Shown piece by piece: positions 1 to 64,000 of a stretch of 64,000 nt of DNA. This DNA comes from Pseudonocardiales bacterium. GTDB lineage: Bacteria > Actinomycetota > Actinomycetes > Mycobacteriales > QHCD01. The DNA lies in NCBI GenBank assembly GCA_003244255.1, contig QHCD01000067.1, forward strand, positions 1-64,000. The letters are read 5' to 3'. Under the pieces are notes generated by a model that did no database searches, was not told the origin of the DNA, and saw only the letters and a list, made by a program, of their open reading frames with translations. The stretch's first letter is position 1; each line of letters begins with the position of its first letter. Made by a program: the position numbers and the translations under genes.

Positions 1-71
1 CACCCAGCGGAGGGCTTGACACGGCCCGACTCCTTCAGGGATGGACCGGCGCTACGAACTGGGCGTAGGGC

Positions 72-929
72 CTAGGTCGGCGGCACGAACTTGCTCGCCG
101 CGAAGACGGCGCCTTGCGGGTCGGCCAGGACGGTCATGCGAACCCACGGCCCGTCCATGGGCGGGACGATCACACGACCGCCGAGCTCCTGGGCGCGCCC
201 GGCGGTCGCGTCGGCGTCGTCGACCCCGAAGGTGATGTCCCAATGGGGTGCGGCGTCGTTACCCGACACCGTCGGGGTCAACGTCGCCACCGTGTCCTCG
301 AAACGGTCCGGGGCGCCCATCTCGGCCATCCCGGCGCGGGTGCCAGGATTGATCTGCTCAAGGAAGTCGCCGTAGCCGGGCAGCCGCCAGTATCCGCCCG
401 CGATCGGATCCTCCGGGTCGAACGCGCTCAGCTCCCAGCCGAACACAGCCCCGTAGAACGCCTCCGCTCCCTCACGGTCGGGCGTGATCACACCACTGAA
501 GTTCCAAGCGCCTGGCTCGTTGACGAGCTGCGCGCCCTTGGTCTCGCCGGCCTGCCAAACCGCGAACACCGCGCCCGACGGGTCGGCGAAGATCCCCATA
601 CGGCCGGGTGGACCGACGTCGAAGGGCTCCCTGAGCGCCCGACCGCCGGCGTGATTAACCCTCTGCGCGGTGGCGTCCGCGTCGTCGACGGCCACGTAGG
701 TGAGCCAGGCAGACGGCCCCGGGATTCCCGCGAGCGCGGGGCCGATCGCGGCGACAGTCCGACCAGCGAGGCTGGCCACGAAGTACGGCTCGGACGAACG
801 CGGCGGCATGCGGTTCTCGAATTCCCAACCGAACAGCCCGCCGTAGAACGCAACCGCCGCCTTGGGGTCCGGCTGCCCGATGTCGATCCAGCACGGCACG
901 CCGGCCGGGTATTCGTCTCGCTCCTGCAT
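72..929 (-). CDS. Two-domain VOC (glyoxalase/bleomycin-resistance fold) protein
   Basis: A 285-residue protein made of two tandem VOC modules. Each opens with a WxDI/WNFSGV-type strand followed by a xAxxFYGxxFGWE helix (FYGGLFGWEF near residue 30, FYGAVFGWEL near 160) and closes with an ADPxGAVFA strand. This matches the actinobacterial 27-kDa antigen CFP30B-like VOC family, which has no settled substrate. The ATG at 929 was chosen over an upstream in-frame start because GGGAG lies just before it. No operon partner is evident; it may be a dioxygenase- or resistance-like metal protein, but the fold alone does not say which. Confidence 0.85.
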   Translation of the reverse strand: MQERDEYPAGVPCWIDIGQPDPKAAVAFYGGLFGWEFENRMPPRSSEPYFVASLAGRTVAAIGPALAGIPGPSAWLTYVAVDDADATAQRVNHAGGRALREPFDVGPPGRMGIFADPSGAVFAVWQAGETKGAQLVNEPGAWNFSGVITPDREGAEAFYGAVFGWELSAFDPEDPIAGGYWRLPGYGDFLEQINPGTRAGMAEMGAPDRFEDTVATLTPTVSGNDAAPHWDITFGVDDADATAGRAQELGGRVIVPPMDGPWVRMTVLADPQGAVFAASKFVPPT

Positions 930-994
930 GCAGCTCCCTTCGTCCGCTCCACAATTCACGATAGTAGGACAGGATCGCGTCCGCCCGGCCCAGC

Positions 995-1287
995 TCAGTG
1001 TCGACGACCCTTGGGCGCTTGTGGAACCGGCGGGCGGCGGTGTCGTTCGCCGACGTTGATCTCCAACAGCGTGCCGAGCGCGGTTGGATCGTCCACACCC
1101 AATTCAGATGCGTCTGCGCTTGCAGGTCGGGCACGAGCACGTCGACCCAGTCGCGGCACCAGCCGTCCTCGGCGGCGGAAAGATCGGCCCACTCAATCAC
1201 GGCGCGCGGCGGCAGCTCCCGCAGGATTGACAACATCGAATCAAACGCAGCATCACCACCCGCCGATTGCCCTTCGTAATTCGTCAT
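995..1287 (-). pseudogene. Small hypothetical gene, probably frameshifted
   Basis: The first about 60 codons from ATG 1287 read as an ordinary globular N-terminus (acidic and Trp-containing, with IEWADLS and WCRDWVDVLVPDLQ). Near 1090 the frame degrades into Arg/Ser-rich sequence, while the neighbouring frame becomes protein-like (DDPTALGTLLEINVGE) and stops at 995. The simplest reading is one frameshift near codon 60. If no shift is assumed, the ORF runs on to 655, inside the VOC gene. I do not recognise the family; a sequencing error is possible. Confidence 0.4.
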
Positions 1288-1420
1288 GAGGCATATCTAC
1301 CGTGAACCGCGACGACGACCAGGGGCATTCTCCCCTCGTAACGGCGCGGGTCGGTTGGTCAGCGGGGTTCACCACGCAGTGGCCGGGGCCGGCAGGGCAC
1401 GAGGGTCGCATCCACGGACA

Positions 1421-2383
1421 CTAGTTGGCGTCGAGGATGTCGATGGCAAACACCAGGGTGTCGGTTCCCTTGATCGGCCCCTGCCCGGACGCGCCGTAAC
1501 CATCGGCCGGTGGGACCACCAGCAGCACCCGATCGCCGACGTGCCTGCCGACCAGCCCCTTGTCCCAACCCGGGATCACCTGCTGCTTGCCGATCACGAA
1601 GTTCGTCGGCGACCTGGCCCACGAGGAGTCGAACACCTTGCCGGTGGTCCAGATGACGCCGGTGTACTCAACGGTGACGGTCTGCCCGGCAGCGACCTTC
1701 GCGCCCGTTCCGGTGACGAGCGGCTGCGCGATCAGCGTCTTCGGCGCGGGCCGCTTCGGTACCGTGATGCTCGGCTTCTTCCCGCTCGTCACCCTCGGCT
1801 GCCCGGCCACCGGCGCGACAGCCTTGCCGGCGGCGACCGGCAACGGTGTGTGCGCCTTGACGATCTGCAGCAGCAGCACCAGCGGGTCACCCGGTTGGAT
1901 CCCGATCTGGGAATCGCCGTGCGTCCCGAACCCGTCGTCGGATGTGGCGGCGACCAGCACGCGGGATCCGACATGCTGGCCGATGGCGCCCTTGCCGATC
2001 GCGGGCAGACCGGCGGCCGGATCGGCGAGGAACACCTCGGGCGCGTGCCCGAAGTCCGATAACGCCTGGGTGCCGTCGCGGCCGTCGACCAGCACGACGT
2101 TCAGGGTGACGTTCTGGCCCTTGGCGACCACCGGACCGGTGCCGGCAGTGATCACGCGGGTGCTGGTCTCGGCGACTGCGAACGGTGTGCTCGGCAACGT
2201 GACCTTCGGCGTCACGCCAGCGCTGACCGTGATGGCCGCAATCGAGTTGGCCGGAGCCGTCGTGCTCGCGGCGGGCGTCTTGGGTGGCGGCCGGCTCGCC
2301 GGCTTGCTGGATCCGCAGCCGGCGGCCAGGACGACGACGGCGCTGAACCCAACGGCGAGTGAGGTGGCGTGCGGTCGGGACAC
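1421..2383 (-). CDS. FKBP-type peptidyl-prolyl isomerase, lipoprotein
   Basis: A 320-residue secreted lipoprotein. A hydrophobic signal runs to a lipobox ending at Cys23 (VLAAGC), followed by a Pro/Ser/Thr/Ala-rich linker. The C-terminal FKBP domain (about 215-320) has VEYTGVIWTTGKVFDSSW, the VIPGWDKGL helix and a VVPPADGYG loop, all typical of active FKBPs. The middle region (about 65-190) looks like a second, diverged FKBP module, giving the tandem layout common next to pafA in actinomycetes. It starts at GTG 2383. The likely role is prolyl isomerisation of exported proteins outside the membrane. It lies 70 bp beyond pafA on the same strand. Confidence 0.9.
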   Translation of the reverse strand: MSRPHATSLAVGFSAVVVLAAGCGSSKPASRPPPKTPAASTTAPANSIAAITVSAGVTPKVTLPSTPFAVAETSTRVITAGTGPVVAKGQNVTLNVVLVDGRDGTQALSDFGHAPEVFLADPAAGLPAIGKGAIGQHVGSRVLVAATSDDGFGTHGDSQIGIQPGDPLVLLLQIVKAHTPLPVAAGKAVAPVAGQPRVTSGKKPSITVPKRPAPKTLIAQPLVTGTGAKVAAGQTVTVEYTGVIWTTGKVFDSSWARSPTNFVIGKQQVIPGWDKGLVGRHVGDRVLLVVPPADGYGASGQGPIKGTDTLVFAIDILDAN

Positions 2384-2453
2384 AGACAGGCTCGACCCTT
2401 CGGCGACGGCGATCGGTGGACGGTTCAGCCTAGACGGCGAACCTCCTGCCCGG

Positions 2454-3812
2454 TCACATGCCGGCGATGAGCTTCTCCACGCGCTCGTCCACCGACCGGA
2501 ACGGATCCTTGCACAGCACCGTGCGCTGCGCCTGGTCGTTGAGTTTCAGGTGCACCCAGTCGACCGTGAAGTCGCGTCGTCGTTCCTGCGCCTCTTTGAT
2601 GAACTCGCCGCGCAGCCGAGCCCGCGTCGTCTGCGGCGGCACGGTCTTCGCGGCGAAGATGTCGAGGTCGCGGGCCGCCCGTTCGATCAGCCGCTTGCGT
2701 TCCAGCAGGTAGTAGAGGCCGCGGTCGCGATGGATGTCGTGGTAGGCGAGGTCGAGCTGGGCCACCCGCGGCGAGGACAGCGGAAGGTCGAACTTGGCCC
2801 GGTAGCGTTCGATCAGGGCGAACTTGGTCGCCCAATCGATCTCGCGGTCGATCAGCGCCAGGTCGCCGGTTTCGACGGCGCGAAGGCAGCGGCCCCACAG
2901 GTCGATCACCCGCGCCGTGATCGGCTCGCTGTCGTGCCGGTCGGCGAAGTCGACGGCCTTCTCGTAGTACTCGCGCTGGATCTCCAGCGCGGTCAGCTCC
3001 CGCCCGTTGGCCAGCCGCACCCGCTTGCGACCGGTCATGTCGTGGGAGATCTCCCGGATCGCTCGGATCGGGTTCTCCAGCGACAGGTCGCGCATCACGA
3101 TGCCGCCCTCGACCATCCGAAGCACGACCTCGGTCGCGCCGACCTTGAGCAGCGTCGTCGGTTCGCTCATGTTGGAGTCACCGACGATCACGTGCAGCCG
3201 GCGGAACCGTTCGGCGTCCGCGTGCGGCTCGTCGCGGGTGTTGATGATCGGCCGTGAGCGGGTGGTCGCGCTGGAGACGCCTTCCCAGATGTGCTCGGCC
3301 CGCTGGCTGACGCAGTAGACCGGCCCGCGCGGTGTCTGCAGCACCTTCCCGGCGCCGCAGATCATCTGGCGCGTCACCAGGAACGGGATCAGGACGTCGG
3401 CGAGCCGGCCGAAGTCGCCGTGCCGGCTGACCAGGTAGTTCTCATGGCAGCCGTAGGAGTTGCCGGCCGAGTCGGTGTTGTTCTTGAACAGGTAGATCTC
3501 GCCGGTGATGCCTTCGTCGCGCAGCCGGTGTTCGGCGTCGACCAGAAGCCCTTCGAGGATCCGTTCACCAGCCTTGTCGTGCACGACCAGGTCGGTGATC
3601 CTGTCGCACTCCGGAGTGGCGTATTCGGGGTGCGACCCGACGTCGAGGTAGAGCCGGGCGCCGTTTCGCAGGAACACGTTGCTGCTGCGGCCCCACGACA
3701 CGACCCGGCGGAACAGGTAGCGGGCCACCTCGTCCGGAGACAGCCGCCGCTGCCCACGGAACGTGCACGTGACGCCGTATTCGTTCTCCAGGCCGAAGAT
3801 GCGGCGATCCAC
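2454..3812 (-). CDS. pafA: Pup-protein ligase PafA
   Basis: A 452-residue enzyme, the usual length for PafA. It uses ATP to form a phospho-intermediate on the C-terminal Glu of Pup and links it to substrate lysines. Visible marks are the metal-binding FGLENEYG at residues 6-13, the loop [16 protein letters not shown] with the presumed catalytic Asp57, the [19 protein letters not shown] segment and the C-terminal [14 protein letters not shown] domain. Dop-specific loop insertions are absent, which separates it from its paralogue at 7186-8694. Translation starts at GTG 3812. It is the last proteasome gene of the block, 65 bp after prcA. Confidence 0.97.
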
Positions 3813-3877
3813 GGTTGCGAGCCTAGACGGCGAGCCGACCGAGGTCGGGAGCGCCGAACCGCCAGGGAGCAGCCCGG

Positions 3878-4717
3878 TCAGGGCGTCCCGCGATCTGGAC
3901 GTTCGCTGCTCTCGTCGCCAGAGGTCTGCTCGTCACCCGTGGCCGAGTCGTCGGTGGCCGCGCCGTCGATGTCCGCATCGCCCGCATCGTCGTCCGCGTC
4001 GGCGTCCGCATCGTGGTCAGGGCCCGACGGCTCGGCCAGCAGCTCGTTCAGCGCCGGGCCGATCAGCCGGTGGAAGGCGCGCGGGGTACGGTCCCGGTCG
4101 AGCGTCGCCACCTCGAGGTTCGCGGCACCCAGTTCACGGGGGGTGTCCCCGGCGGCCGAGAGTGCGCGTACCGCTGCCTGGGTAGCTTCGGCGAGTGACA
4201 TCGAGTCGTGGTAGGTGTCGCGTACCGTCGACTCGATGGTGTCGGCGTGGCCGCCCATCGCAACCAGCTGCGGCTCCTCGACGATCGATCCGTCGTAGGT
4301 GAGCCGATAGAGCTGGTCACCCGCCGGCGCATCGCCGACCTCCGCGACGCAGATCTCCACCTCGTATGGCTTCTGCTGCTCGGTGAAGATCGCCCCCAGC
4401 GTCTGCGCGAACGCGTTCGCAACGGCGCGGCCGGAGACGTCACGGCGGCTGTTGGAGTAACCCCGCAGGTCGGCGTACCGCACGCCGGCGACCCGCAGGT
4501 TCTCGTACTCGTTGTAGCGGCCGGCCGCGGCGAATCCGACCCGATCGTAGATCTCGCCGAGCTTGTGCAGCGTGTTGCTCGGGTTCTCCGCGACGAACAG
4601 GATGCCGCCGGGATACTTGAGGACCACGACGCCGCGGCCGCGGGCGACGTTCTTGCGCGCGTACTCCGACCGGTCGCGCATGATCTGCTCGGCCGATGCG
4701 TAGAACGGCATTGTCAT
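3878..4717 (-). CDS. prcA: Proteasome alpha subunit PrcA
   Basis: Alpha-ring subunit of the 20S proteasome: it gates the chamber and docks Mpa. It begins [20 protein letters not shown], the canonical gating N-terminus with YASAEQ. The ATG at 4717 is fixed by a strong AAAGGAG about 8 nt upstream. The core (about 30-225) has the antiparallel proteasome fold and no catalytic Thr, as expected. The last about 50 residues are unusually acidic and Asp-rich ([17 protein letters not shown]), longer and more charged than in most relatives. It is 43 bp downstream of prcB and probably co-transcribed with it. Confidence 0.96.
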
Positions 4718-4760
4718 TGCGAGCGCTCCTTTGCGGCAGCTCGGACATCGGTGGGCAAGC

Positions 4761-5597
4761 TCAGCCGCCGGGGTTGTCTCGCCGTCCGGCGATAACCCGC
4801 TGGGCGACGACGGCGAGGTCGTCGTCGCGCACCATGACGGCACCGTCGGGGGTCACGACCACCATCGTCGGGTAGAGATCGCGGGTGATGTCCGGGCCGC
4901 CGGTAGCCGTGTCGTCGTCGGCGGCGTCGTAGAGCGCCTCCAGCGCGACCCGGATCGCGTCGTCGCGCTCCAGGCCGGCCCGCCATCGCTTCTTCAGCGC
5001 GTTGCGAGCGAAGATCGAGCCCGAACCGACGCCGTGGAACCAGCGCTCCTCGTAACTGCCGCCGGTCGGGTCGTAGGTGAAGATCCGGCCCGCGCGCGCC
5101 GCATCATCCACATCGAGATCGAGGCCGGCGAAGATCGGGACGACCACGAGTCCCTGCATCGCCGCGCCGAGGTTGCCGCGCACCATCGTGGAGAGCCGAT
5201 TCGCCTTGCCCTCCAGGGTGAGCGGCGTGCCCTCGATCTTCTCGTAGTGCTCCAGCTCGACCTGGAAGAGCTTCGTCATCTCGTGCGCAATGCCCGCCGT
5301 GCCGGCGATACCGATTGCGCTGTAGGAGTCGGCAACGGCGACCTTCTCGGCATCGCGCTGGGCGATCACGTTGCCTGCCGTTGCGCGGCGGTCGCCAGCC
5401 ATCAGCACACCGCGGTCGAACGTAAGGGCGATGATCGTGGTGCCGTGCGGCGCCAGTTCGCTGGCGATGCCCGGCGGCAGCGGCCGGCGACCTGGCAGCA
5501 GGTCGGGGGCCGCCGCACCCAGGAAGTCGATGAACGACGACGAGCCCGGCGTGGTGAAGTGGGCCGGCAGGCGGCCCGGCCCGCGATGGTCGGCCAC
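4761..5597 (-). CDS. prcB: Proteasome beta subunit PrcB (precursor)
   Basis: Catalytic beta subunit. The sequence [18 protein letters not shown] places self-cleavage after Gly52, exposing Thr53 as the N-terminal nucleophile. The 52-residue propeptide carries the usual [13 protein letters not shown] patch. Other proteasome marks are DRRATAGN, the GTAGIAHEM segment and [14 protein letters not shown]. The mature chain is about 226 residues, normal for the family. It starts at ATG 5597 and lies just upstream of prcA. The usual upstream neighbour pup is displaced by a convergent nuclease gene at 5758-6828. Confidence 0.96.
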
Positions 5598-5757
5598 GTA
5601 ACTCCTCGCTGCGACTCTGTGCGTCGACGACGACGTCGGTCATCTGACGTCGCCTGCCGACCCTATCTCGTCAGACGCGGCGGGCCGTCCGCGTGCAGCA
5701 CGCATTTGCGGTAACCACCGGCCGGTCTACGGTCGTGATTCATGCGACGAGCAGAGG

Positions 5758-6828
5758 ATGGCATCGACCGCGCCACCGTCGCCCGCGGCAGGCCCGATGA
5801 GCGTGAGCGCGAAGGACCCCGACGGTCCCCGCGGCGGGCCCGAGCTGCTGATCGCCCGCAACCCGGACCCGGATTCCCGGCTGCCGTACCTGCTGCGGAT
5901 CCCGCTGGGCGCCGGGCTGGTGTTCCGCACCTCGGGCATGTGGCCACGCACCAAGGCGCTGTACTGCTACCCGGTCGACGACGCCGAGTGGCCGGTCGCC
6001 CCGGACATTCTCCAACGGGTTGGGGTGCGCTCCTGCGCCCGCCGCGGGGGCGCGATCGACATCGTCTTAGATCGTGGACGGGAGAACCGCTCGCAGCTGG
6101 TCTTCACCACCGCCCGCGGCCGCGAAGCGGTGTTCTGGCAGTCAGCGCGCACCCGCAAACAGGCCCGTCCTAACGTCGCCTTGCCGACCGCCCGGGCGGC
6201 GGGCATCGCTGAGCTGGAGATCATCGTCGACTCGCACGAACGCTACGCATACCACTTCGCCGGGCAGCAGGTGCGCACCACGCAGCGGGCTCTGCCGTGC
6301 GGTGATTACGGCCTGAGCGTGGACAGTCGGCTGGTCGCTGTCGTGGAACGCAAGTCGCTGCCCGACCTGGTCTCCAGCCTGGTCAACGGCACGTTGCGCT
6401 ATGCCCTCGGCGAGCTGGCCGCGTTGCCCCGCGCCGCGGTCGTCGTCGAAGAACGCTACTCCCAGCTGTTCAAGCTCGACCGCATCCGTCCCGCACTCGT
6501 CGCCGACGGCCTGGCCGAGCTGCAGGTGCGCTGGCCGGGCGTGCCGATCGTATTCTGCGAGGCGCGCCAACTGGCCGAGGAGTGGACCTACCGATATCTC
6601 GCCGCCGCCCGGGCCTGGGCCGACGCCGAGAAACCCGCCGTCGACCGCATCGGCATGACACCCAGCGAACTCGGGACAGCGACCGCACCGGACGCCCCGG
6701 GCCCCAGCACCGGCGAGGTCCGCTCCTGGGCGCGTGCAGCCGGTCATCCGGTTTCCGACCGCGGCCGGCTCCGGCCGGAGATCTGGCAAGCCTGGCGCGA
6801 CGCACAGTCCCAGCAGGCGCCCCCGTAA
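5758..6828 (+). CDS. ERCC4-type (XPF-like) nuclease with C-terminal Lsr2-like DNA-binding domain
   Basis: A 356-residue two-domain protein. The central domain has the XPF/Mus81 signature: IIVDSHER near 165, GDYGLSVDSRLVAVVERKSL at about 182-200 (the GDx(n)ERKxxxD metal site with the following Asp), then YVVVEERYSQLF-like strands. An N-terminal about 150-residue region (GLVFRTSGMWPRTKALYCYP) is of unknown role. At about 319-350, EVRSWARAAGHPVSDRGRL matches the C-terminal DNA-binding module of Lsr2, a minor-groove AT-hook-like binder. A structure-selective nuclease targeted to xenogeneic or AT-rich DNA is plausible. The start is uncertain: ATG 5758 is poorly spaced from AGAGG and ATG 5797 is an alternative. 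It is antisense to the proteasome genes on both sides. Confidence 0.85.
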   Translation: MASTAPPSPAAGPMSVSAKDPDGPRGGPELLIARNPDPDSRLPYLLRIPLGAGLVFRTSGMWPRTKALYCYPVDDAEWPVAPDILQRVGVRSCARRGGAIDIVLDRGRENRSQLVFTTARGREAVFWQSARTRKQARPNVALPTARAAGIAELEIIVDSHERYAYHFAGQQVRTTQRALPCGDYGLSVDSRLVAVVERKSLPDLVSSLVNGTLRYALGELAALPRAAVVVEERYSQLFKLDRIRPALVADGLAELQVRWPGVPIVFCEARQLAEEWTYRYLAAARAWADAEKPAVDRIGMTPSELGTATAPDAPGPSTGEVRSWARAAGHPVSDRGRLRPEIWQAWRDAQSQQAPP

Positions 6829-6840
6829 GGACGCTGCGGT

Positions 6841-7053
6841 CTACTCGCCGCCCTTCTGGACATAGGCCCGGACGAACTCCTCCGCGTTCTCCTCGAGCAC
6901 CTCGTCGATCTCATCGAGCATCGCGTCGACGTCCTCGGTGAGCTTCTCCTGGCGCTCGGCAACCGACGAGGACGCCGCGGCGTCGTCGACCGCCTCATCG
7001 GCCCGGTTGTTCTGGCGCTGCGCCCGGTTCTGGCCGCTGTCGTGGGTAGGCAT
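6841..7053 (-). CDS. pup: Prokaryotic ubiquitin-like protein Pup
   Basis: A 70-residue disordered tag protein. The N-terminal half is Gln/Arg/Asn-rich. The C-terminal half, residues about 33-62 (VAERQEKLTEDVDAMLDEID), is the helix-forming Mpa-binding region. The protein ends YVQKGGE. The terminal Glu is encoded directly (GAG then TAG at 6841-6843), so deamidation of a terminal Gln by Dop is not needed before PafA uses it. A good GGGAGGAAGG ribosome site precedes ATG 7053. It lies 132 bp downstream of dop on the same strand. Confidence 0.97.
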   Translation of the reverse strand: MPTHDSGQNRAQRQNNRADEAVDDAAASSSVAERQEKLTEDVDAMLDEIDEVLEENAEEFVRAYVQKGGE

Positions 7054-7185
7054 GCCGCCTTCCTCCCTGGTTCGCGTCGCACCACTAAGCCTAACCCGGC
7101 GCGGTCCGCGATGCCGGTCATCGCGCGCGTGGCCGTTGCCGCGGCCGGTCGTGCTCGGCCTGGTCGACGTTGTTCGGCCTATGGG

Positions 7186-8694
7186 TCAACGCCGGCCGAG
7201 CGCCGCGACCAGGTCGGCCGCGCTCGCAGACCGGTCGAGCAGCGCGCCGACATGAGCCTTGGTGCCTTTCAGCGGGTCGAGGGTCGGCACCCGCGCCAAC
7301 GCCTCCTGGCCCACGTCGAAGATCACCGAGTCCCACGACGCCGCAGCAACCTGGGTGCCGTAGCGGCGGACGCACTCACCCCGGAAGAACGCGCGCGTGT
7401 CACTCGGCGGCGCGGCGACCGCCGCATCGATCTCGACGTCGTCGAGCAGCCGCGCCATCGACCCGCGGCCGATCAGGCGGTGGTAGAGCCCCTTCTCCGG
7501 CCGCACGTCGGAATACTGCAGGTCGACCAGCTGCAGCCGTGCGGCGTCCCAGCCCAGCTTGTCGCGCTCACGGAAACCCTCGAGCAGTCGCAGTTTCGCG
7601 ACCCAGTCAAGCTCGCCGGCGCACTGCATCGGGTCCTGTTCGAGCCGGACCAGCACCGATTCCCACCGTGCCAGCACGTCGCGGGTCTCATCGTCGGCGT
7701 CCGCGCCGTAGCGGTCCTCGACGAACTTGCGGGCCTGCTCGAGATACTCCATCTGCAACTGTACGGCGGTGATCCGCCGTCCGTCGGCCAGGCTGAGGCG
7801 ATGCTGCAGGGTGGGATCGTGGGAGACGTCGTGCATCGCAGTCACCGGCGTGTCAACGCGCAGGTCGACCGTGAGGAACTTGTCCTCGATCATCGAGAGG
7901 ACCAGTGCGGTGGTGCCCATCTTCAGATAGGTCGCGATCTCCGACAGGTTCGCATCGCCGATGATGACGTGCAGCCGGCGATAGGTCTCGGGGTCCGCGT
8001 GCGGCTCATCGCGGGTGTTGATGATGGGCCGCTTCAGCGTGGTCTCCAGCCCGACCTCGACCTCGAAGAAGTCGGCCCGCTGGGAGATTTGGAACCCGCT
8101 GCCCATGCCGTCCTGGCCGGTGCCGACCCGGCCCTGTCCGCACATCACCTGGCGCGAGACGAAGAACGGCGTCAGGTGCCGGACGATGTCGGCGAACGGC
8201 GTCGAGCGGCGCATCAGGAAGTTCTCGTGGCTGCCGTAGGACGCACCCTTGTTGTCGGTGTTGTTCTTGTACAGGTGGATCCGCGCAGCGTTCGGGATGA
8301 GCGCCGCCCTACGCGCGGCCTCGGCCATGATCCGCTCGCCGGCCTTGTCCCACAGCACGGCATCGCGCGGACCGGTGACCTCCGGAGTGGAGTACTCGGG
8401 GTGTGCGTGGTCGACGTAGAGTCGCGCGCCGTTGGTGAGGATCACGTTGGCCAAACCGGCGTCGTCCTCGGACTCCGGCGGGTGCGGACCGACCATCGCG
8501 GACAGGTCGAACCCGCGCGCATCGCGCAGCGGTGACTCCTCTTCGAAGTCCCACCGCGGCCGCCCGGCGCGGGTATCGGCGCGGCCGTAGGCGTTGACGA
8601 TCTGCGATGACAGCAGCATCGCATTGGCGGTCGGCTGCCCGGGCACGGCGATGCCGTACTCCACCTCGGTGCCCATGATCCGCCGCACGCTCAC
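7186..8694 (-). CDS. dop: Depupylase / Pup deamidase Dop
   Basis: A 502-residue PafA paralogue that hydrolyses the isopeptide bond between Pup and its targets. It shows GTEVEYG (8-14), the Dop-specific insertion loop at about 45-80 ([14 protein letters not shown]), Asp95 in [15 protein letters not shown] and the conserved [13 protein letters not shown] core. The loop and the greater length distinguish it from PafA. It starts at GTG 8694. Because Pup here already ends in Glu, the amidase activity is probably dispensable and depupylation is the main job. It is first in the dop-pup-(gap)-prcB-prcA-pafA series. Confidence 0.96.
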
Positions 8695-8727
8695 CCGACG
8701 AGCGTATGCGACGCCGCCCCGCCGAGG

Positions 8728-9387
8728 TCAGCGCGGCGCCGCGAGCAACGATTCCAGCCAGCCGGCGACGACCCGCGCCAGTTGCGGCAGCACCGGCTCG
8801 GCCCGGCTGCCGACGGCCAGCCCATGGTTCGCTCCCGGCATCCGGTGTACCCGGATCGACGCCGGCAGCCCGACGGCGGCGAGCTCGTCGGGGGTGCCCA
8901 TCGTGTCCCGGTCCCCCTGCAGGACGAGGACCGGAACCTCCATCGCGAGCAGCTCGTCCGCGCGACTGCGGTCTGGACGACCGGGCGGGTGCAGCGGAAA
9001 GGCAAGCGCCAGCACGCCACAGGCGGCAAGCCCGGATGCGCCACGGCACGCTACCCGGGCACCGCTGGATCGACCACCTACGACGACGGGGAGCCGCGAC
9101 CAGGACCGCCGTGACCGCAGGGCGCGGACGACGTCGGCGAAGGCGGCGTCGAGCGACACCGCAGGCGCCGGCGCCCGGCGGCCGGCGAGCCGGTAGGGCT
9201 GGGTCACCCGCGCGACAGCGATCCGGCTCCCGACGGCGGCGTCGCGCGCGGCGATGAGATCAGCCGCGTCGATGCCACCGCCCGCGCCGTGTCCGAGCAC
9301 CAGCAGCGCGCGTGGGCGCGGTGGCGCATCCACGGTTACGTGGGCCGTGCCCACCGATGTCTCGATCGCCTCGGCGCGTCTGGGCAC
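8728..9387 (-). CDS. Alpha/beta hydrolase, KAN11/dienelactone-hydrolase-like
   Basis: A 219-residue cytosolic hydrolase-fold protein. LLVLGHGAGGGID supplies the oxyanion loop, VVVGGRSSGARVA is the nucleophile elbow with Ser, PVLVLQGDRDTMG carries the Asp and MPGANHGLAV the His. The small size without a lid fits the YkgA/KAN11 group, whose substrates are unknown. It starts at GTG 9387. It lies 33 bp upstream of dop on the same strand, so it may be co-transcribed, although no functional tie to pupylation is known. Confidence 0.8.
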   Translation of the reverse strand: MPRRAEAIETSVGTAHVTVDAPPRPRALLVLGHGAGGGIDAADLIAARDAAVGSRIAVARVTQPYRLAGRRAPAPAVSLDAAFADVVRALRSRRSWSRLPVVVGGRSSGARVACRGASGLAACGVLALAFPLHPPGRPDRSRADELLAMEVPVLVLQGDRDTMGTPDELAAVGLPASIRVHRMPGANHGLAVGSRAEPVLPQLARVVAGWLESLLAAPR

Positions 9388-9469
9388 CGGCAGATTCTCT
9401 CAGCCGGACGTGGGAACGTTTCGCCGCCGCCGCGCCCCTTCCACACATGCACACCCGAGAGGAGCAACC

Positions 9470-10408
9470 GTGACCGTCGCCTGCACCCCCACCGGCGCGA
9501 TCGGCTGGGACGACAGACAGCCCACCTATCCCGCCTTGCCATCGGTCGACGGGGTACGACACCGTTGGGTCGACACTCCCCGCCTGCGAATCCACGTCGC
9601 CGAGGCCGGCGCCGGCGAGCCGCTGGTACTGCTGCACGGCTGGCCCCAGCACTGGTACGCGTGGCGGTCGCTGATCCCGCTGCTCGCGGGGGACTTCCGG
9701 GTCATCTGCCCGGACCTGCGCGGCTTCGGCTGGACCGACGTCCCGCGGACCGGATACGCCACCGCCGACTTCGTCGCCGACGTCGAGGGGCTGCTCGACG
9801 CGCTCGACGTCAGGCGCGTATTCCTCGCCGGCCACGACGTCGGGGCACGCGTCGGTTTCGGCATCTGCCTCTCGAATCCCGCGCGGGTGCGCCGTTTCGT
9901 CGCCCTGGGCGGGCTGCACCCGTACTGGCAGCCTCGCCTGCTCGCCCCCCAGGCCTGGCGCTACTGGTGGACGCCGCTCGTCGAGACCCCTCTCCTCGGT
10001 CGCTGGGTCGTCGCGCACCTGCCCGGCTACGTCCGGATGCTGCTACGGCGCGGGCTGGCCGATTCGAACGCAGTCACCGGAGCAGACATCGACACTTTCG
10101 TCACGTCCCTGCGCGCACCGGCCCGGGCTCGGGCCAGCGAGGCCCTCATGCGCACCTTTGCCTACCGCGAGATCGTCCCGACCCTGCTCGGCCGCTACCG
10201 TGCCCACCGCCTGACGGTGCCGACCTTGATGCTGAACGGGACCCGCGACTTCGCTCTCTCGCCGAGGTCGCTGGGCGGCTATCAGGACTACGCCGATGAC
10301 CTGCGGCTCGAACTGCTCCCGGGCACTGGCCATCACCTCGCCGAGGAGTGCCCCGCCACGGTCGCCCGATGGATGCGCGAGTTCTTCGCTGACGACGTCG
10401 GCCGCTGA
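9470..10408 (+). CDS. Alpha/beta hydrolase, epoxide-hydrolase type
   Basis: A 312-residue enzyme. HGWPQHWYAW (about 56-65) is the HGxP oxyanion motif of epoxide hydrolases. Asp123 in LAGHDVGAR is the nucleophile, so an ester-forming mechanism rather than a Ser hydrolase. MLNGTRDFAL carries the acid and LLPGTGHHLAEE the His. A cap domain lies between about 145 and 235. The start is GTG 9470, supported by GAGAGGAG 6 nt upstream; the frame is open further upstream but lacks a site. Haloalkane dehalogenase is less likely, because the halide-binding Trp after the nucleophile is absent. Confidence 0.85.
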   Translation: MTVACTPTGAIGWDDRQPTYPALPSVDGVRHRWVDTPRLRIHVAEAGAGEPLVLLHGWPQHWYAWRSLIPLLAGDFRVICPDLRGFGWTDVPRTGYATADFVADVEGLLDALDVRRVFLAGHDVGARVGFGICLSNPARVRRFVALGGLHPYWQPRLLAPQAWRYWWTPLVETPLLGRWVVAHLPGYVRMLLRRGLADSNAVTGADIDTFVTSLRAPARARASEALMRTFAYREIVPTLLGRYRAHRLTVPTLMLNGTRDFALSPRSLGGYQDYADDLRLELLPGTGHHLAEECPATVARWMREFFADDVGR

Positions 10409-10488
10409 TCACGGGACACGATGGTGTCATCATCGGCGCGCTCCCAGAATGTCGTCGAGCAGCACGTCGTCGAGGAGAGATGACGCCG

Positions 10489-11004
10489 ATGCCAGTCCCG
10501 GAGGCCCGCCGAGAGCCGGTCGCCGATCTGGTGCGCCGCGCGCAGGGTGGGGACACGATGGCGATGGCGCGGCTGATCGACGTGCTGGCGCCGTACGTCG
10601 GCAGCCTCTGCGGGCCCATCGCCCTGCAGGACGGCCCCGACGCCGCGCAGGAGGCCCTGACCACCGTCTTCCGCGACCTGCGCGCGCTGCGCGACCCGGA
10701 CGCCCTCTACGGCTGGGTTCGCATGATCACGGTGCGCGAGGCCGTGCGTATCGCCCGACGCTCGCGCCGGTCGACACCGGCCGAGCTCGACGACGTGCCG
10801 GCGCGGGGAGATCCGCAGCTCGCGACCGACGTGCGCGATGTGCTCGACCGGCTGTCCCCCGACCATCGCGCCGTGCTGGTGCTCCGCGACCTCGAATCCC
10901 TCGATGAGAAGACCGTCGGCGCGCTGCTCGACATCTCGACGGGAACCGTCAAGTCGCGGCTGCACCGCGCCCGGCACAGCTTCCGGAAGGCGTGGAACCG
11001 ATGA
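10489..11004 (+). CDS. ECF-type RNA polymerase sigma factor
   Basis: A sigma-70 family factor of about 171 residues with region 2 (DLVRRAQGGDTMAMARLIDVL) and region 4 (LDRLSPDHRAVLVLRDLESL, then a helix-turn-helix ending TVKSRLHRARH). A GAGGAG at 10472-10477 is too close to ATG 10480 and better spaced for ATG 10489, so the latter is chosen; both are in frame. The stop overlaps the next ATG (ATGA), so the SRPBCC protein is translationally coupled. No anti-sigma gene is recognisable nearby. Confidence 0.85.
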   Translation: MPVPEARREPVADLVRRAQGGDTMAMARLIDVLAPYVGSLCGPIALQDGPDAAQEALTTVFRDLRALRDPDALYGWVRMITVREAVRIARRSRRSTPAELDDVPARGDPQLATDVRDVLDRLSPDHRAVLVLRDLESLDEKTVGALLDISTGTVKSRLHRARHSFRKAWNR

Positions 11005-11477
11005 CACAGAGCTGGCCGGTGGCCGACCTCGACCCGATCCGGCGGCTGCGCGTCATGGCCGCGTCCATCCGCGGCGCGGGCGTCGCCGAGCGGGTGGTCC
11101 CGGCAACCGTCGATCAGGTGTGGGCGGTCGCCAGCGACCTGGAGAACGAGCTCCCCCATCTCGTCCGCGACTTCCGATCCGTGCGGGTCAGCGGCAGGGA
11201 CGGCGATCGGCTGACCATGCATGCGCGCGGGCTGCTCGGGCAGCGCGCCCGCTTCGACGTCGTCCTGGAACCGGGCTGGTGCTGGTGCCAGAGCCGGTTC
11301 CTGCTCTGCGGGATGGCCGCGGCGCCGCACCCGGACGGCACCACGTTCGGATTCCTCGGTGGCGTCCGGTTGCCGGTCGCGGGCGTTCTCGCGCCGCTAC
11401 TGAGCACAGCCGGTCGACCGCTGATCGCCGGCGTCCTCGATCGGCTGGAGCAGCGGGTCGAGCTGCGGCAGCTCTGA
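11001..11477 (+). CDS. SRPBCC / polyketide-cyclase-like protein coupled to the sigma factor
   Basis: A 158-residue protein with the START-like SRPBCC pattern: an N-terminal strand AERVVPATVDQVWAVASDL, a central DRLTMHARG and LEPGWCWCQSRFLLCG sheet, and a long C-terminal helix (LLSTAGRPLIAGVLDRLEQR). Such folds bind hydrophobic ligands. Its ATG overlaps the sigma stop by 4 nt, so the pair is one transcript. A ligand-sensing partner of the sigma factor is an inference from that coupling only. Confidence 0.7.
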   Translation: MTQSWPVADLDPIRRLRVMAASIRGAGVAERVVPATVDQVWAVASDLENELPHLVRDFRSVRVSGRDGDRLTMHARGLLGQRARFDVVLEPGWCWCQSRFLLCGMAAAPHPDGTTFGFLGGVRLPVAGVLAPLLSTAGRPLIAGVLDRLEQRVELRQL

Positions 11478-11532
11478 TCGATTGGGCAGCCGGGCGGGCC
11501 GCGGAGTCCGGCGGCGAACGCCAGGACGCCGC

Positions 11533-12120
11533 TCATCGCCGGCCGGCTCTCGCGGTCGTCGTGTCCCAGGCGCGGAAGGCCGCATCCAACGCGGCGACCA
11601 GCCGATCGAAGCTGCGGTCGACACTGCGCGGGAGGCCGAAGCCGCCGCCCAGCTCGAGCGACACGAACCCGTGCAGGGCGCTGCGCAGGGTGCGCGCCGC
11701 GTCGATCGCGACGTCGCCGCGAATGCCGTACTCGCCGAGCACGCGCAGGATCGGCTCGAGTGCGGCCTCGCTGGCCGCGAGGCTGTCGACGTCGTCGGGA
11801 TCGGGCGCGGACACGAGTGCGGGATACCGCCCGGGATGCTCGTGCGCGTACCGGCGGTAGGTTCTCGCCAGCGCCCGCAATGCCCGCTGCGGTGGGCCTT
11901 TCGTGGCCACGGCAAGCTCGGCTGCGAGCTCGCGGGCAACCTGGGCCGTCAGCATGCGACGCAACCCGGGCAGGCCGTCGACGTGCTTGTAGAGGCTGGG
12001 CAGGGCGACGCCGAATCGCTTGGCGACCGCCGCGAGCGTGAGGTTGGCGTAACCGACCTCGTCGGCGACGTCCGCAGCGGCGACGACGACGGCGTGCGGA
12101 CTCAGGCCCGCCCTAGGCAC
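11533..12120 (-). CDS. TetR-family transcriptional regulator (WHG C-terminal domain type)
   Basis: A 195-residue repressor. The helix-turn-helix is VGYANLTLAAVAKRFGVALP (about 22-41), followed by SLYKHVDGL. The C-terminal part contains FVSLELGGGFGLP, the pattern of the TetR_C_33/WHG ligand domain. The gene overlaps the end of the upstream hydrolase gene by 8 nt, so the two form an operon. A perfect 6-5-6 palindrome at 12931-12947, immediately upstream of that operon, is its probable operator, implying autoregulation. Confidence 0.9.
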   Translation of the reverse strand: MPRAGLSPHAVVVAAADVADEVGYANLTLAAVAKRFGVALPSLYKHVDGLPGLRRMLTAQVARELAAELAVATKGPPQRALRALARTYRRYAHEHPGRYPALVSAPDPDDVDSLAASEAALEPILRVLGEYGIRGDVAIDAARTLRSALHGFVSLELGGGFGLPRSVDRSFDRLVAALDAAFRAWDTTTARAGRR

Positions 12121-12922
12121 GGTCGCCCCTGCGCAGGTAGGCGATCGTGACTCGCGCGACCTCGTCGGGCTGCTCCACCTGCGGGTAGTGTCCGGCCCCG
12201 GCGACCAGGTGAGTCTCGCCGCGGATCTGCTCGGCGCCCCAGACGGCCTCGGCAGCAGGGTCGGCGAAATCGGGATCCTTGGTGCCCATCACGACGACGC
12301 CGCCACAGCCGACGCGGGCGAGTCGCTCGCACACCGGCTGGTGCGATGTGCGCGTCGTCGCCACGAATGCCTTCCAGTGCGCGGGCCGCGACAGCGACGC
12401 GTTGGCGGCAGCACGCCGCTCGGGCAGATCGGCGGGTGGATTGTCCTTGAACAGCGACGCGTAGTACCTGCCCCACGCCGCTCTCCCCCACGGCCGCAAC
12501 AGCAGCGCGCGCAGCATCAGCTTCGTCCACATGCTCGTCGGTGGTTCCCGCAGGAACGCGCCGAGCAGCACCAGGCCGCTCACCCGGCCCGGATGCTCCG
12601 CCGCTGTGTAGGCGGCCGCCGCCCCGCCCATCGAGTTGCCGACGATCGTCGCTGGCCCGCCGAGCTCGTCGATCAGCGCGACCACGTCGCCCGACGATGC
12701 GGCATTGTCATACCCGTCGAAGCTCGCGTCGCTCTCGCCGTGCCCGCGCAGGTCCATCGCGGCGACGCGGTATCCGGCGTCGACCAGCCGGGGCGCGAGG
12801 AGGCGATAGCTCGATCGCAGGTCGCCCATGCCGGGCACGCACACGACCAGTGGCCCGCAGCCGCTGACGTCGTAGGCGATCCGACCGCCTGGGCGGCTGA
12901 GATAATGCGTTGTCGCCGGCAT
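12113..12922 (-). CDS. Alpha/beta hydrolase, lipase/esterase type
   Basis: A 269-residue serine hydrolase. VPGMGDLRSSY is the oxyanion region, GNSMGGAAA carries nucleophile Ser97, VMGTKDPDF the acid and VAGAGHYPQVEQP the His. ATG 12922 is preferred because the alternative ATG 12949 falls inside the palindrome. The message may then be nearly leaderless, which would suit direct repression at the operator. It is co-transcribed with the overlapping TetR gene, so its substrate or product is probably related to the TetR ligand. Confidence 0.85.
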   Translation of the reverse strand: MPATTHYLSRPGGRIAYDVSGCGPLVVCVPGMGDLRSSYRLLAPRLVDAGYRVAAMDLRGHGESDASFDGYDNAASSGDVVALIDELGGPATIVGNSMGGAAAAYTAAEHPGRVSGLVLLGAFLREPPTSMWTKLMLRALLLRPWGRAAWGRYYASLFKDNPPADLPERRAAANASLSRPAHWKAFVATTRTSHQPVCERLARVGCGGVVVMGTKDPDFADPAAEAVWGAEQIRGETHLVAGAGHYPQVEQPDEVARVTIAYLRRGDRA

Positions 12923-12930
12923 AAAGCTAA

Positions 12931-12947
12931 GGCTAATAGCGTTAGCC
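12931..12947. promoter_or_regulatory. Probable TetR operator, perfect palindrome GGCTAA-N5-TTAGCC
   Basis: The 17-bp sequence GGCTAATAGCGTTAGCC is a perfect 6-bp inverted repeat around TAGCG. It is AT-richer than its surroundings. It sits 9 bp upstream of the hydrolase start and about 90 bp upstream of the divergent DinB gene. Position and symmetry fit an operator for the TetR protein encoded at 11533-12120. Control of the DinB gene is possible but unproven. Confidence 0.65.
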
Positions 12948-13037
12948 ATGGGATGCAAGCACCGTGACCTCGCGGCAGCAAGAGCCGGACATCGGCGGCA
13001 TGATGTGTGCCGGCCATCGTCGACTCGGAGGACCCAC

Positions 13038-13544
13038 ATGAGCACCGACGCTCGGATCGAGGAACCCCCTGACGGCGACGAGCGCGCCATCACGCTTGGC
13101 TGGCTCGCCTTCCATCGCGACGCCCTGCGAGCCAAGTGCGCCGGGCTCGACGACGCGCAGCTCGCCACCCGCGCCGCGCCGCCGTCGCCGTTGTCGCTGC
13201 TCGGCCTGGTGCGGCACATCACCGAGATGGAGCGGGTGTACGGCGCCTGGGCGCTCGGACCGACGTGCGAGCTGCAGTTCGTCTGGGGCGATTACACCGA
13301 CGACGGACCGGAGTGGGACATCGACGCCGACGAGTCGATGGCGCAGGAGTCGATGACGGCGTGGGCGAAGGAGAAGCGGGCCGCCGACGCGGGGATCGCG
13401 GAGCACGCCGATCTCGCCTCGGTCGGCGCCGGCAACGGCCGGAGCCTGCGTTGGAACCTGCAGAAACCGATCGGTGAATACGCGCGCCACAACGGGCACG
13501 CCGATCTCATCCGCGAACGAATCGACGGCCAGACCGGAGAGTGA
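13038..13544 (+). CDS. DinB-family (DUF664) protein
   Basis: A 168-residue four-helix protein of the DinB/DUF664 type, a fold that includes mycothiol- and bacillithiol-dependent enzymes. HRDALRAKCAGLDDAQLATR opens the bundle, LLGLVRHITEMERVY carries the first metal His and IGEYARHNGHADLIRERIDG the C-terminal His pair. All three His of the usual triad are present, so it is probably catalytic. It starts at ATG 13038 with GGAGGA upstream. Mycothiol is expected in this organism (mshC at 28632), so a mycothiol-dependent transferase is a fair guess. Confidence 0.85.
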   Translation: MSTDARIEEPPDGDERAITLGWLAFHRDALRAKCAGLDDAQLATRAAPPSPLSLLGLVRHITEMERVYGAWALGPTCELQFVWGDYTDDGPEWDIDADESMAQESMTAWAKEKRAADAGIAEHADLASVGAGNGRSLRWNLQKPIGEYARHNGHADLIRERIDGQTGE

Positions 13545-13554
13545 GCACCGACCG

Positions 13555-14589
13555 ATGACCATCCGGCTCTCCCTCGGCCACATCGACTGCTACGACGACC
13601 GGGTGGCGACGTTCGCACACCAGCTCGGGCTGTCCGGCGTGCAGTTCCACACGCCGAACCTGCTTCCCGGTGAGAACGGCTACTGGAGCATCGAGGAGCT
13701 GCGCGCGCTGCGCGATCGCTGTGACGCCGACGGGTTGCGCATCGACGGCCTTGAGAACGTGCCGCTCGCGCACTTCTGGAAGGTCCAGCGCGGCGCGCCG
13801 GGACGCGACGAGCAGATTGAGAACTTCTGCACGACGCTCGCCAACATGGCCGCCGTCGGGATCGACCTGCTGGGCTATAACTTCACCGTCAGCTATGTCT
13901 GGCGCACCTCGATGGCGGCGCCGGGACGTGGTGGCGCGCTGGTGACGTCCTTCGACCTGGCCAGCGTCGGCAGCGGCAACGCACTCGCGGGATACCGGCT
14001 CACACCCGACGTCGCGGCGATCGAACCACTTGATGCGCAACGGATGTGGGAGAACCACCAGTACTTCCTCGACGCCGTGCTGCCGGTCGCCGAACGCTAT
14101 TCGGTGCGGCTCGCGCTGCATCCCGACGACCCTCCTGTCGACCAGCCCCTGGGCGGCGCTGCGCGAATCTTCATCTCACCGGAGTCGCTGGTGGCGGCGC
14201 GCGAGCAGGCGCGGCGTAATCCGATGTGGGGACTGAACTGCTGCCTCGGGACCATCTCGGAGATGGGCGGCGAGGCCGCGGTGATGCAGGTGATCGACAC
14301 CCTCGGTGCGGCCGGTGCGATCCACTACGTGCACTTTCGCGATGTGCAAGGAACGGTGCCGCAGTTCACCGAGTCATTTGTCGACGAGGGGAACTACGAC
14401 GCCGCGGCGGTGATCCGTCGGCTGCACGACGTCGGCTTCGACGGGTTCCTGATCGACGACCACGTGCCGGCCATGATCGGCGACCTTGACACCTGGCTCG
14501 ACACGTCGTCCGAGGCGTACTGCAGTCGCGGCCGGGCACACGCGCTCGGCTACCTGCAGGGTGTTCTGCATGCGCTGGACCTGCCGTGA
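13555..14589 (+). CDS. Mannonate dehydratase-like (UxuA family) sugar enzyme
   Basis: A 344-residue TIM-barrel protein of the xylose-isomerase-like superfamily. LALHPDDPP is a UxuA hallmark, as are GLNCCLGTISEMG, the metal-binding HYVHFRDVQGTVP and DGFLIDDHVPAM. Mannonate dehydratase removes water from D-mannonate in hexuronate catabolism. No other uronate genes (uxaC, uxaB, kdgK) are in view, so the true substrate may be another aldonate. The 11-nt gap after the DinB gene suggests co-transcription. No strong ribosome site is visible close to ATG 13555. Confidence 0.8.
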   Translation: MTIRLSLGHIDCYDDRVATFAHQLGLSGVQFHTPNLLPGENGYWSIEELRALRDRCDADGLRIDGLENVPLAHFWKVQRGAPGRDEQIENFCTTLANMAAVGIDLLGYNFTVSYVWRTSMAAPGRGGALVTSFDLASVGSGNALAGYRLTPDVAAIEPLDAQRMWENHQYFLDAVLPVAERYSVRLALHPDDPPVDQPLGGAARIFISPESLVAAREQARRNPMWGLNCCLGTISEMGGEAAVMQVIDTLGAAGAIHYVHFRDVQGTVPQFTESFVDEGNYDAAAVIRRLHDVGFDGFLIDDHVPAMIGDLDTWLDTSSEAYCSRGRAHALGYLQGVLHALDLP

Positions 14590-14626
14590 CGGCCCGTCGT
14601 CGGTGCCGGTCGCTACAGTGCGGCTA

Positions 14627-15058
14627 ATGATTGCATCCACGATCAGCCTGGTGACGCTCGGAGTCGGCGACGTCACCCGCTCCACCGCCTTCTACCAAGC
14701 ACTCGGCTGGCCGCTGTCGTCGGCGTCACAACCGGGTGTGGTCAGCTTCTTTCGGACGACGGGCGGCCTGCTCGGCCTGTTCGGAACCAGCGATCTGGCT
14801 GCCGACGCCGCCGCCGACGCCGTCGACCCAACGCCGCACTTCAGGGGCGTCACACTGGCGATCAACGTCGGCTCGCGCGAGGACGTCGACGCCGCGATCG
14901 AGTCGGCGCGCGACGCCGGCGCGCGGATCGGGAAGGAGCCGCAGGCCACCGAGTGGGGCGGCTACCACGGCTACTTCGCCGATCCGGACGGTCATCTGTG
15001 GGAGGTCGCGCACAACCCGTTCTGGCCGCTCGCCGACGGGCTTCCACAGCTGCCGTAG
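14627..15058 (+). CDS. Single-domain VOC family protein
   Basis: A 143-residue VOC protein. ISLVTLGVGDVTRSTAFYQ begins the first beta-alpha-beta module, and YFADPDGHLWEVAHNPFW closes the second with the usual metal-ligand Glu in WEV. It resembles the glyoxalase-like proteins annotated as VOC or glyoxalase in many actinomycetes, with no defined substrate. The ATG at 14627 follows 37 bp of non-coding sequence, and a weak promoter rather than read-through is possible. It converges with mpa. Confidence 0.85.
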   Translation: MIASTISLVTLGVGDVTRSTAFYQALGWPLSSASQPGVVSFFRTTGGLLGLFGTSDLAADAAADAVDPTPHFRGVTLAINVGSREDVDAAIESARDAGARIGKEPQATEWGGYHGYFADPDGHLWEVAHNPFWPLADGLPQLP

Positions 15059-15099
15059 GCGGCCACATGTCCCAGCTGCCGCTGGCGACGCCTGTCGGC

Positions 15100-16866
15100 T
15101 TATAGGTACTGGCCGGTGTTGGTGACGGTGTCGATGGACCGGCCGGTCTCGCCGCCCTTGCCCGAGACCAGGGTGCGGATGTAGACGATCCGCTCGCCCT
15201 TCTTGCCCGAGATCCGGGCCCAGTCGTCGGGGTTCGTGGTGTTCGGAAGGTCCTCATTCTCCTTGAACTCATCGACGCACGCCGCGAGCAGGTGCGAGAG
15301 CCGGACGCCCTTCTGCCCGGACTCGAGGAAGTCCTTGATGGCCATCTTCTTGGCCCGATCGACGATGTTCTGGATCATCGCGCCGGAGTTGAAGTCCTTG
15401 AAGTACAGCACTTCCTTGTCGCCGTTGGCGTAGGTGACCTCCAGGAACCGGTTCTCCTCGCGCTCGGTGTACATCCGCTCGATCGCGTGCTGGATCATCC
15501 CGGCAACGCATGCCTCCCGGCTGCCGCCGTGCTCGGCGAGGTCCTCGCCGTGCAGCGGCACCAGTGGGGTGAGGTACTTGGAGAAGATGTCGCGCGCGGC
15601 CTCGGCGTCCGGTCGCTCGATCTTGATCTTCACGTCGAGACGGCCGGGTCGCAGGATCGCGGGGTCAATCATGTCCTCGCGGTTCGACGCGCCGATGACG
15701 ATGACGTTCTCCAGGCCCTCGACGCCGTCGATCTCCGAGAGCAGCTGCGGAACGATCGTGTTCTCGACGTCGGAAGACACGCCGGATCCACGGGTGCGGA
15801 AGATCGAATCCATCTCGTCGAAGAACACGATCACCGGCGTGCCCTCGCTGGCCTTCTCCCTCGCCCGCTGGAACACCAGCCGGATGTGCCGCTCGGTCTC
15901 ACCGACGTACTTGTTCAGCAGTTCAGGGCCCTTGATGTTCAGGAAGTAGGACCGGGCCGAATCGCCGTCCGTGCTCGGTTCCGCGTCGACGTCGATGTCG
16001 CCGCCACCTTGCACCGCGGCCACCTGCCGCGCGAGGGATCGCGCCACCGCCTTGGCGATCAGTGTCTTGCCGCACCCGGGCGGGCCGTAGAGCAGCACGC
16101 CCTTAGGCGGCCGCAGATAGTGCTCCCGGAACAGGTCGGCATGCAGGAACGGCAGCTCGACGGCGTCGCGGATCTGCTCGATCTGGGCGCGGAGCCCACC
16201 GATGTCGGAGTAGTCGATGTCGGGGACCTCTTCGAGGATCAGCTCCTCGACCTCGGTCTTGGGGATGCGCTCGTAGACATAGCCCGACCGCGACTCGAGC
16301 AGCAGCGAGTCACCCGCCCGCAGCTTCTGCCCGGCCAGCGTGTCGGCGACATGCACGATGCGCTCTTCGTCGGTGTGACCGATCACCAGCGCGCGATCGC
16401 CGCCGGCCAGCAGCTCCTTGAGCATGACGACGTCGCCCGCACGCTCGAACTCGCGGGCAGCGACGACGTTCAGCGCCTCGTTGAGCATCAGCTCCTGACC
16501 GCGCTGCAACGCCTCGATCGGCACCGCCGGCGAGACCGCCACCCGCAGCTTGCGGCCGCCGGTGAACACGTCGACCGTGCCGTCGTCGTAGCCGGTCAGG
16601 AAGACGCCGTACCCGCTCGGCGGCTGCGCCAGGCGGTCGACCTCCTCCTTCAGCGTGATGACCTGCTCGCGGGCCTCGCGCAGAATCTGGGTGAGCTTCT
16701 CGTTGCGCTCGGTCAGGCTCGCGAGCCGCGCATTGGCGTCGGCGAGCTGCGCGTCCAGGGCGGGTCCGTGCGGCGGCGCCTGCTGGAGCCGGCGGCGCAG
16801 CATCGCGATCTCGCGCTCGAGGTAGCTGATCTGGGCGGCGAGGTCCTCTGCATTGGCGTCGTTCAC
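15100..16866 (-). CDS. arc: Proteasome-activating AAA+ ATPase Mpa/ARC
   Basis: Hexameric unfoldase that captures Pup and feeds tagged proteins into PrcAB. It has an N-terminal coiled coil ([17 protein letters not shown] and [19 protein letters not shown]), tandem OB domains, then the AAA+ module with GPPGCGKT (Walker A), [10 protein letters not shown] (Walker B) and the [15 protein letters not shown] second-region motif. The C-terminus is TGQYL, the penultimate-Tyr motif that docks in alpha-ring pockets. The start is uncertain: GTG 16866 follows GAGAGGTGG, while the frame also opens at TTG 16935 with a poor site. It is separated from the core proteasome genes by about 6 kb of accessory genes. 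Confidence 0.96.
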
Positions 16867-16996
16867 GATGCCGTGCCCACCTCTCCTGCGCTCTTCGATC
16901 GGTGCATCCGGGCTGGCATTCACGCCTGAAATCAACCCTACACAGCGAGGGCGCGGTGCTGCGGTACCCGCCGATGCGATTCCCCGGACGGGCGGG

Positions 16997-19023
<2,027 letters not shown>

Positions 19024-19063
19024 CCCTCCGATGCTACGGGGGTCGGTGTCCTACGGTTGGGTC

Positions 19064-19780
19064 ATGCCAGTCGGTGTGGGCCCAGTCGATGCGGGCGGGT
19101 CGGGCTCGCTCACGACCGCGCCGGTCGCTCCGGGCCGATCCGGTCCCCGCCACCGCGCCGGCTCCCGCACGGCGGCCGATCGGCGGCACGAGGGGACGTC
19201 CGACGTCGAAATCGAGCAGTGGCAGCCGCGCGCCGTCATGCGGAGACGACGTCGGCAGGCCAAGCGTCGCCGCCTGCTCGAGTGGCCGATCCTGGTCGCC
19301 GTCGCGCTGGGTGTCGCGCTGGTGCTCCGGACGTTCGTTGTGCAGAGCTTCTGGATCCCCTCGGGATCGATGAACGACACGCTGGTGCGCGGTGACCGCG
19401 TCATCGTCGACAAGCTCAGCTACGACCTGCACGGCGTCCGCCGCGACGACGTCGTCGTCTTCCGGCGCCCGGCGAACGTGCAGATCTCCGAAGACGACCT
19501 GATCAAGCGGGTCATCGGGCTGCCCGGCGACGTCCTGCAGGCTCGAGACGGCGTCGTGTCCGTCAACGGCACCGCTGTGTCGGAACCGTTCGTGCTCGGC
19601 TCCTGCGGTGGCACCGCCAACTTCGGGCCGGTGACGGTCCCCCGCGATGACGTGTTCGTGATGGGCGACAACCGCTGCGATTCCTATGACAGCAGGTATT
19701 TCGGGCCCATCAGCCAGCAGCTGATCGTCGGGCACGCCGTCGTGCTGGTATGGCCGCCGGCCCGATGGTCCGGCCTCTAG
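19064..19780 (+). CDS. lepB: Signal peptidase I
   Basis: A 238-residue type I signal peptidase that releases Sec and Tat signal peptides outside the membrane. A Arg/Lys-rich cytosolic stretch (about 60-70) precedes one membrane helix (about 74-95). The catalytic Ser102 lies in FWIPSGSMNDTL and Lys148 in DDLIKRVIGLPGD. The C-terminal box is FVMGDNRCDSYDSRYFGPI. The long N-terminal tail is typical of actinobacterial LepB. It starts at ATG 19064, divergent from the M50 protease. The symbol is based on family only, as several paralogues are usual. Confidence 0.93.
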   Translation: MPVGVGPVDAGGSGSLTTAPVAPGRSGPRHRAGSRTAADRRHEGTSDVEIEQWQPRAVMRRRRRQAKRRRLLEWPILVAVALGVALVLRTFVVQSFWIPSGSMNDTLVRGDRVIVDKLSYDLHGVRRDDVVVFRRPANVQISEDDLIKRVIGLPGDVLQARDGVVSVNGTAVSEPFVLGSCGGTANFGPVTVPRDDVFVMGDNRCDSYDSRYFGPISQQLIVGHAVVLVWPPARWSGL

Positions 19781-20180
19781 TGGTGCACCAGTGGCGGCTT
19801 CCACGTTGCGCCGCTGGCCGTCGGCGGCGAAGTGATCGGGCACGCGGCGGCATCGCCGATCACCCGGTTGAGCAGCCGGGAATGTCCACCCCCAGACGCT
19901 TGTCTCTGCCCCGTCCCGTGGGGCAGAGTCGGGCTCTGGCCGCGCCCGGGGACAGAGACAAGGCGCGCGCACAGACGTGCTCCGACCGCAGCGCGCGGGC
20001 GCGGCATGAGGGAAGGGGACCACCCGCCACGCGGGTGGTCCGCTTCGATCGAAGCTGCCGCCGCGTAGTGGCCGCGCGGGGATGAGTCGCACCCATCCGC
20101 ATTCGCGGCCCGGCGGCGCATTCGGCACGCACCAGTGCAGATCCGCAAGGTTGTCGGTGCACCGGCCTAGGGTCAAGCAC
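19781..20180. other. 400-bp intergenic region carrying a REP-like repeat
   Basis: No protein-like ORF is convincing in this gap between lepB and the RecB-like gene. Its main content is the hairpin-rich repeat at 19899-19987. Beyond it, the sequence is GC-rich without a recognisable promoter until the RecB-like start at 20181. Confidence 0.5.
19899..19987. repeat. REP-like interspersed repeat, copy A
   Basis: An inverted repeat-rich unit. TGTCTCTGCCCC pairs with GGGGACAGAGACA further on, and an inner GCCCCGTCCCGTGGGGC makes its own hairpin. The stretch 19921-19987 matches 37576-37643 at most positions, including GGGCAGAGTCGGGCTCTGG and AGAGACAAGGCGCGCGCA. The two copies are 17.6 kb apart, both intergenic and in the same orientation. 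A REP/MITE element or a structured RNA are the main options. Confidence 0.7.
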
Positions 20181-21155
20181 ATGAGCGCGCCTGCGGCAGA
20201 GCCGAGCACCGACACGACGGATTGGACCGCGTCGGGCCTCGAACGTGGCCGCGGCGGCGACGGCGGTTCCGCGCGGGTGCCGGGGCAGGTGCACTCGCTC
20301 TCGCCGTCGCGCGCGAGCGACTTTAAGACCTGCCCCCTGCTCTACCGGCTGCGATCCATCGACCGCCTGCCCGAGCGGCCCAGCCCAGATGCCGTCCGAG
20401 GGACCGTGGTGCACGCCGTGCTCGAGCGGCTCTACGACCTGCCCGCCGCCGAGCGGACGCTCGGGGCCGCCGTCTCGCTGGTCGGTCCGCAGTGGCAGCG
20501 GCTGCTGGAGCTCGAGCCGACGCTGGCCGAGCTCTTTGGCGCCGACCCCGCCGACCCTGCCGACCCCGACCATCCCGATCGCGCCGACGAGAGCGCCTGG
20601 CTGGATTCGGCGCGGGCCCTCGTTGAGGGCTATTTCACGCTGGAGGATCCGCAGCGGCTCGAGCCGGCAGAGCGGGAGTGCCTGGTGGAGACCGAGCTCG
20701 ACGACGGTCTGCGGCTACGCGGCTACGTCGACCGGCTCGACGTCACGCCCACCGGCGACATCCGCGTCGTCGACTACAAGACCGGCGGCGCCCCCCGGGA
20801 GGCGTTCGAGGCCAAGGCCCTGTTCCAGATGAAGTTCTACGCGCTGGTGCTCTGGCGCAGCCGGGGGGTGATTCCCCGGATGCTGCGGCTGATCTACCTC
20901 AAGGACCGCGACACGCTCACCTACACGCCCGACGAGGACGAGCTGCGGCGCTTCGAGCGGACGCTGCAGGCGATCTGGGTTGCGATTACCCGCGCGATGC
21001 TGACCGAGGACTTCCGGCCGAGTCCCGGGGCGCTGTGTGCTTGGTGTGACCATCAGGCGCTCTGCCCGGCGTTCGGTGGGACCCCCCCGCCGTATCCGCA
21101 CCCCGAGCAGGACGCTGAAGCTCCCGCCACCGCGCCGCCAACCACTCCGGTGTGA
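20181..21155 (+). CDS. RecB-family PD-(D/E)XK nuclease with 4-Cys Fe-S cluster motif
   Basis: A 324-residue Cas4/AddB-like exonuclease. SPSRASDFKTCPLLYRLRSI opens the domain with the first Cys, then GTVVHAVLERLY (motif I His), LRGYVDRLD (Asp), IRVVDYKTG (Asp and catalytic Lys) and QMKFYALVLWR (motif QxxxY). CAWCDHQALCPAF near the end supplies the other three Cys for an iron-sulfur cluster. It is orthologous in context to the single-domain RecB-like protein found near mpa and trmI in mycobacteria. A DNA repair role is likely. Its 3' end overlaps the convergent HAD gene by 170 bp. Confidence 0.9.
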   Translation: MSAPAAEPSTDTTDWTASGLERGRGGDGGSARVPGQVHSLSPSRASDFKTCPLLYRLRSIDRLPERPSPDAVRGTVVHAVLERLYDLPAAERTLGAAVSLVGPQWQRLLELEPTLAELFGADPADPADPDHPDRADESAWLDSARALVEGYFTLEDPQRLEPAERECLVETELDDGLRLRGYVDRLDVTPTGDIRVVDYKTGGAPREAFEAKALFQMKFYALVLWRSRGVIPRMLRLIYLKDRDTLTYTPDEDELRRFERTLQAIWVAITRAMLTEDFRPSPGALCAWCDHQALCPAFGGTPPPYPHPEQDAEAPATAPPTTPV

Positions 21156-21774
21156 TGCCTGCGAGCGAGGCAATCAGCACCAGGTCAGGGCTATCCGGCA
21201 ACGGCACCTCACTGGGCACGGCGACGACGACGCAGCCGGCGCCCTGCGCGGATGCCACCCCGGTGGGCGAGTCCTCGATCGCGATGCAGTCGGCCGGGTG
21301 GACGGACAGCTGCGCCGCCGCCGTCGTGTAGGACTCCGGGTCCGGCTTGTTGCGGGACACCTCGTCACCGCAGACGACGACGTCGAAGGTTCCGGCCGGC
21401 AGGTTGCGCAACGCCGCATCGGTAAGCACGCGGTGGGTCGAGGTGACACAGGCCGTCGGATACCCGGCGGCCCGCACCGCCCTGAGCAGCTCACGCGCCC
21501 CCGGCTTCACCGGCATCCGCCCCGCGAACAACTCCGCCGTTCGTTCCAGCAGCCACGACTCGGTGGCCTCGCGCGACCCGGCGATACCGAGCCAGTCGTG
21601 CATGCGCTCGACCGTGCCGGTCAGGCTGACCCCGACCATCGCGCCGCGCTGCTCCGCGGTGAGCGATCCGCCGAGGTGTGCCGCAAGCTGCGCCAGGCTC
21701 ACGTCCCAGAGCTTCTCCGAGTCAAAGATCGTGCCGTCCATGTCGAACAGAACCGCCCGCACGGAATCCCCCAC
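20986..21774 (-). CDS. HAD-superfamily phosphatase
   Basis: A 262-residue haloacid-dehalogenase hydrolase. VLFDMDGTIFDSEKLW has the nucleophile Asp and acid/base Asp, CVTSTHR the Ser/Thr, KPDPESYTTAA the Lys and IEDSPTGVASAQGAG the metal Asp pair. The catalytic domain ends near residue 208. The last about 55 residues are low-complexity and lie antisense inside the 3' end of the RecB-like gene; no earlier stop exists in this frame. In related genomes this phosphatase is the neighbour of metH; here an IS1380-type element intervenes. Confidence 0.88.
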   Translation of the reverse strand: MGDSVRAVLFDMDGTIFDSEKLWDVSLAQLAAHLGGSLTAEQRGAMVGVSLTGTVERMHDWLGIAGSREATESWLLERTAELFAGRMPVKPGARELLRAVRAAGYPTACVTSTHRVLTDAALRNLPAGTFDVVVCGDEVSRNKPDPESYTTAAAQLSVHPADCIAIEDSPTGVASAQGAGCVVVAVPSEVPLPDSPDLVLIASLAGITPEWLAARWRELQRPARGADTAGGSHRTPGRAPDGHTKHTAPRDSAGSPRSASRG

Positions 21775-22037
21775 TATTCTTGGGCCTGCGTCACTCGGAA
21801 GCGTACGTGGTTCCCAGCGGGCACACCGTTCGGGCGGATGCGGATCCGGCCGCTGCCGCCCCGGCGTCGATGATGGCCAGCCGCCCCTTAGCCCCGGCTA
21901 TTCAGGTCGGCGGCGAGGTTGGTCTTCGAGTGGTGAGTTGATCTTCGTGTCGGGGTTGGACGCGTTGGGGCGTGACTGTTGCCCGGGTTCGGTTCCCGGG
22001 TTGTCCGTAGCGCGGTCGCAGTGTCGGTGGCGGTGGT
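21775..22037. other. Left flank of the IS1380-type element; no gene seen
   Basis: This stretch between the HAD gene and the transposase 3' end has no credible ORF. The element's left terminus must lie here, most likely after 21900, but I could not match a terminal inverted repeat with the right side near 23575. Confidence 0.4.
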
Positions 22038-23524
22038 TCAGGTTTGCGGTGTGGGCAGGGCCTGCAGCCGCTTGAACGCGGTGGCGAGGATGGACGCCCA
22101 CCGCCAGTTGCGGTCGATCTTGAGGCGTAGTCGTCGGCCGCCGCGCACGAGTCGGGCCGCGGTGTGCAGTAGCCGGTAGCGCAACGTCTTGGGTTCGGCG
22201 CGGGCCAGTGCGGGCTGGTCGTGGAGCAGCATGGTCTGGGTCCATGCGAGCAGGTCGATCGCGATCAGGGCGCAGGCCAGCCAGGCGGCGTTGATCGCGA
22301 ACAGCTTGGACGGGAACCGGCCCAGGCCGGTGTCTTTGCCGCACCGGATGCGGTCCTGGACTCTGGCGTGGCAGCGGTGGCGCGCGTCGAGCCAGGCGTG
22401 CTGGCCAGCTGCGGTGTCGGTGGCGAAGCAGGTGTAGCGCCAGCCGTCGGCTTCTTCGATCAGGTCCAGCTGTGCGCCGGGGTGGGGTCGTTCGCGGCGC
22501 GCGATGATCCGCATGCCCTCGGGGTAGTCGGCGAACATACCCGCGGGCAAGACGCCGGTGAGTTCGGCCACCGCCGCGGACTCGCGCGGGTCGCCGTCGA
22601 TGTCGATCGCATCGGTCCAGGCCCGGTCGGGCAGGGCAGCGATGGCGGCGTGCTCGCGGGCCGTCACGGCCCAGCCGACGGTGAATTCGCTGTGCACGCC
22701 GCTGTTAGGCGACGATCGGATGTGCGTGAGCAGCGCCCTGGAGGCGCCGGCGCCGTCGAAGCGGAACAGGATCGGGTAGCCGTGCCGGTGCTCGGCCGGG
22801 ATCTGCGCCAGCGCCGCATCGATGACCGCGATGTGGTCCGCGGCGGTGTTGGAGCCGGCGTTGCCGGGCCGCAGCATCCCGGTCAGCGCCTCGTTGGTGT
22901 TGTCGCAGAAGGCCAGCACCGGATGGAACCCCCAGGTGAGCTTGAACGTCGCGGCAGCGTGTTCCTTGTCCGAGTGCGCGATCGTGATGGTGGCGTCCTC
23001 GTCGATCACCAGCACCGCCCGCCCGTCTCGAGCCAGCAGCGGTGCCCCGGCCACCAGCGAGGCCGGCAACGCCGTCCCGGTCGCCTCGGCGCGCTGCGCC
23101 CAGGCCACCTCCCGGGCAGCCGCACGAGCCTCGGCGATCGCGCTCAGATCGGCGTCGTCGACCGCATCCAGGACTCGCCAACACCTCGAGTCCCAGGCCA
23201 CCTGGCCGAACACACCGGGCTGATCCGCGAGTGACGCGATACCGCTGATGCACCCACCGCCGTCGGCCATCATCACCGCCACATCGGTCAGCACCCGACC
23301 CGGATCGTGCGCCGTCTGCGCCGCGCGATCCGGGACGCGAACACCGCCCAGAGCTGCGCGGTCAACGTCGTGCGATCGCCCAGATCGGCCAACAACCGCG
23401 ACCCGGCATCCGACACCACCCCGTCGCCGTCGGCGGATACCTGCACAGGCCGGCGGGTACGGATAGCCTTCACCTCCAAAGTGCCTCCCGGTTCGGTGAT
23501 CATGGACTGTCGACAAGCCCACAA
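22038..23524 (-). pseudogene. IS1380-family transposase, frameshifted near the N-terminus
   Basis: The main frame gives a DDE transposase body: VLVIDEDATITIAHSDKEHA with the first Asp, LLFRFDGAGA-like ILFRFDGAGASRALL with the second, and RRERPHPGAQLDLIEE plus YTCFATDT later. The true N-terminus (VSADGDGVVSDAGSRLLADL) is in another frame beginning near 23524. The switch is at about 23295-23345, where ARRRRRTIRVGC-stop in one frame lines up with AAQTAHDPGRVLTD in the other, so one base is lost or a programmed slip is needed. The element is probably inactive. It lies against a truncated sigma gene. Confidence 0.85.
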
Positions 23525-23574
23525 TCCCCTACCGGACAGGCACTTTCGCTCATCTACACGCCGACAACACCAAA

Positions 23575-23935
23575 CGATCTTGAAGCGTCAGGGCCAGAGC
23601 CTCGATCTCCGACTCGTTGCGGATCTGGTCGGCGTCGTCGCTGGCGGCCGCCGCGGTGTCAGGCAGGTGGGACGAAGGAACCTCGCGAACAGCGCGGCGC
23701 CGAGCGTCACTGGCCAGCTGGTTGACCATCACCCGCCGGACATACCGAGGGCACGCCCCGGGTCGCGGATCCGATGCCAGGAACAGTAGGACTTCATCAG
23801 CGCCGTCTGGACGAGGTCCTCGGCTGCCCACCGGTCCCCGCACAGCAGCTAGGCGATCCTCAGCAAGTCCGGGTACGCGCGATCGGCGAACGCCGTGAAG
23901 TCGGTCTCCCGACGACGGGTGCGCGCCGCGGCCAT
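23575..23935 (-). pseudogene. SigE-family ECF sigma factor remnant, truncated by IS1380
   Basis: Starting at ATG 23935 the reading is MAAARTRRRETDFTAFADRA, then DLLRIA, an in-frame TAG at 23849-23851, then LLCGDRWAAEDLVQTALMKS, the classical SigE-family region 2. A frameshift near 23757 is needed to continue into YVRRVMVNQLASDARRRAVR. Region 4 is missing: homology stops around 23575, next to the IS1380-type element. Three independent lesions (nonsense, frameshift, truncation) make loss of function certain if the sequence is correct. Confidence 0.8.
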
Positions 23936-23965
23936 GGTGCCCCCTTCCAGAACGCCGCCGACCTA

Positions 23966-24159
23966 CTAAGACGCCATCGGGACGGAAAAGTATCGGTCCG
24001 GTCGACATTCGGGGCCGTGGTGCGGCTGGATCGCGTCGGCGATGCTCATGCCGCCTCCGCGGGAAGGATCGCGTCGGCGATGCTCATGCCGCCTCCGCAG
24101 GAAGGATCGCGTCGGCGATGCTCATGCCGCCTCCGCGGGAAGGATCGCGTCGGCGGGCG

Positions 24160-24163
<4 letters not shown>
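23966..24163 (-). other. Chain of four overlapping micro-ORFs downstream of metH
   Basis: Four short frames follow each other with 4-nt start/stop overlaps. ORF0 (24122-24163) starts with a GTG that overlaps the metH stop (GTGA) and reads MTPADAILPAEAA. ORF1 (24084-24125) and ORF2 (24046-24087) both read MSIADAILPAEAA. ORF3 (23966-24049) begins MSIADAI and continues for 27 residues to a TAG. Each internal ATG is preceded by GGAGGCGGC, a good ribosome site that doubles as the last codons of the frame before it. Translation is plausible by coupling but not demonstrated; the pattern follows from duplicating one 38-bp unit. Confidence 0.45.
24028..24156. repeat. 38-bp tandem repeat, about 3.4 units
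   Basis: Units begin at 24028, 24066, 24104 and (partial) 24142 with GGATCGCGTCGGCGATGCTC and are nearly identical; one G/A difference (CGCGGG versus CGCAGG) is seen. There are no spacers, so this is not a CRISPR. The unit length of 38 shifts the reading frame by two each time, which is why every unit's encoded peptide restarts in a new frame. Confidence 0.95.
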
Positions 24164-27714
<3,551 letters not shown>

Positions 27715-27769
27715 GACCAGCGAGCCTACCGGCGCGGCGGGCCACCGCCCGGCACGTACGCTGGGAGTC

Positions 27770-28624
27770 GTGCCGAGCCGCGAGGACCTCCCGACTCTCT
27801 CCTCGCCCGTCGTCGTCGGCGCATTCGAGGGCTGGAACGACGCGGGCGACGCCGCAACCGGAGCGGTCGAGCACCTGGAGCTGATCTGGGATGCGCGTCC
27901 ACTCGTCGCGCTCGACCCGGACGACTACTACGACTTCCAGGTCAACCGGCCCACCGTGTCGCTGGTCGACGGCATCACCAGGCGGCTGTCCTGGCCGACG
28001 ACGCGGATCTCGCTCTGCCGCCCGGCCGGCGCCGACCGCGACGTGCTGCTGATGCGTGGCATCGAACCCAACATGCGCTGGCGCGGCTTTTGTGATGAGA
28101 TCCTGGCGGTTCTCGCCGAGCTCGACGTGCAGAGCATCGTGCTGCTCGGTGCGCTGCTGGCCGATGCGCCACACACCCGCCCGGTGCCGGTGACCGGTAG
28201 CGCCTATGACGCGGCGTCGGCAGCCAGGTTCGCGCTCGAGCAGTCGCGGTACGAAGGACCAACCGGCATTGTCGGCGCGCTGCAGGACGCGGCGGTGCGG
28301 ACCGGACTGCCCTCGATCACGTTCTGGGCGGCCCTGCCGCACTACATCTCACAGCCGCCCAATCCGAAGGCCACCGTCGCCTTACTGCAGCGGGTCGAGG
28401 AGGCGATCGAGATCCGGGTCCCGCTCGCCGGGCTGCCCGAGCAGACCGTCGACTGGCAGCGGATGGTCGACGACATGGCCGCCGAGGATTCCGAGGTCAG
28501 CGAGTACGTCAAACGGCTGGAGGAGAAGGCCGGCGCGGCCGACCTCGCCCACACCAGCGGTGAATCGATCGCCCGCGAGTTCGAGCGCTACCTGCGTCAC
28601 CGCGGCCCGGCCGAGCCGACCTGA
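27770..28624 (+). CDS. PAC2-family protein (proteasome assembly chaperone-like)
   Basis: A 284-residue PAC2 (COG2047) protein. VVVGAFEGWNDAGDAATGAV is the diagnostic N-terminal motif, with SIVLLGALLADAPHTRPVP and GLPSITFWAALPHYISQPPN later. Members resemble eukaryotic PAC2, but the actinobacterial role is not established; a link to proteasome biology is only suggestive even though this genome has one. It starts at GTG 27770, 55 bp from the divergent metH start. The upstream in-frame extension lies antisense in metH and is unlikely to be used. Confidence 0.88.
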   Translation: MPSREDLPTLSSPVVVGAFEGWNDAGDAATGAVEHLELIWDARPLVALDPDDYYDFQVNRPTVSLVDGITRRLSWPTTRISLCRPAGADRDVLLMRGIEPNMRWRGFCDEILAVLAELDVQSIVLLGALLADAPHTRPVPVTGSAYDAASAARFALEQSRYEGPTGIVGALQDAAVRTGLPSITFWAALPHYISQPPNPKATVALLQRVEEAIEIRVPLAGLPEQTVDWQRMVDDMAAEDSEVSEYVKRLEEKAGAADLAHTSGESIAREFERYLRHRGPAEPT

Positions 28625-28631
28625 CGCTCCC

Positions 28632-29855
28632 TTAAAGCTGCACGCCGAGCAGCGCGTCGGCGATGTCGCGCACCAGCGCCGGGGCCGGGGCGTCGGATCC
28701 GCCGGCGGCCAGCACGGCGTCCGCCCAGGCGTCGATCGCCGCGAGCGCGCGCGGCGAGTCGAGATCGTCGGCCAGGGCCGCACGCACCTGGTCCAGCACG
28801 CCCTTCGCACTCGGCCCGCTCGGGTGCGTCGCCGCCTTCCGCCAGCGCTGCAGCCGGAACACGGCGGCGGCGAGCACGTCGTTGCGCCAGTCGCAGTCGG
28901 CGCGGTAGTCGCCGGCGAGCAGGGCCAGCCGGATCGCCGAGGGGTCGACGCCACCTGACCGCAGCGCGCTGACGAAGGCCAGGTTGCCGCGGCTCTTGGA
29001 CATCTTCTCCCCGTTCAGCCGGGTCATGCCGACGTGGGAGTAGCACCGGGCGAACGGGCGCTCGCCGGTGAGCACCTCGGCGTGCGCGGCCGACATCTCG
29101 TGGTGCGGGAACACCAGATCGCGGCCGCCGCCCTGCACGTCGACGGTCGATCCCAGCGCATCGATCGCGATGACGGCGCACTCGATATGCCAGCCCGGGC
29201 GGCCGGGGCCGAGCGGCGACGGCCACGACGGCTCGCCGGGTCGCGCCGCGCGCCACAGCAGCGGATCGAGCGGGTTCTTCTTTCCGGCCCGGTCGGGATC
29301 GCCACCGTTCTCGCCGAAGACCCGCAACATCGCGGCCGCGTCCAAGTGCGACTCGTAGCCGAACTCCGGGGCGGCACCGACGCAGAAGTACACGTCGTCG
29401 TCGACCGGGTAGGCGGCACCGGATCCGACCAGTCGGGCGATCTCCTCGGCGATGCGCGGGATCGCCTCGACCGCGCCGACGTAGTGATCCGGCGGCAGCG
29501 CCCGCAGCGCCGCCATGTCGTCGCGGAAGAGCTGCGTCTGCCGGGCGGCCAGGTCCTCCCACTTCTCGCCGTCACGCTCGGCGCGCTCCAGCAGGGGGTC
29601 GTCGACATCGGTGACGTTCTGCGCGTAACGCACCGTGATTCCGGCGTCCCGCCAGGCCCGGTTCAGCAGGTCGAAGGCGAGATACGTTGCGGCGTGGCCG
29701 ATGTGGGTGGCGTCGTAGGGGGTGACACCGCAGACGTAGAGCCGCGCTGCGTCGCCGCTGACGGCGACCCGGGAGCCCGTCGCCGTGTCGTGCAGCGCCG
29801 GGACGCTCCCCCGGCCCGGCAGCCGCGGCACGTCCGGTGCCGGCCAGGAGCGCAT
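28632..29855 (-). CDS. mshC: Cysteine ligase of mycothiol biosynthesis MshC
   Basis: ATP-dependent ligase joining L-Cys to GlcN-Ins, the penultimate step of mycothiol synthesis. This is a cysteinyl-tRNA-synthetase-like chain of 407 residues. [20 protein letters not shown] has zinc Cys42 and HIGH at 51-54; [15 protein letters not shown] has a second zinc ligand; [15 protein letters not shown] gives the KMSKS loop. It lacks the C-terminal anticodon-binding domain of true CysRS, which separates the two. It starts at ATG 29855 and is followed by PAC2 in convergent orientation, as in mycobacteria. Confidence 0.95.
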
Positions 29856-29904
29856 GCCGCTCAGCGTACCGACGGTGGATGACCGCAGAGGGGCTGGCGT
29901 GGAC

Positions 29905-30672
29905 TCAGAACGCGGGCCACGGCACGGGCGGCCACTCCTCGGACGGCTCGGGGTGCCGGCCGCTGGCGAGCAGGCGATCGACCCTGCGCACCGTCCGGCG
30001 CACCTCCGCACCGGTGAGCAGGGACGCGAGCTGCTCGCCCAGGGTGCCGTCGAGATCGGCGCGCAGGGCGTGCAGGGTCTCCCGTGCCGATCCGGTCAGC
30101 CGGTCGCCGGCCCAGCGCCATAGCACGGTGCGCAGCTTGGGCTCGGTGGCGAAACAGACGCCGTGGTCGACGCCGTAGACGTGGCCGTCGGGCATCGGGA
30201 GCAGGTGGCCGCCCTTGCGGTCGGCGTTGTTCACGACGGCGTCGAACACCGCCATCCGCCGCAGCGCGGGACTGTCGGACTGCACCAGCTGCACCGGATC
30301 GACGGTCTCGTCGACGTCGATCCACAGCTGCACCATGCCGCGCCCGTACGGGCCGTCCTCGCGCAGCACCGTCGGCGGCACGATCGCCCAGCCGGTGGCG
30401 GCCGAGACCGCATATGCCGCGACCTCGCGCTCGGCGAGCGTGCCGTTCGGGAAGTCCCACAGCGGGCGTTCGCCGCGCACCGGCTTGTACACGCACGGGA
30501 ACGACGCATCCGGTGTGTAGACCGTGCAGTAGAGAGTGACGTTGCTGGCGTCGACCAGCCGTCCCTCCATCTCGATGGTGCCGATCGACAGCGCCTCCAG
30601 CGCCGTGTCGACCTCGGCCGCGATGCCGTGCGGGCCCGGTCCGGGCTCACGACGAGGGACGGCGGATGTCAC
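29905..30672 (-). CDS. SCO1664-family protein (PI3K/4K-like kinase fold)
   Basis: A 255-residue protein of the actinobacterial SCO1664 family. [23 protein letters not shown] supplies a nucleotide-loop Lys (CVYKP), and [16 protein letters not shown] plus [10 protein letters not shown] resemble the HxDxxxxN and DxG catalytic loops of PI3K/PI4K-like kinases. Its phosphoryl acceptor is unknown. It sits immediately downstream of a DUF3090 gene (12-bp gap) and a histidine-phosphatase gene, a trio often conserved together beside mshC in actinomycetes. Confidence 0.85.
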
Positions 30673-30684
30673 CGCACCGAGCAG

Positions 30685-31239
30685 TCAGTGCGCACGGCGG
30701 TAGCCGTTCTGCCGCGGGCAGACATGGCCGGCCGCCTCCAACGGCATGCCACAGAGCGGGCAGTTCGGCCGGCCCGCGGCGATCACCCGGCGGGCGCGGT
30801 CGACGAACGCCAGCGCGGTGGTGGTGGTGATCCGCACCCGGAGCACGTCGGGTCCGTCCTCGACGTCCTCGAGAATGGTGGCCTCGTCGACCGGCTCGTC
30901 GGTGGCTGCCTGTGCCTCGACGACGATGCGCTCAGCCTCCTCGTCCCAGGCGAGCCCCATCGCGCCGACCCGGAACTCCTCGTCCACCGGCGAATCCAGC
31001 GGCTCCAGGTCCTCGGCCGTCGACACCGGCGGGTCATCGCCGCCGAGGCGCCGGTACACCTCAGTCACCAGCTCAGCGAGCCGGTCGGCCAGCAGCTTCA
31101 CCTGGACCTTCTCCAGCGCCACGCTGGTGGTCCTGCCGTCACCGCTCGCCTGCAGGTAGAATGTGCGGTCGCCCGGATCGCCCACCGTGCCGGTCACGAA
31201 TCGCTGCGGCGGGTCGAAATAGAACACCTGGCGGGCCAT
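30685..31239 (-). CDS. DUF3090 protein with C-terminal zinc ribbon
   Basis: A 184-residue cytosolic protein of unknown function. It starts MARQVFYFDPPQRFVTGTVG, typical of DUF3090. The C-terminus holds CPLCGMPLEAAGHVCPRQNG, whose three Cys and one His form a probable zinc ribbon. The middle is acidic (EAERIVVEAQAATDE). It is the second gene of a probable operon: histidine phosphatase, DUF3090, SCO1664. The co-occurrence of a phosphatase and a kinase-like fold suggests it is an adaptor or substrate, an inference only. Confidence 0.88.
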   Translation of the reverse strand: MARQVFYFDPPQRFVTGTVGDPGDRTFYLQASGDGRTTSVALEKVQVKLLADRLAELVTEVYRRLGGDDPPVSTAEDLEPLDSPVDEEFRVGAMGLAWDEEAERIVVEAQAATDEPVDEATILEDVEDGPDVLRVRITTTTALAFVDRARRVIAAGRPNCPLCGMPLEAAGHVCPRQNGYRRAH

Positions 31240-31259
31240 GTTCTGAGCCTAACGTCCGC

Positions 31260-31946
31260 TTACCGACCGGCACCGCCCCCGACGGCGGCGTCGGCCGGGC
31301 GCCTCTTGCGCCGCCGGCGCTTGGGCGGGATCAGCGCGCGCACGTCACCCCCGGTGTCGTTCACCCGCACCACGAACGGGCGGGTATCGGTGTAGGTCAC
31401 CACCGATACCGAGCAGGGATCGACGACGATGCGCTGGAACAGGTCCAGATGCAGGCCGAGCGCGTCGGCCAGGATCGACTTGGCGACGTCGGCATGGGTG
31501 CACGCGGCGTAGATGGCGTCCGGGCCGAGGCTGGCGTTCCATGCGCGCACCGCGGCCACCGCCCGCGCCTGCACGGCGGCCAGCCCCTCGCCGTCGGGGA
31601 ACACCGCGGCCGATGGATGCGCCTGCACCACCTTCCACACCGGTTCGCGGGTCAGCTCCTTTAACGTGCGCCCGGTCCAGGAGCCGTACCGCACCTCACC
31701 GAACCGCTCGTCGGTGGCCACGGCGAGCCCGTCCCTGTTCTCGGCGATCCCCGCCGCGGTCTGCTGGCAGCGATCGAGTGGGCTCGCGACGACGGCGGCG
31801 AGCGGAACCGGCCGGAGTCGTTCCGCCAGCGCCCGCACCTGCTCACGGCCGACGTCGTCGAGCCCGACGCCCGGCGTCCAGCCCGCGAGCACGCCACCGG
31901 TGTTCGCGGCGGTGCGGCCGTGTCGGATCAGCAGCAGGGTCGTCAT
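31260..31946 (-). CDS. Histidine phosphatase, MSMEG_4193 family
   Basis: A 228-residue phosphoglycerate-mutase-like phosphatase. LLLIRHGRTAAN has the phospho-accepting His (RHG), SPLDRCQQTA the second Arg, FGEVRYGSWTGR the acid Glu and CTHADVAKSILAD the second His. The last about 20 residues are basic (PPKRRRRKRRPAD), which might contact nucleic acid or membrane. ATG 31946 is used. It heads the trio with DUF3090 and SCO1664 (20-bp gap). Confidence 0.88.
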   Translation of the reverse strand: MTTLLLIRHGRTAANTGGVLAGWTPGVGLDDVGREQVRALAERLRPVPLAAVVASPLDRCQQTAAGIAENRDGLAVATDERFGEVRYGSWTGRTLKELTREPVWKVVQAHPSAAVFPDGEGLAAVQARAVAAVRAWNASLGPDAIYAACTHADVAKSILADALGLHLDLFQRIVVDPCSVSVVTYTDTRPFVVRVNDTGGDVRALIPPKRRRRKRRPADAAVGGGAGR

Positions 31947-32013
31947 GGTTCTACGAGGGTAGTCAGCGCGGGTCGGCACGCCGCGGGTCGATCGGATGCG
32001 GTAGGACGGCGCC

Positions 32014-32946
32014 ATGGCATCCGAGACCCGACGCACGGTCGTCATCGCACTGGGCATGAACGCGGTGATCGCGGCGGCGAAGCTCGTCGTCGGGCTGCTG
32101 TCCGGTTCGAGCGCGATGCTCTCCGAGGCAGCGCACTCGGTGGCCGACACCACCAACGAGCTGTTTCTGCTCGCGTCGTTGCGGCGCAGCGCCCGCACGC
32201 CGGACTCCGACCATCCGTTCGGATACGGCAAGGAGCAGTTCTTCTGGTCGCTGCTCGCCGCCGTCGGGATCTTCGTATCCGGCGCGGTGTTCTCGATCTA
32301 CCAGGGCGTCACCGGCCTGGTGCATCCCGGCGGCGAGCACGGCGGCGAGCTGCTGATCTCCTATGCCGTCCTGCTGGTCTCGTTCATCGCCGAGGGCGCG
32401 TCGTGGTGGACGGCGGTCACGCAGCTGCGTACCGAGGCACGTGCAACCGGTCGCGGCATGTTCGAGCACCTGCGCCGCAGTTCTGACCCGACGCTGAAGA
32501 CGGTGTTCTCCGAGGACTCGGCGGCTCTCGCCGGCCTGCTGCTCGCCGCCGCCGGCATCGGCCTGCACGCGATCACCGGCTCGGCGCGCTGGGACGCGGC
32601 CGGGGCGCTCGCGATCGGCGCGCTGCTCGCCGTGGTCGCGATCGGTCTCGGCCGGGACACCAAGGAGCTGCTGATCGGCGAGGCGGCCGATCCGGAACTG
32701 CGGCAGGCTCTCGCGGCGGAGCTCGCGGCCGAGCCGGAGGTGAACGCCGTCGTCGAGCTGCTCACCATGCAACTCGGAGCCGATCAGCTGCTCGTCGCCG
32801 CTCGGCTCGATCTCGCGGACGGGCTGGATTCCGATGCGATCGAGGCATTCGCGGCGCGCATCGACGCCGGCCTGCAACACCGGCACGCCCAGGTGACCCA
32901 GGTGTTCCTCGATCCGACGGGGGCGCGAAAGTTCAGGTCGCGGTGA
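32014..32946 (+). CDS. Cation diffusion facilitator (CDF) transporter
   Basis: A 310-residue membrane metal exporter with about six helices. The metal sites are visible in SSAMLSEAAHSVADTTNE (helix 2 His and Asp) and in TVFSEDSAALAGLLLA (helix 5). HPFGYGKEQFFWSLL is the conserved loop between them. A cytosolic C-terminal ferredoxin-like domain begins near 225 (DPELRQALAAELAAEPEVNA). Zn, Fe, Co or Mn selectivity cannot be decided from sequence. The 3' end overlaps convergent uppP by 14 bp. Confidence 0.9.
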   Translation: MASETRRTVVIALGMNAVIAAAKLVVGLLSGSSAMLSEAAHSVADTTNELFLLASLRRSARTPDSDHPFGYGKEQFFWSLLAAVGIFVSGAVFSIYQGVTGLVHPGGEHGGELLISYAVLLVSFIAEGASWWTAVTQLRTEARATGRGMFEHLRRSSDPTLKTVFSEDSAALAGLLLAAAGIGLHAITGSARWDAAGALAIGALLAVVAIGLGRDTKELLIGEAADPELRQALAAELAAEPEVNAVVELLTMQLGADQLLVAARLDLADGLDSDAIEAFAARIDAGLQHRHAQVTQVFLDPTGARKFRSR

Positions 32947-33754
32947 TCGTGCCGTTGGCGAGCAACGCGAACAGCACGACGCCGAGCACCACCCGATACG
33001 CGACGAACACGCCGGTGCTGTGCCGGGTCAGGTACCGCAGCAGCCAGTGGATCGACGCGATGCCGACGATGAACGCGAGCACGGCGGCGAGCCCCGTGAC
33101 ACCCATTCCCGGGCCGCCGGACTTGCCGACGTCCTTCAGCTCGTAGCCGCCCGACAGCACGACGGCGGGGATCGACAGCAGGAACGAGAACCTGGCCGCG
33201 GCGGTGCGCTCGAGTCCGCGGAACAGGCCGGCGGTTATCGTGGCGCCCGATCGGGAGACGCCTGGCACCAGAGCCGCGGACTGCGCCACGCCGATGAGCA
33301 GGCCGTCACGCAGCCGGAGGTCGTCCTCGCCGCGGTCGCGGTGCCCGACGCGTTCGGCGAGCAGCAGGATCAGGCCGACGAACGTCATCGTGCTCGCGAT
33401 CAGCCACAGGTTGCGGGCGCCGTGGTTGATCTGATGGTTGAAGGCCAGGCCGAGGATGCTGATCGGGATCGTCGCGAAGATGACGTACCACGCCATCCGG
33501 TACTCCGCCGTGTGCCGGACCGAGCGGTCGAAGATGCCGCGCACCCACGCCGCGACCAGATGCACGATCTCTCGCCAGAAGTAGATGACGACGGCGAGCA
33601 TCGTGCCCAGCTGGACGACGGCGGTGAACGCGGACCCGGGGTCCTTCCAGCCGGCCAGCGCCGGGACGATGCGCAGGTGGGCACTGCTGGAGACCGGCAG
33701 GAACTCCGTCAGACCCTGGACGACGCCGAGCGCGGCGGCCTCGCCGACGTTCAC
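32933..33754 (-). CDS. uppP: Undecaprenyl-diphosphatase UppP/BacA
   Basis: A 273-residue polytopic membrane enzyme that recycles undecaprenyl pyrophosphate for peptidoglycan synthesis and gives low-level bacitracin resistance. It carries GVVQGLTEFLPVSSSAHL near the N-terminus (catalytic Glu) and ALVPGVSRSGATITAGL in the second repeat (phosphate-binding Arg), both canonical. It begins at ATG 33754, overlapping the end of the LLM gene by 4 nt, so the two are coupled. Confidence 0.95.
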   Translation of the reverse strand: MNVGEAAALGVVQGLTEFLPVSSSAHLRIVPALAGWKDPGSAFTAVVQLGTMLAVVIYFWREIVHLVAAWVRGIFDRSVRHTAEYRMAWYVIFATIPISILGLAFNHQINHGARNLWLIASTMTFVGLILLLAERVGHRDRGEDDLRLRDGLLIGVAQSAALVPGVSRSGATITAGLFRGLERTAAARFSFLLSIPAVVLSGGYELKDVGKSGGPGMGVTGLAAVLAFIVGIASIHWLLRYLTRHSTGVFVAYRVVLGVVLFALLANGTITAT

Positions 33755-34812
33755 GCCGCCAGCCCGGCGCGCTCGAACGCCTCGGCCACGGCGCGCACGG
33801 CGGCTATCCGACCCTGCGCCGTCCGCGCCTGCGGCAGCACAGATAGCGTGGTGACACCGGCCTCGGCGTAGGCCTGCAGCCGCTCGGTCAGCAGATCGGG
33901 CGGGCCGGCCAGCGACGTAGCCGCGATGAACTCGGCCGGTATCGCGGCGGCGGCCGCAGCCGGGTCGCCGGCCAGGAACAGATCGCGAACCGTGTTCGCC
34001 GCAGTGGCGAAGCCCATCCGGGCGGCGTGGTCGGTGTAGAAGTTCTGCGCCCGGCTGCCCATCCCGCCGAGGTAGAGCGCGGCGTGCGCGCGGATCTGAT
34101 CGACGGCGCTGCCGGCGTCCTCGTCGAGGACCAGCGGCACTGTGGCGACGACGTCGAACCGGTCGGTGGACAGGCCCGCCCAGCGGCGACCCTCGGCGAT
34201 CGCTGCCAGCGGCTCCGCGGCGTGCTCGGGTGAGAAGAACAACGCGAGCCAGCCGTCGGCAATCTCGCCGGCCAGCCGCAGGTTCTTCGGACCGAGCGCC
34301 GCGAGGTAGACGGGTATGTGGTCACGCACCGGGTGTATCGCCAGGGCGAGCGCCTTGCCGGGACCGCCCGGCAACGGCAGCTGGTAATGCCGCCCGTCGT
34401 GCCGCACCGGCTCGCGGCGCAGCGCCCGGCGGACGATCTCGACGTACTCGCGGGTGCGGGCCAGCGGGGAGCCGAAGCCGACGCCGTACCACCCCTCGGA
34501 GACCTGCGGCCCGGATACGCCGACGCCGAGTCGGAATCGCCCGCCGGACAGCGCATCGAGGGTCGCCGCCGTCATCGCCGTCGAGGCCGGTGCACGAGCC
34601 GGGATCTGCATCACGGCGCTGCCGATGTCGATCCGGGTGGTCTGCGCCGCCAGCCAGGCGAGCACGGTCGGCGCATCGGATCCATACGCCTCGGCCACCC
34701 ATACGACGGCGTAACCCAGCCGCTCGGCCTCCCGGGTGAGCTCGAGGTCGGCGGCGGCTCGGGCCGCCACGTTCGCACCGGAGAGGAAGCCGAGGTTGAG
34801 CCCGAGCTGCAT
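33751..34812 (-). CDS. LLM-class oxidoreductase, probably F420-dependent
   Basis: A 353-residue luciferase-like TIM barrel. LGYAVVWVAEAYGSDAPTVL, IDIGSAVMQIPARAPASTAM (cofactor region) and FRLGVGVSGPQVSEGWYG match actinobacterial LLM F420-type enzymes found next to uppP and mshC. Such proteins reduce diverse substrates with F420H2, and FMN dependence cannot be excluded. It starts at ATG 34812 with a modest ribosome site. It is translationally coupled to uppP downstream. Confidence 0.85.
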   Translation of the reverse strand: MQLGLNLGFLSGANVAARAAADLELTREAERLGYAVVWVAEAYGSDAPTVLAWLAAQTTRIDIGSAVMQIPARAPASTAMTAATLDALSGGRFRLGVGVSGPQVSEGWYGVGFGSPLARTREYVEIVRRALRREPVRHDGRHYQLPLPGGPGKALALAIHPVRDHIPVYLAALGPKNLRLAGEIADGWLALFFSPEHAAEPLAAIAEGRRWAGLSTDRFDVVATVPLVLDEDAGSAVDQIRAHAALYLGGMGSRAQNFYTDHAARMGFATAANTVRDLFLAGDPAAAAAAIPAEFIAATSLAGPPDLLTERLQAYAEAGVTTLSVLPQARTAQGRIAAVRAVAEAFERAGLAA

Positions 34813-34993
34813 CCGCGCTCCTGTTCTCCGACTCGACCTGATGCGACGGGAACCGGCGGCCGCCGATTCGACACCCTAATGGCCTCGCCGCTTCCTACGT
34901 CGGAGGCGGGATAGATCGAGAAGTCCGACGGGCAGGGGCGTCTGCTGCAGCCGCCCGGTGGAGCAGGACTGGAGGTCCACCGCGAGACGCTTT

Positions 34994-35028
34994 TGACGTC
35001 CTCTCCGGTCTGAAGGCCGGAGATTCCG
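34994..35028. mobile_element. IS605-type right end hairpin, possible omega-RNA 3' end
   Basis: CTCCGG (35003-35008) pairs with CCGGAG (35017-35022) around TCTGAAGG. Read on the minus strand the stretch is GGAATCTCCGGCCTTCAGAC followed by CGGAGAGGACGTCAA, which matches the typical 3' end of IS200/IS605 elements carrying tnpB. In active elements this region is the scaffold end of the TnpB guide RNA. Here the nuclease gene is broken. Confidence 0.6.
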
Positions 35029-35034
35029 GTTCGG

Positions 35035-35630
35035 CTACGCCGCACTCCGGGTGGTTCCTACTTCCTCACCTTGTGCCTCCGTTTCCGGAGGTCTTATCGA
35101 GGCTCCACAGGCGTTTAGCCTCTCCGCCCGTCCGGCGGCGAGGATGTTGATAGCGGCGTTGCGGTCCCGGTCGTGCGTGGCCTGACAGGCTGGACTCCGA
35201 CCACTGCCTGATCTTCAGCGGCAGCTCGCCGAGGATGTACCCGCATGACGAGCAGGTCTTCGAGCTGGGCAGCCACCGGTCCACGGTGCACGGTGCGGAC
35301 GTAGCGTTCGGCCTTCTCCGTGATGAGCCGCACGAACTGGCTCCACCCCGCATCTGCGATCGCGCGGGCGAGTCGCCGGTTGCCGAGAATGCCCGCCACG
35401 TTGAGGTCCTCGACGTGGATCACTTGGTTCTCGCGAACCAGCCGAAGCGCCTGCTTGTGGTGATAGTCCCGCCGTGCCCGGGCGACCTTGCCGTGCTGCA
35501 CGGCCACGTGGTGTCGGGTCTTGCTCCTGTTCTTCGACCCCTTCTGGCGGCGGGACTTCTCTCGTTCCAGCCTGGCGAGCCTCCGCAGCTTGCGCTGCAG
35601 ATGCGCGGAAACCGGGGTATCACCTTCCAA
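35035..35630 (-). pseudogene. tnpB: TnpB (IS200/IS605) RNA-guided nuclease remnant
   Basis: The N-terminal half, including the first RuvC Asp, is absent. From 35630 the reading is HLQRKLRRLARLEREKSRR, the arginine-rich helix, then QVIHVEDLNVAGIL with the RuvC Glu and DAGWSQFVRLITEKAERYVR. A frameshift is needed to reach VDRWLPSSKTCSSCG (first zinc Cys pair), a second to reach ACQATHDRDRNAAINILAAG with the last RuvC Asp, ending TTRSAA and a TAG at 35035-35037. Truncation and at least two frameshifts mean it is dead, but its C-terminus and right end are well preserved. Confidence 0.85.
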
Positions 35631-35997
35631 CTGCGGACGGCGGTCGGCGGGGAGCGGCGATCCAGGCGACTGCTGAGACGGCCGTCACGACCGCGCCCAG
35701 CGCGCCGTAGCCGGTTAGCGCGGCAATGGCGAGTGCGAGACAGCCAAGCGCCAGCGGCACCGAGGCGAGCCGCCACCACCGCGGATCAAGACGCCGTGTG
35801 GTGGCGAGCGTGTAGAGGATGAGGCCCGCTGCTGCCAGCGCGAGGGCGTACTTGCCCAGCCCCAGGATGCCGCTTCGGGGCGCCTCACTCCACGGGAGTA
35901 TCGCCCCGATGCAGATCGCGAGCATTGGCCACAGTGGTCGCCGCAGGACGCCTGTCCTGTCTGAACGGCCGGCGTTGTTCTTGTTCTGAACCTTCAC
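35620..35997 (-). CDS. Small predicted membrane protein
   Basis: A 125-residue protein with three to four hydrophobic helices: WPMLAICIGAILPW, YALALAAAGLILYTLATT, LASVPLALGCLALAIAALTG and GAVVTAVSAVAWIAA. The start is a guess: GTG 35997 lacks a clear ribosome site, and ATG 35925 would give about 101 residues. No family is recognised. Its 3' end overlaps the first codons of the TnpB remnant. Confidence 0.5.
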   Translation of the reverse strand: MKVQNKNNAGRSDRTGVLRRPLWPMLAICIGAILPWSEAPRSGILGLGKYALALAAAGLILYTLATTRRLDPRWWRLASVPLALGCLALAIAALTGYGALGAVVTAVSAVAWIAAPRRPPSAVGR

Positions 35998-36290
35998 GGT
36001 GAAAGTACCGCTGGATCGGCGTGGTTGAGCTCTTGTCGCGAGTCGCCGCTTCCCCGAAGCGTGTGGCAGGCGATGTCCGGCTGATTTGCCTGACTGTCGC
36101 CCGTAGCGGAGTCCTCGTCCTCGTCGTCGAGGGCGGGTGAATGACTGTGTAGACGATCGTGGCCGCGTGTCATCCTCACATGGCCCATGATGACCTGGTT
36201 CGGCTCGATCTGGGAAGACCATCGAACCGGTCCGTCGAGAGCGGCTGAGCGCGCTAGGAACCGATTGGTCGGCAGCGGACAGGAATAGGT
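35998..36290. other. Intergenic stretch without a convincing gene
   Basis: About 290 bp between the small membrane protein and the sigma remnant. Codon use on either strand is not gene-like, and I see no repeat or hairpin of note. AGGAATAGGT directly before 36291 may be the ribosome site of the sigma gene. Confidence 0.4.
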
Positions 36291-36765
36291 GTGGGGACGG
36301 TGGATGCGGTGCGCGGGCAGCGGGCGGGTCACAGCACGGATGTGGCTGCGTTCGCTGACCTGTTCGAGCGGCACAGCGCGGCGGTCTATAACCATTGCTT
36401 TCGGCGGATGGGCTCGTGGAGCATGGCCGAGGAGCTGATGGCCACGACGTTCCTGGAGGCGTGGCGGTGTCGCCGGTCGATGCCGGCGGCTGCTGACGGA
36501 GTCCTGCCGTGGCTGCTGGCGGTCGCGAACAACGTCATGCGCAACACCCGCCGTTCTCGTCGGCGGTACGCGGCTGGACCTGGTCCTCGCCGCTCTTCCG
36601 CCGCGCCAGCGCGCCGTGCTCGTCCTACGCTATTACCAGGATCGAAGCGTCGCGGACACTGCTGAGACGCTTGGATGTACCTCGGCGACCGTGAGAAGCC
36701 AGACGACCCGGGCGCTCCGTACAGCGCGGAAGGTGCTCCTTGGACAAGGGACCCACCGAACGTGA
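36291..36765 (+). pseudogene. ECF sigma factor remnant, internally deleted and frameshifted
   Basis: From GTG 36291 the frame encodes region 2 (FADLFERHSAAVYNHCFRRM, then MAEELMATTFLEAWR, and LLAVANNVMRNTRRSRRR). Near 36565 the frame ends and, in a second frame, region 4 starts almost at once: RLDLVLAALPPRQRAVLVLR, then SVADTAETLGCTSATVRSQT, stopping at TGA 36763. The linker between regions 2 and 4, normally 30-50 residues, is missing. Either a deletion with frameshift or a fusion of two sigma genes explains this. The region 4 part resembles SigE-type factors. Confidence 0.75.
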
Positions 36766-36940
36766 GCTCCGGCGGTTGTTCCGCGAGGCTGCGTCGGCGT
36801 CGCTACCAGACCCCGACCTGAGCGACGAGCAACTTGCCGAGTTCGTGCGCGACCAAGCCAACGATCCAGACGTCCCCGATCGCGACGGCGACCGCCCCAG
36901 ACCACGCCGCAAGCGTGTACGCCGCATGGGACGAGGGTAA
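36740..36940 (+). CDS. Short charged protein overlapping the sigma remnant
   Basis: A 66-residue frame starting at TTG 36740, inside the last codons of the sigma remnant. MDKGPTERELRRLFREAASA looks like the N-terminus of the unknown proteins that often follow ECF sigma genes, and the end is Arg-rich (RPRRKRVRRMGRG). No ribosome site is clear, so translational coupling to the broken sigma gene would be needed. It may itself be a truncated remnant. Confidence 0.4.
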   Translation: MDKGPTERELRRLFREAASASLPDPDLSDEQLAEFVRDQANDPDVPDRDGDRPRPRRKRVRRMGRG

Positions 36941-37040
36941 ACATGTCCGCTTCAAAATTTGGCGATCGGAGTCCATGCGTCAGCAGGGTCCCGGCGGAGC
37001 CGGCTCGATGCGGTACCTGTAGCGGGCGAGCACACCCACA

Positions 37041-37075
37041 CGGTAGAAGGGACCACCGACGATTCCCGTCTACCG
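37041..37075 (+). promoter_or_regulatory. Hairpin upstream of IS200-type tnpA
   Basis: CGGTAGA (37041-37047) pairs with TCTACCG (37069-37075), extended by GG/CC pairs inside. IS200 elements carry a 5' hairpin that limits transposase translation, and position and symmetry fit that role or the left-end hairpin recognised by TnpA. Confidence 0.5.
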
Positions 37076-37091
37076 GCGAGGCCGGCACAGC

Positions 37092-37466
37092 GTGTCGGCG
37101 CTGCACGCCCATCTGGTATTCGTGACCAAGTACCGCCGCCCGGTTCTCGACGCCATGCTGCGCGTCTGCGAGCACACCATGCGTGAGGTGGCACGCGGGC
37201 TTGGTGCGGAGCTGTCTGAGTTCAATGGCGAGGCCGACCACGTGCACCTGCTGATCGCCTACCCGCCCACCCTGGCTTTGTCGGTGCTGGTGAACCGGCT
37301 CAAAGGCGTGTCCGCACGCGAGCTGCGCTACCAGTTCACCGGGCGCTGCAACCGCGCCCGGATGCGCGGGCACTTCTGGTCGCCGTCCTACTTCGCCATC
37401 TCCTGCGGCGGAGCGCCACTGACGATCATCAAGCAGTACATCGAGCAACAGAACCGGCCCACCTGA
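37092..37466 (+). CDS. tnpA: IS200/IS605-type TnpA (Y1 HUH) transposase
   Basis: A 124-residue single-strand transposase. SALHAHLVFVTKYRRPVLD opens the fold. HVH at 50-52 in NGEADHVHLLIAYPP is the HUH metal site and Tyr116 in IIKQYIEQQNRPT the nucleophile; FWSPSYFAISCGGAPL is the conserved segment between. Upstream residues (VYRRGRHS) are also family-like, but no start codon precedes GTG 37092 in frame, so the protein may be a few residues short. There is no adjacent tnpB. A right-end hairpin follows at 37488-37507. Confidence 0.88.
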   Translation: MSALHAHLVFVTKYRRPVLDAMLRVCEHTMREVARGLGAELSEFNGEADHVHLLIAYPPTLALSVLVNRLKGVSARELRYQFTGRCNRARMRGHFWSPSYFAISCGGAPLTIIKQYIEQQNRPT

Positions 37467-37487
37467 CGCCGCAACTCGATGCGCTAA

Positions 37488-37507
37488 CCCCGCCCTGAAC
37501 GACGAGG
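37488..37507. mobile_element. IS200 right-end hairpin
   Basis: CCCCGCCCTGAACGACGAGG forms an imperfect hairpin just after tnpA and is followed by CTTGCGCGCT, the usual form of the 3' end in this element group. It marks the probable right end near 37518. Confidence 0.55.
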
Positions 37508-37532
37508 CTTGCGCGCTACGTTCCCTGGTCAA

Positions 37533-37648
37533 TGCCCCGCCTCGCGGGGCAGAGTCGGCACTACCCCGCCTCGCGGGGCAGAGTCGGGCTCTGGCCCGTC
37601 CCATGGGGCAGAGACAAGGCGCGCGCAGAGACGTCCTCGGACCCCCCA
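37533..37648. repeat. REP-like interspersed repeat, copy B
   Basis: Two direct copies of CCCCGCCTCGCGGGGCAGAG (from about 37535 and 37564) are followed by a variant, CCCGTCCCATGGGGCAGAG. Each is a short hairpin plus a GCAGAG tail. The stretch 37576-37643 aligns with 19921-19987. It lies between the IS200 end and the aldo/keto reductase gene. Confidence 0.7.
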
Positions 37649-37697
37649 TGGGGCGCCGCTGGGACACGGGTGTGGCGAGGACATTACGTTCGGCGTC

Positions 37698-38642
37698 ATG
37701 CAGGAGCGCCGGGTCGGACGCAGCGGGCTGGTCGTATCACGGCTCGGCCTGGGGACGATGACTTGGGGCCGGCAGACCTCCTCCGACGACGCCGCAGCCC
37801 AGCTGCGCGCATTCCGGGACGCCGGTGGCACGCTCGTCGACACCGCGGACGTCTACGCCGACGGCGCCAGCGAGACGATGCTCGGCGAGTTGCAGGGCGA
37901 CGTCGTCCCCCGTTCCGAGCTGGTGATCGCCACGAAGGCGTGGGGCCGCACCGGACCTGGCGCGATGGGCCGCGGATCCTCCCGCGGGCATCTGCTCGAC
38001 GCCCTCGACGCCTCGCTGCGCCGGCTTGGGATCGACCACGTCGACCTGTGGCAACTGCACGCCTGGGACGCCGACACGCCGCTCGAGGAGACGCTCGTTG
38101 CGCTGGAGGCGGCCGTCCGCAGCGGGCGCACCCGCTACGTCGGCATCTCCAACTTCACCGGCTGGCAGACCGCGGCCGCGGTCGCCACGCAGCAGGCGCT
38201 CGGGCGAGCGCCGATCGTCTCGACCCAGGTCGAGTACTCGCTGCTGGCGCGGGAGATCGAGGACGAGGTCGTGCCGGCATGCGAACACCTCGGCGTCGGC
38301 CTGCTGCCGTGGTCGCCGCTCGGGCGTGGGGTGCTCACCGGCAAGTACCGCCACGGGACGCCGTCGGATTCCCGCGGCGCGTCGGAGGCGTTCGCGGGGT
38401 TCGTGAACGACTACCGGAACGACGACGCCGCCCGCATCGTCGAGGCGGTCGCGACGGCGGCCGACGGACTGGGCACCTCGCCGGTCGCCGTGGCGCTGGC
38501 ATGGGTCCGCGATCGGCCCGGCGTCACCGCGCCGATCGTCGGCGCGCGCACGGCCGGCCAGCTCACCGCCTCACTGGCCGCCGACGAGCTCACCCTGCCG
38601 GCCGAGATCCGGACAGCGCTCGACGACGTCTCCGGCGGCTGA
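37698..38642 (+). CDS. Aldo/keto reductase
   Basis: A 314-residue NADPH-dependent TIM-barrel reductase. LGLGTMTWGRQTSSDDA and GGTLVDTADVYADGASE (catalytic Asp and Tyr) are followed by LVIATKAWG (Lys), HVDLWQLHAWD (His) and RTRYVGISNFTGWQ; the cofactor end has RTAGQLTASL. This is the AKR11/12-like group common in actinomycetes. Substrates are unknown. It starts at ATG 37698 right after the repeat region. Confidence 0.9.
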   Translation: MQERRVGRSGLVVSRLGLGTMTWGRQTSSDDAAAQLRAFRDAGGTLVDTADVYADGASETMLGELQGDVVPRSELVIATKAWGRTGPGAMGRGSSRGHLLDALDASLRRLGIDHVDLWQLHAWDADTPLEETLVALEAAVRSGRTRYVGISNFTGWQTAAAVATQQALGRAPIVSTQVEYSLLAREIEDEVVPACEHLGVGLLPWSPLGRGVLTGKYRHGTPSDSRGASEAFAGFVNDYRNDDAARIVEAVATAADGLGTSPVAVALAWVRDRPGVTAPIVGARTAGQLTASLAADELTLPAEIRTALDDVSGG

Positions 38643-38707
38643 CGGCGGGCGGCGGAGTGGACCAGCGGGATACGCGCGGGGTGGACATGGCCGCGCGACG
38701 GTGCACA

Positions 38708-38947
38708 ATGCACGACATGCCGGTAACCGGAGCCGCCGTGTCGGAGGCGGTCGACGGGGACTACGAGTACGTGCCGATGCGGATGCCGCCCGGCACGAAC
38801 TGTCGCAGCGCCGCCCTGCAGCTCACCCTGCAGGCCGAGTACTCCGGCTGGGAACTCGCCCGGCTGCGGCTGCGCACCGACGGCACCCGGCAGCTGTGGC
38901 TGCGCCGCAAGCGCACCAGCGCGCGGCTGCCCGGCCCGGCGATCTGA
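38708..38947 (+). CDS. DUF5703 family protein
   Basis: A 79-residue cytosolic protein. YEYVPMRMPPGTNCRSAALQ and GWELARLRLRTDGTRQLWLR are the family's conserved stretches, ending in a basic tail. The function is unknown. It may start at 38708 or at the second ATG, 38717. The DUF5703 gene next to an M20 peptidase gene is a common actinobacterial arrangement; here an S9 peptidase gene lies between them. Confidence 0.75.
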   Translation: MHDMPVTGAAVSEAVDGDYEYVPMRMPPGTNCRSAALQLTLQAEYSGWELARLRLRTDGTRQLWLRRKRTSARLPGPAI

Positions 38948-40924
38948 CTAGCCGGCAGCCGAGCGCCAGAGCTTCAGTTCCGGTACACCGGGTGGATCGA
39001 ACCCGAAGATCTGCCCGTAGAACGACAGCTCGGCTTCCAGCGCTGCGATGATGTTAGGGGCCTGCCGGAACCCGTGCTGCTCGCCGTCGAACAGCAGGTA
39101 CGCGTGCGGGATCTGCTTACGCACCAGGGCATCGCGAAACATCTCGGCCTGTGACGGCGGCACGACCTTGTCGTCGGCACCCTGCAGCAGCAGCACCGGG
39201 CAGGAGACGTCGTCGACGTGCGAGAGCGGCGCGCGCTGCACGTAGAGGTCGTGGGCCTCGGGTAGCGGACCCACCAGGCCATCGATGTAGCGCGACTCGA
39301 AGTCGTGGGTATCCTTGGTGAACTCGAGCAGCTCCGCGACGCCGAACAGCGACGTGCCAGCCGCGAACACGTCGGTGGTGGTCAGGGCCGCGAGCGTCGT
39401 CCAGCCGCCCGCGGATCCGCCGCGGATGGCCAGCCGGGCGGGGTCCGCCTGGCCGGCGGCCACCAGCGCCCGCACCGCGGCGACGACGTCCTCGACGTCG
39501 ACGATCCCCCACTGCCCGCGCAGCCGGTCGCGATACGCGCGACCGTAACCGGTCGACCCGCCGTAGTTGACGTCCACGACGCCGATGCCGCGGCTGGTGA
39601 AGTAGGCCTTGGACAGGTCCAGCGCCGCGCCGACCTGGGACGTCGGGCCCCCGTGCACGAACGCGACGTAGGGCGGGCGCTCACCTTCGGGCGCGACGGC
39701 GTCGGGGTTGGTGGGCGGGTACACCAGCGCGTGCACGTCGCGGCCGCCGGGGCCGTCGACGGTGATCGCGCGAACGGGCGGCAGGAACCGCGCGTCCGGT
39801 GGTGAATCCACTGACCTGCGCACCACCTCGGCGGCGCCGGACGCGACGTCGACGACAACGAGCTCGGGCGCACGGTCCGCCGCCGCGCCGACGCCGATCA
39901 CGCGCGTGCCGTCGCCGGACAGGGACGGCGCCCACTCGGTGTATGGCACCTCGACGTCGGTCAGGGTTCCGGCGGTGGGATCGACGACGCCGAGCCGCAA
40001 CTCGTCAGTGCCGTGCAGCACCGCGATCCGGCCGTCGGCCAGCGGCGTGTAGTAGCTCTGGCCGAGCGTCCACAACGGGCCGCCGAACTCCTGCTCGCCG
40101 GGACAGACGGCGTCCATGTCACCGCCGTCGAGGCGAACCCGGTAGAGGTTCCACCACCCGGACCGGTCGCTGACGAGCAACAGCTGCGTCGCATCGATCC
40201 AGGTTGGCTGCAGCACCGACTCGCCAGGCTCACCGCGGCCGCCGGCGACGGTGCGCTCATCGCCGACCGTGCCGTCCTCGGCGACGGCGGCGACGTGCAG
40301 CGTCGTGGAGTCCCACGGCATGTCCGGGTGGTTCCAGCCGATCCAGGCCACGTGGCGGCCGTCCGGCGAGATGGTCGGGAAGGCCAGGAAGTCGCTGCCG
40401 CCCGCGAGCACCCGGACGGCGGCGGGATCGTCCGCTGCGCCGCCGTCGAGCGGTACGGCGACCAGGTTGCGCGTCACCGTGCCGGCGGCGTGCCCCTCGC
40501 GGATGCACCAGATCTCCGACCCGCCTCGGACCACCGTCGGCTCGGCGTAGCGCCACCCCGACGGCTCCGGCGGTTCGGGGGTGATCGGCTGCGGGTCGCC
40601 GCCGCCGTCGACACGGTAGAGCCGCTGGTCACCGAAGTGCGCGAAGACCAGTGCGTGGTCCCCGCCCGCGGGAACGGGGGTCCAGCTCGCGCCGCCGTAC
40701 TCGTGCACCCGGGTGCGCACGTTCCACGGCGGCGCCAGCAGGTCGTGCACCTGACCGTTTACCCGGCGCCGCACCAGCTGCCGCCCCGCCTCCTCGGGCC
40801 TGCTCTCGGCCCACCAGACCTCGTCTCCGATCAGGGCGGCGCCCCCGATGCGCACCCCGCCGCGGGCGATCTCCGCGGCCGATATCGGCGACGGCCACGA
40901 GCCGTAGGGCAGCGCGGTGGGCAT
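38948..40924 (-). CDS. S9-family (prolyl oligopeptidase-like) peptidase
   Basis: A 658-residue serine peptidase. The first about 390 residues form a beta-propeller with repeated Trp/Tyr-rich blades (RVHEYGGASWTPVPAG, VAWIGWNHPDMPWDST). The C-terminal hydrolase domain has AIRGGSAGGWTTLAALTT with the nucleophile, LLLQGADDKVVPPSQ the Asp and LFDGEQHGFRQAPN the His. No signal peptide is visible, so it is probably cytosolic, acting on short peptides. ATG 40924 is the start. Confidence 0.92.
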   Translation of the reverse strand: MPTALPYGSWPSPISAAEIARGGVRIGGAALIGDEVWWAESRPEEAGRQLVRRRVNGQVHDLLAPPWNVRTRVHEYGGASWTPVPAGGDHALVFAHFGDQRLYRVDGGGDPQPITPEPPEPSGWRYAEPTVVRGGSEIWCIREGHAAGTVTRNLVAVPLDGGAADDPAAVRVLAGGSDFLAFPTISPDGRHVAWIGWNHPDMPWDSTTLHVAAVAEDGTVGDERTVAGGRGEPGESVLQPTWIDATQLLLVSDRSGWWNLYRVRLDGGDMDAVCPGEQEFGGPLWTLGQSYYTPLADGRIAVLHGTDELRLGVVDPTAGTLTDVEVPYTEWAPSLSGDGTRVIGVGAAADRAPELVVVDVASGAAEVVRRSVDSPPDARFLPPVRAITVDGPGGRDVHALVYPPTNPDAVAPEGERPPYVAFVHGGPTSQVGAALDLSKAYFTSRGIGVVDVNYGGSTGYGRAYRDRLRGQWGIVDVEDVVAAVRALVAAGQADPARLAIRGGSAGGWTTLAALTTTDVFAAGTSLFGVAELLEFTKDTHDFESRYIDGLVGPLPEAHDLYVQRAPLSHVDDVSCPVLLLQGADDKVVPPSQAEMFRDALVRKQIPHAYLLFDGEQHGFRQAPNIIAALEAELSFYGQIFGFDPPGVPELKLWRSAAG

Positions 40925-40967
40925 CAGGCGGTCCTCCCGGTAGCGGGATCGTCGACGGGTGAGATGG

Positions 40968-42290
40968 TCAGCACGAGCGTAGGAACCGATCGAGGACCCG
41001 GGTACCGAACCGCAGCCCGTCGATGGGAACGCGCTCGTCGATGCCATGAAACAGTGCCGTGAAGTCGAGGTCCGGCGGCAGCTGCAGCGGCGAGTACCCG
41101 AAGCACCGCATGCCGAGGCGCTCGAAGGACTTTGCGTCAGTGCCGCCGGACATCATGTAAGGCAGTACGCGGGCACCGGGATCCTCGGCCTGCAGGGCGG
41201 CGATCATCGTCTCGACCAGCGGGCCGTCGAAGTCGGTCTCCAGCGCCTGGTCGTGGATCAGCCACTCGCGCTGCACGTTGTCGCCGAGCAATTCGTCGAC
41301 CGTGCGCTCGAACTCCGCCAGCTCGCCCGGCAGGAACCGGCCGTCGACGATCGCCTCGGCGCTGCTCGGGATGACGTTGGACTTGTAGCCCGCCTGCACG
41401 ACGGTCGGGTTCGCCGTGTTGCGCAGGGTGGCACCGACGATCCGGGCCAGGCTGCCCAGTTTCGCCAGCGTGCCCTCGACGTCGTCGGGATCGAACTCGA
41501 CGCCGAGCACCTCGGACACGCCCTCGAGGAACTGCCGGACCGTCCTCGTCATCACCATCGGGAACTCGTGGGTGCCGAGCCGGGCGACTGCCTCGCAGAG
41601 CGCGGTGACGGCGTTGTCGTCGTGGACCATCGAGCCGTGCCCGGGCCGGCCGCTCGCCCGCAGCCGCATCCAGGCCAGGCCCTTCTCGGCGGTCTGCACC
41701 AGGTAGAGGCGCTGACCGTCGATGGTGAGGCTGAATCCGCCCACCTCGCTGACCGCCTCGGTACAGCCCTCGAAGAGGTCGGTGTGATTGTCGACCAGGA
41801 AGCGCGCGCCCTTGCGACCGCCGTGTTCCTCATCGGCGACGAAGGCGAGCACGATGTCGCGCGGCGGCGTGACACCGGTGCGCGCCCAGTTGCGGATGAC
41901 CGCCAGCGTCATCGCGTCCATGTCCTTCATGTCGACAGCGCCGCGGCCCCAGAGGTAGCCGTCGCGGCACTCGCCGGAGAAGGGATGCACGCTCCACTCG
42001 CCGACCGACGCGGGGACGACGTCGAGATGGCCGTGGACCAGCAGCGCCGGCCGGCTGCGGTCGGCGCCGGCGATCCGGGCGACGACGTTCGCCCGGCCCG
42101 GCTCCGATTCGAGGATCACCGAGTCGATGCCGACCTCGTCGAGCCTCCCCGCCACGTACTCGGCAGCGGCCCGCTCCCCGGCGCAGGTCTCGGGGTCGCC
42201 GGTATTGGTGGTGTCGATGCGGATCAGCTCGGAGCACAGCTCGACGACGTCGTCGGCCGCGGGTGGGATCGCTGCGGTCATGGCCTTCAT
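40968..42290 (-). CDS. M20-family metallopeptidase / deacylase
   Basis: A 440-residue dizinc enzyme. LLVHGHLDVVPA has the first His/Asp, LWGRGAVDMKDMDAM the bridging Asp and AFVADEEHGGRKGARF the catalytic Glu pair. A lid/dimerisation domain lies at about 205-330 (ASGRPGHGSMVHDDNAVTAL), and the C-terminal His is in LFHGIDERVPIDGLRFG. The group includes peptidases, acylases and desuccinylases; substrate is not resolved. It starts at ATG 42290 or 42281 and is 43 bp upstream of the S9 peptidase. Confidence 0.92.
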   Translation of the reverse strand: MKAMTAAIPPAADDVVELCSELIRIDTTNTGDPETCAGERAAAEYVAGRLDEVGIDSVILESEPGRANVVARIAGADRSRPALLVHGHLDVVPASVGEWSVHPFSGECRDGYLWGRGAVDMKDMDAMTLAVIRNWARTGVTPPRDIVLAFVADEEHGGRKGARFLVDNHTDLFEGCTEAVSEVGGFSLTIDGQRLYLVQTAEKGLAWMRLRASGRPGHGSMVHDDNAVTALCEAVARLGTHEFPMVMTRTVRQFLEGVSEVLGVEFDPDDVEGTLAKLGSLARIVGATLRNTANPTVVQAGYKSNVIPSSAEAIVDGRFLPGELAEFERTVDELLGDNVQREWLIHDQALETDFDGPLVETMIAALQAEDPGARVLPYMMSGGTDAKSFERLGMRCFGYSPLQLPPDLDFTALFHGIDERVPIDGLRFGTRVLDRFLRSC

Positions 42291-42385
42291 TCCTACCAGG
42301 CCAGCCGTGAGCGGCGCCGTCCCGGAGGCCGCGGTCCGCTAGAGTGACTGGCTGCGCACGCCGTCGTACGCCGGCGTGCCGGCAG

Positions 42386-42471
42386 GTCCGAGTGGCGGAA
42401 TGGCAGACGCGCTAGCTTGAGGTGCTAGTGCCCTATTAACGGGCGTGGGGGTTCAAGTCCCCCCTCGGACA
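42386..42471 (+). tRNA. tRNA-Leu, anticodon GAG
   Basis: The acceptor arms GTCCGAG (42386-42392) and CTCGGAC (42464-42470) pair fully, with A as discriminator at 42471. The anticodon loop TTGAGGT gives GAG. A long variable arm (GCCCTATTAACGGGC) marks a class II tRNA, and the T arm is GGGGG-TTCAAGT-CCCCC. CCA is not encoded. Confidence 0.97.
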
Positions 42472-42660
42472 CTTTGTGTTATCTCACGAGATACCGGACA
42501 GCCTGAACCTCGGGTTTTGGCCTGTTGTGGCTTCGGTGAGGTGCGGAGCCTGACCCGGTTCTGCGGGCGGCGACTCGCGTGAGGGTGCCGTACGACGCAC
42601 CGGCATCGGCCGCTCAAGCCAACGAAGTCCACAGTGGTATCGAACAGCCTGTGCCGGTCG

Positions 42661-43305
42661 CTACCGGGCACCCTGGACAACGAAGATCATGTCGATCACC
42701 TTCGCCCTGGTGTACCTGCGAGTCGTCGGCAACTCCGTGTCGAAGTCGAGTGTCTGCTTTCGATGCGACTCGATAACGTCAATGTTGTCCTCATAGAACT
42801 GACCGACCTTACGCAACGACTTGACTCCGAACGTCCAAACGGCGAAGCCCTTCCTGAAGCTGGTGTCGAACGCTGGGACGCACCCCATCGTGCCGAGCAT
42901 GACCTTGGTGACCAAGGTGTCTGATGCTCGGCCGGGCAGTGTGCCGCCGAGTTGGCCCCGAAAGCTCATGATCATCTGGATTGCGTCCTCGGAGTATTGA
43001 TCCGCGTCCATCGTCCAGAGCTCTGCGGGCGCAGAAACCAGCTCCGTGACGACCGGGATGAACCTGCGAACGCTGTGCTGCAGCAGCGTCGAAGAGCCGC
43101 GAAACATGCCCCAGCTCGCCAGGTAGAAGCCGAGATGCAGACAGGACAGTTGCAGGGACTCTCCGCTGACCAAGCAGTCCAGCTTGCCCTGTTCCCGCGC
43201 TGTCTGGAAGTAGTTGAAGCAGTAGTCGAACGATGCGTAGCGACTCTCCGGTTCTCGATCGCGGCTGTAATGATCAAGGTTCGCCTCGATGTCGAGCGCG
43301 CCCAC
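42661..43305 (-). CDS. Orphan hypothetical protein next to tRNA-Leu
   Basis: A 214-residue protein I do not assign to a named family. It is rich in aromatic residues and Cys (YASFDYCFNYFQTAREQGKL, LHLGFYLASWGMFRG) and mostly helical by eye, with no signal peptide or obvious catalytic motif. GTG 43305 is chosen because GGAGG lies 7 nt upstream; the frame extends to 43335 with a weak site. Base composition is visibly less GC-rich than the neighbours and codon use includes AT-ending codons, both consistent with recent transfer next to a tRNA gene. Confidence 0.7.
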   Translation of the reverse strand: MGALDIEANLDHYSRDREPESRYASFDYCFNYFQTAREQGKLDCLVSGESLQLSCLHLGFYLASWGMFRGSSTLLQHSVRRFIPVVTELVSAPAELWTMDADQYSEDAIQMIMSFRGQLGGTLPGRASDTLVTKVMLGTMGCVPAFDTSFRKGFAVWTFGVKSLRKVGQFYEDNIDVIESHRKQTLDFDTELPTTRRYTRAKVIDMIFVVQGAR

Positions 43306-43580
43306 GAGGATGCCTCCCCAAGTTCGCAGCATCACCTTCTAGGCGTCATCCGTATCGTGCGTGGCGGTGACCGCCGTGAGCTCGCTTCGGGTTGACGTCT
43401 CGGCTGGCGAGGCTGACTCGCTTTCCGGATCAGCATGACCGTTTTCGGATCACGGCGCTGGAGAACCGGGTCAGTCGCCCGCCGCCCGGGGAACCGTCGT
43501 CACCGGCGCCGTGGCGGGGAGTAGACACTGATGCCAGTGGGCCGCGCCGTCGCGCGGATGGCGAGCCGGGAGACGTGACC

Positions 43581-44612
43581 GTGAAGGCGCTATACAAGCC
43601 CGGCCCGGCGGCCGGGTTCGAGCTGACCGACCGGCCGGAGCCGTCGGCCGGAGCGGGCGACGTCACGATCCGCGTCCTGCGCACCGGAATCTGCGGCACC
43701 GACCTGCACATCCAGGCATGGGACGCCTGGGCGGCGGGCGCCGTCGCGGCTCCGCTGGTGCCCGGTCACGAGTTCTGCGGCGATGTCGTCGAGGTCGGCG
43801 CCGATGTCCGCGACGTGCGGGTCGGTGATCTGGTGTCCGGCGAGGGACATGTCGTGTGCGGCACCTGCCGCAACTGCCGAGCCGGGCGTCGGCACATGTG
43901 TATCCGCACGTCGGGCGTCGGCGTCGACCGCGACGGCGCGTTCGCCGAATACGTCGTGCTGCCGGAATCCAATGTCTGGGTGCACCACACGCCGGTGGAA
44001 CCGGAGCTCGGCGCGATCTTCGATCCGTTCGGCAACGCCGTGCACACGGCGCTGTCGTTCCCGCTGGTCGGTGAGGACGTCCTGATCACCGGCGCCGGGC
44101 CGATCGGCCTGATGGCCGCCGCGGTCGCGAGGCATGTCGGTGCGCGTTACGTCGTCATCACCGACGTCAGCGAGCCGCGGCTGGAACTCGCCCGGCAGCT
44201 GGGAGTGGACGTCGCCGTCAACGTCACAACGGGAAGCATCGCCGATACGCAGCATGCGCTCGGCATGGTCGAGGGCTTCGACGTCGCGCTGGAGATGAGC
44301 GGCCACCCGACGGCGCTGCCGGACGTGATCGCCAACCTCAATCACGGCGGCCGGATCGCGATGCTCGGCCTGCCGAGCCAGCCGATCACCATCGACTGGG
44401 CGAAGGTGGTCACGCACATGATCACCATCAAGGGCATCTACGGTCGGGAGATGTTCGAAACCTGGTATGCCATGAGCGCGATGCTGCGGTCCGGCCTGGA
44501 CATCTCGGCGGTCATCACCGACCGGCTGCCGGCGACGGAATGGCAGCGGGCGTTCGCGACGGCCCGCGCCGGACAAGGCGGCAAGGTGGTCCTGGATTGG
44601 ACGGTGTTCTGA
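43581..44612 (+). CDS. tdh: L-threonine 3-dehydrogenase
   Basis: A 343-residue zinc-dependent medium-chain dehydrogenase oxidising L-Thr to 2-amino-3-ketobutyrate. [13 protein letters not shown] and [14 protein letters not shown] hold the catalytic zinc ligands, [15 protein letters not shown] the structural zinc, and [20 protein letters not shown] binds NAD. GTG 43581 is chosen over a GTG 6 nt upstream, because GGGAGA is then better spaced. Its TGA shares one base with the ATG of kbl, so both enzymes of the pathway are coupled. Confidence 0.95.
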
Positions 44613-45799
44613 TGTACGGCGCGGTGCGCGGCGATGTGCAGGCAACACTGGCCGAGATCCGGGAAGCGGGGCTGTACAAGGCCGAACGGCAGCTGGCCTC
44701 GCCGCAATCGGCTCGGGTGACCGCCAACGGCAAGCAGGTGCTGAACTTCTGCGCGAACAACTACCTTGGTCTGGCCGACCACCCCGACGTCGTCGCCGCG
44801 GCCAAGAAAGCCTTGGACGACTGGGGTTTCGGGATGGCAAGCGTGCGGTTCATCTGCGGCACGCAGACCCAGCACACCGAACTCGAACGCCGGCTGTCAG
44901 CATTCCTTGGCACCGAAGCGACGATCCTCTACTCGTCCTGCTTCGACGCGAACGGCGGCCTGTTCGAGGTGCTGCTCGACGAACGCGACGCCGTCCTCTC
45001 CGACGAGCTCAACCACGCCTCCATCATCGACGGAATCCGGCTGTGCAAGGCGAAGCGGCTGCGCTATGCGAACCGCGACATGGCCGACCTCGAATCCCAG
45101 CTGACCTCGGCAGCGGGTGCGCGGCGGCGGCTCGTCGTCACCGACGGCGTCTTCTCCATGGACGGCTACCTCGCACCGCTGGACGATATCTGCGCCCTGG
45201 CCGAACGACACGACGCGCTGGTGATGGTCGACGACTCCCACGCCGTCGGCTTCGTGGGCCCGTCCGGCGCCGGCACGCCCGACCTGTTCGGCGTGCAGGA
45301 GCGCGTCGACATCGTCTCCGGGACCCTCGGCAAGGCGCTGGGTGGCGCGTCGGGCGGCTACGTCAGCGCCCGGGCGGAGATCGTCGAGCTGCTCCGCCAG
45401 CGATCCCGGCCCTACCTGTTCTCCAACGCCGTCGCGCCGTCCGTGGTCGCGGGATCGCTCGCTGCGCTCAACCTGATCGCCGGCAGCGCCGAGCAGCGCG
45501 ACACCCTGCGCGAGAACACGACGCTGTTCCGGGCGCTCATGACCGACGAGGGTTTCGACGTGCTCGCCGGCGAACACCCGATCGCACCGGTCATGTTCGG
45601 TGACGCCGCCCTCGCCACCCGGATCGCCGACGCGATGCTCGATGAGGGCGTCTACGTGATCGCGTTCTCCTATCCGGTCGTGCCATCGGGCCGGGCGCGC
45701 ATCCGGGTGCAGCTCTCGGCGGCGCACACGACGGGCGACGTCGAACGTTGTGTGCAGGCGTTTGTCGCCGCGCGCGGGGCGGTGGGCGCGGCGATCTGA
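44612..45799 (+). CDS. kbl: Glycine C-acetyltransferase (2-amino-3-ketobutyrate CoA ligase)
   Basis: A 395-residue PLP enzyme that splits 2-amino-3-ketobutyrate with CoA into glycine and acetyl-CoA, completing threonine catabolism begun by Tdh. [27 protein letters not shown] and [13 protein letters not shown] (PLP Asp and substrate His) are canonical; the Schiff-base Lys is in [15 protein letters not shown]. Full length for the alpha-oxoamine synthase family. The ATG overlaps the tdh stop. Confidence 0.96.
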
Positions 45800-46207
45800 C
45801 TACGCCGTGGCTTGCGGCTCCCCGACGGTTCGCCACAACACGAACAGCGCCGATCCGGGCGGGACCAGGACCCAGATCCACCACGGGTAGTACCAGCCGA
45901 GCCGGCCGATGCACACCAGTGCCCAGACCACGACGTTCACGGCACCGCCGGCCACCCAGATCGTGGTGAGAACGCGGAGTACGGCCGGGCCGATGTCGTA
46001 GCGCGGTCGCGGACGGGTCGGCATCGGCGCGACGATGGGTTGCCGCGCCGGCAGATCGGCGGTGATGGCCCGCAGCTCGGCCCACGTCGTCGCGGCCCAC
46101 ACCCTGGTGGCCCGCTCGGCGAACTCGTCGATCGAGAGGTAGCCCGCTCCGACGGCGGCGCGCAGCAGCTCGATGACCGCCTCGCGGTCGGCGTCGCCGG
46201 CACGCAT
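45800..46207 (-). CDS. DUF1707 (SHOCT-like) membrane protein
   Basis: A 135-residue protein. RAGDADREAVIELLRAAVGA and GYLSIDEFAERATRVWAATT are the DUF1707 module, a short helical domain of unknown role. Two membrane helices follow (VLTTIWVAGGAVNVVVWALV, WWIWVLVPPGSALFVLW). ATG 46207 is used because the domain normally begins there; the frame is open to 46321 with unlikely Arg/Ser-rich sequence. It probably acts at the inner face of the membrane. Confidence 0.8.
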   Translation of the reverse strand: MRAGDADREAVIELLRAAVGAGYLSIDEFAERATRVWAATTWAELRAITADLPARQPIVAPMPTRPRPRYDIGPAVLRVLTTIWVAGGAVNVVVWALVCIGRLGWYYPWWIWVLVPPGSALFVLWRTVGEPQATA

Positions 46208-46377
46208 CCAGCCGGGCGTTCGGGCAACTTCCTCCACGGCCCGATCGTCGGCGCAATTGCGACGCGATGCGCTGGTAGCACCACGAGACGTTGCGGTGGG
46301 GCTAGCCCTACCATCCCGCATCGGTAAGCCGAGTCCGCGCCGCGTCTGTGCCGAGTCCGGCCGCGTAGGCTGCGGCC

Positions 46378-47127
46378 ATGACCGGTTGGCCTCTTGCCGC
46401 CGCGACGTTCCTCGCCTGCGGCGTCGAGGCGGTCGAGGCCGCGACGATCGTGCTCGCGGTAGGCCTCACCCGCGGATGGAGCTCGGCCGGCCGCGGCGTC
46501 GCCGCAGCCCTGATCGTGCTTGTCGCGGTGGTCGCGGTGCTCGGCCCGGCGGTGTCCGCACTCCCGCTCGGCGCGCTCCGGATCGTCGTCGGCGGCCTGC
46601 TGCTGGTCTTCGGCCTGGGCTGGCTGCGCAAGGCCATCCTGCGGGCCGCGGGCTACCGGGCCCTGCACGACGAGGACCAGATCTACCGTCGGGAGACGGC
46701 CAGCGCGCTCACGGCGTCATCCCGCTCCGCGTTCGCCGTGCCCGACGTGTACGGGTTCACGATCGCGTTCAAGGGCGTCCTGCTCGAGGGACTCGAGGTC
46801 GTCTTCATCGTGCTGACCTTCGGGACAAACGCCCACCACGTGGGGATCGCCTCCATCGCGGCGCTCGCCGCCATCGGCGTCGTCGTGGCCGTGGCGATCG
46901 CCGTCCGAGGCCCGCTCACCCGCGTGCCGGAGAACACGTTGAAGCTCCTGGTGGGCACGATGCTGACGTCGTTCGGCACCTTCTGGGCCGGTGAGGGCGC
47001 CGGCGCGCACTGGCCGGGCGCGGACGCGTCACTGCTGTGGCTGACCCCGGCCGTTCTCGTGGTCGTGCTCGCAGCAGCCGGCTGGCTGCGTGCCGGCCGG
47101 CGCTCGGCCCTGGCGACCAGCCGGTGA
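46378..47127 (+). CDS. COG4280-like / FTR1-like membrane protein
   Basis: A 249-residue protein with about seven membrane helices. Two internal motifs are similar, FLACGVEAVEAATIVLAVGL near the N-terminus and LLEGLEVVFIVLTFG near 140, with a Glu in each. They recall the REGLE motif of FTR1 iron permeases in a duplicated layout. Metal transport is therefore a reasonable guess; annotation as COG4280 gives no more. A GTGA overlap couples it to a 73-residue membrane protein. Confidence 0.75.
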   Translation: MTGWPLAAATFLACGVEAVEAATIVLAVGLTRGWSSAGRGVAAALIVLVAVVAVLGPAVSALPLGALRIVVGGLLLVFGLGWLRKAILRAAGYRALHDEDQIYRRETASALTASSRSAFAVPDVYGFTIAFKGVLLEGLEVVFIVLTFGTNAHHVGIASIAALAAIGVVVAVAIAVRGPLTRVPENTLKLLVGTMLTSFGTFWAGEGAGAHWPGADASLLWLTPAVLVVVLAAAGWLRAGRRSALATSR

Positions 47128-47345
47128 GTGCGCTCGCAACCCGGGCGCGGGCGTTCGCGGCGTTCTGGTGGGATTTCGTCGTGGGTGACGACTGGCGGAT
47201 CGCGGTCGGCGTCGTGATCGCCATCGCCGCAACCGCGCTGCTCGCTCACACCGGCGTGCCGGCGTGGTTCGTGCTGCCCGTTATCGTCGTCGCGGTGCTC
47301 GCCTGGTCGGTGCGCCGGGCGGCCAGGCGGGCGGTCGACCAGTGA
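47124..47345 (+). CDS. Small two-helix membrane protein coupled to the COG4280-like gene
   Basis: A 73-residue protein starting at GTG 47124, overlapping the previous stop (GTGA). AFAAFWWDFVVGDDWRIAVG precedes two hydrophobic segments, and the C-terminus is RRAARRAVDQ. Such small proteins often follow COG4280-type genes in actinomycetes and may be accessory subunits. No catalytic motif is present. Confidence 0.65.
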   Translation: MSALATRARAFAAFWWDFVVGDDWRIAVGVVIAIAATALLAHTGVPAWFVLPVIVVAVLAWSVRRAARRAVDQ

Positions 47346-47415
47346 CATTCGTTCCTACCAGGACCAGACTTGTGGATCTGCCGCGCGGGCCCTGCTCGAT
47401 GGCAACCTGTCATTC

Positions 47416-47949
47416 ATGGCACCGATCCCTGCTCCACCGGCCCCTGATTCCCCGGACTCGACCGCCCTTCGGTTGCGGGCACCCGCCAACCGGGTGAGCC
47501 GGCGGGCGATCCGCTACTGGGCAACCCGCGCCGCCGCCGGCTGGCTGGTTCCGGTCGGCAGCCAGGTCCTCTCGATCGCGATCTCGCAGGCCGCCCTCGG
47601 CCCGCGGCTGATCGCCGTCATCGCCACCGCGGTCCTCGCTGGCGCGCACTGCACCGTGATGCCGCAGTGGCGCTACCGCGTACATCGCTGGGAGACGACG
47701 CCGACTGCCGTCTACACCCAATCCGGCTGGTTCGACCAGGAGCGTCGGATCGCGCCGATCTCGCGGATCCAGACGGTTGACTCCGAGCGCGGGCCGTTCG
47801 AACAGGTCTTCGGTCTTGCCAACGTCACCGTGACGACGGCGTCTGCCGCCGGCCCGCTGACCGTCAAGGGCCTCGATCGCGACGTCGCTGCCGCGCTGGT
47901 TGACGACCTGACCCGCGTCACCGAGGCCGACCGGAGCGACGCGACGTGA
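47416..47949 (+). CDS. PH-domain (bPH2) membrane protein, YdbS-like
   Basis: A 177-residue protein with two membrane helices (about 40-85) followed by one bPH2 domain: RVHRWETTPTAVYTQSGWFD, APISRIQTVDSERGPFEQVF and GLANVTVTTASAAGPLTVKG. The domain is a small beta barrel of unknown ligand on the cytosolic face. Its stop overlaps the GTG of the next gene, a larger paralogue with several such domains. The pair corresponds to YdbS/YdbT, suggested to act in envelope homeostasis. Confidence 0.85.
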   Translation: MAPIPAPPAPDSPDSTALRLRAPANRVSRRAIRYWATRAAAGWLVPVGSQVLSIAISQAALGPRLIAVIATAVLAGAHCTVMPQWRYRVHRWETTPTAVYTQSGWFDQERRIAPISRIQTVDSERGPFEQVFGLANVTVTTASAAGPLTVKGLDRDVAAALVDDLTRVTEADRSDAT

Positions 47950-49466
47950 CGGTCGGAGCCGGCAGCGCGGTCGTGGTGGCCACCGAGGGGTGGCGGCGAC
48001 TGGACCGGCGGATGCTCGCCATGCATCCGGTGCAGGAGGTCATCCGGTTCGCACCCGCCCTGATCGGCCTGCTGATCGGCGGCAGCGGGAGCGGCGACGG
48101 CCCGCTGTGGAGCCTCATCGGCGTCGCGGTCGTGGTCGGCCTCGGGCTGTTGCGCTACGCGACGACCACGTTCCGCATCACCCCTGACCAGGTGCAGGTG
48201 CGGAAGGGGCTGTTGCGCCGCAGGGTTCTCGCCGTGCCGATGGACCGCATCCGCACCGTCGACGTCACCGCCAACCCGCTGCACCGAGCACTCGGCCTGG
48301 CCCGGGTCGAGGTGGGTACCGGACGCACCGACCGCAAGAAGCAGCACGCGCTGCTGCTCGACTCGCTATCGGCGCCCACCGCCGAGTCGCTGCGCGACGA
48401 GCTGCTGCACCGGCGCGGCCGCGCGGCGCGCCCAGCCGTGGACGACGTCGCTGGCTCGGCCACCGAGATCGTGCGGCTCGACGCGCGCTGGGTGCGATAC
48501 GGGCCCTTCACGCTCTCCGGGATCGTGACGATCGGCGTCGTCGTCGCGCTGCTCAGCAACGCCGCGAACGAGGCCAAGGTGTCGCTGTCGCGGCTCGGCG
48601 GGTTGCATTCTGCGCGCACGCAGCTAGCCGGCATTCCCGCCTGGGCCGCGGCGTTGGAGATCCTGGCCATGGCTGCGGTGCTGACCGCCGTCGCGTCCAC
48701 GATCGCCTACCTGCTGGCGTTCTGGAACTTCCAGCTGATCCGCCGCAGCGAGGGCACGCTGCACATATCCCGGGGCCTGCTGACGACCCGTAGCACGACG
48801 ATCGAGGAACGCCGGCTGCACGGCGTCGAGCTGTCCGAGCCGCTGCTGCTGCGTGCGGTCGGTGGTGCGCGGTGCATCGCCATCACCACCGGCCTGCGCG
48901 TCGGTCGTGGCGCCGAGCGCGGCGGCTCGATCCTGCTGCCGCCCGCGCCACGACGGGATGCGGTCGCCGTCGGTGCGAGGGTCCTCGGCGACGAGCACGC
49001 GCTGACGGCCGCGGTTGTGCATCACGGCCCCCGGGCCACCAGGCGCCGCTACACCCGCGCGCTGGGGGTCACCGGCGTGGCCGTGATCATCGTCGTGATC
49101 CTGGTGGCGGCCGGCGTGCTGCCGCTCTGGAGTGTGATCGCCGCGGCCGTCACCGTTCCGCTCGCGGGCGCACTCGCGGCCGACCGCGCGCACAGTCTCG
49201 GCCACGCCGTCGTCGACCGCTGCCTGGTGGCCCGGCGCGGCTCGCTGGTGCGGCGCCGCAGCATGATCCGGGCCAACGGCGTGATCGGCTGGAACCTGCA
49301 CCGCTCTTTCTTCCAGCGCCGAGCGGGGCTGCTCACGCTCACTGCGACGACCGCTGCCGGCCGGCAGGCTTACGCCGTGCAGGACACCTGCGAGGACGTC
49401 GCGCTGCGAATCGCCGATGACCTGACGCCCCTCCTCATCACGCCGTTCCTTGCCATCGGGTCGTGA
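47946..49466 (+). CDS. Multi-PH-domain (bPH2) membrane protein, YdbT-like
   Basis: A 506-residue protein with three bPH2 modules. One is near residues 70-150 (TTFRITPDQVQVRKGLLRRR, DRIRTVDVTANPLHRALGLA), the second near 265-330 (SEGTLHISRGLLTTRSTTIE), and the third near 415-495 (RRGSLVRRRSMIRANGVIGW). Hydrophobic helix pairs separate them. It starts at GTG 47946 with a 4-nt overlap. Its partner is the YdbS-like gene upstream; the complex probably lies in the cytoplasmic membrane. Confidence 0.85.
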   Translation: MTVGAGSAVVVATEGWRRLDRRMLAMHPVQEVIRFAPALIGLLIGGSGSGDGPLWSLIGVAVVVGLGLLRYATTTFRITPDQVQVRKGLLRRRVLAVPMDRIRTVDVTANPLHRALGLARVEVGTGRTDRKKQHALLLDSLSAPTAESLRDELLHRRGRAARPAVDDVAGSATEIVRLDARWVRYGPFTLSGIVTIGVVVALLSNAANEAKVSLSRLGGLHSARTQLAGIPAWAAALEILAMAAVLTAVASTIAYLLAFWNFQLIRRSEGTLHISRGLLTTRSTTIEERRLHGVELSEPLLLRAVGGARCIAITTGLRVGRGAERGGSILLPPAPRRDAVAVGARVLGDEHALTAAVVHHGPRATRRRYTRALGVTGVAVIIVVILVAAGVLPLWSVIAAAVTVPLAGALAADRAHSLGHAVVDRCLVARRGSLVRRRSMIRANGVIGWNLHRSFFQRRAGLLTLTATTAAGRQAYAVQDTCEDVALRIADDLTPLLITPFLAIGS

Positions 49467-49561
49467 GCCGCCGTCCGGTTCGCGGCGTCGCGGGGGCGGT
49501 GCCTGGTTCGTCAGCCGAACCCCGACGCCTCGTCGGCGCAGAGCAAGGCCAGCGCCTCGGG

Positions 49562-49993
49562 TCAGGCGTCGATGACTCTGCGGTCTTCTGTGTTGGTGCT
49601 GATCGCGATCTTGTGCGGCTTGGCCTGCTCGGCGACCGGGATGCGCAGGGTGAGCACACCGGTGTCGTAGCTGGCTGCGATGTGCTCGGTGTCGAGGTTG
49701 TCGCCCAGAACCAACTGCCGGCTGAACACCCCGCGCGGACGCTCGGCCGCGAGCATCTCGACCTGACTGTCGCGGACCGGGCGTTCGGCCCGGACCGTGA
49801 CCACATTGCGTTCCACGTCCAGATCGATCGAGTCCGGGTTCACCCCGGGCAGGTCGAACTCCACCACGAAGGTGTCCCCGTCCCGGACCGCATCCATCGC
49901 CATCACCGACGGCCGGGCTGGGGTGCCGTTGGTGCCCAAGAGCTGTTGGGTGAGCCGGTCCAACTCACCGAAAGGGTCGGTGCGCATCAGCAT
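49562..49993 (-). CDS. Small heat-shock protein Hsp20
   Basis: A 143-residue alpha-crystallin-type chaperone. [19 protein letters not shown] is the N-terminal arm. The core spans about 35-130 with [20 protein letters not shown] and [20 protein letters not shown], the latter with the GVLTLRIP strand. A strong GGAGGTGGTG lies before ATG 49993. It is divergent from an HspR-like gene, suggesting it is repressed in the absence of stress. It holds unfolding proteins without ATP. Confidence 0.92.
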
Positions 49994-50052
49994 CGTCACC
50001 ACCTCCAACGCCAGACTCTGATGCTTCCAGCCACCAGACCACCCAGTGATCT

Positions 50053-50095
50053 GTGGCATGCGCTATAGATTCGTTGTAGCACACGTGGCATGCTA
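50053..50095. promoter_or_regulatory. Repeat-rich control region between hsp20 and the HspR-like gene
   Basis: GTGGCATGC occurs at 50053-50061 and again at 50085-50093, 32 bp apart (about three helical turns). TAGCA (50077-50081) and TGCTA (50091-50095) form an inverted repeat with 9-bp spacing. Placed between divergent genes, these are likely binding sites for the MerR/HspR-type protein. The canonical HAIR element is not present. Confidence 0.5.
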
Positions 50096-50130
50096 GGCCA
50101 AGAGTCCGGCGACCGAAAAGAGACCTCCCG

Positions 50131-50412
50131 ATGAACCCGCCCCGCCCGGCGAACAACCGCGGCGTCTACGCCATCTCCGTCGCCGCCGAACTCCTCGGCA
50201 CCGGCATCCAGACCCTGCGCCTGTACGAAGCCCGCGGTCTCCTTGAACCCGACCGCACCCACGGCGGCACCCGCCGCTACAGCCCCGACGACCTCGACCG
50301 GCTCGGTCGCATCCGCGACCTACTCGCGGCCGGACTCAACCTCGCCGGCATCGCCATGGTCCTCGACCTAGAAACCCAGAACGCCCGACTACGCACCGAG
50401 AAGGAAGAGTAG
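50131..50412 (+). CDS. HspR-like MerR-family regulator
   Basis: A 93-residue protein. GVYAISVAAELLGTGIQTLR is the helix-turn-helix with the HspR-type spacing, then LYEARGLLEPDRTHGGTRRY is the wing and DLDRLGRIRDLLAAGLNLAG the dimer helix; the coiled coil LDLETQNARLRTEKEE ends it. It is short at the C-terminus. The usual partner DnaK is not nearby, but the divergent hsp20 fits. It probably represses hsp20 and itself. Confidence 0.88.
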   Translation: MNPPRPANNRGVYAISVAAELLGTGIQTLRLYEARGLLEPDRTHGGTRRYSPDDLDRLGRIRDLLAAGLNLAGIAMVLDLETQNARLRTEKEE

Positions 50413-50520
50413 ACCTGGCTGAAGACCGCACCCATCCAGCCACCCACACCGGCCAAGCAGACCGCCTCGAACAGCCGGCCGCACTCGACCCGGCGGAGCT
50501 GACCAGCGCGCCGGTAGGCG

Positions 50521-50557
50521 GACGGTGGCCCGACCCGGGGGGGTCGGCGCCACCGTC
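50521..50557. terminator. Strong hairpin between convergent genes
   Basis: GACGGTGGCCCGACCC (50521-50536) pairs with GGGTCGGCGCCACCGTC (50541-50557), leaving only small bulges. It sits between the HspR-like gene (plus) and the MarR gene (minus), so it may terminate both. No U-tract follows on either strand, so termination is inferred from position. Confidence 0.4.
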
Positions 50558-50623
50558 GCCGTCCCCCCGGTAGCGAGATACGCCGTCAGTTCGACCCGAC
50601 AAGACGACGGAAAAGGCCGGGCG

Positions 50624-51082
50624 TCAGCGCTCGTCCGCGTCGTCGGACGCGATCGCCTCGAGCACCGGCAGCGCAGCCTCCAGCGCTGCCCGCTGCTCGG
50701 CCGTGCACTGGCTCAGTTGCGTCGCGAGGAAGCTGGTGGTCCGACGGCGCAGGCGTTCGAGCAGTTTGGCACCGCGCACGGTGAGCACCACGTTGCACGC
50801 GCGGCGATCCTTCGCGTCAGGTTGTTTGTCCAGCAACCCGTGCTGCTCGAGCCCGCTGACGATACGGGTCATGGTCGGCGCCGCGATGCGTTCCCGCGCG
50901 GCCAGGTCGCCGACCCGCAACGGCCCGAACCCCTCCACGGTGACCAACGCGGAGAGCTGACTGGAGGTCAGCCCGTCACCGCCGGGGTTCTGCCGGATCC
51001 GACGGTTGATGCGTCCGATGGCCACCCGCACCCGGCTCGCCAGCGCGATCCGAGCCGGGTCCTCGAGCAACATCGGGCTCAT
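50624..51082 (-). CDS. MarR-family transcriptional regulator
   Basis: A 152-residue winged-helix regulator. GLTSSQLSALVTVEGFGPLR then VGDLAARERIAAPTMTRIVS is the helix-turn-helix, and the wing has DAKDRRACNVVLTVRG. A 4-nt overlap (ATGA) with the upstream MFS gene puts it second in the operon, so it probably controls its own exporter. A few residues at the start are uncertain (ATG 51082 or 51073). Confidence 0.9.
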   Translation of the reverse strand: MSPMLLEDPARIALASRVRVAIGRINRRIRQNPGGDGLTSSQLSALVTVEGFGPLRVGDLAARERIAAPTMTRIVSGLEQHGLLDKQPDAKDRRACNVVLTVRGAKLLERLRRRTTSFLATQLSQCTAEQRAALEAALPVLEAIASDDADER

Positions 51083-53034
51083 CCGTCGACCCCCCTAGGT
51101 GCGGTTTGACCCTGCTCCACGCTCGATCGCCGCGGCGCTCGCAGCTTCGGCGCCGGCGCCGGACGGTCCGCGGCGGTTCGGCCGTCGCCAGCTGTCGCCG
51201 CGCCCGTCGCCGCCGCACCAAGCGTGAACTCGACACCGCGCCGGCCGTGCTCGGCGCCCTCGACGTAGTGGTACTTCCCGCCGCGCAGGTAGGACGCGAT
51301 CGCGGCGACGACACACGCGATGATCGCGAACACGAACGCGACCCGCAGGCCGTCCTGAAAGGGGCCCGAGATCAGATGCGGGAAGAACCCGCGGCCGGTG
51401 AGGTACGTGGCCTTGTCCGGCGGCAGGGAATGCAGGACGTTCGGGCCGAGCAGCGTCCCGATCGGGTTCTTGCCGAGCAGGGCGGCGAACAGCGTGCTGA
51501 CCGGCGGCAGGGTGGACAGGTGATGCGCGGTGGCGCTGGGCACGCCCTGGCCGACCAGCCCGCGGTAGAGCTGGTCCGGCAGGTGCTTCGACAGTCCGAG
51601 GATCATCAGGGTGAAGAACACACCGATCGAGAGCACGGTCGCGGCGTTCTGGAAGGTCGCCGCCATGCCGGCGCCCGCACCGCGCTGGTTCGGGGGCAGT
51701 GCATTCATGATCCCGGCCCGATTCGGCGAGGCGAACAGGCCCATGCCGACGCCGTTCATCAACAGGATGAGGGCGAACGAGAGGTAGCCGAAGTCGACCG
51801 GCAGCAGGTTCAGCAGAACGAAACTGGCCGCCGCGATGATCATGCCGCTGGTGGCGAACGGCCGCGCGCCGATCCGGTCCGACAGCATGCCGGAGATCGG
51901 CGCGGCGAGCAGGAAGCCGACCGCGAGCGGCAGCATGTAGATCCCCGCCCACAGCGGCGTCTGCGCGAAGCTGTATCCGTGCAACGGCAGCCAGATGCCC
52001 TGCAGCCAGATGATCATGATGAACTGCAGGCCGCCCCGGCCGAGCGCCGCCAGCAGGCTCGCCACGTTGCCTGCGGTGAAGGCGCGGATCCGGAACAGCT
52101 GCAGCCGGAACATCGGGTCCTCGACCCGGCTCTCGATGACGGCGAAGGCGATCAGTACGACGATCCCGCCGATGATCTCGCTCAGCACCATCGGGTTGGT
52201 CCAGCCCATGTTGTGACCACCGTAGGGCTGGATGCCGTAGGTGATGCCGACCAGCACGGCGATCAGCCCCACCGCGAAGGTGATGTTGCCCCACCAGTCG
52301 AGCCTGGCGGGCGCCCGCGCCCCGGTGTCCTGCAGCTTCAGATACGCCCACACCGTTCCGAAGATCCCGAACGGCACCGACACGACGAACACCAGGTGCC
52401 AGTTGATCGGGCCCAGCAGGCCGCCGAGCACGAGCCCGATGAACGATCCGGCAATCGCCGCGATCGCGTTGATGCCCAGCGCGAGACCGCGTTGGTTCGC
52501 CGGGAAGGCATCGGTGAGGATCGCCGAGGAGTTCGCGAACAGGAACGCGCCGCCGACTCCCTGCAGGATGCGCATGATGATGAGCCACCAGGCGGCGGCG
52601 GTGCCGTGCATCCAGGTCACCGAGAGCAGCACCGAGAAGACCGTGAAGATCAGAAAGCCGAGGTCATACATCCGGACCCGGCCGTACATGTCTCCGATAC
52701 GTCCCAGGCTGACGACGAGCACGGCCGTGACCACGAGGAAGCCGAGGATCAGCCAGAGCAGGTAGCTGACATTGCTCGGCTGCAACGGGTCGAGCCGGAT
52801 GCCGTTGAAGATGTCCGGCAGCGCGATCAGCATGATCGAGGCGTTGATGGTGGCCATCAGCACGCCGAGCGTCGTGTTCGACAACGCGATCCACTTGTAG
52901 TGCGGATCGTCGCGCAGCGCATTCCGGCGACCGATCGTCCTGGCCCCCTCCCGTTCGCGAAGGCCGCGGATGAGCTCGCGCGTCGTCCTCCGGGAAGCTC
53001 CATCCGGTTGCTGTGCTGCCGTGTCGCGGGTCAC
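51079..53034 (-). CDS. DHA2-type MFS drug exporter
   Basis: A 651-residue transporter with about 14 membrane helices. TTLGVLMATINASIMLIALP is helix 1 with the motif typical of DHA2 proteins; GRIGDMYGRVRMYDLG is motif A; and AIAAIAGSFIGLVLGGLLG is motif C. A large extra loop (about 500-570, LPDQLYRGLVGQGVPSATAH) and a polar C-terminal tail are notable. It exports cationic or lipophilic drugs by proton exchange in relatives. GTG 53034 is the start. It is followed by its presumed MarR regulator. Confidence 0.9.
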   Translation of the reverse strand: MTRDTAAQQPDGASRRTTRELIRGLREREGARTIGRRNALRDDPHYKWIALSNTTLGVLMATINASIMLIALPDIFNGIRLDPLQPSNVSYLLWLILGFLVVTAVLVVSLGRIGDMYGRVRMYDLGFLIFTVFSVLLSVTWMHGTAAAWWLIIMRILQGVGGAFLFANSSAILTDAFPANQRGLALGINAIAAIAGSFIGLVLGGLLGPINWHLVFVVSVPFGIFGTVWAYLKLQDTGARAPARLDWWGNITFAVGLIAVLVGITYGIQPYGGHNMGWTNPMVLSEIIGGIVVLIAFAVIESRVEDPMFRLQLFRIRAFTAGNVASLLAALGRGGLQFIMIIWLQGIWLPLHGYSFAQTPLWAGIYMLPLAVGFLLAAPISGMLSDRIGARPFATSGMIIAAASFVLLNLLPVDFGYLSFALILLMNGVGMGLFASPNRAGIMNALPPNQRGAGAGMAATFQNAATVLSIGVFFTLMILGLSKHLPDQLYRGLVGQGVPSATAHHLSTLPPVSTLFAALLGKNPIGTLLGPNVLHSLPPDKATYLTGRGFFPHLISGPFQDGLRVAFVFAIIACVVAAIASYLRGGKYHYVEGAEHGRRGVEFTLGAAATGAATAGDGRTAADRPAPAPKLRAPRRSSVEQGQTAPRGVDG

Positions 53035-53068
53035 CGAACTCCTTCTGTGCGCGGCGCTGGGCGTTGCG

Positions 53069-53098
53069 TGTATAACACTTGCTTGATGCTAACAAAAC
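53069..53098 (-). promoter_or_regulatory. AT-rich promoter candidate for the MFS/marR operon
   Basis: Read on the minus strand, TTGTTAGCATCAAGCAAGTG followed by TTATACAC is an AT-rich island in GC-rich sequence, 40-60 bp before the MFS start. A TTATAC/TATACA -10 and TTGTTA-like -35 with short spacing are possible. The spacing is not ideal; a MarR site may overlap. Confidence 0.35.
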
Positions 53099-53223
53099 GT
53101 CTGTCGACAACGCCGGCGCCCTCGCAACTGAAACCTGCTCGCCCCGCGGGCTCGGCGTAGGACAGCATGAGCGGCGGTCCAGACCACTAGGTTCAGCCGT
53201 GCAACGGCGACGGAGGAGGTGGC

Positions 53224-54138
53224 GTGAGTCAGGCAGCGAGCGGCGCACGCCGGTCGTCGTCGACGGGGACATCCGCGGCCGGCGACGACCACGGCTGGCT
53301 GGATTCGGCGGCCACGCTCGCGACGATCGAGGCGAAGTCGGCTCGGGAGAACTTCTCGGTCGCGTCCCGATTGCTCCCCAGGCGGGCGCGCCGGCACCTG
53401 CTCGCGATCTACGCGTTCGCCCGGCTCGTCGACGACGTCGGTGACGAGGCGCCCGGCAACCGAGGACAGCTGCTCGACGTCGTCGACGACGACATCGACC
53501 GGCTGGTCGGCGACGCCGTGCCCAGGATCGCGGTGCTGCGGGCCCTCGCGCCGACGGTGCGCGAATGCCACCTGCCACTCGACCCGTTCCACCGTCTGGT
53601 CGAGGCCAACCGCCGCGACCAGACCGTGCATCGCTATCCGGACTTCGCCACGTTGCGCGAGTACTGCACGCTCTCCGCCAACCCCGTCGGCCACCTGGTG
53701 CTCGGGGTCTTCGACGTCGCGACGGCGGACCGGCTCGCGCTGTCCGACGACGTGTGCACGTCGCTGCAGCTGGTCGAGCACTGGCAGGACGTCGCCGAGG
53801 ACGCCGCCTCCGGCCGGATCTACCTGCCACAGGAGGACATGGCGCGGTTCGGCGTCGCGGAGGCGGACCTGCGTGCCGAACACGCCGGATCCGGGCTGCG
53901 CCGGCTGCTCGCCTTCGAGGTCGCGCGGGCGCAGGCACTGCTGACCCGCGGCGCACGGCTGGTCGGATCGCTGCCCGGCCCGGCCCGGCTCGCCGTCGCC
54001 GGATTCGCCGGCGGCGGGCAGGCGGCACTCGATGCCCTGGCCGTTGCGGACTTCGACGTGCTGGCAGGGGCGCCGAAGGCCGGTCCGGGCGCGATCCTCG
54101 CCGCGACCGGCCGACTGCTGCTGCGTCGGTCGGCATGA
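53224..54138 (+). CDS. hpnC: Hydroxysqualene synthase HpnC
   Basis: A 304-residue squalene/phytoene-synthase-fold enzyme. AIYAFARLVDDVGDEAPG is the first Asp-rich motif and LQLVEHWQDVAEDAASGRIY the second; NPVGHLVLGVFDV lies between. HpnC converts presqualene diphosphate to hydroxysqualene. The unusual H in VEHWQDV, in place of the VN of HpnD, supports the HpnC assignment. It starts at GTG 53224 and heads the hopanoid operon, divergent from the MFS gene; the shared upstream region is about 190 bp. Confidence 0.93.
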   Translation: MSQAASGARRSSSTGTSAAGDDHGWLDSAATLATIEAKSARENFSVASRLLPRRARRHLLAIYAFARLVDDVGDEAPGNRGQLLDVVDDDIDRLVGDAVPRIAVLRALAPTVRECHLPLDPFHRLVEANRRDQTVHRYPDFATLREYCTLSANPVGHLVLGVFDVATADRLALSDDVCTSLQLVEHWQDVAEDAASGRIYLPQEDMARFGVAEADLRAEHAGSGLRRLLAFEVARAQALLTRGARLVGSLPGPARLAVAGFAGGGQAALDALAVADFDVLAGAPKAGPGAILAATGRLLLRRSA

Positions 54139-54157
54139 GCACTCATGAGGACGACCG

Positions 54158-55048
54158 ATGACGGTCGACGAGGCCTACGCGGTGTGCGCGGCCATCACCC
54201 GGCGCGAGGCTCGCAACTTCGGCTACGGGATCGCGCTGCTGCCCTCGGCCAAACGGTCCGCACTGTCGGCGGTCTATGCCTTCGCTCGCCGAATCGACGA
54301 CATCGGCGACGATTCGGCCGGGGTCGACATCGCAACCACCTTGGCTCGGCTCGAGGAGGCCAGGCGCGACCTCGCCGGCGTCAGCGTCGAGGCGACCGAC
54401 CCCGTGCTGGTCGCACTCGCCGACGCAGCGAAGCGACTGCCGATCCCGCTGCCGGCATTCGGGGAGCTGATCGACGGCGTCGAGGCCGATGTGCGCGGCG
54501 TTCGCTACGACACCATCGACGGCCTCGTGCACTACTGCCGGTGCGTCGCCGGATCGATCGGGCGGCTCTCGCTCGGAGCCTTCGGCGGCGCCGACGATCC
54601 CACCGCGCCACAGCGCGCCGACGCGCTCGGCGTCGCCCTGCAGCTGACGAACGTCCTGCGCGACATCCGGGAGGACCTGCGTAGCGGCCGGATCTACCTA
54701 CCGGCGCAGGATCTGGCGCGGTACGGCGCCGTGCTCTGTCTCGACAAGGCCGGTGACGTGGCCGGCCCGCGGGTGCCGATCGTTGACGTGATGCGCTTCG
54801 AGGCCGCGCGAGCCGAAGCGTGGTACGCGGAAGGGCTGCGGTTGTTGCCGATGCTCGACGCGCGCAGCGCCGCCTGTGCCGCCGCGATGGCTTGCATCTA
54901 CCGCCGGCTGCTGGACCGGATCTCGGCCCGCCCGGATCTTGCGCTGGATCGGCGGATCTCCCTCTCCGGCCGGGAGAAGGCTCTGGTCGCACTCGGCAGC
55001 TTGGGCCGTGCCGCCGTGACCGCCCAGCGAAGTAGGGTATCGGCCTGA
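54158..55048 (+). CDS. hpnD: Presqualene diphosphate synthase HpnD
   Basis: A 296-residue enzyme condensing two farnesyl diphosphates to presqualene diphosphate. SAVYAFARRIDDIGDDSAG is the first Asp-rich motif, and LQLTNVLRDIREDLRSGRIYL the second, as in bacterial HpnD. YCRCVAGSIGRLSLGAFGG lies between. It follows hpnC with a 19-nt gap, and its stop overlaps the hpnE start (TGATG). Confidence 0.94.
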   Translation: MTVDEAYAVCAAITRREARNFGYGIALLPSAKRSALSAVYAFARRIDDIGDDSAGVDIATTLARLEEARRDLAGVSVEATDPVLVALADAAKRLPIPLPAFGELIDGVEADVRGVRYDTIDGLVHYCRCVAGSIGRLSLGAFGGADDPTAPQRADALGVALQLTNVLRDIREDLRSGRIYLPAQDLARYGAVLCLDKAGDVAGPRVPIVDVMRFEAARAEAWYAEGLRLLPMLDARSAACAAAMACIYRRLLDRISARPDLALDRRISLSGREKALVALGSLGRAAVTAQRSRVSA

Positions 55049-56469
55049 TGCCCCCACCATCTCCCGGCCGGTCGGTCGGCCCATCGGTCTGTGTCGTCGG
55101 GGGCGGCCTCGCCGGCCTCTCCGCGGCGATCACGGCCGCCGACGCCGGCGCCGTCGTGACGCTGCTCGAGTCGCGTGCCCGGCTCGGGGGCGCGACGTTC
55201 TCTTTCGTCCGCGACGGGTTGTCGATCGACAACGGCCAGCACGTCTTCCTGCGCTGCTGCACGGCGTATCGGGGTTTCCTGGATCGGCTCGGCGTCGCCG
55301 ATCGGGTCTGGATGCAGGACCGGCTCTCGCTACCTGTCGTCACGCCGGGCGGCCGGATCCATCACCTGAGCCGCGGCCGTGGACCCGCGCCGCTGCACCT
55401 GGCCGGCTCGCTGTCGCGCTATCCGCTGCTGACGGCGGCGGACAAGCTCGCCGCCGCGCGTGCGGTGCTCGGCCTGCGACGGATCGATCCCGAGGATTCC
55501 CGCGCCGACGACATGTCGTTCGGTCGCTGGCTGCGCCGGACCGGGCAGTCCGAGCGCGCCATCGACGCGCTGTGGGGACTGCTCAGCATTCCGACGATGA
55601 ACGTCGCGCCTGACAACGCCTCGCTCGGCCTCGCCGCGATGGTCTTCCGCACCGGCCTGCTGCAGGACTCGGCAGCCGGGGACATCGGCATGCCCGCCGT
55701 GCCGCTGTCGCAGTTGCACGCGGAGCCCGCGCGTGCGGTGCTCGACGCGGCCGGCGCCGACGTGCGCACCTCGGCGCGGGTGACCGCCATCGAGCGCCGG
55801 GACGACCGGCTGCTCGTCCGCACCCACACCGGCGACGTGCCGGCCGACGCCGTCGTCGTCGCGGTCCCCCATGACGACGTCGCCGCCATCCTGCCCGAGG
55901 GCGCCGTAGCCGACCCGACGGCGCTGCGTGGGCTGGGCGCGTCGCCGATCGTGAACCTGCACGTGATCTACGACCGCAGGGTCACCGACCAGCGCTTCGC
56001 GGTTGGGCACGCGAGCCCGGTGCAGTGGGTCTTCGACCGGTCCGAGGTGGCCGGGCTGTCGCCGGGTGACGGCCAGTACCTGGCGGTGTCGCTATCGGCC
56101 GCCCACTCCTACCTCCACCTCCCGGTTGCCGCGCTGCGCGAGCGATTCCTGCCGGCACTCGCCGAGTTGTTCCCCGCCGCGCGTGCCGCCCACCTTCGCA
56201 GCTTCCTCGTCACCCGGGAGCCGCAGGCGACGTTCCGGGCGGCGCCCGGAACGGCGCGGCTCCGGCTCGGGGAATGCACCGCCGTTCCCGGCGTGTTGCT
56301 GGCTGGGTCATGGACCGACACCGGCTGGCCAGCAACGATGGAGGGAGCGGTCCGCAGCGGCGTCCGCGCGGCGCGCCGCGCGCTCTGTGTCGAGCGCGTA
56401 TCGCAGTCCCGGGAGGTTGACGCGGCGGCAGCTGATCGGCCGAGCATGGAAGGAGCGATGTCGACATGA
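55048..56469 (+). CDS. hpnE: Hydroxysqualene dehydroxylase HpnE
   Basis: A 473-residue FAD-dependent amine-oxidase-like protein that reduces hydroxysqualene to squalene. VCVVGGGLAGLSAAITAADA is the dinucleotide-binding loop, followed by VTLLESRARLGGATFSF. IDNGQHVFLRCCTAYRGFL and LAGSWTDTGWPATMEGAVRS near the end are conserved in HpnE and phytoene desaturase relatives. It overlaps hpnD by one base and the prenyl synthase by 4 nt. Confidence 0.93.
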   Translation: MPPPSPGRSVGPSVCVVGGGLAGLSAAITAADAGAVVTLLESRARLGGATFSFVRDGLSIDNGQHVFLRCCTAYRGFLDRLGVADRVWMQDRLSLPVVTPGGRIHHLSRGRGPAPLHLAGSLSRYPLLTAADKLAAARAVLGLRRIDPEDSRADDMSFGRWLRRTGQSERAIDALWGLLSIPTMNVAPDNASLGLAAMVFRTGLLQDSAAGDIGMPAVPLSQLHAEPARAVLDAAGADVRTSARVTAIERRDDRLLVRTHTGDVPADAVVVAVPHDDVAAILPEGAVADPTALRGLGASPIVNLHVIYDRRVTDQRFAVGHASPVQWVFDRSEVAGLSPGDGQYLAVSLSAAHSYLHLPVAALRERFLPALAELFPAARAAHLRSFLVTREPQATFRAAPGTARLRLGECTAVPGVLLAGSWTDTGWPATMEGAVRSGVRAARRALCVERVSQSREVDAAAADRPSMEGAMST

Positions 56470-57632
56470 GCGCCGCAACCCTTCCCCCTGGCGACGTCGG
56501 CTCGGTGCTCGAGCAGTCCCGGACCCTGACCTGGCCGGTGCTGCGCGCGGCGGTCGGGCGGCTGGCACCGCAGATGCAGCGGGTCGCGGGGTATCACTTC
56601 GGCTGGCTCGCACCGGACGGCACCGAGCTCGACTCCGACGGCGGCAAGGGACTCCGCCCTGCGCTGGCGATCCTCTCGGCACGCGCCGTCGGTGCCCCTG
56701 ACGAGATCGCCGTTCCCGGCGCGGTCGCCGTCGAGCTGGTGCACAACTTCTCGTTGCTGCACGACGACCTGATGGACGGCGACGAGGAGCGGCACCATCG
56801 CGCCACGGCGTGGACCGTATTCGGATCATCCGACGCGATCCTCGGCGGGGTCGCGCTGCTCACGCTTGCCGAGCAGATCCTGCTGGACCTGCAGACACCG
56901 GCCGGGGCGGCCGCCACCCGGCTGCTCACCGGCGCCACTTCCAGGCTGGTCACCGGCCAGACCGAGGATCTGGACTTCGAGTCGCGGACCGACGTCGGAC
57001 TGGACGAGTGCCTGGCGATGGCCGGTAACAAGACGGCTGCGCTGTTCTCTGCATCCGCCGCGATCGGGGCCGTGCTCGCCGGTGCCGATCCACGCACGAT
57101 CGATGCCCTGGCCCAGTTCGGTGAACATCTCGGCTGCGCGTTCCAGCTGGTCGATGACCTGCTCGGCATCTGGGGCGCACCGGAGGTGACGGGCAAGCCG
57201 GTGCTGGCCGACCTGCGCGCCGGGAAGAAGTCGCTACCGGTCGTCGCCGCGCTGCGGGCCGGCGGTCCGGACTCGGCTCGGCTCGCGGACCTGATCGAGC
57301 ACGCCGACATCGCCCGGGACGACATCCCCGGTGACAGCGGTTCGGGTCACAGCGGTTCGGGTCACAGCGGTTCGGGTCACAGCGGCTCCGGTCACAGCGG
57401 TTCGGGTCACAGCGGCTCCGGCCGCCGGCGGGCGCCGATCGGCGCCGACGACGACCGTTACGCCGCCATGGCCGAGCTCATCGAGCGCGCCGGCGGCCGG
57501 TCGTGGGTACGGGCCGAGGCCGAACGCCAGCTCGCCATTGCCTGCGCGATCCTCGCCGACGCGTCGCCGCCGGAGCGGGTGCTGCGCGACCTGACCGATG
57601 TCGCGTCCTTTGTCGTGGGCCGCGAGCTATGA
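56466..57632 (+). CDS. Polyprenyl (farnesyl/geranylgeranyl-type) diphosphate synthase
   Basis: A 388-residue trans-prenyltransferase supplying the C15 units for HpnD. LLHDDLMDGDEERHHRAT is the first Asp-rich motif, and FQLVDDLLGIWGAPEVTGK the second region. GKGLRPALAILSARAVGAPD near 60 is conserved. The segment at about 289-318 is a six-fold GHSGS-type repeat encoded by 15-bp units, an insertion absent from most relatives, in the region before the last helices. It starts at 56466 overlapping hpnE, and its stop overlaps shc (ATGA). Confidence 0.9.
   Translation: MSAATLPPGDVGSVLEQSRTLTWPVLRAAVGRLAPQMQRVAGYHFGWLAPDGTELDSDGGKGLRPALAILSARAVGAPDEIAVPGAVAVELVHNFSLLHDDLMDGDEERHHRATAWTVFGSSDAILGGVALLTLAEQILLDLQTPAGAAATRLLTGATSRLVTGQTEDLDFESRTDVGLDECLAMAGNKTAALFSASAAIGAVLAGADPRTIDALAQFGEHLGCAFQLVDDLLGIWGAPEVTGKPVLADLRAGKKSLPVVAALRAGGPDSARLADLIEHADIARDDIPGDSGSGHSGSGHSGSGHSGSGHSGSGHSGSGRRRAPIGADDDRYAAMAELIERAGGRSWVRAEAERQLAIACAILADASPPERVLRDLTDVASFVVGREL
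57331..57420 (+). repeat. Six 15-bp tandem repeats inside the prenyl synthase gene
   Basis: Units start at 57331, 57346, 57361, 57376, 57391 and 57406. The consensus is GTCACAGCGGTTCGG, with GTGACAG in the first and GGCTCCG in two. Each adds five residues (GHSGS), so copy-number change keeps the frame. The units lie just before RRRAPIGADD. Confidence 0.95.
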
Positions 57633-59590
57633 CCCTGCTGTCCGATCCGCCGGTCGAGACCCCGATCGGGGCGGTGGTGCGCGACGCCGTGGCCGCCGCG
57701 CGCGATGCCGCGCGCGACCACCTGCTCGGCCTGCAGGACGCCGCCGGCTGGTGGAAGGGCGAGCTCGAGACCAACGTGACCATGGATGCAGAGGATCTGC
57801 TGTTGTGGCACATCCTCGGGATCCGAACCGACCCGCAGACCGAGCGGGCGGCGGTGTGGATCCGATCCCAGCAGCGGTCCGACGGCAGCTGGGCGCTGTA
57901 TTTCGGCGGCCCCGGCGACCTCTCGACCACGATCGAGGCCTACGTCGCGCTGCGTCTGGCCGGCGACCAGCCCGAGGCAGCGCACATGCTCGCGGCGGCG
58001 AGCTTCGCCCGCGCGCAGGGCGGCGTCGAGTCCAGCCGGGTGTTCACCCGGATCTGGCTCGCAATGGTCGGACAGTGGCCCTGGGACGACGTGCCCACCC
58101 TGCCACCGGAGATGATCTTCGCGCCGTCGTGGCTGCCGCTCTCCGTCTACGACTACGGCTGCTGGGCCCGGCAGACGATCGTCCCGCTGTGCATCGTCAG
58201 CGCGCTGCGGCCCGTGCACCCCCTGCCGTTCGGCGTCGCCGAGCTGCGCACCGGGTCGCCGCGCCCCACGAGCAAGCCTCGGCTGTCATGGGCGCGCGGC
58301 TTCGACGTGCTCGATCGCGCGCTGCGGACCTACGGCAAGCGGCCGGTGCGCCGCCTACGCGAGGCCGCGATGGCCGCGTGCGCGGAGTGGATCGTCGCCC
58401 GCCAAGAGGCCGACGGCTCGTGGGGCGGCATCCAGCCGCCATGGGTGTACTCGCTGATCGCGCTGCGCACCCTCGGGTACCCGCTGGACCATCCGGTCGT
58501 CGCCGCCGGCATCGCCGGGCTCGACGGCTTCACCATCGACGACGAGCGCGGACGCCGGCTCGAGGCGTGCCAGTCGCCGGTGTGGGACACCGCGCTCGCG
58601 ATGATCGCCCTGTCCGACGCCGGCCTGCCGCCCGATCACACCGCCCTGCTGCGCGGCGCCCGTTGGCTGGTGGCCGAGGAGATCCACGAACGCGGCGACT
58701 GGGCCGTGCAGCGACCGCACCTCGAGCCGGGCGGCTGGGCCTTCGAGTTCGCCAACGACGGCTACCCCGACATCGACGACACCGCCGAGATCGTGCTGGC
58801 CCTGCGCCGGGTCGACGCCGGGCGGGTCAGCGGGCTCGCCGGTGCCCTGCGGCGCGGCGTGACGTGGTCGACCGGCATGCAGAGCGCGGACGGTGGCTGG
58901 GGCGCCTTCGACGCCGACAACACCCGCGAGCTCGCCTACGCCATCCCGTTCGCCGACTTCGGCGCCATGATCGACCCGCCGTCGGCTGACGTCACGGCTC
59001 ACGTCGTCGAGATGCTCGCCGCCGAGGGCCGCGGCGCCACCCCGGCCGCGCGGCGGGGGATCGCGTGGCTGCTCGCCGCGCAGGAGGACGACGGGTCGTG
59101 GTTCGGACGGTGGGGCGCCAACCACGTCTACGGCACCGGCGCGGTGATCCCGGCCCTGGTCGCTGCCGGCATCGGGGGTGAGCATCCCGCCGTCGCCCGC
59201 GGCGTCGCATGGTTGCACTCGGTACAGAACGACGACGGCGGGTGGGGCGAGGACCTTCGGTCCTACCGCGATCCTGCCTGGCGCGGGCGCGGAGTCTCGA
59301 CGGCGTCGCAGACCGCCTGGGCGCTGCTCGCCCTGCTTGCCGCGGGCGAGCTTGGCGAGCCGTCCGAACGCGGCATCGGATGGCTCGCGCAGACCCAGCG
59401 ACCGGACGGCAGCTGGGACGAGCCGCAGTTCACCGGCACCGGCTTCCCCGGCGACTTCTACCTGAACTACCACCTGTACCGCCTGGTGTTCCCGCTCAGT
59501 GCGCTGGGTCGTTACGTTCAGCTGGTGACCGAGCGACGACGCGGGCGCGCCGACCAGCCTGTTGTGTGCACGGGAAGGATGGCGCCGTGA
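57629..59590 (+). CDS. shc: Squalene-hopene cyclase
   Basis: A 653-residue cyclase that folds squalene to hopene or hopanol. DIDDTAEIV at residues 381-389 gives the catalytic DXDDTA acid motif. Multiple QW repeats are visible, such as QQRSDGSWALYFGG, QSADGGWGAFD, QNDDGGWGEDL and QRPDGSWDEPQFTGTGFPGD. Full length for the family. It starts at ATG 57629 within the stop of the prenyl synthase, and its own stop overlaps the next GTG. It works at the membrane as a monotopic protein. Confidence 0.96.
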   Translation: MTLLSDPPVETPIGAVVRDAVAAARDAARDHLLGLQDAAGWWKGELETNVTMDAEDLLLWHILGIRTDPQTERAAVWIRSQQRSDGSWALYFGGPGDLSTTIEAYVALRLAGDQPEAAHMLAAASFARAQGGVESSRVFTRIWLAMVGQWPWDDVPTLPPEMIFAPSWLPLSVYDYGCWARQTIVPLCIVSALRPVHPLPFGVAELRTGSPRPTSKPRLSWARGFDVLDRALRTYGKRPVRRLREAAMAACAEWIVARQEADGSWGGIQPPWVYSLIALRTLGYPLDHPVVAAGIAGLDGFTIDDERGRRLEACQSPVWDTALAMIALSDAGLPPDHTALLRGARWLVAEEIHERGDWAVQRPHLEPGGWAFEFANDGYPDIDDTAEIVLALRRVDAGRVSGLAGALRRGVTWSTGMQSADGGWGAFDADNTRELAYAIPFADFGAMIDPPSADVTAHVVEMLAAEGRGATPAARRGIAWLLAAQEDDGSWFGRWGANHVYGTGAVIPALVAAGIGGEHPAVARGVAWLHSVQNDDGGWGEDLRSYRDPAWRGRGVSTASQTAWALLALLAAGELGEPSERGIGWLAQTQRPDGSWDEPQFTGTGFPGDFYLNYHLYRLVFPLSALGRYVQLVTERRRGRADQPVVCTGRMAP

Positions 59591-61089
59591 CCCTGCTCGT
59601 CTACGCGCCGCTGTGGATCGAGGCGCGCACGGTTGCGCCCGGCCTGCCGCGTGCGCGGGTCGTGCACTCGGGGATGGGACCGCTGCGGGCGCACTCCGCC
59701 GCGGCATCGCTGTGGCAGGAGGCCGGCCCCGACGACCCCGTCGCCGTGATCGGTTTCGGCGGCGCGCTGCGGCCCGGGCTGCGGCCCGGTGATGTCGTGG
59801 TGGCCAGTGAGGTTCGCGGCGGCGACCGCGTCGTTGCCTGCCCGACGGCGCCGGTGCTGGCCGCGGAGCTGCGCCGCCTCGGGATGACCGTGCACATCGG
59901 GCCCGTGTTGACGGTCGACGCCGTGGTGCGTCGTAAGGACGATCGGGCCGCACTCGCCGAGACCGGCGCGATCGCCATCGACATGGAATCCGCGGCTTTC
60001 CTCGACCTAGTCGGTGATCGGCCACGGGCGGTCGTGCGGGTGATCGTCGACGGGCCGGACCGTCCGCTGGTCAGTCCGGCCACCGTGCGCACCGGGTTTC
60101 ACGCCCGCCGGGTGCTGGCCCGAGCCGCGACTGCACTGCAGACCTGGGCCGACGCCTGCGCCCCCCGGTCGATCCGGCTGGCGGGACCGAGATCGTTCTG
60201 CGCCGGAGTCGAACGCGCGATCGCCGTCGTCGAGGCTGCGCTGAAGCAGTACGGCGCGCCGGTGTACGTGCGCAAGCAGATCGTGCACAACATCCACGTG
60301 GTGCGCGATCTCGAGGAGCGCGGCGCGGTCTTCGTCGACGAGGTGTCCGAAGCGCCGGACGGTTCGACACTCGTGTTCTCCGCGCACGGCGTCGCGCCCC
60401 AGGTCCGCGACGAGGCGGCGGCGCGTGGTCTCGACGTCATCGACGCCACCTGCCCGCTGGTCAGCAAGGTGCACGCCGAGGCGCGCCGGTTCGCCGCGCG
60501 CGGCGACACGATCGTGCTGATCGGCCACCGTGGGCACGAGGAGGTCGAGGGCACGACCGGCGAGGCGCCCGATCAGGTCGTGCTCGTCGAGAGCGTCGAC
60601 GGCGTCGCGGCACTCGACGTTCCCGACCCCGACCGCGTGTCGTACCTGATGCAGACCACCCTTGCCGTCGACGAGTCACACGACATCGTCGGGGCGTTGC
60701 GCGAGCGGTTCCCCAACCTGCACGGGCCGTCCTCGGATGACATCTGCTACGCGACGACGAACCGGCAGGCCGCAGTTCGGGAGGTCGCCCGGGCGTCGGA
60801 CATCGTGCTCGTCGTCGGCTCGGGCAACTCGTCGAACTCCCGCCGACTGGTTGAGCTTGCCAGCCGCGAATGCGGTGAGGCGTACCTGATCGACGACGAG
60901 CACGACATCCTGCCGGGTTACCTCGCCGGTCGGCGTACCGTCGGGCTGTCGGCCGGCGCCTCCGCCCCCCCAGCTCTGGTCGAGCGCGTGGTTGACACCC
61001 TTGCCGGGTTCGGCCCGATCGAACGGCTCGAGCACAACGTCGTCACCGAATCAGTGGAGTTCTCGTTGCCCAAGGAGGTCAGCCGGTGA
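59587..61089 (+). CDS. Fusion of adenosylhopane nucleosidase (HpnG) and IspH reductase
   Basis: A 500-residue protein in one uninterrupted frame. Residues 1-195 are a nucleoside phosphorylase-like domain: VVHSGMGPLRAHSAAASLWQ, VIGFGGALRPGLRPGDVVVA and AIAIDMESAAFLDLVG, as in HpnG, which removes adenine from adenosylhopane. From about 198 the chain is an entire IspH/LytB: Cys205 in SFCAGVERAI, Cys289 in DATCPLVSKVH and Cys387 in DICYATTNRQ bind the 4Fe-4S cluster; IVHNIHVVRDLEERGAVFVD is also canonical. IspH makes IPP and DMAPP, so both ends of hopanoid synthesis sit in one polypeptide. GTG 59587 overlaps the shc stop. Confidence 0.93.
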   Translation: MTLLVYAPLWIEARTVAPGLPRARVVHSGMGPLRAHSAAASLWQEAGPDDPVAVIGFGGALRPGLRPGDVVVASEVRGGDRVVACPTAPVLAAELRRLGMTVHIGPVLTVDAVVRRKDDRAALAETGAIAIDMESAAFLDLVGDRPRAVVRVIVDGPDRPLVSPATVRTGFHARRVLARAATALQTWADACAPRSIRLAGPRSFCAGVERAIAVVEAALKQYGAPVYVRKQIVHNIHVVRDLEERGAVFVDEVSEAPDGSTLVFSAHGVAPQVRDEAAARGLDVIDATCPLVSKVHAEARRFAARGDTIVLIGHRGHEEVEGTTGEAPDQVVLVESVDGVAALDVPDPDRVSYLMQTTLAVDESHDIVGALRERFPNLHGPSSDDICYATTNRQAAVREVARASDIVLVVGSGNSSNSRRLVELASRECGEAYLIDDEHDILPGYLAGRRTVGLSAGASAPPALVERVVDTLAGFGPIERLEHNVVTESVEFSLPKEVSR

Positions 61090-62096
61090 GCATTCCGGTG
61101 CGCCAGAGCGCACGGATCGGCGCGTACATCTTCAAGCAGAAGATCACCCGGACGAAGAAGTTCCCGTTGATCGTGGAGCTGGAACCGCTTTTCGCCTGCA
61201 ACCTCAAGTGTGTCGGCTGCGGAAAGATCCAGCACCCGGCCGACACGCTGAGGCAGCGAATGCCTGTGGAACAGGCGATCGGGGCGATCGAGGAGTGCGG
61301 CGCGCCGATGGTGTCGATCGCGGGCGGCGAACCGCTGATGCATCCCGACATCGACGTGATGGTCAACGAGCTGGTCAAGCGCAAGAAGTTCGTCTACCTG
61401 TGCACCAACGCGGTGCTGCTGCGCAAGCGCATCGACCGGTTCGACTTCAAGCCGTCGCCGTACTTCGCGTTCGTCGTGCACATCGACGGGCTGCGCGAGC
61501 GGCACGACGAATCGGTGAGCAAGGAGGGTGTGTTCGACGAGGCGATCGCCGCGATCCGCGAGCTGCAGCGCCGGGGCTTCCGCGTGCACACCAACTCCAC
61601 GTTCTTCAACACCGATACGCCGCAGACGATCATCGACGTTCTGGACTTCCTGAACGACGAGGTCAAGGTGGACCAGATGATGATCTCGCCGGCGTATGCG
61701 TATGAGAAAGCGCCCGACCAGGACCACTTCCTCGGTGTCGAGGAGACCCGCGAGCTGTTCCGCAAGTCGTTCGCCGACGGCCGGCGCAAGAAGTGGCGAC
61801 TGAACCATTCGCCGCTGTTCCTCGACTTCCTCGAGGGCAAGGTCGATTACGAATGCACGGCGTGGGGCATCCCGTCGTACTCGCTGTTCGGCTGGCAGCG
61901 GCCCTGCTACCTGATGTCCGACGGCTACGCCAAGACGTACAAGGAGCTGGTCGAGGACACCGACTGGAGCAAGTACGGCCGCGGCCGCGACGATCGCTGC
62001 AACAACTGCATGGCGCACTGCGGCTACGAGCCGACCGCCGTCCTCGCGACGATGGGGTCGCTGAAGGAGTCGCTGCGCGCGGTTGTGGAGCACTAG
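61086..62096 (+). CDS. hpnH: Adenosyl-hopene transferase HpnH (radical SAM)
   Basis: A 336-residue radical-SAM enzyme that adds a 5'-deoxyadenosyl group to hopene, starting C35 hopanoid side chains. Cys38, Cys42 and Cys45 in FACNLKCVGCGK bind the cluster. MVSIAGGEPLMHPDI is the SAM-binding GGE loop; a C-terminal Cys cluster (DRCNNCMAHCGYEPTAV) resembles a SPASM-like domain. HpnG acts on its product. It starts at GTG 61086, overlapping the fusion stop, and ends the hopanoid operon. Confidence 0.95.
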   Translation: MSIPVRQSARIGAYIFKQKITRTKKFPLIVELEPLFACNLKCVGCGKIQHPADTLRQRMPVEQAIGAIEECGAPMVSIAGGEPLMHPDIDVMVNELVKRKKFVYLCTNAVLLRKRIDRFDFKPSPYFAFVVHIDGLRERHDESVSKEGVFDEAIAAIRELQRRGFRVHTNSTFFNTDTPQTIIDVLDFLNDEVKVDQMMISPAYAYEKAPDQDHFLGVEETRELFRKSFADGRRKKWRLNHSPLFLDFLEGKVDYECTAWGIPSYSLFGWQRPCYLMSDGYAKTYKELVEDTDWSKYGRGRDDRCNNCMAHCGYEPTAVLATMGSLKESLRAVVEH

Positions 62097-62243
62097 CACG
62101 CTTGGGCTGACCGTGTCGGTATCGCCGGCCATGCGCTGCGGTCATAATTACCCGCTCAGCGGATGGGCGTCCCGACGGTCACCATGTTTCGGCGGGCGCT
62201 GGTCGGTATCCTCCCGCGTGCTGCCGGCGCCTATCCTGTGCGC

Positions 62244-63281
62244 ATGAGATCGGCCCATGGCGGCGTGCTGCCGCCGCCGTCGTTGGGTCGATGGTTCACC
62301 AGCTGGCAGCTCGAACCCGGCGTCCTGATCCCGCTGCTGCTGGTGCTCGCCCTCTACCTGTGGGGGGTGCTGCGGGTCGCGCGGCGGCACCCGAACCGGC
62401 CGTGGCCAAAGACCCGGACCGGGCTGTTCGTCGCCGGTCTCGCGGTCGTCGGCTATTCGACAATGGCGATTCTCGGCGTCTACGACGACGCGCTGTTCTG
62501 GATGCACATGGTCCAGCACCTGGCGCTGATCATGGTCGCGCCGGCGTTGCTGGTCGGCGGACGACCGATCATCCTGGCCATGCACGCGAGCCGGAATCCG
62601 TTGCACGGCTGGATAAGGCGGGTCGTGCGCTCACGGATCGTCACCGCGATCACCTGCCCGCCGATCGCGGCGGCGCTCTACGCCGTCGTCATCGTGGCGA
62701 CCCATCTGACCGGGCTGATGACCGTCGTGATGACCCACAGGTGGGCGCACGACGGCGAGCACCTGCTCTATCTCGTCGCGGGCTATCTGTACTTCCTGCC
62801 GATCGTCGGCGACGAGCCGATCCGCTGGCGGCCTTCGCATGCGGCCCGGCTGATGCTGGTGCTGTTCACGATGCCGGTCGACACCTTCACCGGAATCGCG
62901 CTGATGACGACCAACCGGCCGACCGCCGGCATGGACCACATGCAGCCGCGCAGCTGGGGTCCGAGCATGCTCTCGGACCTGCACACCGGCGGTGCGGTGA
63001 TGTGGGTGGTCGGCGACGGCCTGATGCTGGTGCTGATCCTGGTGGCCTTCGCTGCCTGGGCGCGCGAGGGCGACAGCCGCGGGCGCAGCGGCCTCGGGTG
63101 GATGGAACGTGCCCGGGAGCAGACGCTCGCCGCGCGCACGGCCGCGCCCAGTGCAGCCGTCGCGACTGGCCGCCGGCTCCCGTCAGCGGACGACGACGAC
63201 GCGCTCGCGGCCTACAACGCCTGGCTCGGGCGGCTCGCCGGCCGCGACGATCAGCCGAACCGGCGCGACATCCGCCGGTAG
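62244..63281 (+). CDS. CtaG/caa3-type cytochrome oxidase assembly factor-like protein
   Basis: A 345-residue membrane protein with about seven helices. FWMHMVQHLALIMVAPALLV is the conserved His-rich helix, and MTHRWAHDGEHLLYLVAGYL and PRSWGPSMLSDLHTGGAVMW carry further His likely to bind copper. The C-terminal 70 residues are polar and cytosolic. Members aid copper insertion into oxidase subunits or have unknown roles. ATG 62244 is used. It follows the hopanoid operon after 147 bp and overlaps the convergent SDR gene by 31 bp. Confidence 0.85.
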   Translation: MRSAHGGVLPPPSLGRWFTSWQLEPGVLIPLLLVLALYLWGVLRVARRHPNRPWPKTRTGLFVAGLAVVGYSTMAILGVYDDALFWMHMVQHLALIMVAPALLVGGRPIILAMHASRNPLHGWIRRVVRSRIVTAITCPPIAAALYAVVIVATHLTGLMTVVMTHRWAHDGEHLLYLVAGYLYFLPIVGDEPIRWRPSHAARLMLVLFTMPVDTFTGIALMTTNRPTAGMDHMQPRSWGPSMLSDLHTGGAVMWVVGDGLMLVLILVAFAAWAREGDSRGRSGLGWMERAREQTLAARTAAPSAAVATGRRLPSADDDDALAAYNAWLGRLAGRDDQPNRRDIRR

Positions 63282-64000
63282 ACCCCCGGCGCCACGCCGT
63301 GCAGGCGGACGGCGAGTTCCAGCCACCGGGGAACCGTCACCCTTGCCCGTTCCGTGGCCACGGCGCGCGCGACCGCCCGGCCGACTCGCACCGGGCGTAC
63401 CGGCCGCGGGAAGGCTCGGTCGTAGTCGCGGCCACGGCGGCGGAAGAACTCGGTGTCGACGGCGCCTGGCACCACCAGCGTCGTTCCCACGCCGGTGCCG
63501 GCCAGCTCGTCGGCGAGGCTGTCCAGGAACGCCGCCAGGCCGCCCTTCGCGGCCGAGTAGACGGACTCCTCGCGAACGCCGACCAGGCCGGCGATCGAGC
63601 CAACCAGGGCGACATGGCCATGACCCGCGGCGAGCATCTGCGGCAGCACGGCGCGGGTCAGCGCGATCGGGGCATACAGGTCGAGCGCGAGCAGCTCGGC
63701 GATCCGGGGTGGTGGCAGGTCCGTCAGCGCGGCGGCGTGTCCGACGCCGGCACAGTGCACCAGCAGGTCGATGCGGCCGAGGGACGCCGTGGACTCGTCG
63801 ACCAGCGCGACGATGCCGGCATCGTCGCTGAGGTCGGCCGGTACCGCCGTCGCCGCCAGTCGGCCCGCGAGGGTCCGGAGCCGCTCGCCGTCCCGGCCGG
63901 TGAGCGCGAGCCGGGCGCCACGCGCGGACAGCGCCTCCGCCACGGCCGTACCGATTCCGCCGGTCGCTCCGGTCACCAGAGCGCGTGACCCGCGAAGCTG
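63251..64000 (-). CDS. Short-chain dehydrogenase/reductase (5' end outside window)
   Basis: The visible 3' part encodes about 249 residues of an SDR. RALVTGATGGIGTAVAEALS is the cofactor loop, VHCAGVGH the NAG-like motif, LVGSIAGLVG the Ser and YSAAKGGLAAF the Tyr-Lys pair. The reading frame is still open at 64000, so the start lies beyond the window. Its 3' end overlaps the CtaG-like gene by 31 bp in convergent orientation. Substrate unknown. Confidence 0.9.
   Translation of the reverse strand, partial: QLRGSRALVTGATGGIGTAVAEALSARGARLALTGRDGERLRTLAGRLAATAVPADLSDDAGIVALVDESTASLGRIDLLVHCAGVGHAAALTDLPPPRIAELLALDLYAPIALTRAVLPQMLAAGHGHVALVGSIAGLVGVREESVYSAAKGGLAAFLDSLADELAGTGVGTTLVVPGAVDTEFFRRRGRDYDRAFPRPVRPVRVGRAVARAVATERARVTVPRWLELAVRLHGVAPGVYRRMSRRFG

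Follow-up and report, generated by a model that had tools for sequence, protein, structure and literature searches.

Nucleases with the ERCC4 domain (PF02732) include XPF, Hef, and MUS81, and an XPF-type nuclease core serves DNA repair in eukaryotes and archaea. The motif GD...ERKx3D defines the catalytic site of ERCC4 nucleases, and the repair nucleases of the XPF family use a tandem HhH module. Another domain that acts on DNA ends, the 3'-phosphoesterase of LigD (PF13298), has His/His/Asp as its metal ligands. Insertion sequences with passenger genes and with TnpB/IscB accessory nucleases exist, and it has been proposed that cutting by TnpB-type nucleases and homing endonucleases favours their own retention or spread. 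Lsr2-type silencers have been described, in passages of PMC7002338, as preferring AT-rich, horizontally acquired DNA.

In this study, a gene combining features of several of these systems was analyzed in a stretch of 64,000 nucleotides (the window) from a Pseudonocardiales bacterium (assembly GCA_003244255.1, contig QHCD01000067.1). The encoded protein has the core, the fold, and the GD...ERKx3D motif in common with XPF, Hef, and MUS81; however, it matches no HhH or helicase family of Pfam, and it has an additional N-terminal LigD-like barrel and a C-terminal Lsr2 tail. With the Lsr2 silencer (PF23359) it shares the C-terminal DNA-binding module with R-G-R, but this module is joined to a nuclease instead of the Lsr2 oligomerisation domain (Pfam). 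No published description of an ERCC4-Lsr2 nuclease was found in the open-licence literature, which is weak evidence. We consider it fairly probable that this is a mobile accessory gene with no role in pupylation, whose product would cut DNA and would be directed to AT-rich sequence.

Domain architecture and predicted fold

The nuclease gene is an intact open reading frame that lies antisense between prcB and pup (Table 1). Its true start may be downstream of the first methionine, as most alignments with homologues set in only at around residue 25-29. It is present as a single copy in the window's genome (86% complete). The GC content of the gene is 0.718, compared to 0.674-0.705 for the Pup-proteasome genes, and composition gives no sign of recent arrival. 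The genome is a draft, and an assembly error at the prcB-pup site may have occurred.

Table 1. Coordinates of the nuclease gene, its parts, and the surrounding genes in the window.
Feature	Position	Strand	Basis or remark
ERCC4-Lsr2 nuclease gene	5758..6828	+	intact ORF, 356 aa; alternative start 5797 (Met14)
N-terminal beta-rich domain, aa 27-132	5836..6153	+	AlphaFold2 model, VIA structure match
ERCC4 (XPF-type) nuclease domain, aa 157-279	6226..6594	+	Pfam 9.6e-18; Z 15.5 to XPF 2bgw
Catalytic motif E197-R198-K199-x3-D203, with G182-D183 upstream	6346..6366	+	identical in all 36 sequences of the alignment
Lsr2-type DNA-binding tail, aa 315-349, containing D-R-G-R, of which G336 is invariant	6700..6804	+	Pfam 2e-8; 2kng 5.3e-7; PF23359 also in the genome search
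12-bp spacer separating pup from the nuclease gene, stop codon to stop codon (convergent)	6829..6840		sequence
pup	6841..7053	-	PF05639 1e-27
prcB (proteasome beta subunit)	4761..5597	-	TIGR03690 9.4e-104
dop	7186..8694	-	TIGR03688 1.3e-225

The original prediction, made from the sequence alone, was of an XPF-like catalytic core joined to a module similar to the DNA-binding end of Lsr2, encoded antisense between prcB and pup. Both the architecture and the placement were borne out. The ERCC4 match in Pfam scores 64.9 bits (cut-off 24) and the Lsr2_DNA-bd match 33.9 bits (cut-off 26.9). A profile was built from an alignment of 36 sequences, comprising the window protein and 35 others picked from 45 intact non-redundant loci. 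When compared to the PDB, it retrieved structures of Hef (1j22, 3.5e-9) and XPF (from 3.6e-5) as well as 2kng, the DNA-binding domain of Lsr2. G182, D183, E197, R198, K199, and D203 are invariant in the alignment; with both the GD and the ERKx3D elements in place, the XPF-type active site is complete. No HhH family is matched in Pfam at E<=1. The Lsr2 tail stands in place of the HhH module, and the protein was classed as an ERCC4-domain nuclease and not as an XPF orthologue. The oligomerisation domain of Lsr2 is likewise without a Pfam match at E<=1.

An AlphaFold2 model of the protein (mean pLDDT 78.8, pTM 0.48) consists of three parts: a beta-rich N-terminal domain, the ERCC4 core, and a pair of helices at the C-terminus (residues 318-327 and 340-353) in the region that Pfam and 2kng identify as an Lsr2 DNA-binding domain. 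Structure comparison with VIA gave XPF, Hef, and MUS81 as the nearest folds for the core (Z about 12-15.5, and about 15 for XPF and Hef), with an rmsd of 2.0 over 127 residues to XPF 2bgw. The modelled N-terminal domain resembles the LigD 3'-phosphoesterase (3p43, Z 10.4, rmsd 2.8, 99 residues; 3n9b, Z 8.5), and unrelated structures scored lower, at Z of about 6. When this domain was predicted in isolation, with no alignment, the model was of poor quality (pLDDT 55.7). The domain has no Pfam match, and its sequence profile shows no similarity to that of LigD (hhalign E 0.4 over 8 columns). The LigD proteins of relatives display H-x5-H-x-D; in the window protein, inspection by eye placed P43 and L45 at the positions of the second His and the Asp, and residues 27-42 contain no His. 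The N-terminal domain thus appears to have a LigD-phosphoesterase-like fold but to be without the LigD metal ligands. No LigD_N domain was found in the host genome (86% complete).

Related proteins in the phylum differ mainly at the C-terminus. An ERCC4 domain was detected in 32 of 296 genomes of a phylum sample (33 matches), and 30 of the 33 loci were read by eye. Five encode an Lsr2 tail (the window's included), while 20 have the same front part, with the N-terminal domain and the ERCC4 domain in the order seen in the window protein, and no tail. A winged-helix-like tail is present in two (L278 and L279), and the remaining three show an HhH-like arrangement. Given these tailed, tail-less, and winged-helix variants, the Lsr2 tail may be a part that nucleases of Actinomycetota can gain or exchange. 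The tail-less forms have no conserved neighbour within flanks of about 1.5 kb; at two such loci (L269 and L270) a PIN-like gene, recognised by eye, lies downstream.

In the PADLOC defence library no model covers the nuclease core. The tail of the window protein (aa 309-356) does match the C-terminal end of the type II methyltransferase model (MTase_II, E 6e-14), and a methyltransferase model ending in such a tail suggests that Lsr2-type tails get added to DNA-modifying enzymes.

Distribution of the family and the Pup-proteasome locus

The ERCC4-Lsr2 family is a patchy accessory family of Actinomycetia without a conserved neighbour. In a sample of the class, in which at most five candidates per genome were scored, 27 of 394 genomes (the window's own included) had a match at E <= 2e-50; at E <= 0.001 the number was 98, mostly with matches to the Lsr2 tail alone. 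Among closer relatives the gene was found in 12 of 61 genomes (own included; G405, fragments only). In genus g2 it was detected in 40 of 198 genomes at 1e-10 (G214 and G477, a short fragment only; G485 and G548, partial or in pieces). Records named as Mycobacterium belong to this genus: L031 is the same as L132 and L046 the same as L149, with 100% identity over the compared flanks. In named genomes, 60 loci were found. The gene is also present in 23 plasmid records, 14 of them from Mycobacterium and six from Rhodococcus. A phage origin was considered and rejected; no relative of the gene occurs in phage records, nor was any found on viral contigs in a search for close relatives.

A strict script scored 97 of 129 loci as intact (the window's and redundant loci included). 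Of the other 32, some are likely to be intact and to stop earlier at the C-terminal end, and others are truncated or frameshifted. Purifying selection was observed, with dN/dS of 0.085-0.170 in 13 chosen pairs. A quick tree of 46 proteins grouped them mostly by host family, with 12 label changes compared to a least possible number of 10 and a shuffled mean of 22.4; one label, that of L050, was misread (a Rhodococcus bin labelled as a cyanobacterium). As the gene tree mostly tracks host families, transfer seems to occur largely within families. An exception is Granulicoccus, which was placed beside Rhodococcus with a support of 99.

The position of the window gene raised the idea that it works with the neighbouring proteasome genes. 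The Pup-proteasome locus is tied to the DNA damage response through PafBC, according to passages of PMC8223512, and in this genome the gene does sit in the prcB-pup gap. The nuclease might be a Pup-proteasome partner in DNA-damage proteolysis, its antisense position serving to regulate pup and prcB or to be regulated along with them. However, the position is not conserved among the relatives surveyed. None of pup, prcB, prcA, dop, or pafA is present in the examined flanks of the 128 other ERCC4-Lsr2 loci (about 1.5 kb in some and up to 6 kb in others). In the set of 61 relatives, which includes the window's genome, 60 were found to have prcB, and 30 prcB loci were examined, one being the window's own; 28 of the 29 others have a readable pup, and none of these 28 carries an ERCC4-Lsr2 gene in the prcB-pup gap. 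The only other genome of the window's family in the comparison (G394) is without the nuclease gene. With 0/128 loci and 0/28 gaps, the suggested role in DNA-damage proteolysis received no support; a partnership with the Pup-proteasome is very improbable and close to refuted. What this means for proteasome research is negative: the neighbour of pup looks like a guest.

The original prediction also held that the nuclease gene splits genes that are normally adjacent. The split is correct for the window, but the adjacency does not hold as a rule: the prcB-pup gap measures 6-844 bp across the 28 relatives and is occupied in 11 of them. The occupant in these 11 (L107, L108, L109, L112, L113, L117, L123, L125, L128, L129, and L130) is an endonuclease VII-type gene in the same orientation as prcB, recognised by its HNH motif and confirmed by Pfam in three of the 11; remnants of such a gene were seen in the gaps of L115 and L124. 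This indicates that the prcB-pup gap tolerates guests, usually another nuclease. Seven queries revealed no endonuclease VII remnant in the gap of the window. In a limited search, no published description of endonuclease VII in the Pup locus was found; the main text of PMC2588565 has no word beginning with "nuclease", and "endonuclease" is absent from the searched text of PMC8223512.

Insertion sites and mobile elements

One empty site was worked out. At L046, the nuclease gene is flanked by a conserved block upstream and, on the other side, by a gene designated X, with a spacing of 1126 bp compared to 59 bp in G258, where the site is empty. The insertion opens with the apparent tail of a PIN gene, which leaves a nuclease unit of about 1.06 kb ending near the stop codon. 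Other genomes differ at the same spot: a VapBC-like pair (by eye) is present in G563 and G532, and a PIN toxin (Pfam) plus the nuclease in L049, while G188 has the nuclease on the other side of gene X. The spot is a site where accessory genes come and go, the nuclease among them. The window presents a similar picture at pup, with the nuclease gene ending against a convergent gene. Downstream neighbours lie within 60 bp at 45 of 105 loci, 30 convergent and 15 co-directional, as judged by crude ORF calling. The window copy probably landed at the 3' end of pup by chance. Placement of this copy inside an IS3 or IS21 element, or between flanking inverted repeats, was searched for with no convincing result, and the surroundings of the gene showed neither a recognisable transposase nor terminal repeats or a target duplication.

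Carriage by a transposable element is evident elsewhere. G608, a Mycobacterium-type genome of genus g2 assembled as a single 4.9-Mb contig, has eight copies of the nuclease gene. Seven (L159-L165) are inside an element of 2457-2460 bp, and these elements are 99.8-100% identical. They have identical ends with the inverted repeats TGAACC(G/A)TCCCGGGTTT, and all seven are bordered by target duplications of 3-4 bp (cgac, ctat, tcag, cccc, ggt, tac, and atg). The order within the element is IS3-type orfA and orfB frames, then the nuclease gene just inside the right end. Elements of this type are also present in L043 and L167 (96% identity) and on a plasmid of M. chubuense (L099; 94% over 2124 bp, left end missing); the orfB of L043 contains the HTH_21, rve, and rve_3 domains (Pfam). 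In G608, therefore, an IS3-family element carries the nuclease gene as its passenger. The Lsr2 tail is destroyed in five of the seven copies by a common 1-bp deletion; one of the five also has a second deletion, located in its nuclease part, and another IS3 copy has an extra base near the end of orfB. The tail-broken copies spread anyway, so that transposition does not depend on an intact nuclease in cis. The nuclease gene was also seen on two other plasmids in convergent orientation to istB of IS21, at distances of 37 and 52 bp.

The neighbourhoods as a whole are scattered. Conserved neighbours were considered as a clue to function and rejected; clusters of flanking ORFs from 60 loci proved to be mainly shadows of the nuclease gene and groups confined to a few related genomes. 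The nearest ORFs of non-redundant loci were surveyed with Pfam (106 upstream and 105 downstream, within 700 bp, crude calling by codon composition, loci other than the window's own two neighbours). Among the 25 commonest families per side, this survey gave PIN (6 + 3), Fic (2 + 2), and HipA (2), together with rve (3), DDE_Tnp_1 (2), IstB (3), and IS110 (2). At least 10 of the 211 nearest neighbours belong to transposase families; most copies are solo, and their nearest neighbour is not a transposase gene. Genes for PIN or Doc toxins are located about 31-123 bp upstream of the aligned nuclease start at L041, L049, L051, L052, and L084. Such proximity looks suggestive but may simply mirror how common toxin genes are in loci of this kind.

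Candidate functions

The mechanism that we propose follows the three parts of the protein. The Lsr2-type tail would settle the protein on AT-rich DNA, the N-terminal LigD-like barrel would probably help to hold the DNA, and the ERCC4 core, in which all catalytic residues are present, would cut it. What such cutting is for can be ranked tentatively: our first choice, as a possible purpose, is that foreign DNA is restricted or that mobile elements compete with one another, and repair and selfish spread follow at a short distance. A role in defence or in the cleavage of xenogeneic DNA, which was part of the original prediction, is conceivable; this reading is not helped by the lack of relatives among phage records and viral contigs. 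The protein unites an XPF-type core with the DNA-binding tail known from Lsr2, by which actinobacteria silence foreign DNA, and its gene travels both on plasmids and with an insertion sequence. Should the tail direct the cutting, AT-rich foreign DNA would be attacked and not only silenced.

Alternatively, the product may be a DNA repair enzyme that processes branched or flapped DNA, with the Lsr2 tail as a generic anchor and the gene exchanged as an accessory. The nearest folds of the core, those of XPF, Hef, and MUS81, agree with such a role, as do the likeness of the N-terminal domain to an end-processing domain of LigD, the tail-less relatives with both front parts in other Actinomycetota (20 of the 30 loci read), and the purifying selection. 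However, the distribution is patchy, repair-gene neighbours are not conserved, the tandem HhH module has no Pfam match at E<=1, and the LigD metal ligands are absent, so that we regard repair as somewhat doubtful. A selfish nuclease gene, the cutting of which favours its own retention or spread either alone or as the passenger of an insertion sequence, would account for the solo insertion at L046 with its empty counterpart in G258, for IS3 carriage and IS21 adjacency, for the eight copies in G608, and for the existence of broken and truncated copies. We consider this unlikely, as the five G608 copies with a broken tail spread nevertheless, the insertion sites have no evident common sequence by inspection, and transposase families are so few among the nearest neighbours.

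Comparison with TnpB/IscB insertion sequences leads to a related and more speculative proposal. In both cases a nuclease is found on insertion sequences and also alone; the fold is ERCC4 here and RuvC/HNH there, and the gene described here is the passenger of an IS3-family element and, on two plasmids, adjoins genes of IS21. A protein-guided counterpart of TnpB, that is, a lone XPF-type nuclease that spreads through the accessory genomes of actinobacteria by unrelated insertion sequences and by solo insertion, and whose Lsr2-steered cutting favours the carrier element, or the host against rival elements, appears distinctly unlikely; if true, DNA that is AT-rich, foreign, or silenced would be the target to which the tail steers the nuclease. 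The host genome also encodes a separate frame of 115 aa with a strong Lsr2 DNA-binding domain (C60:21087-21194), and a second frame with this domain, of 219 aa, was identified (C12:11738-11836).
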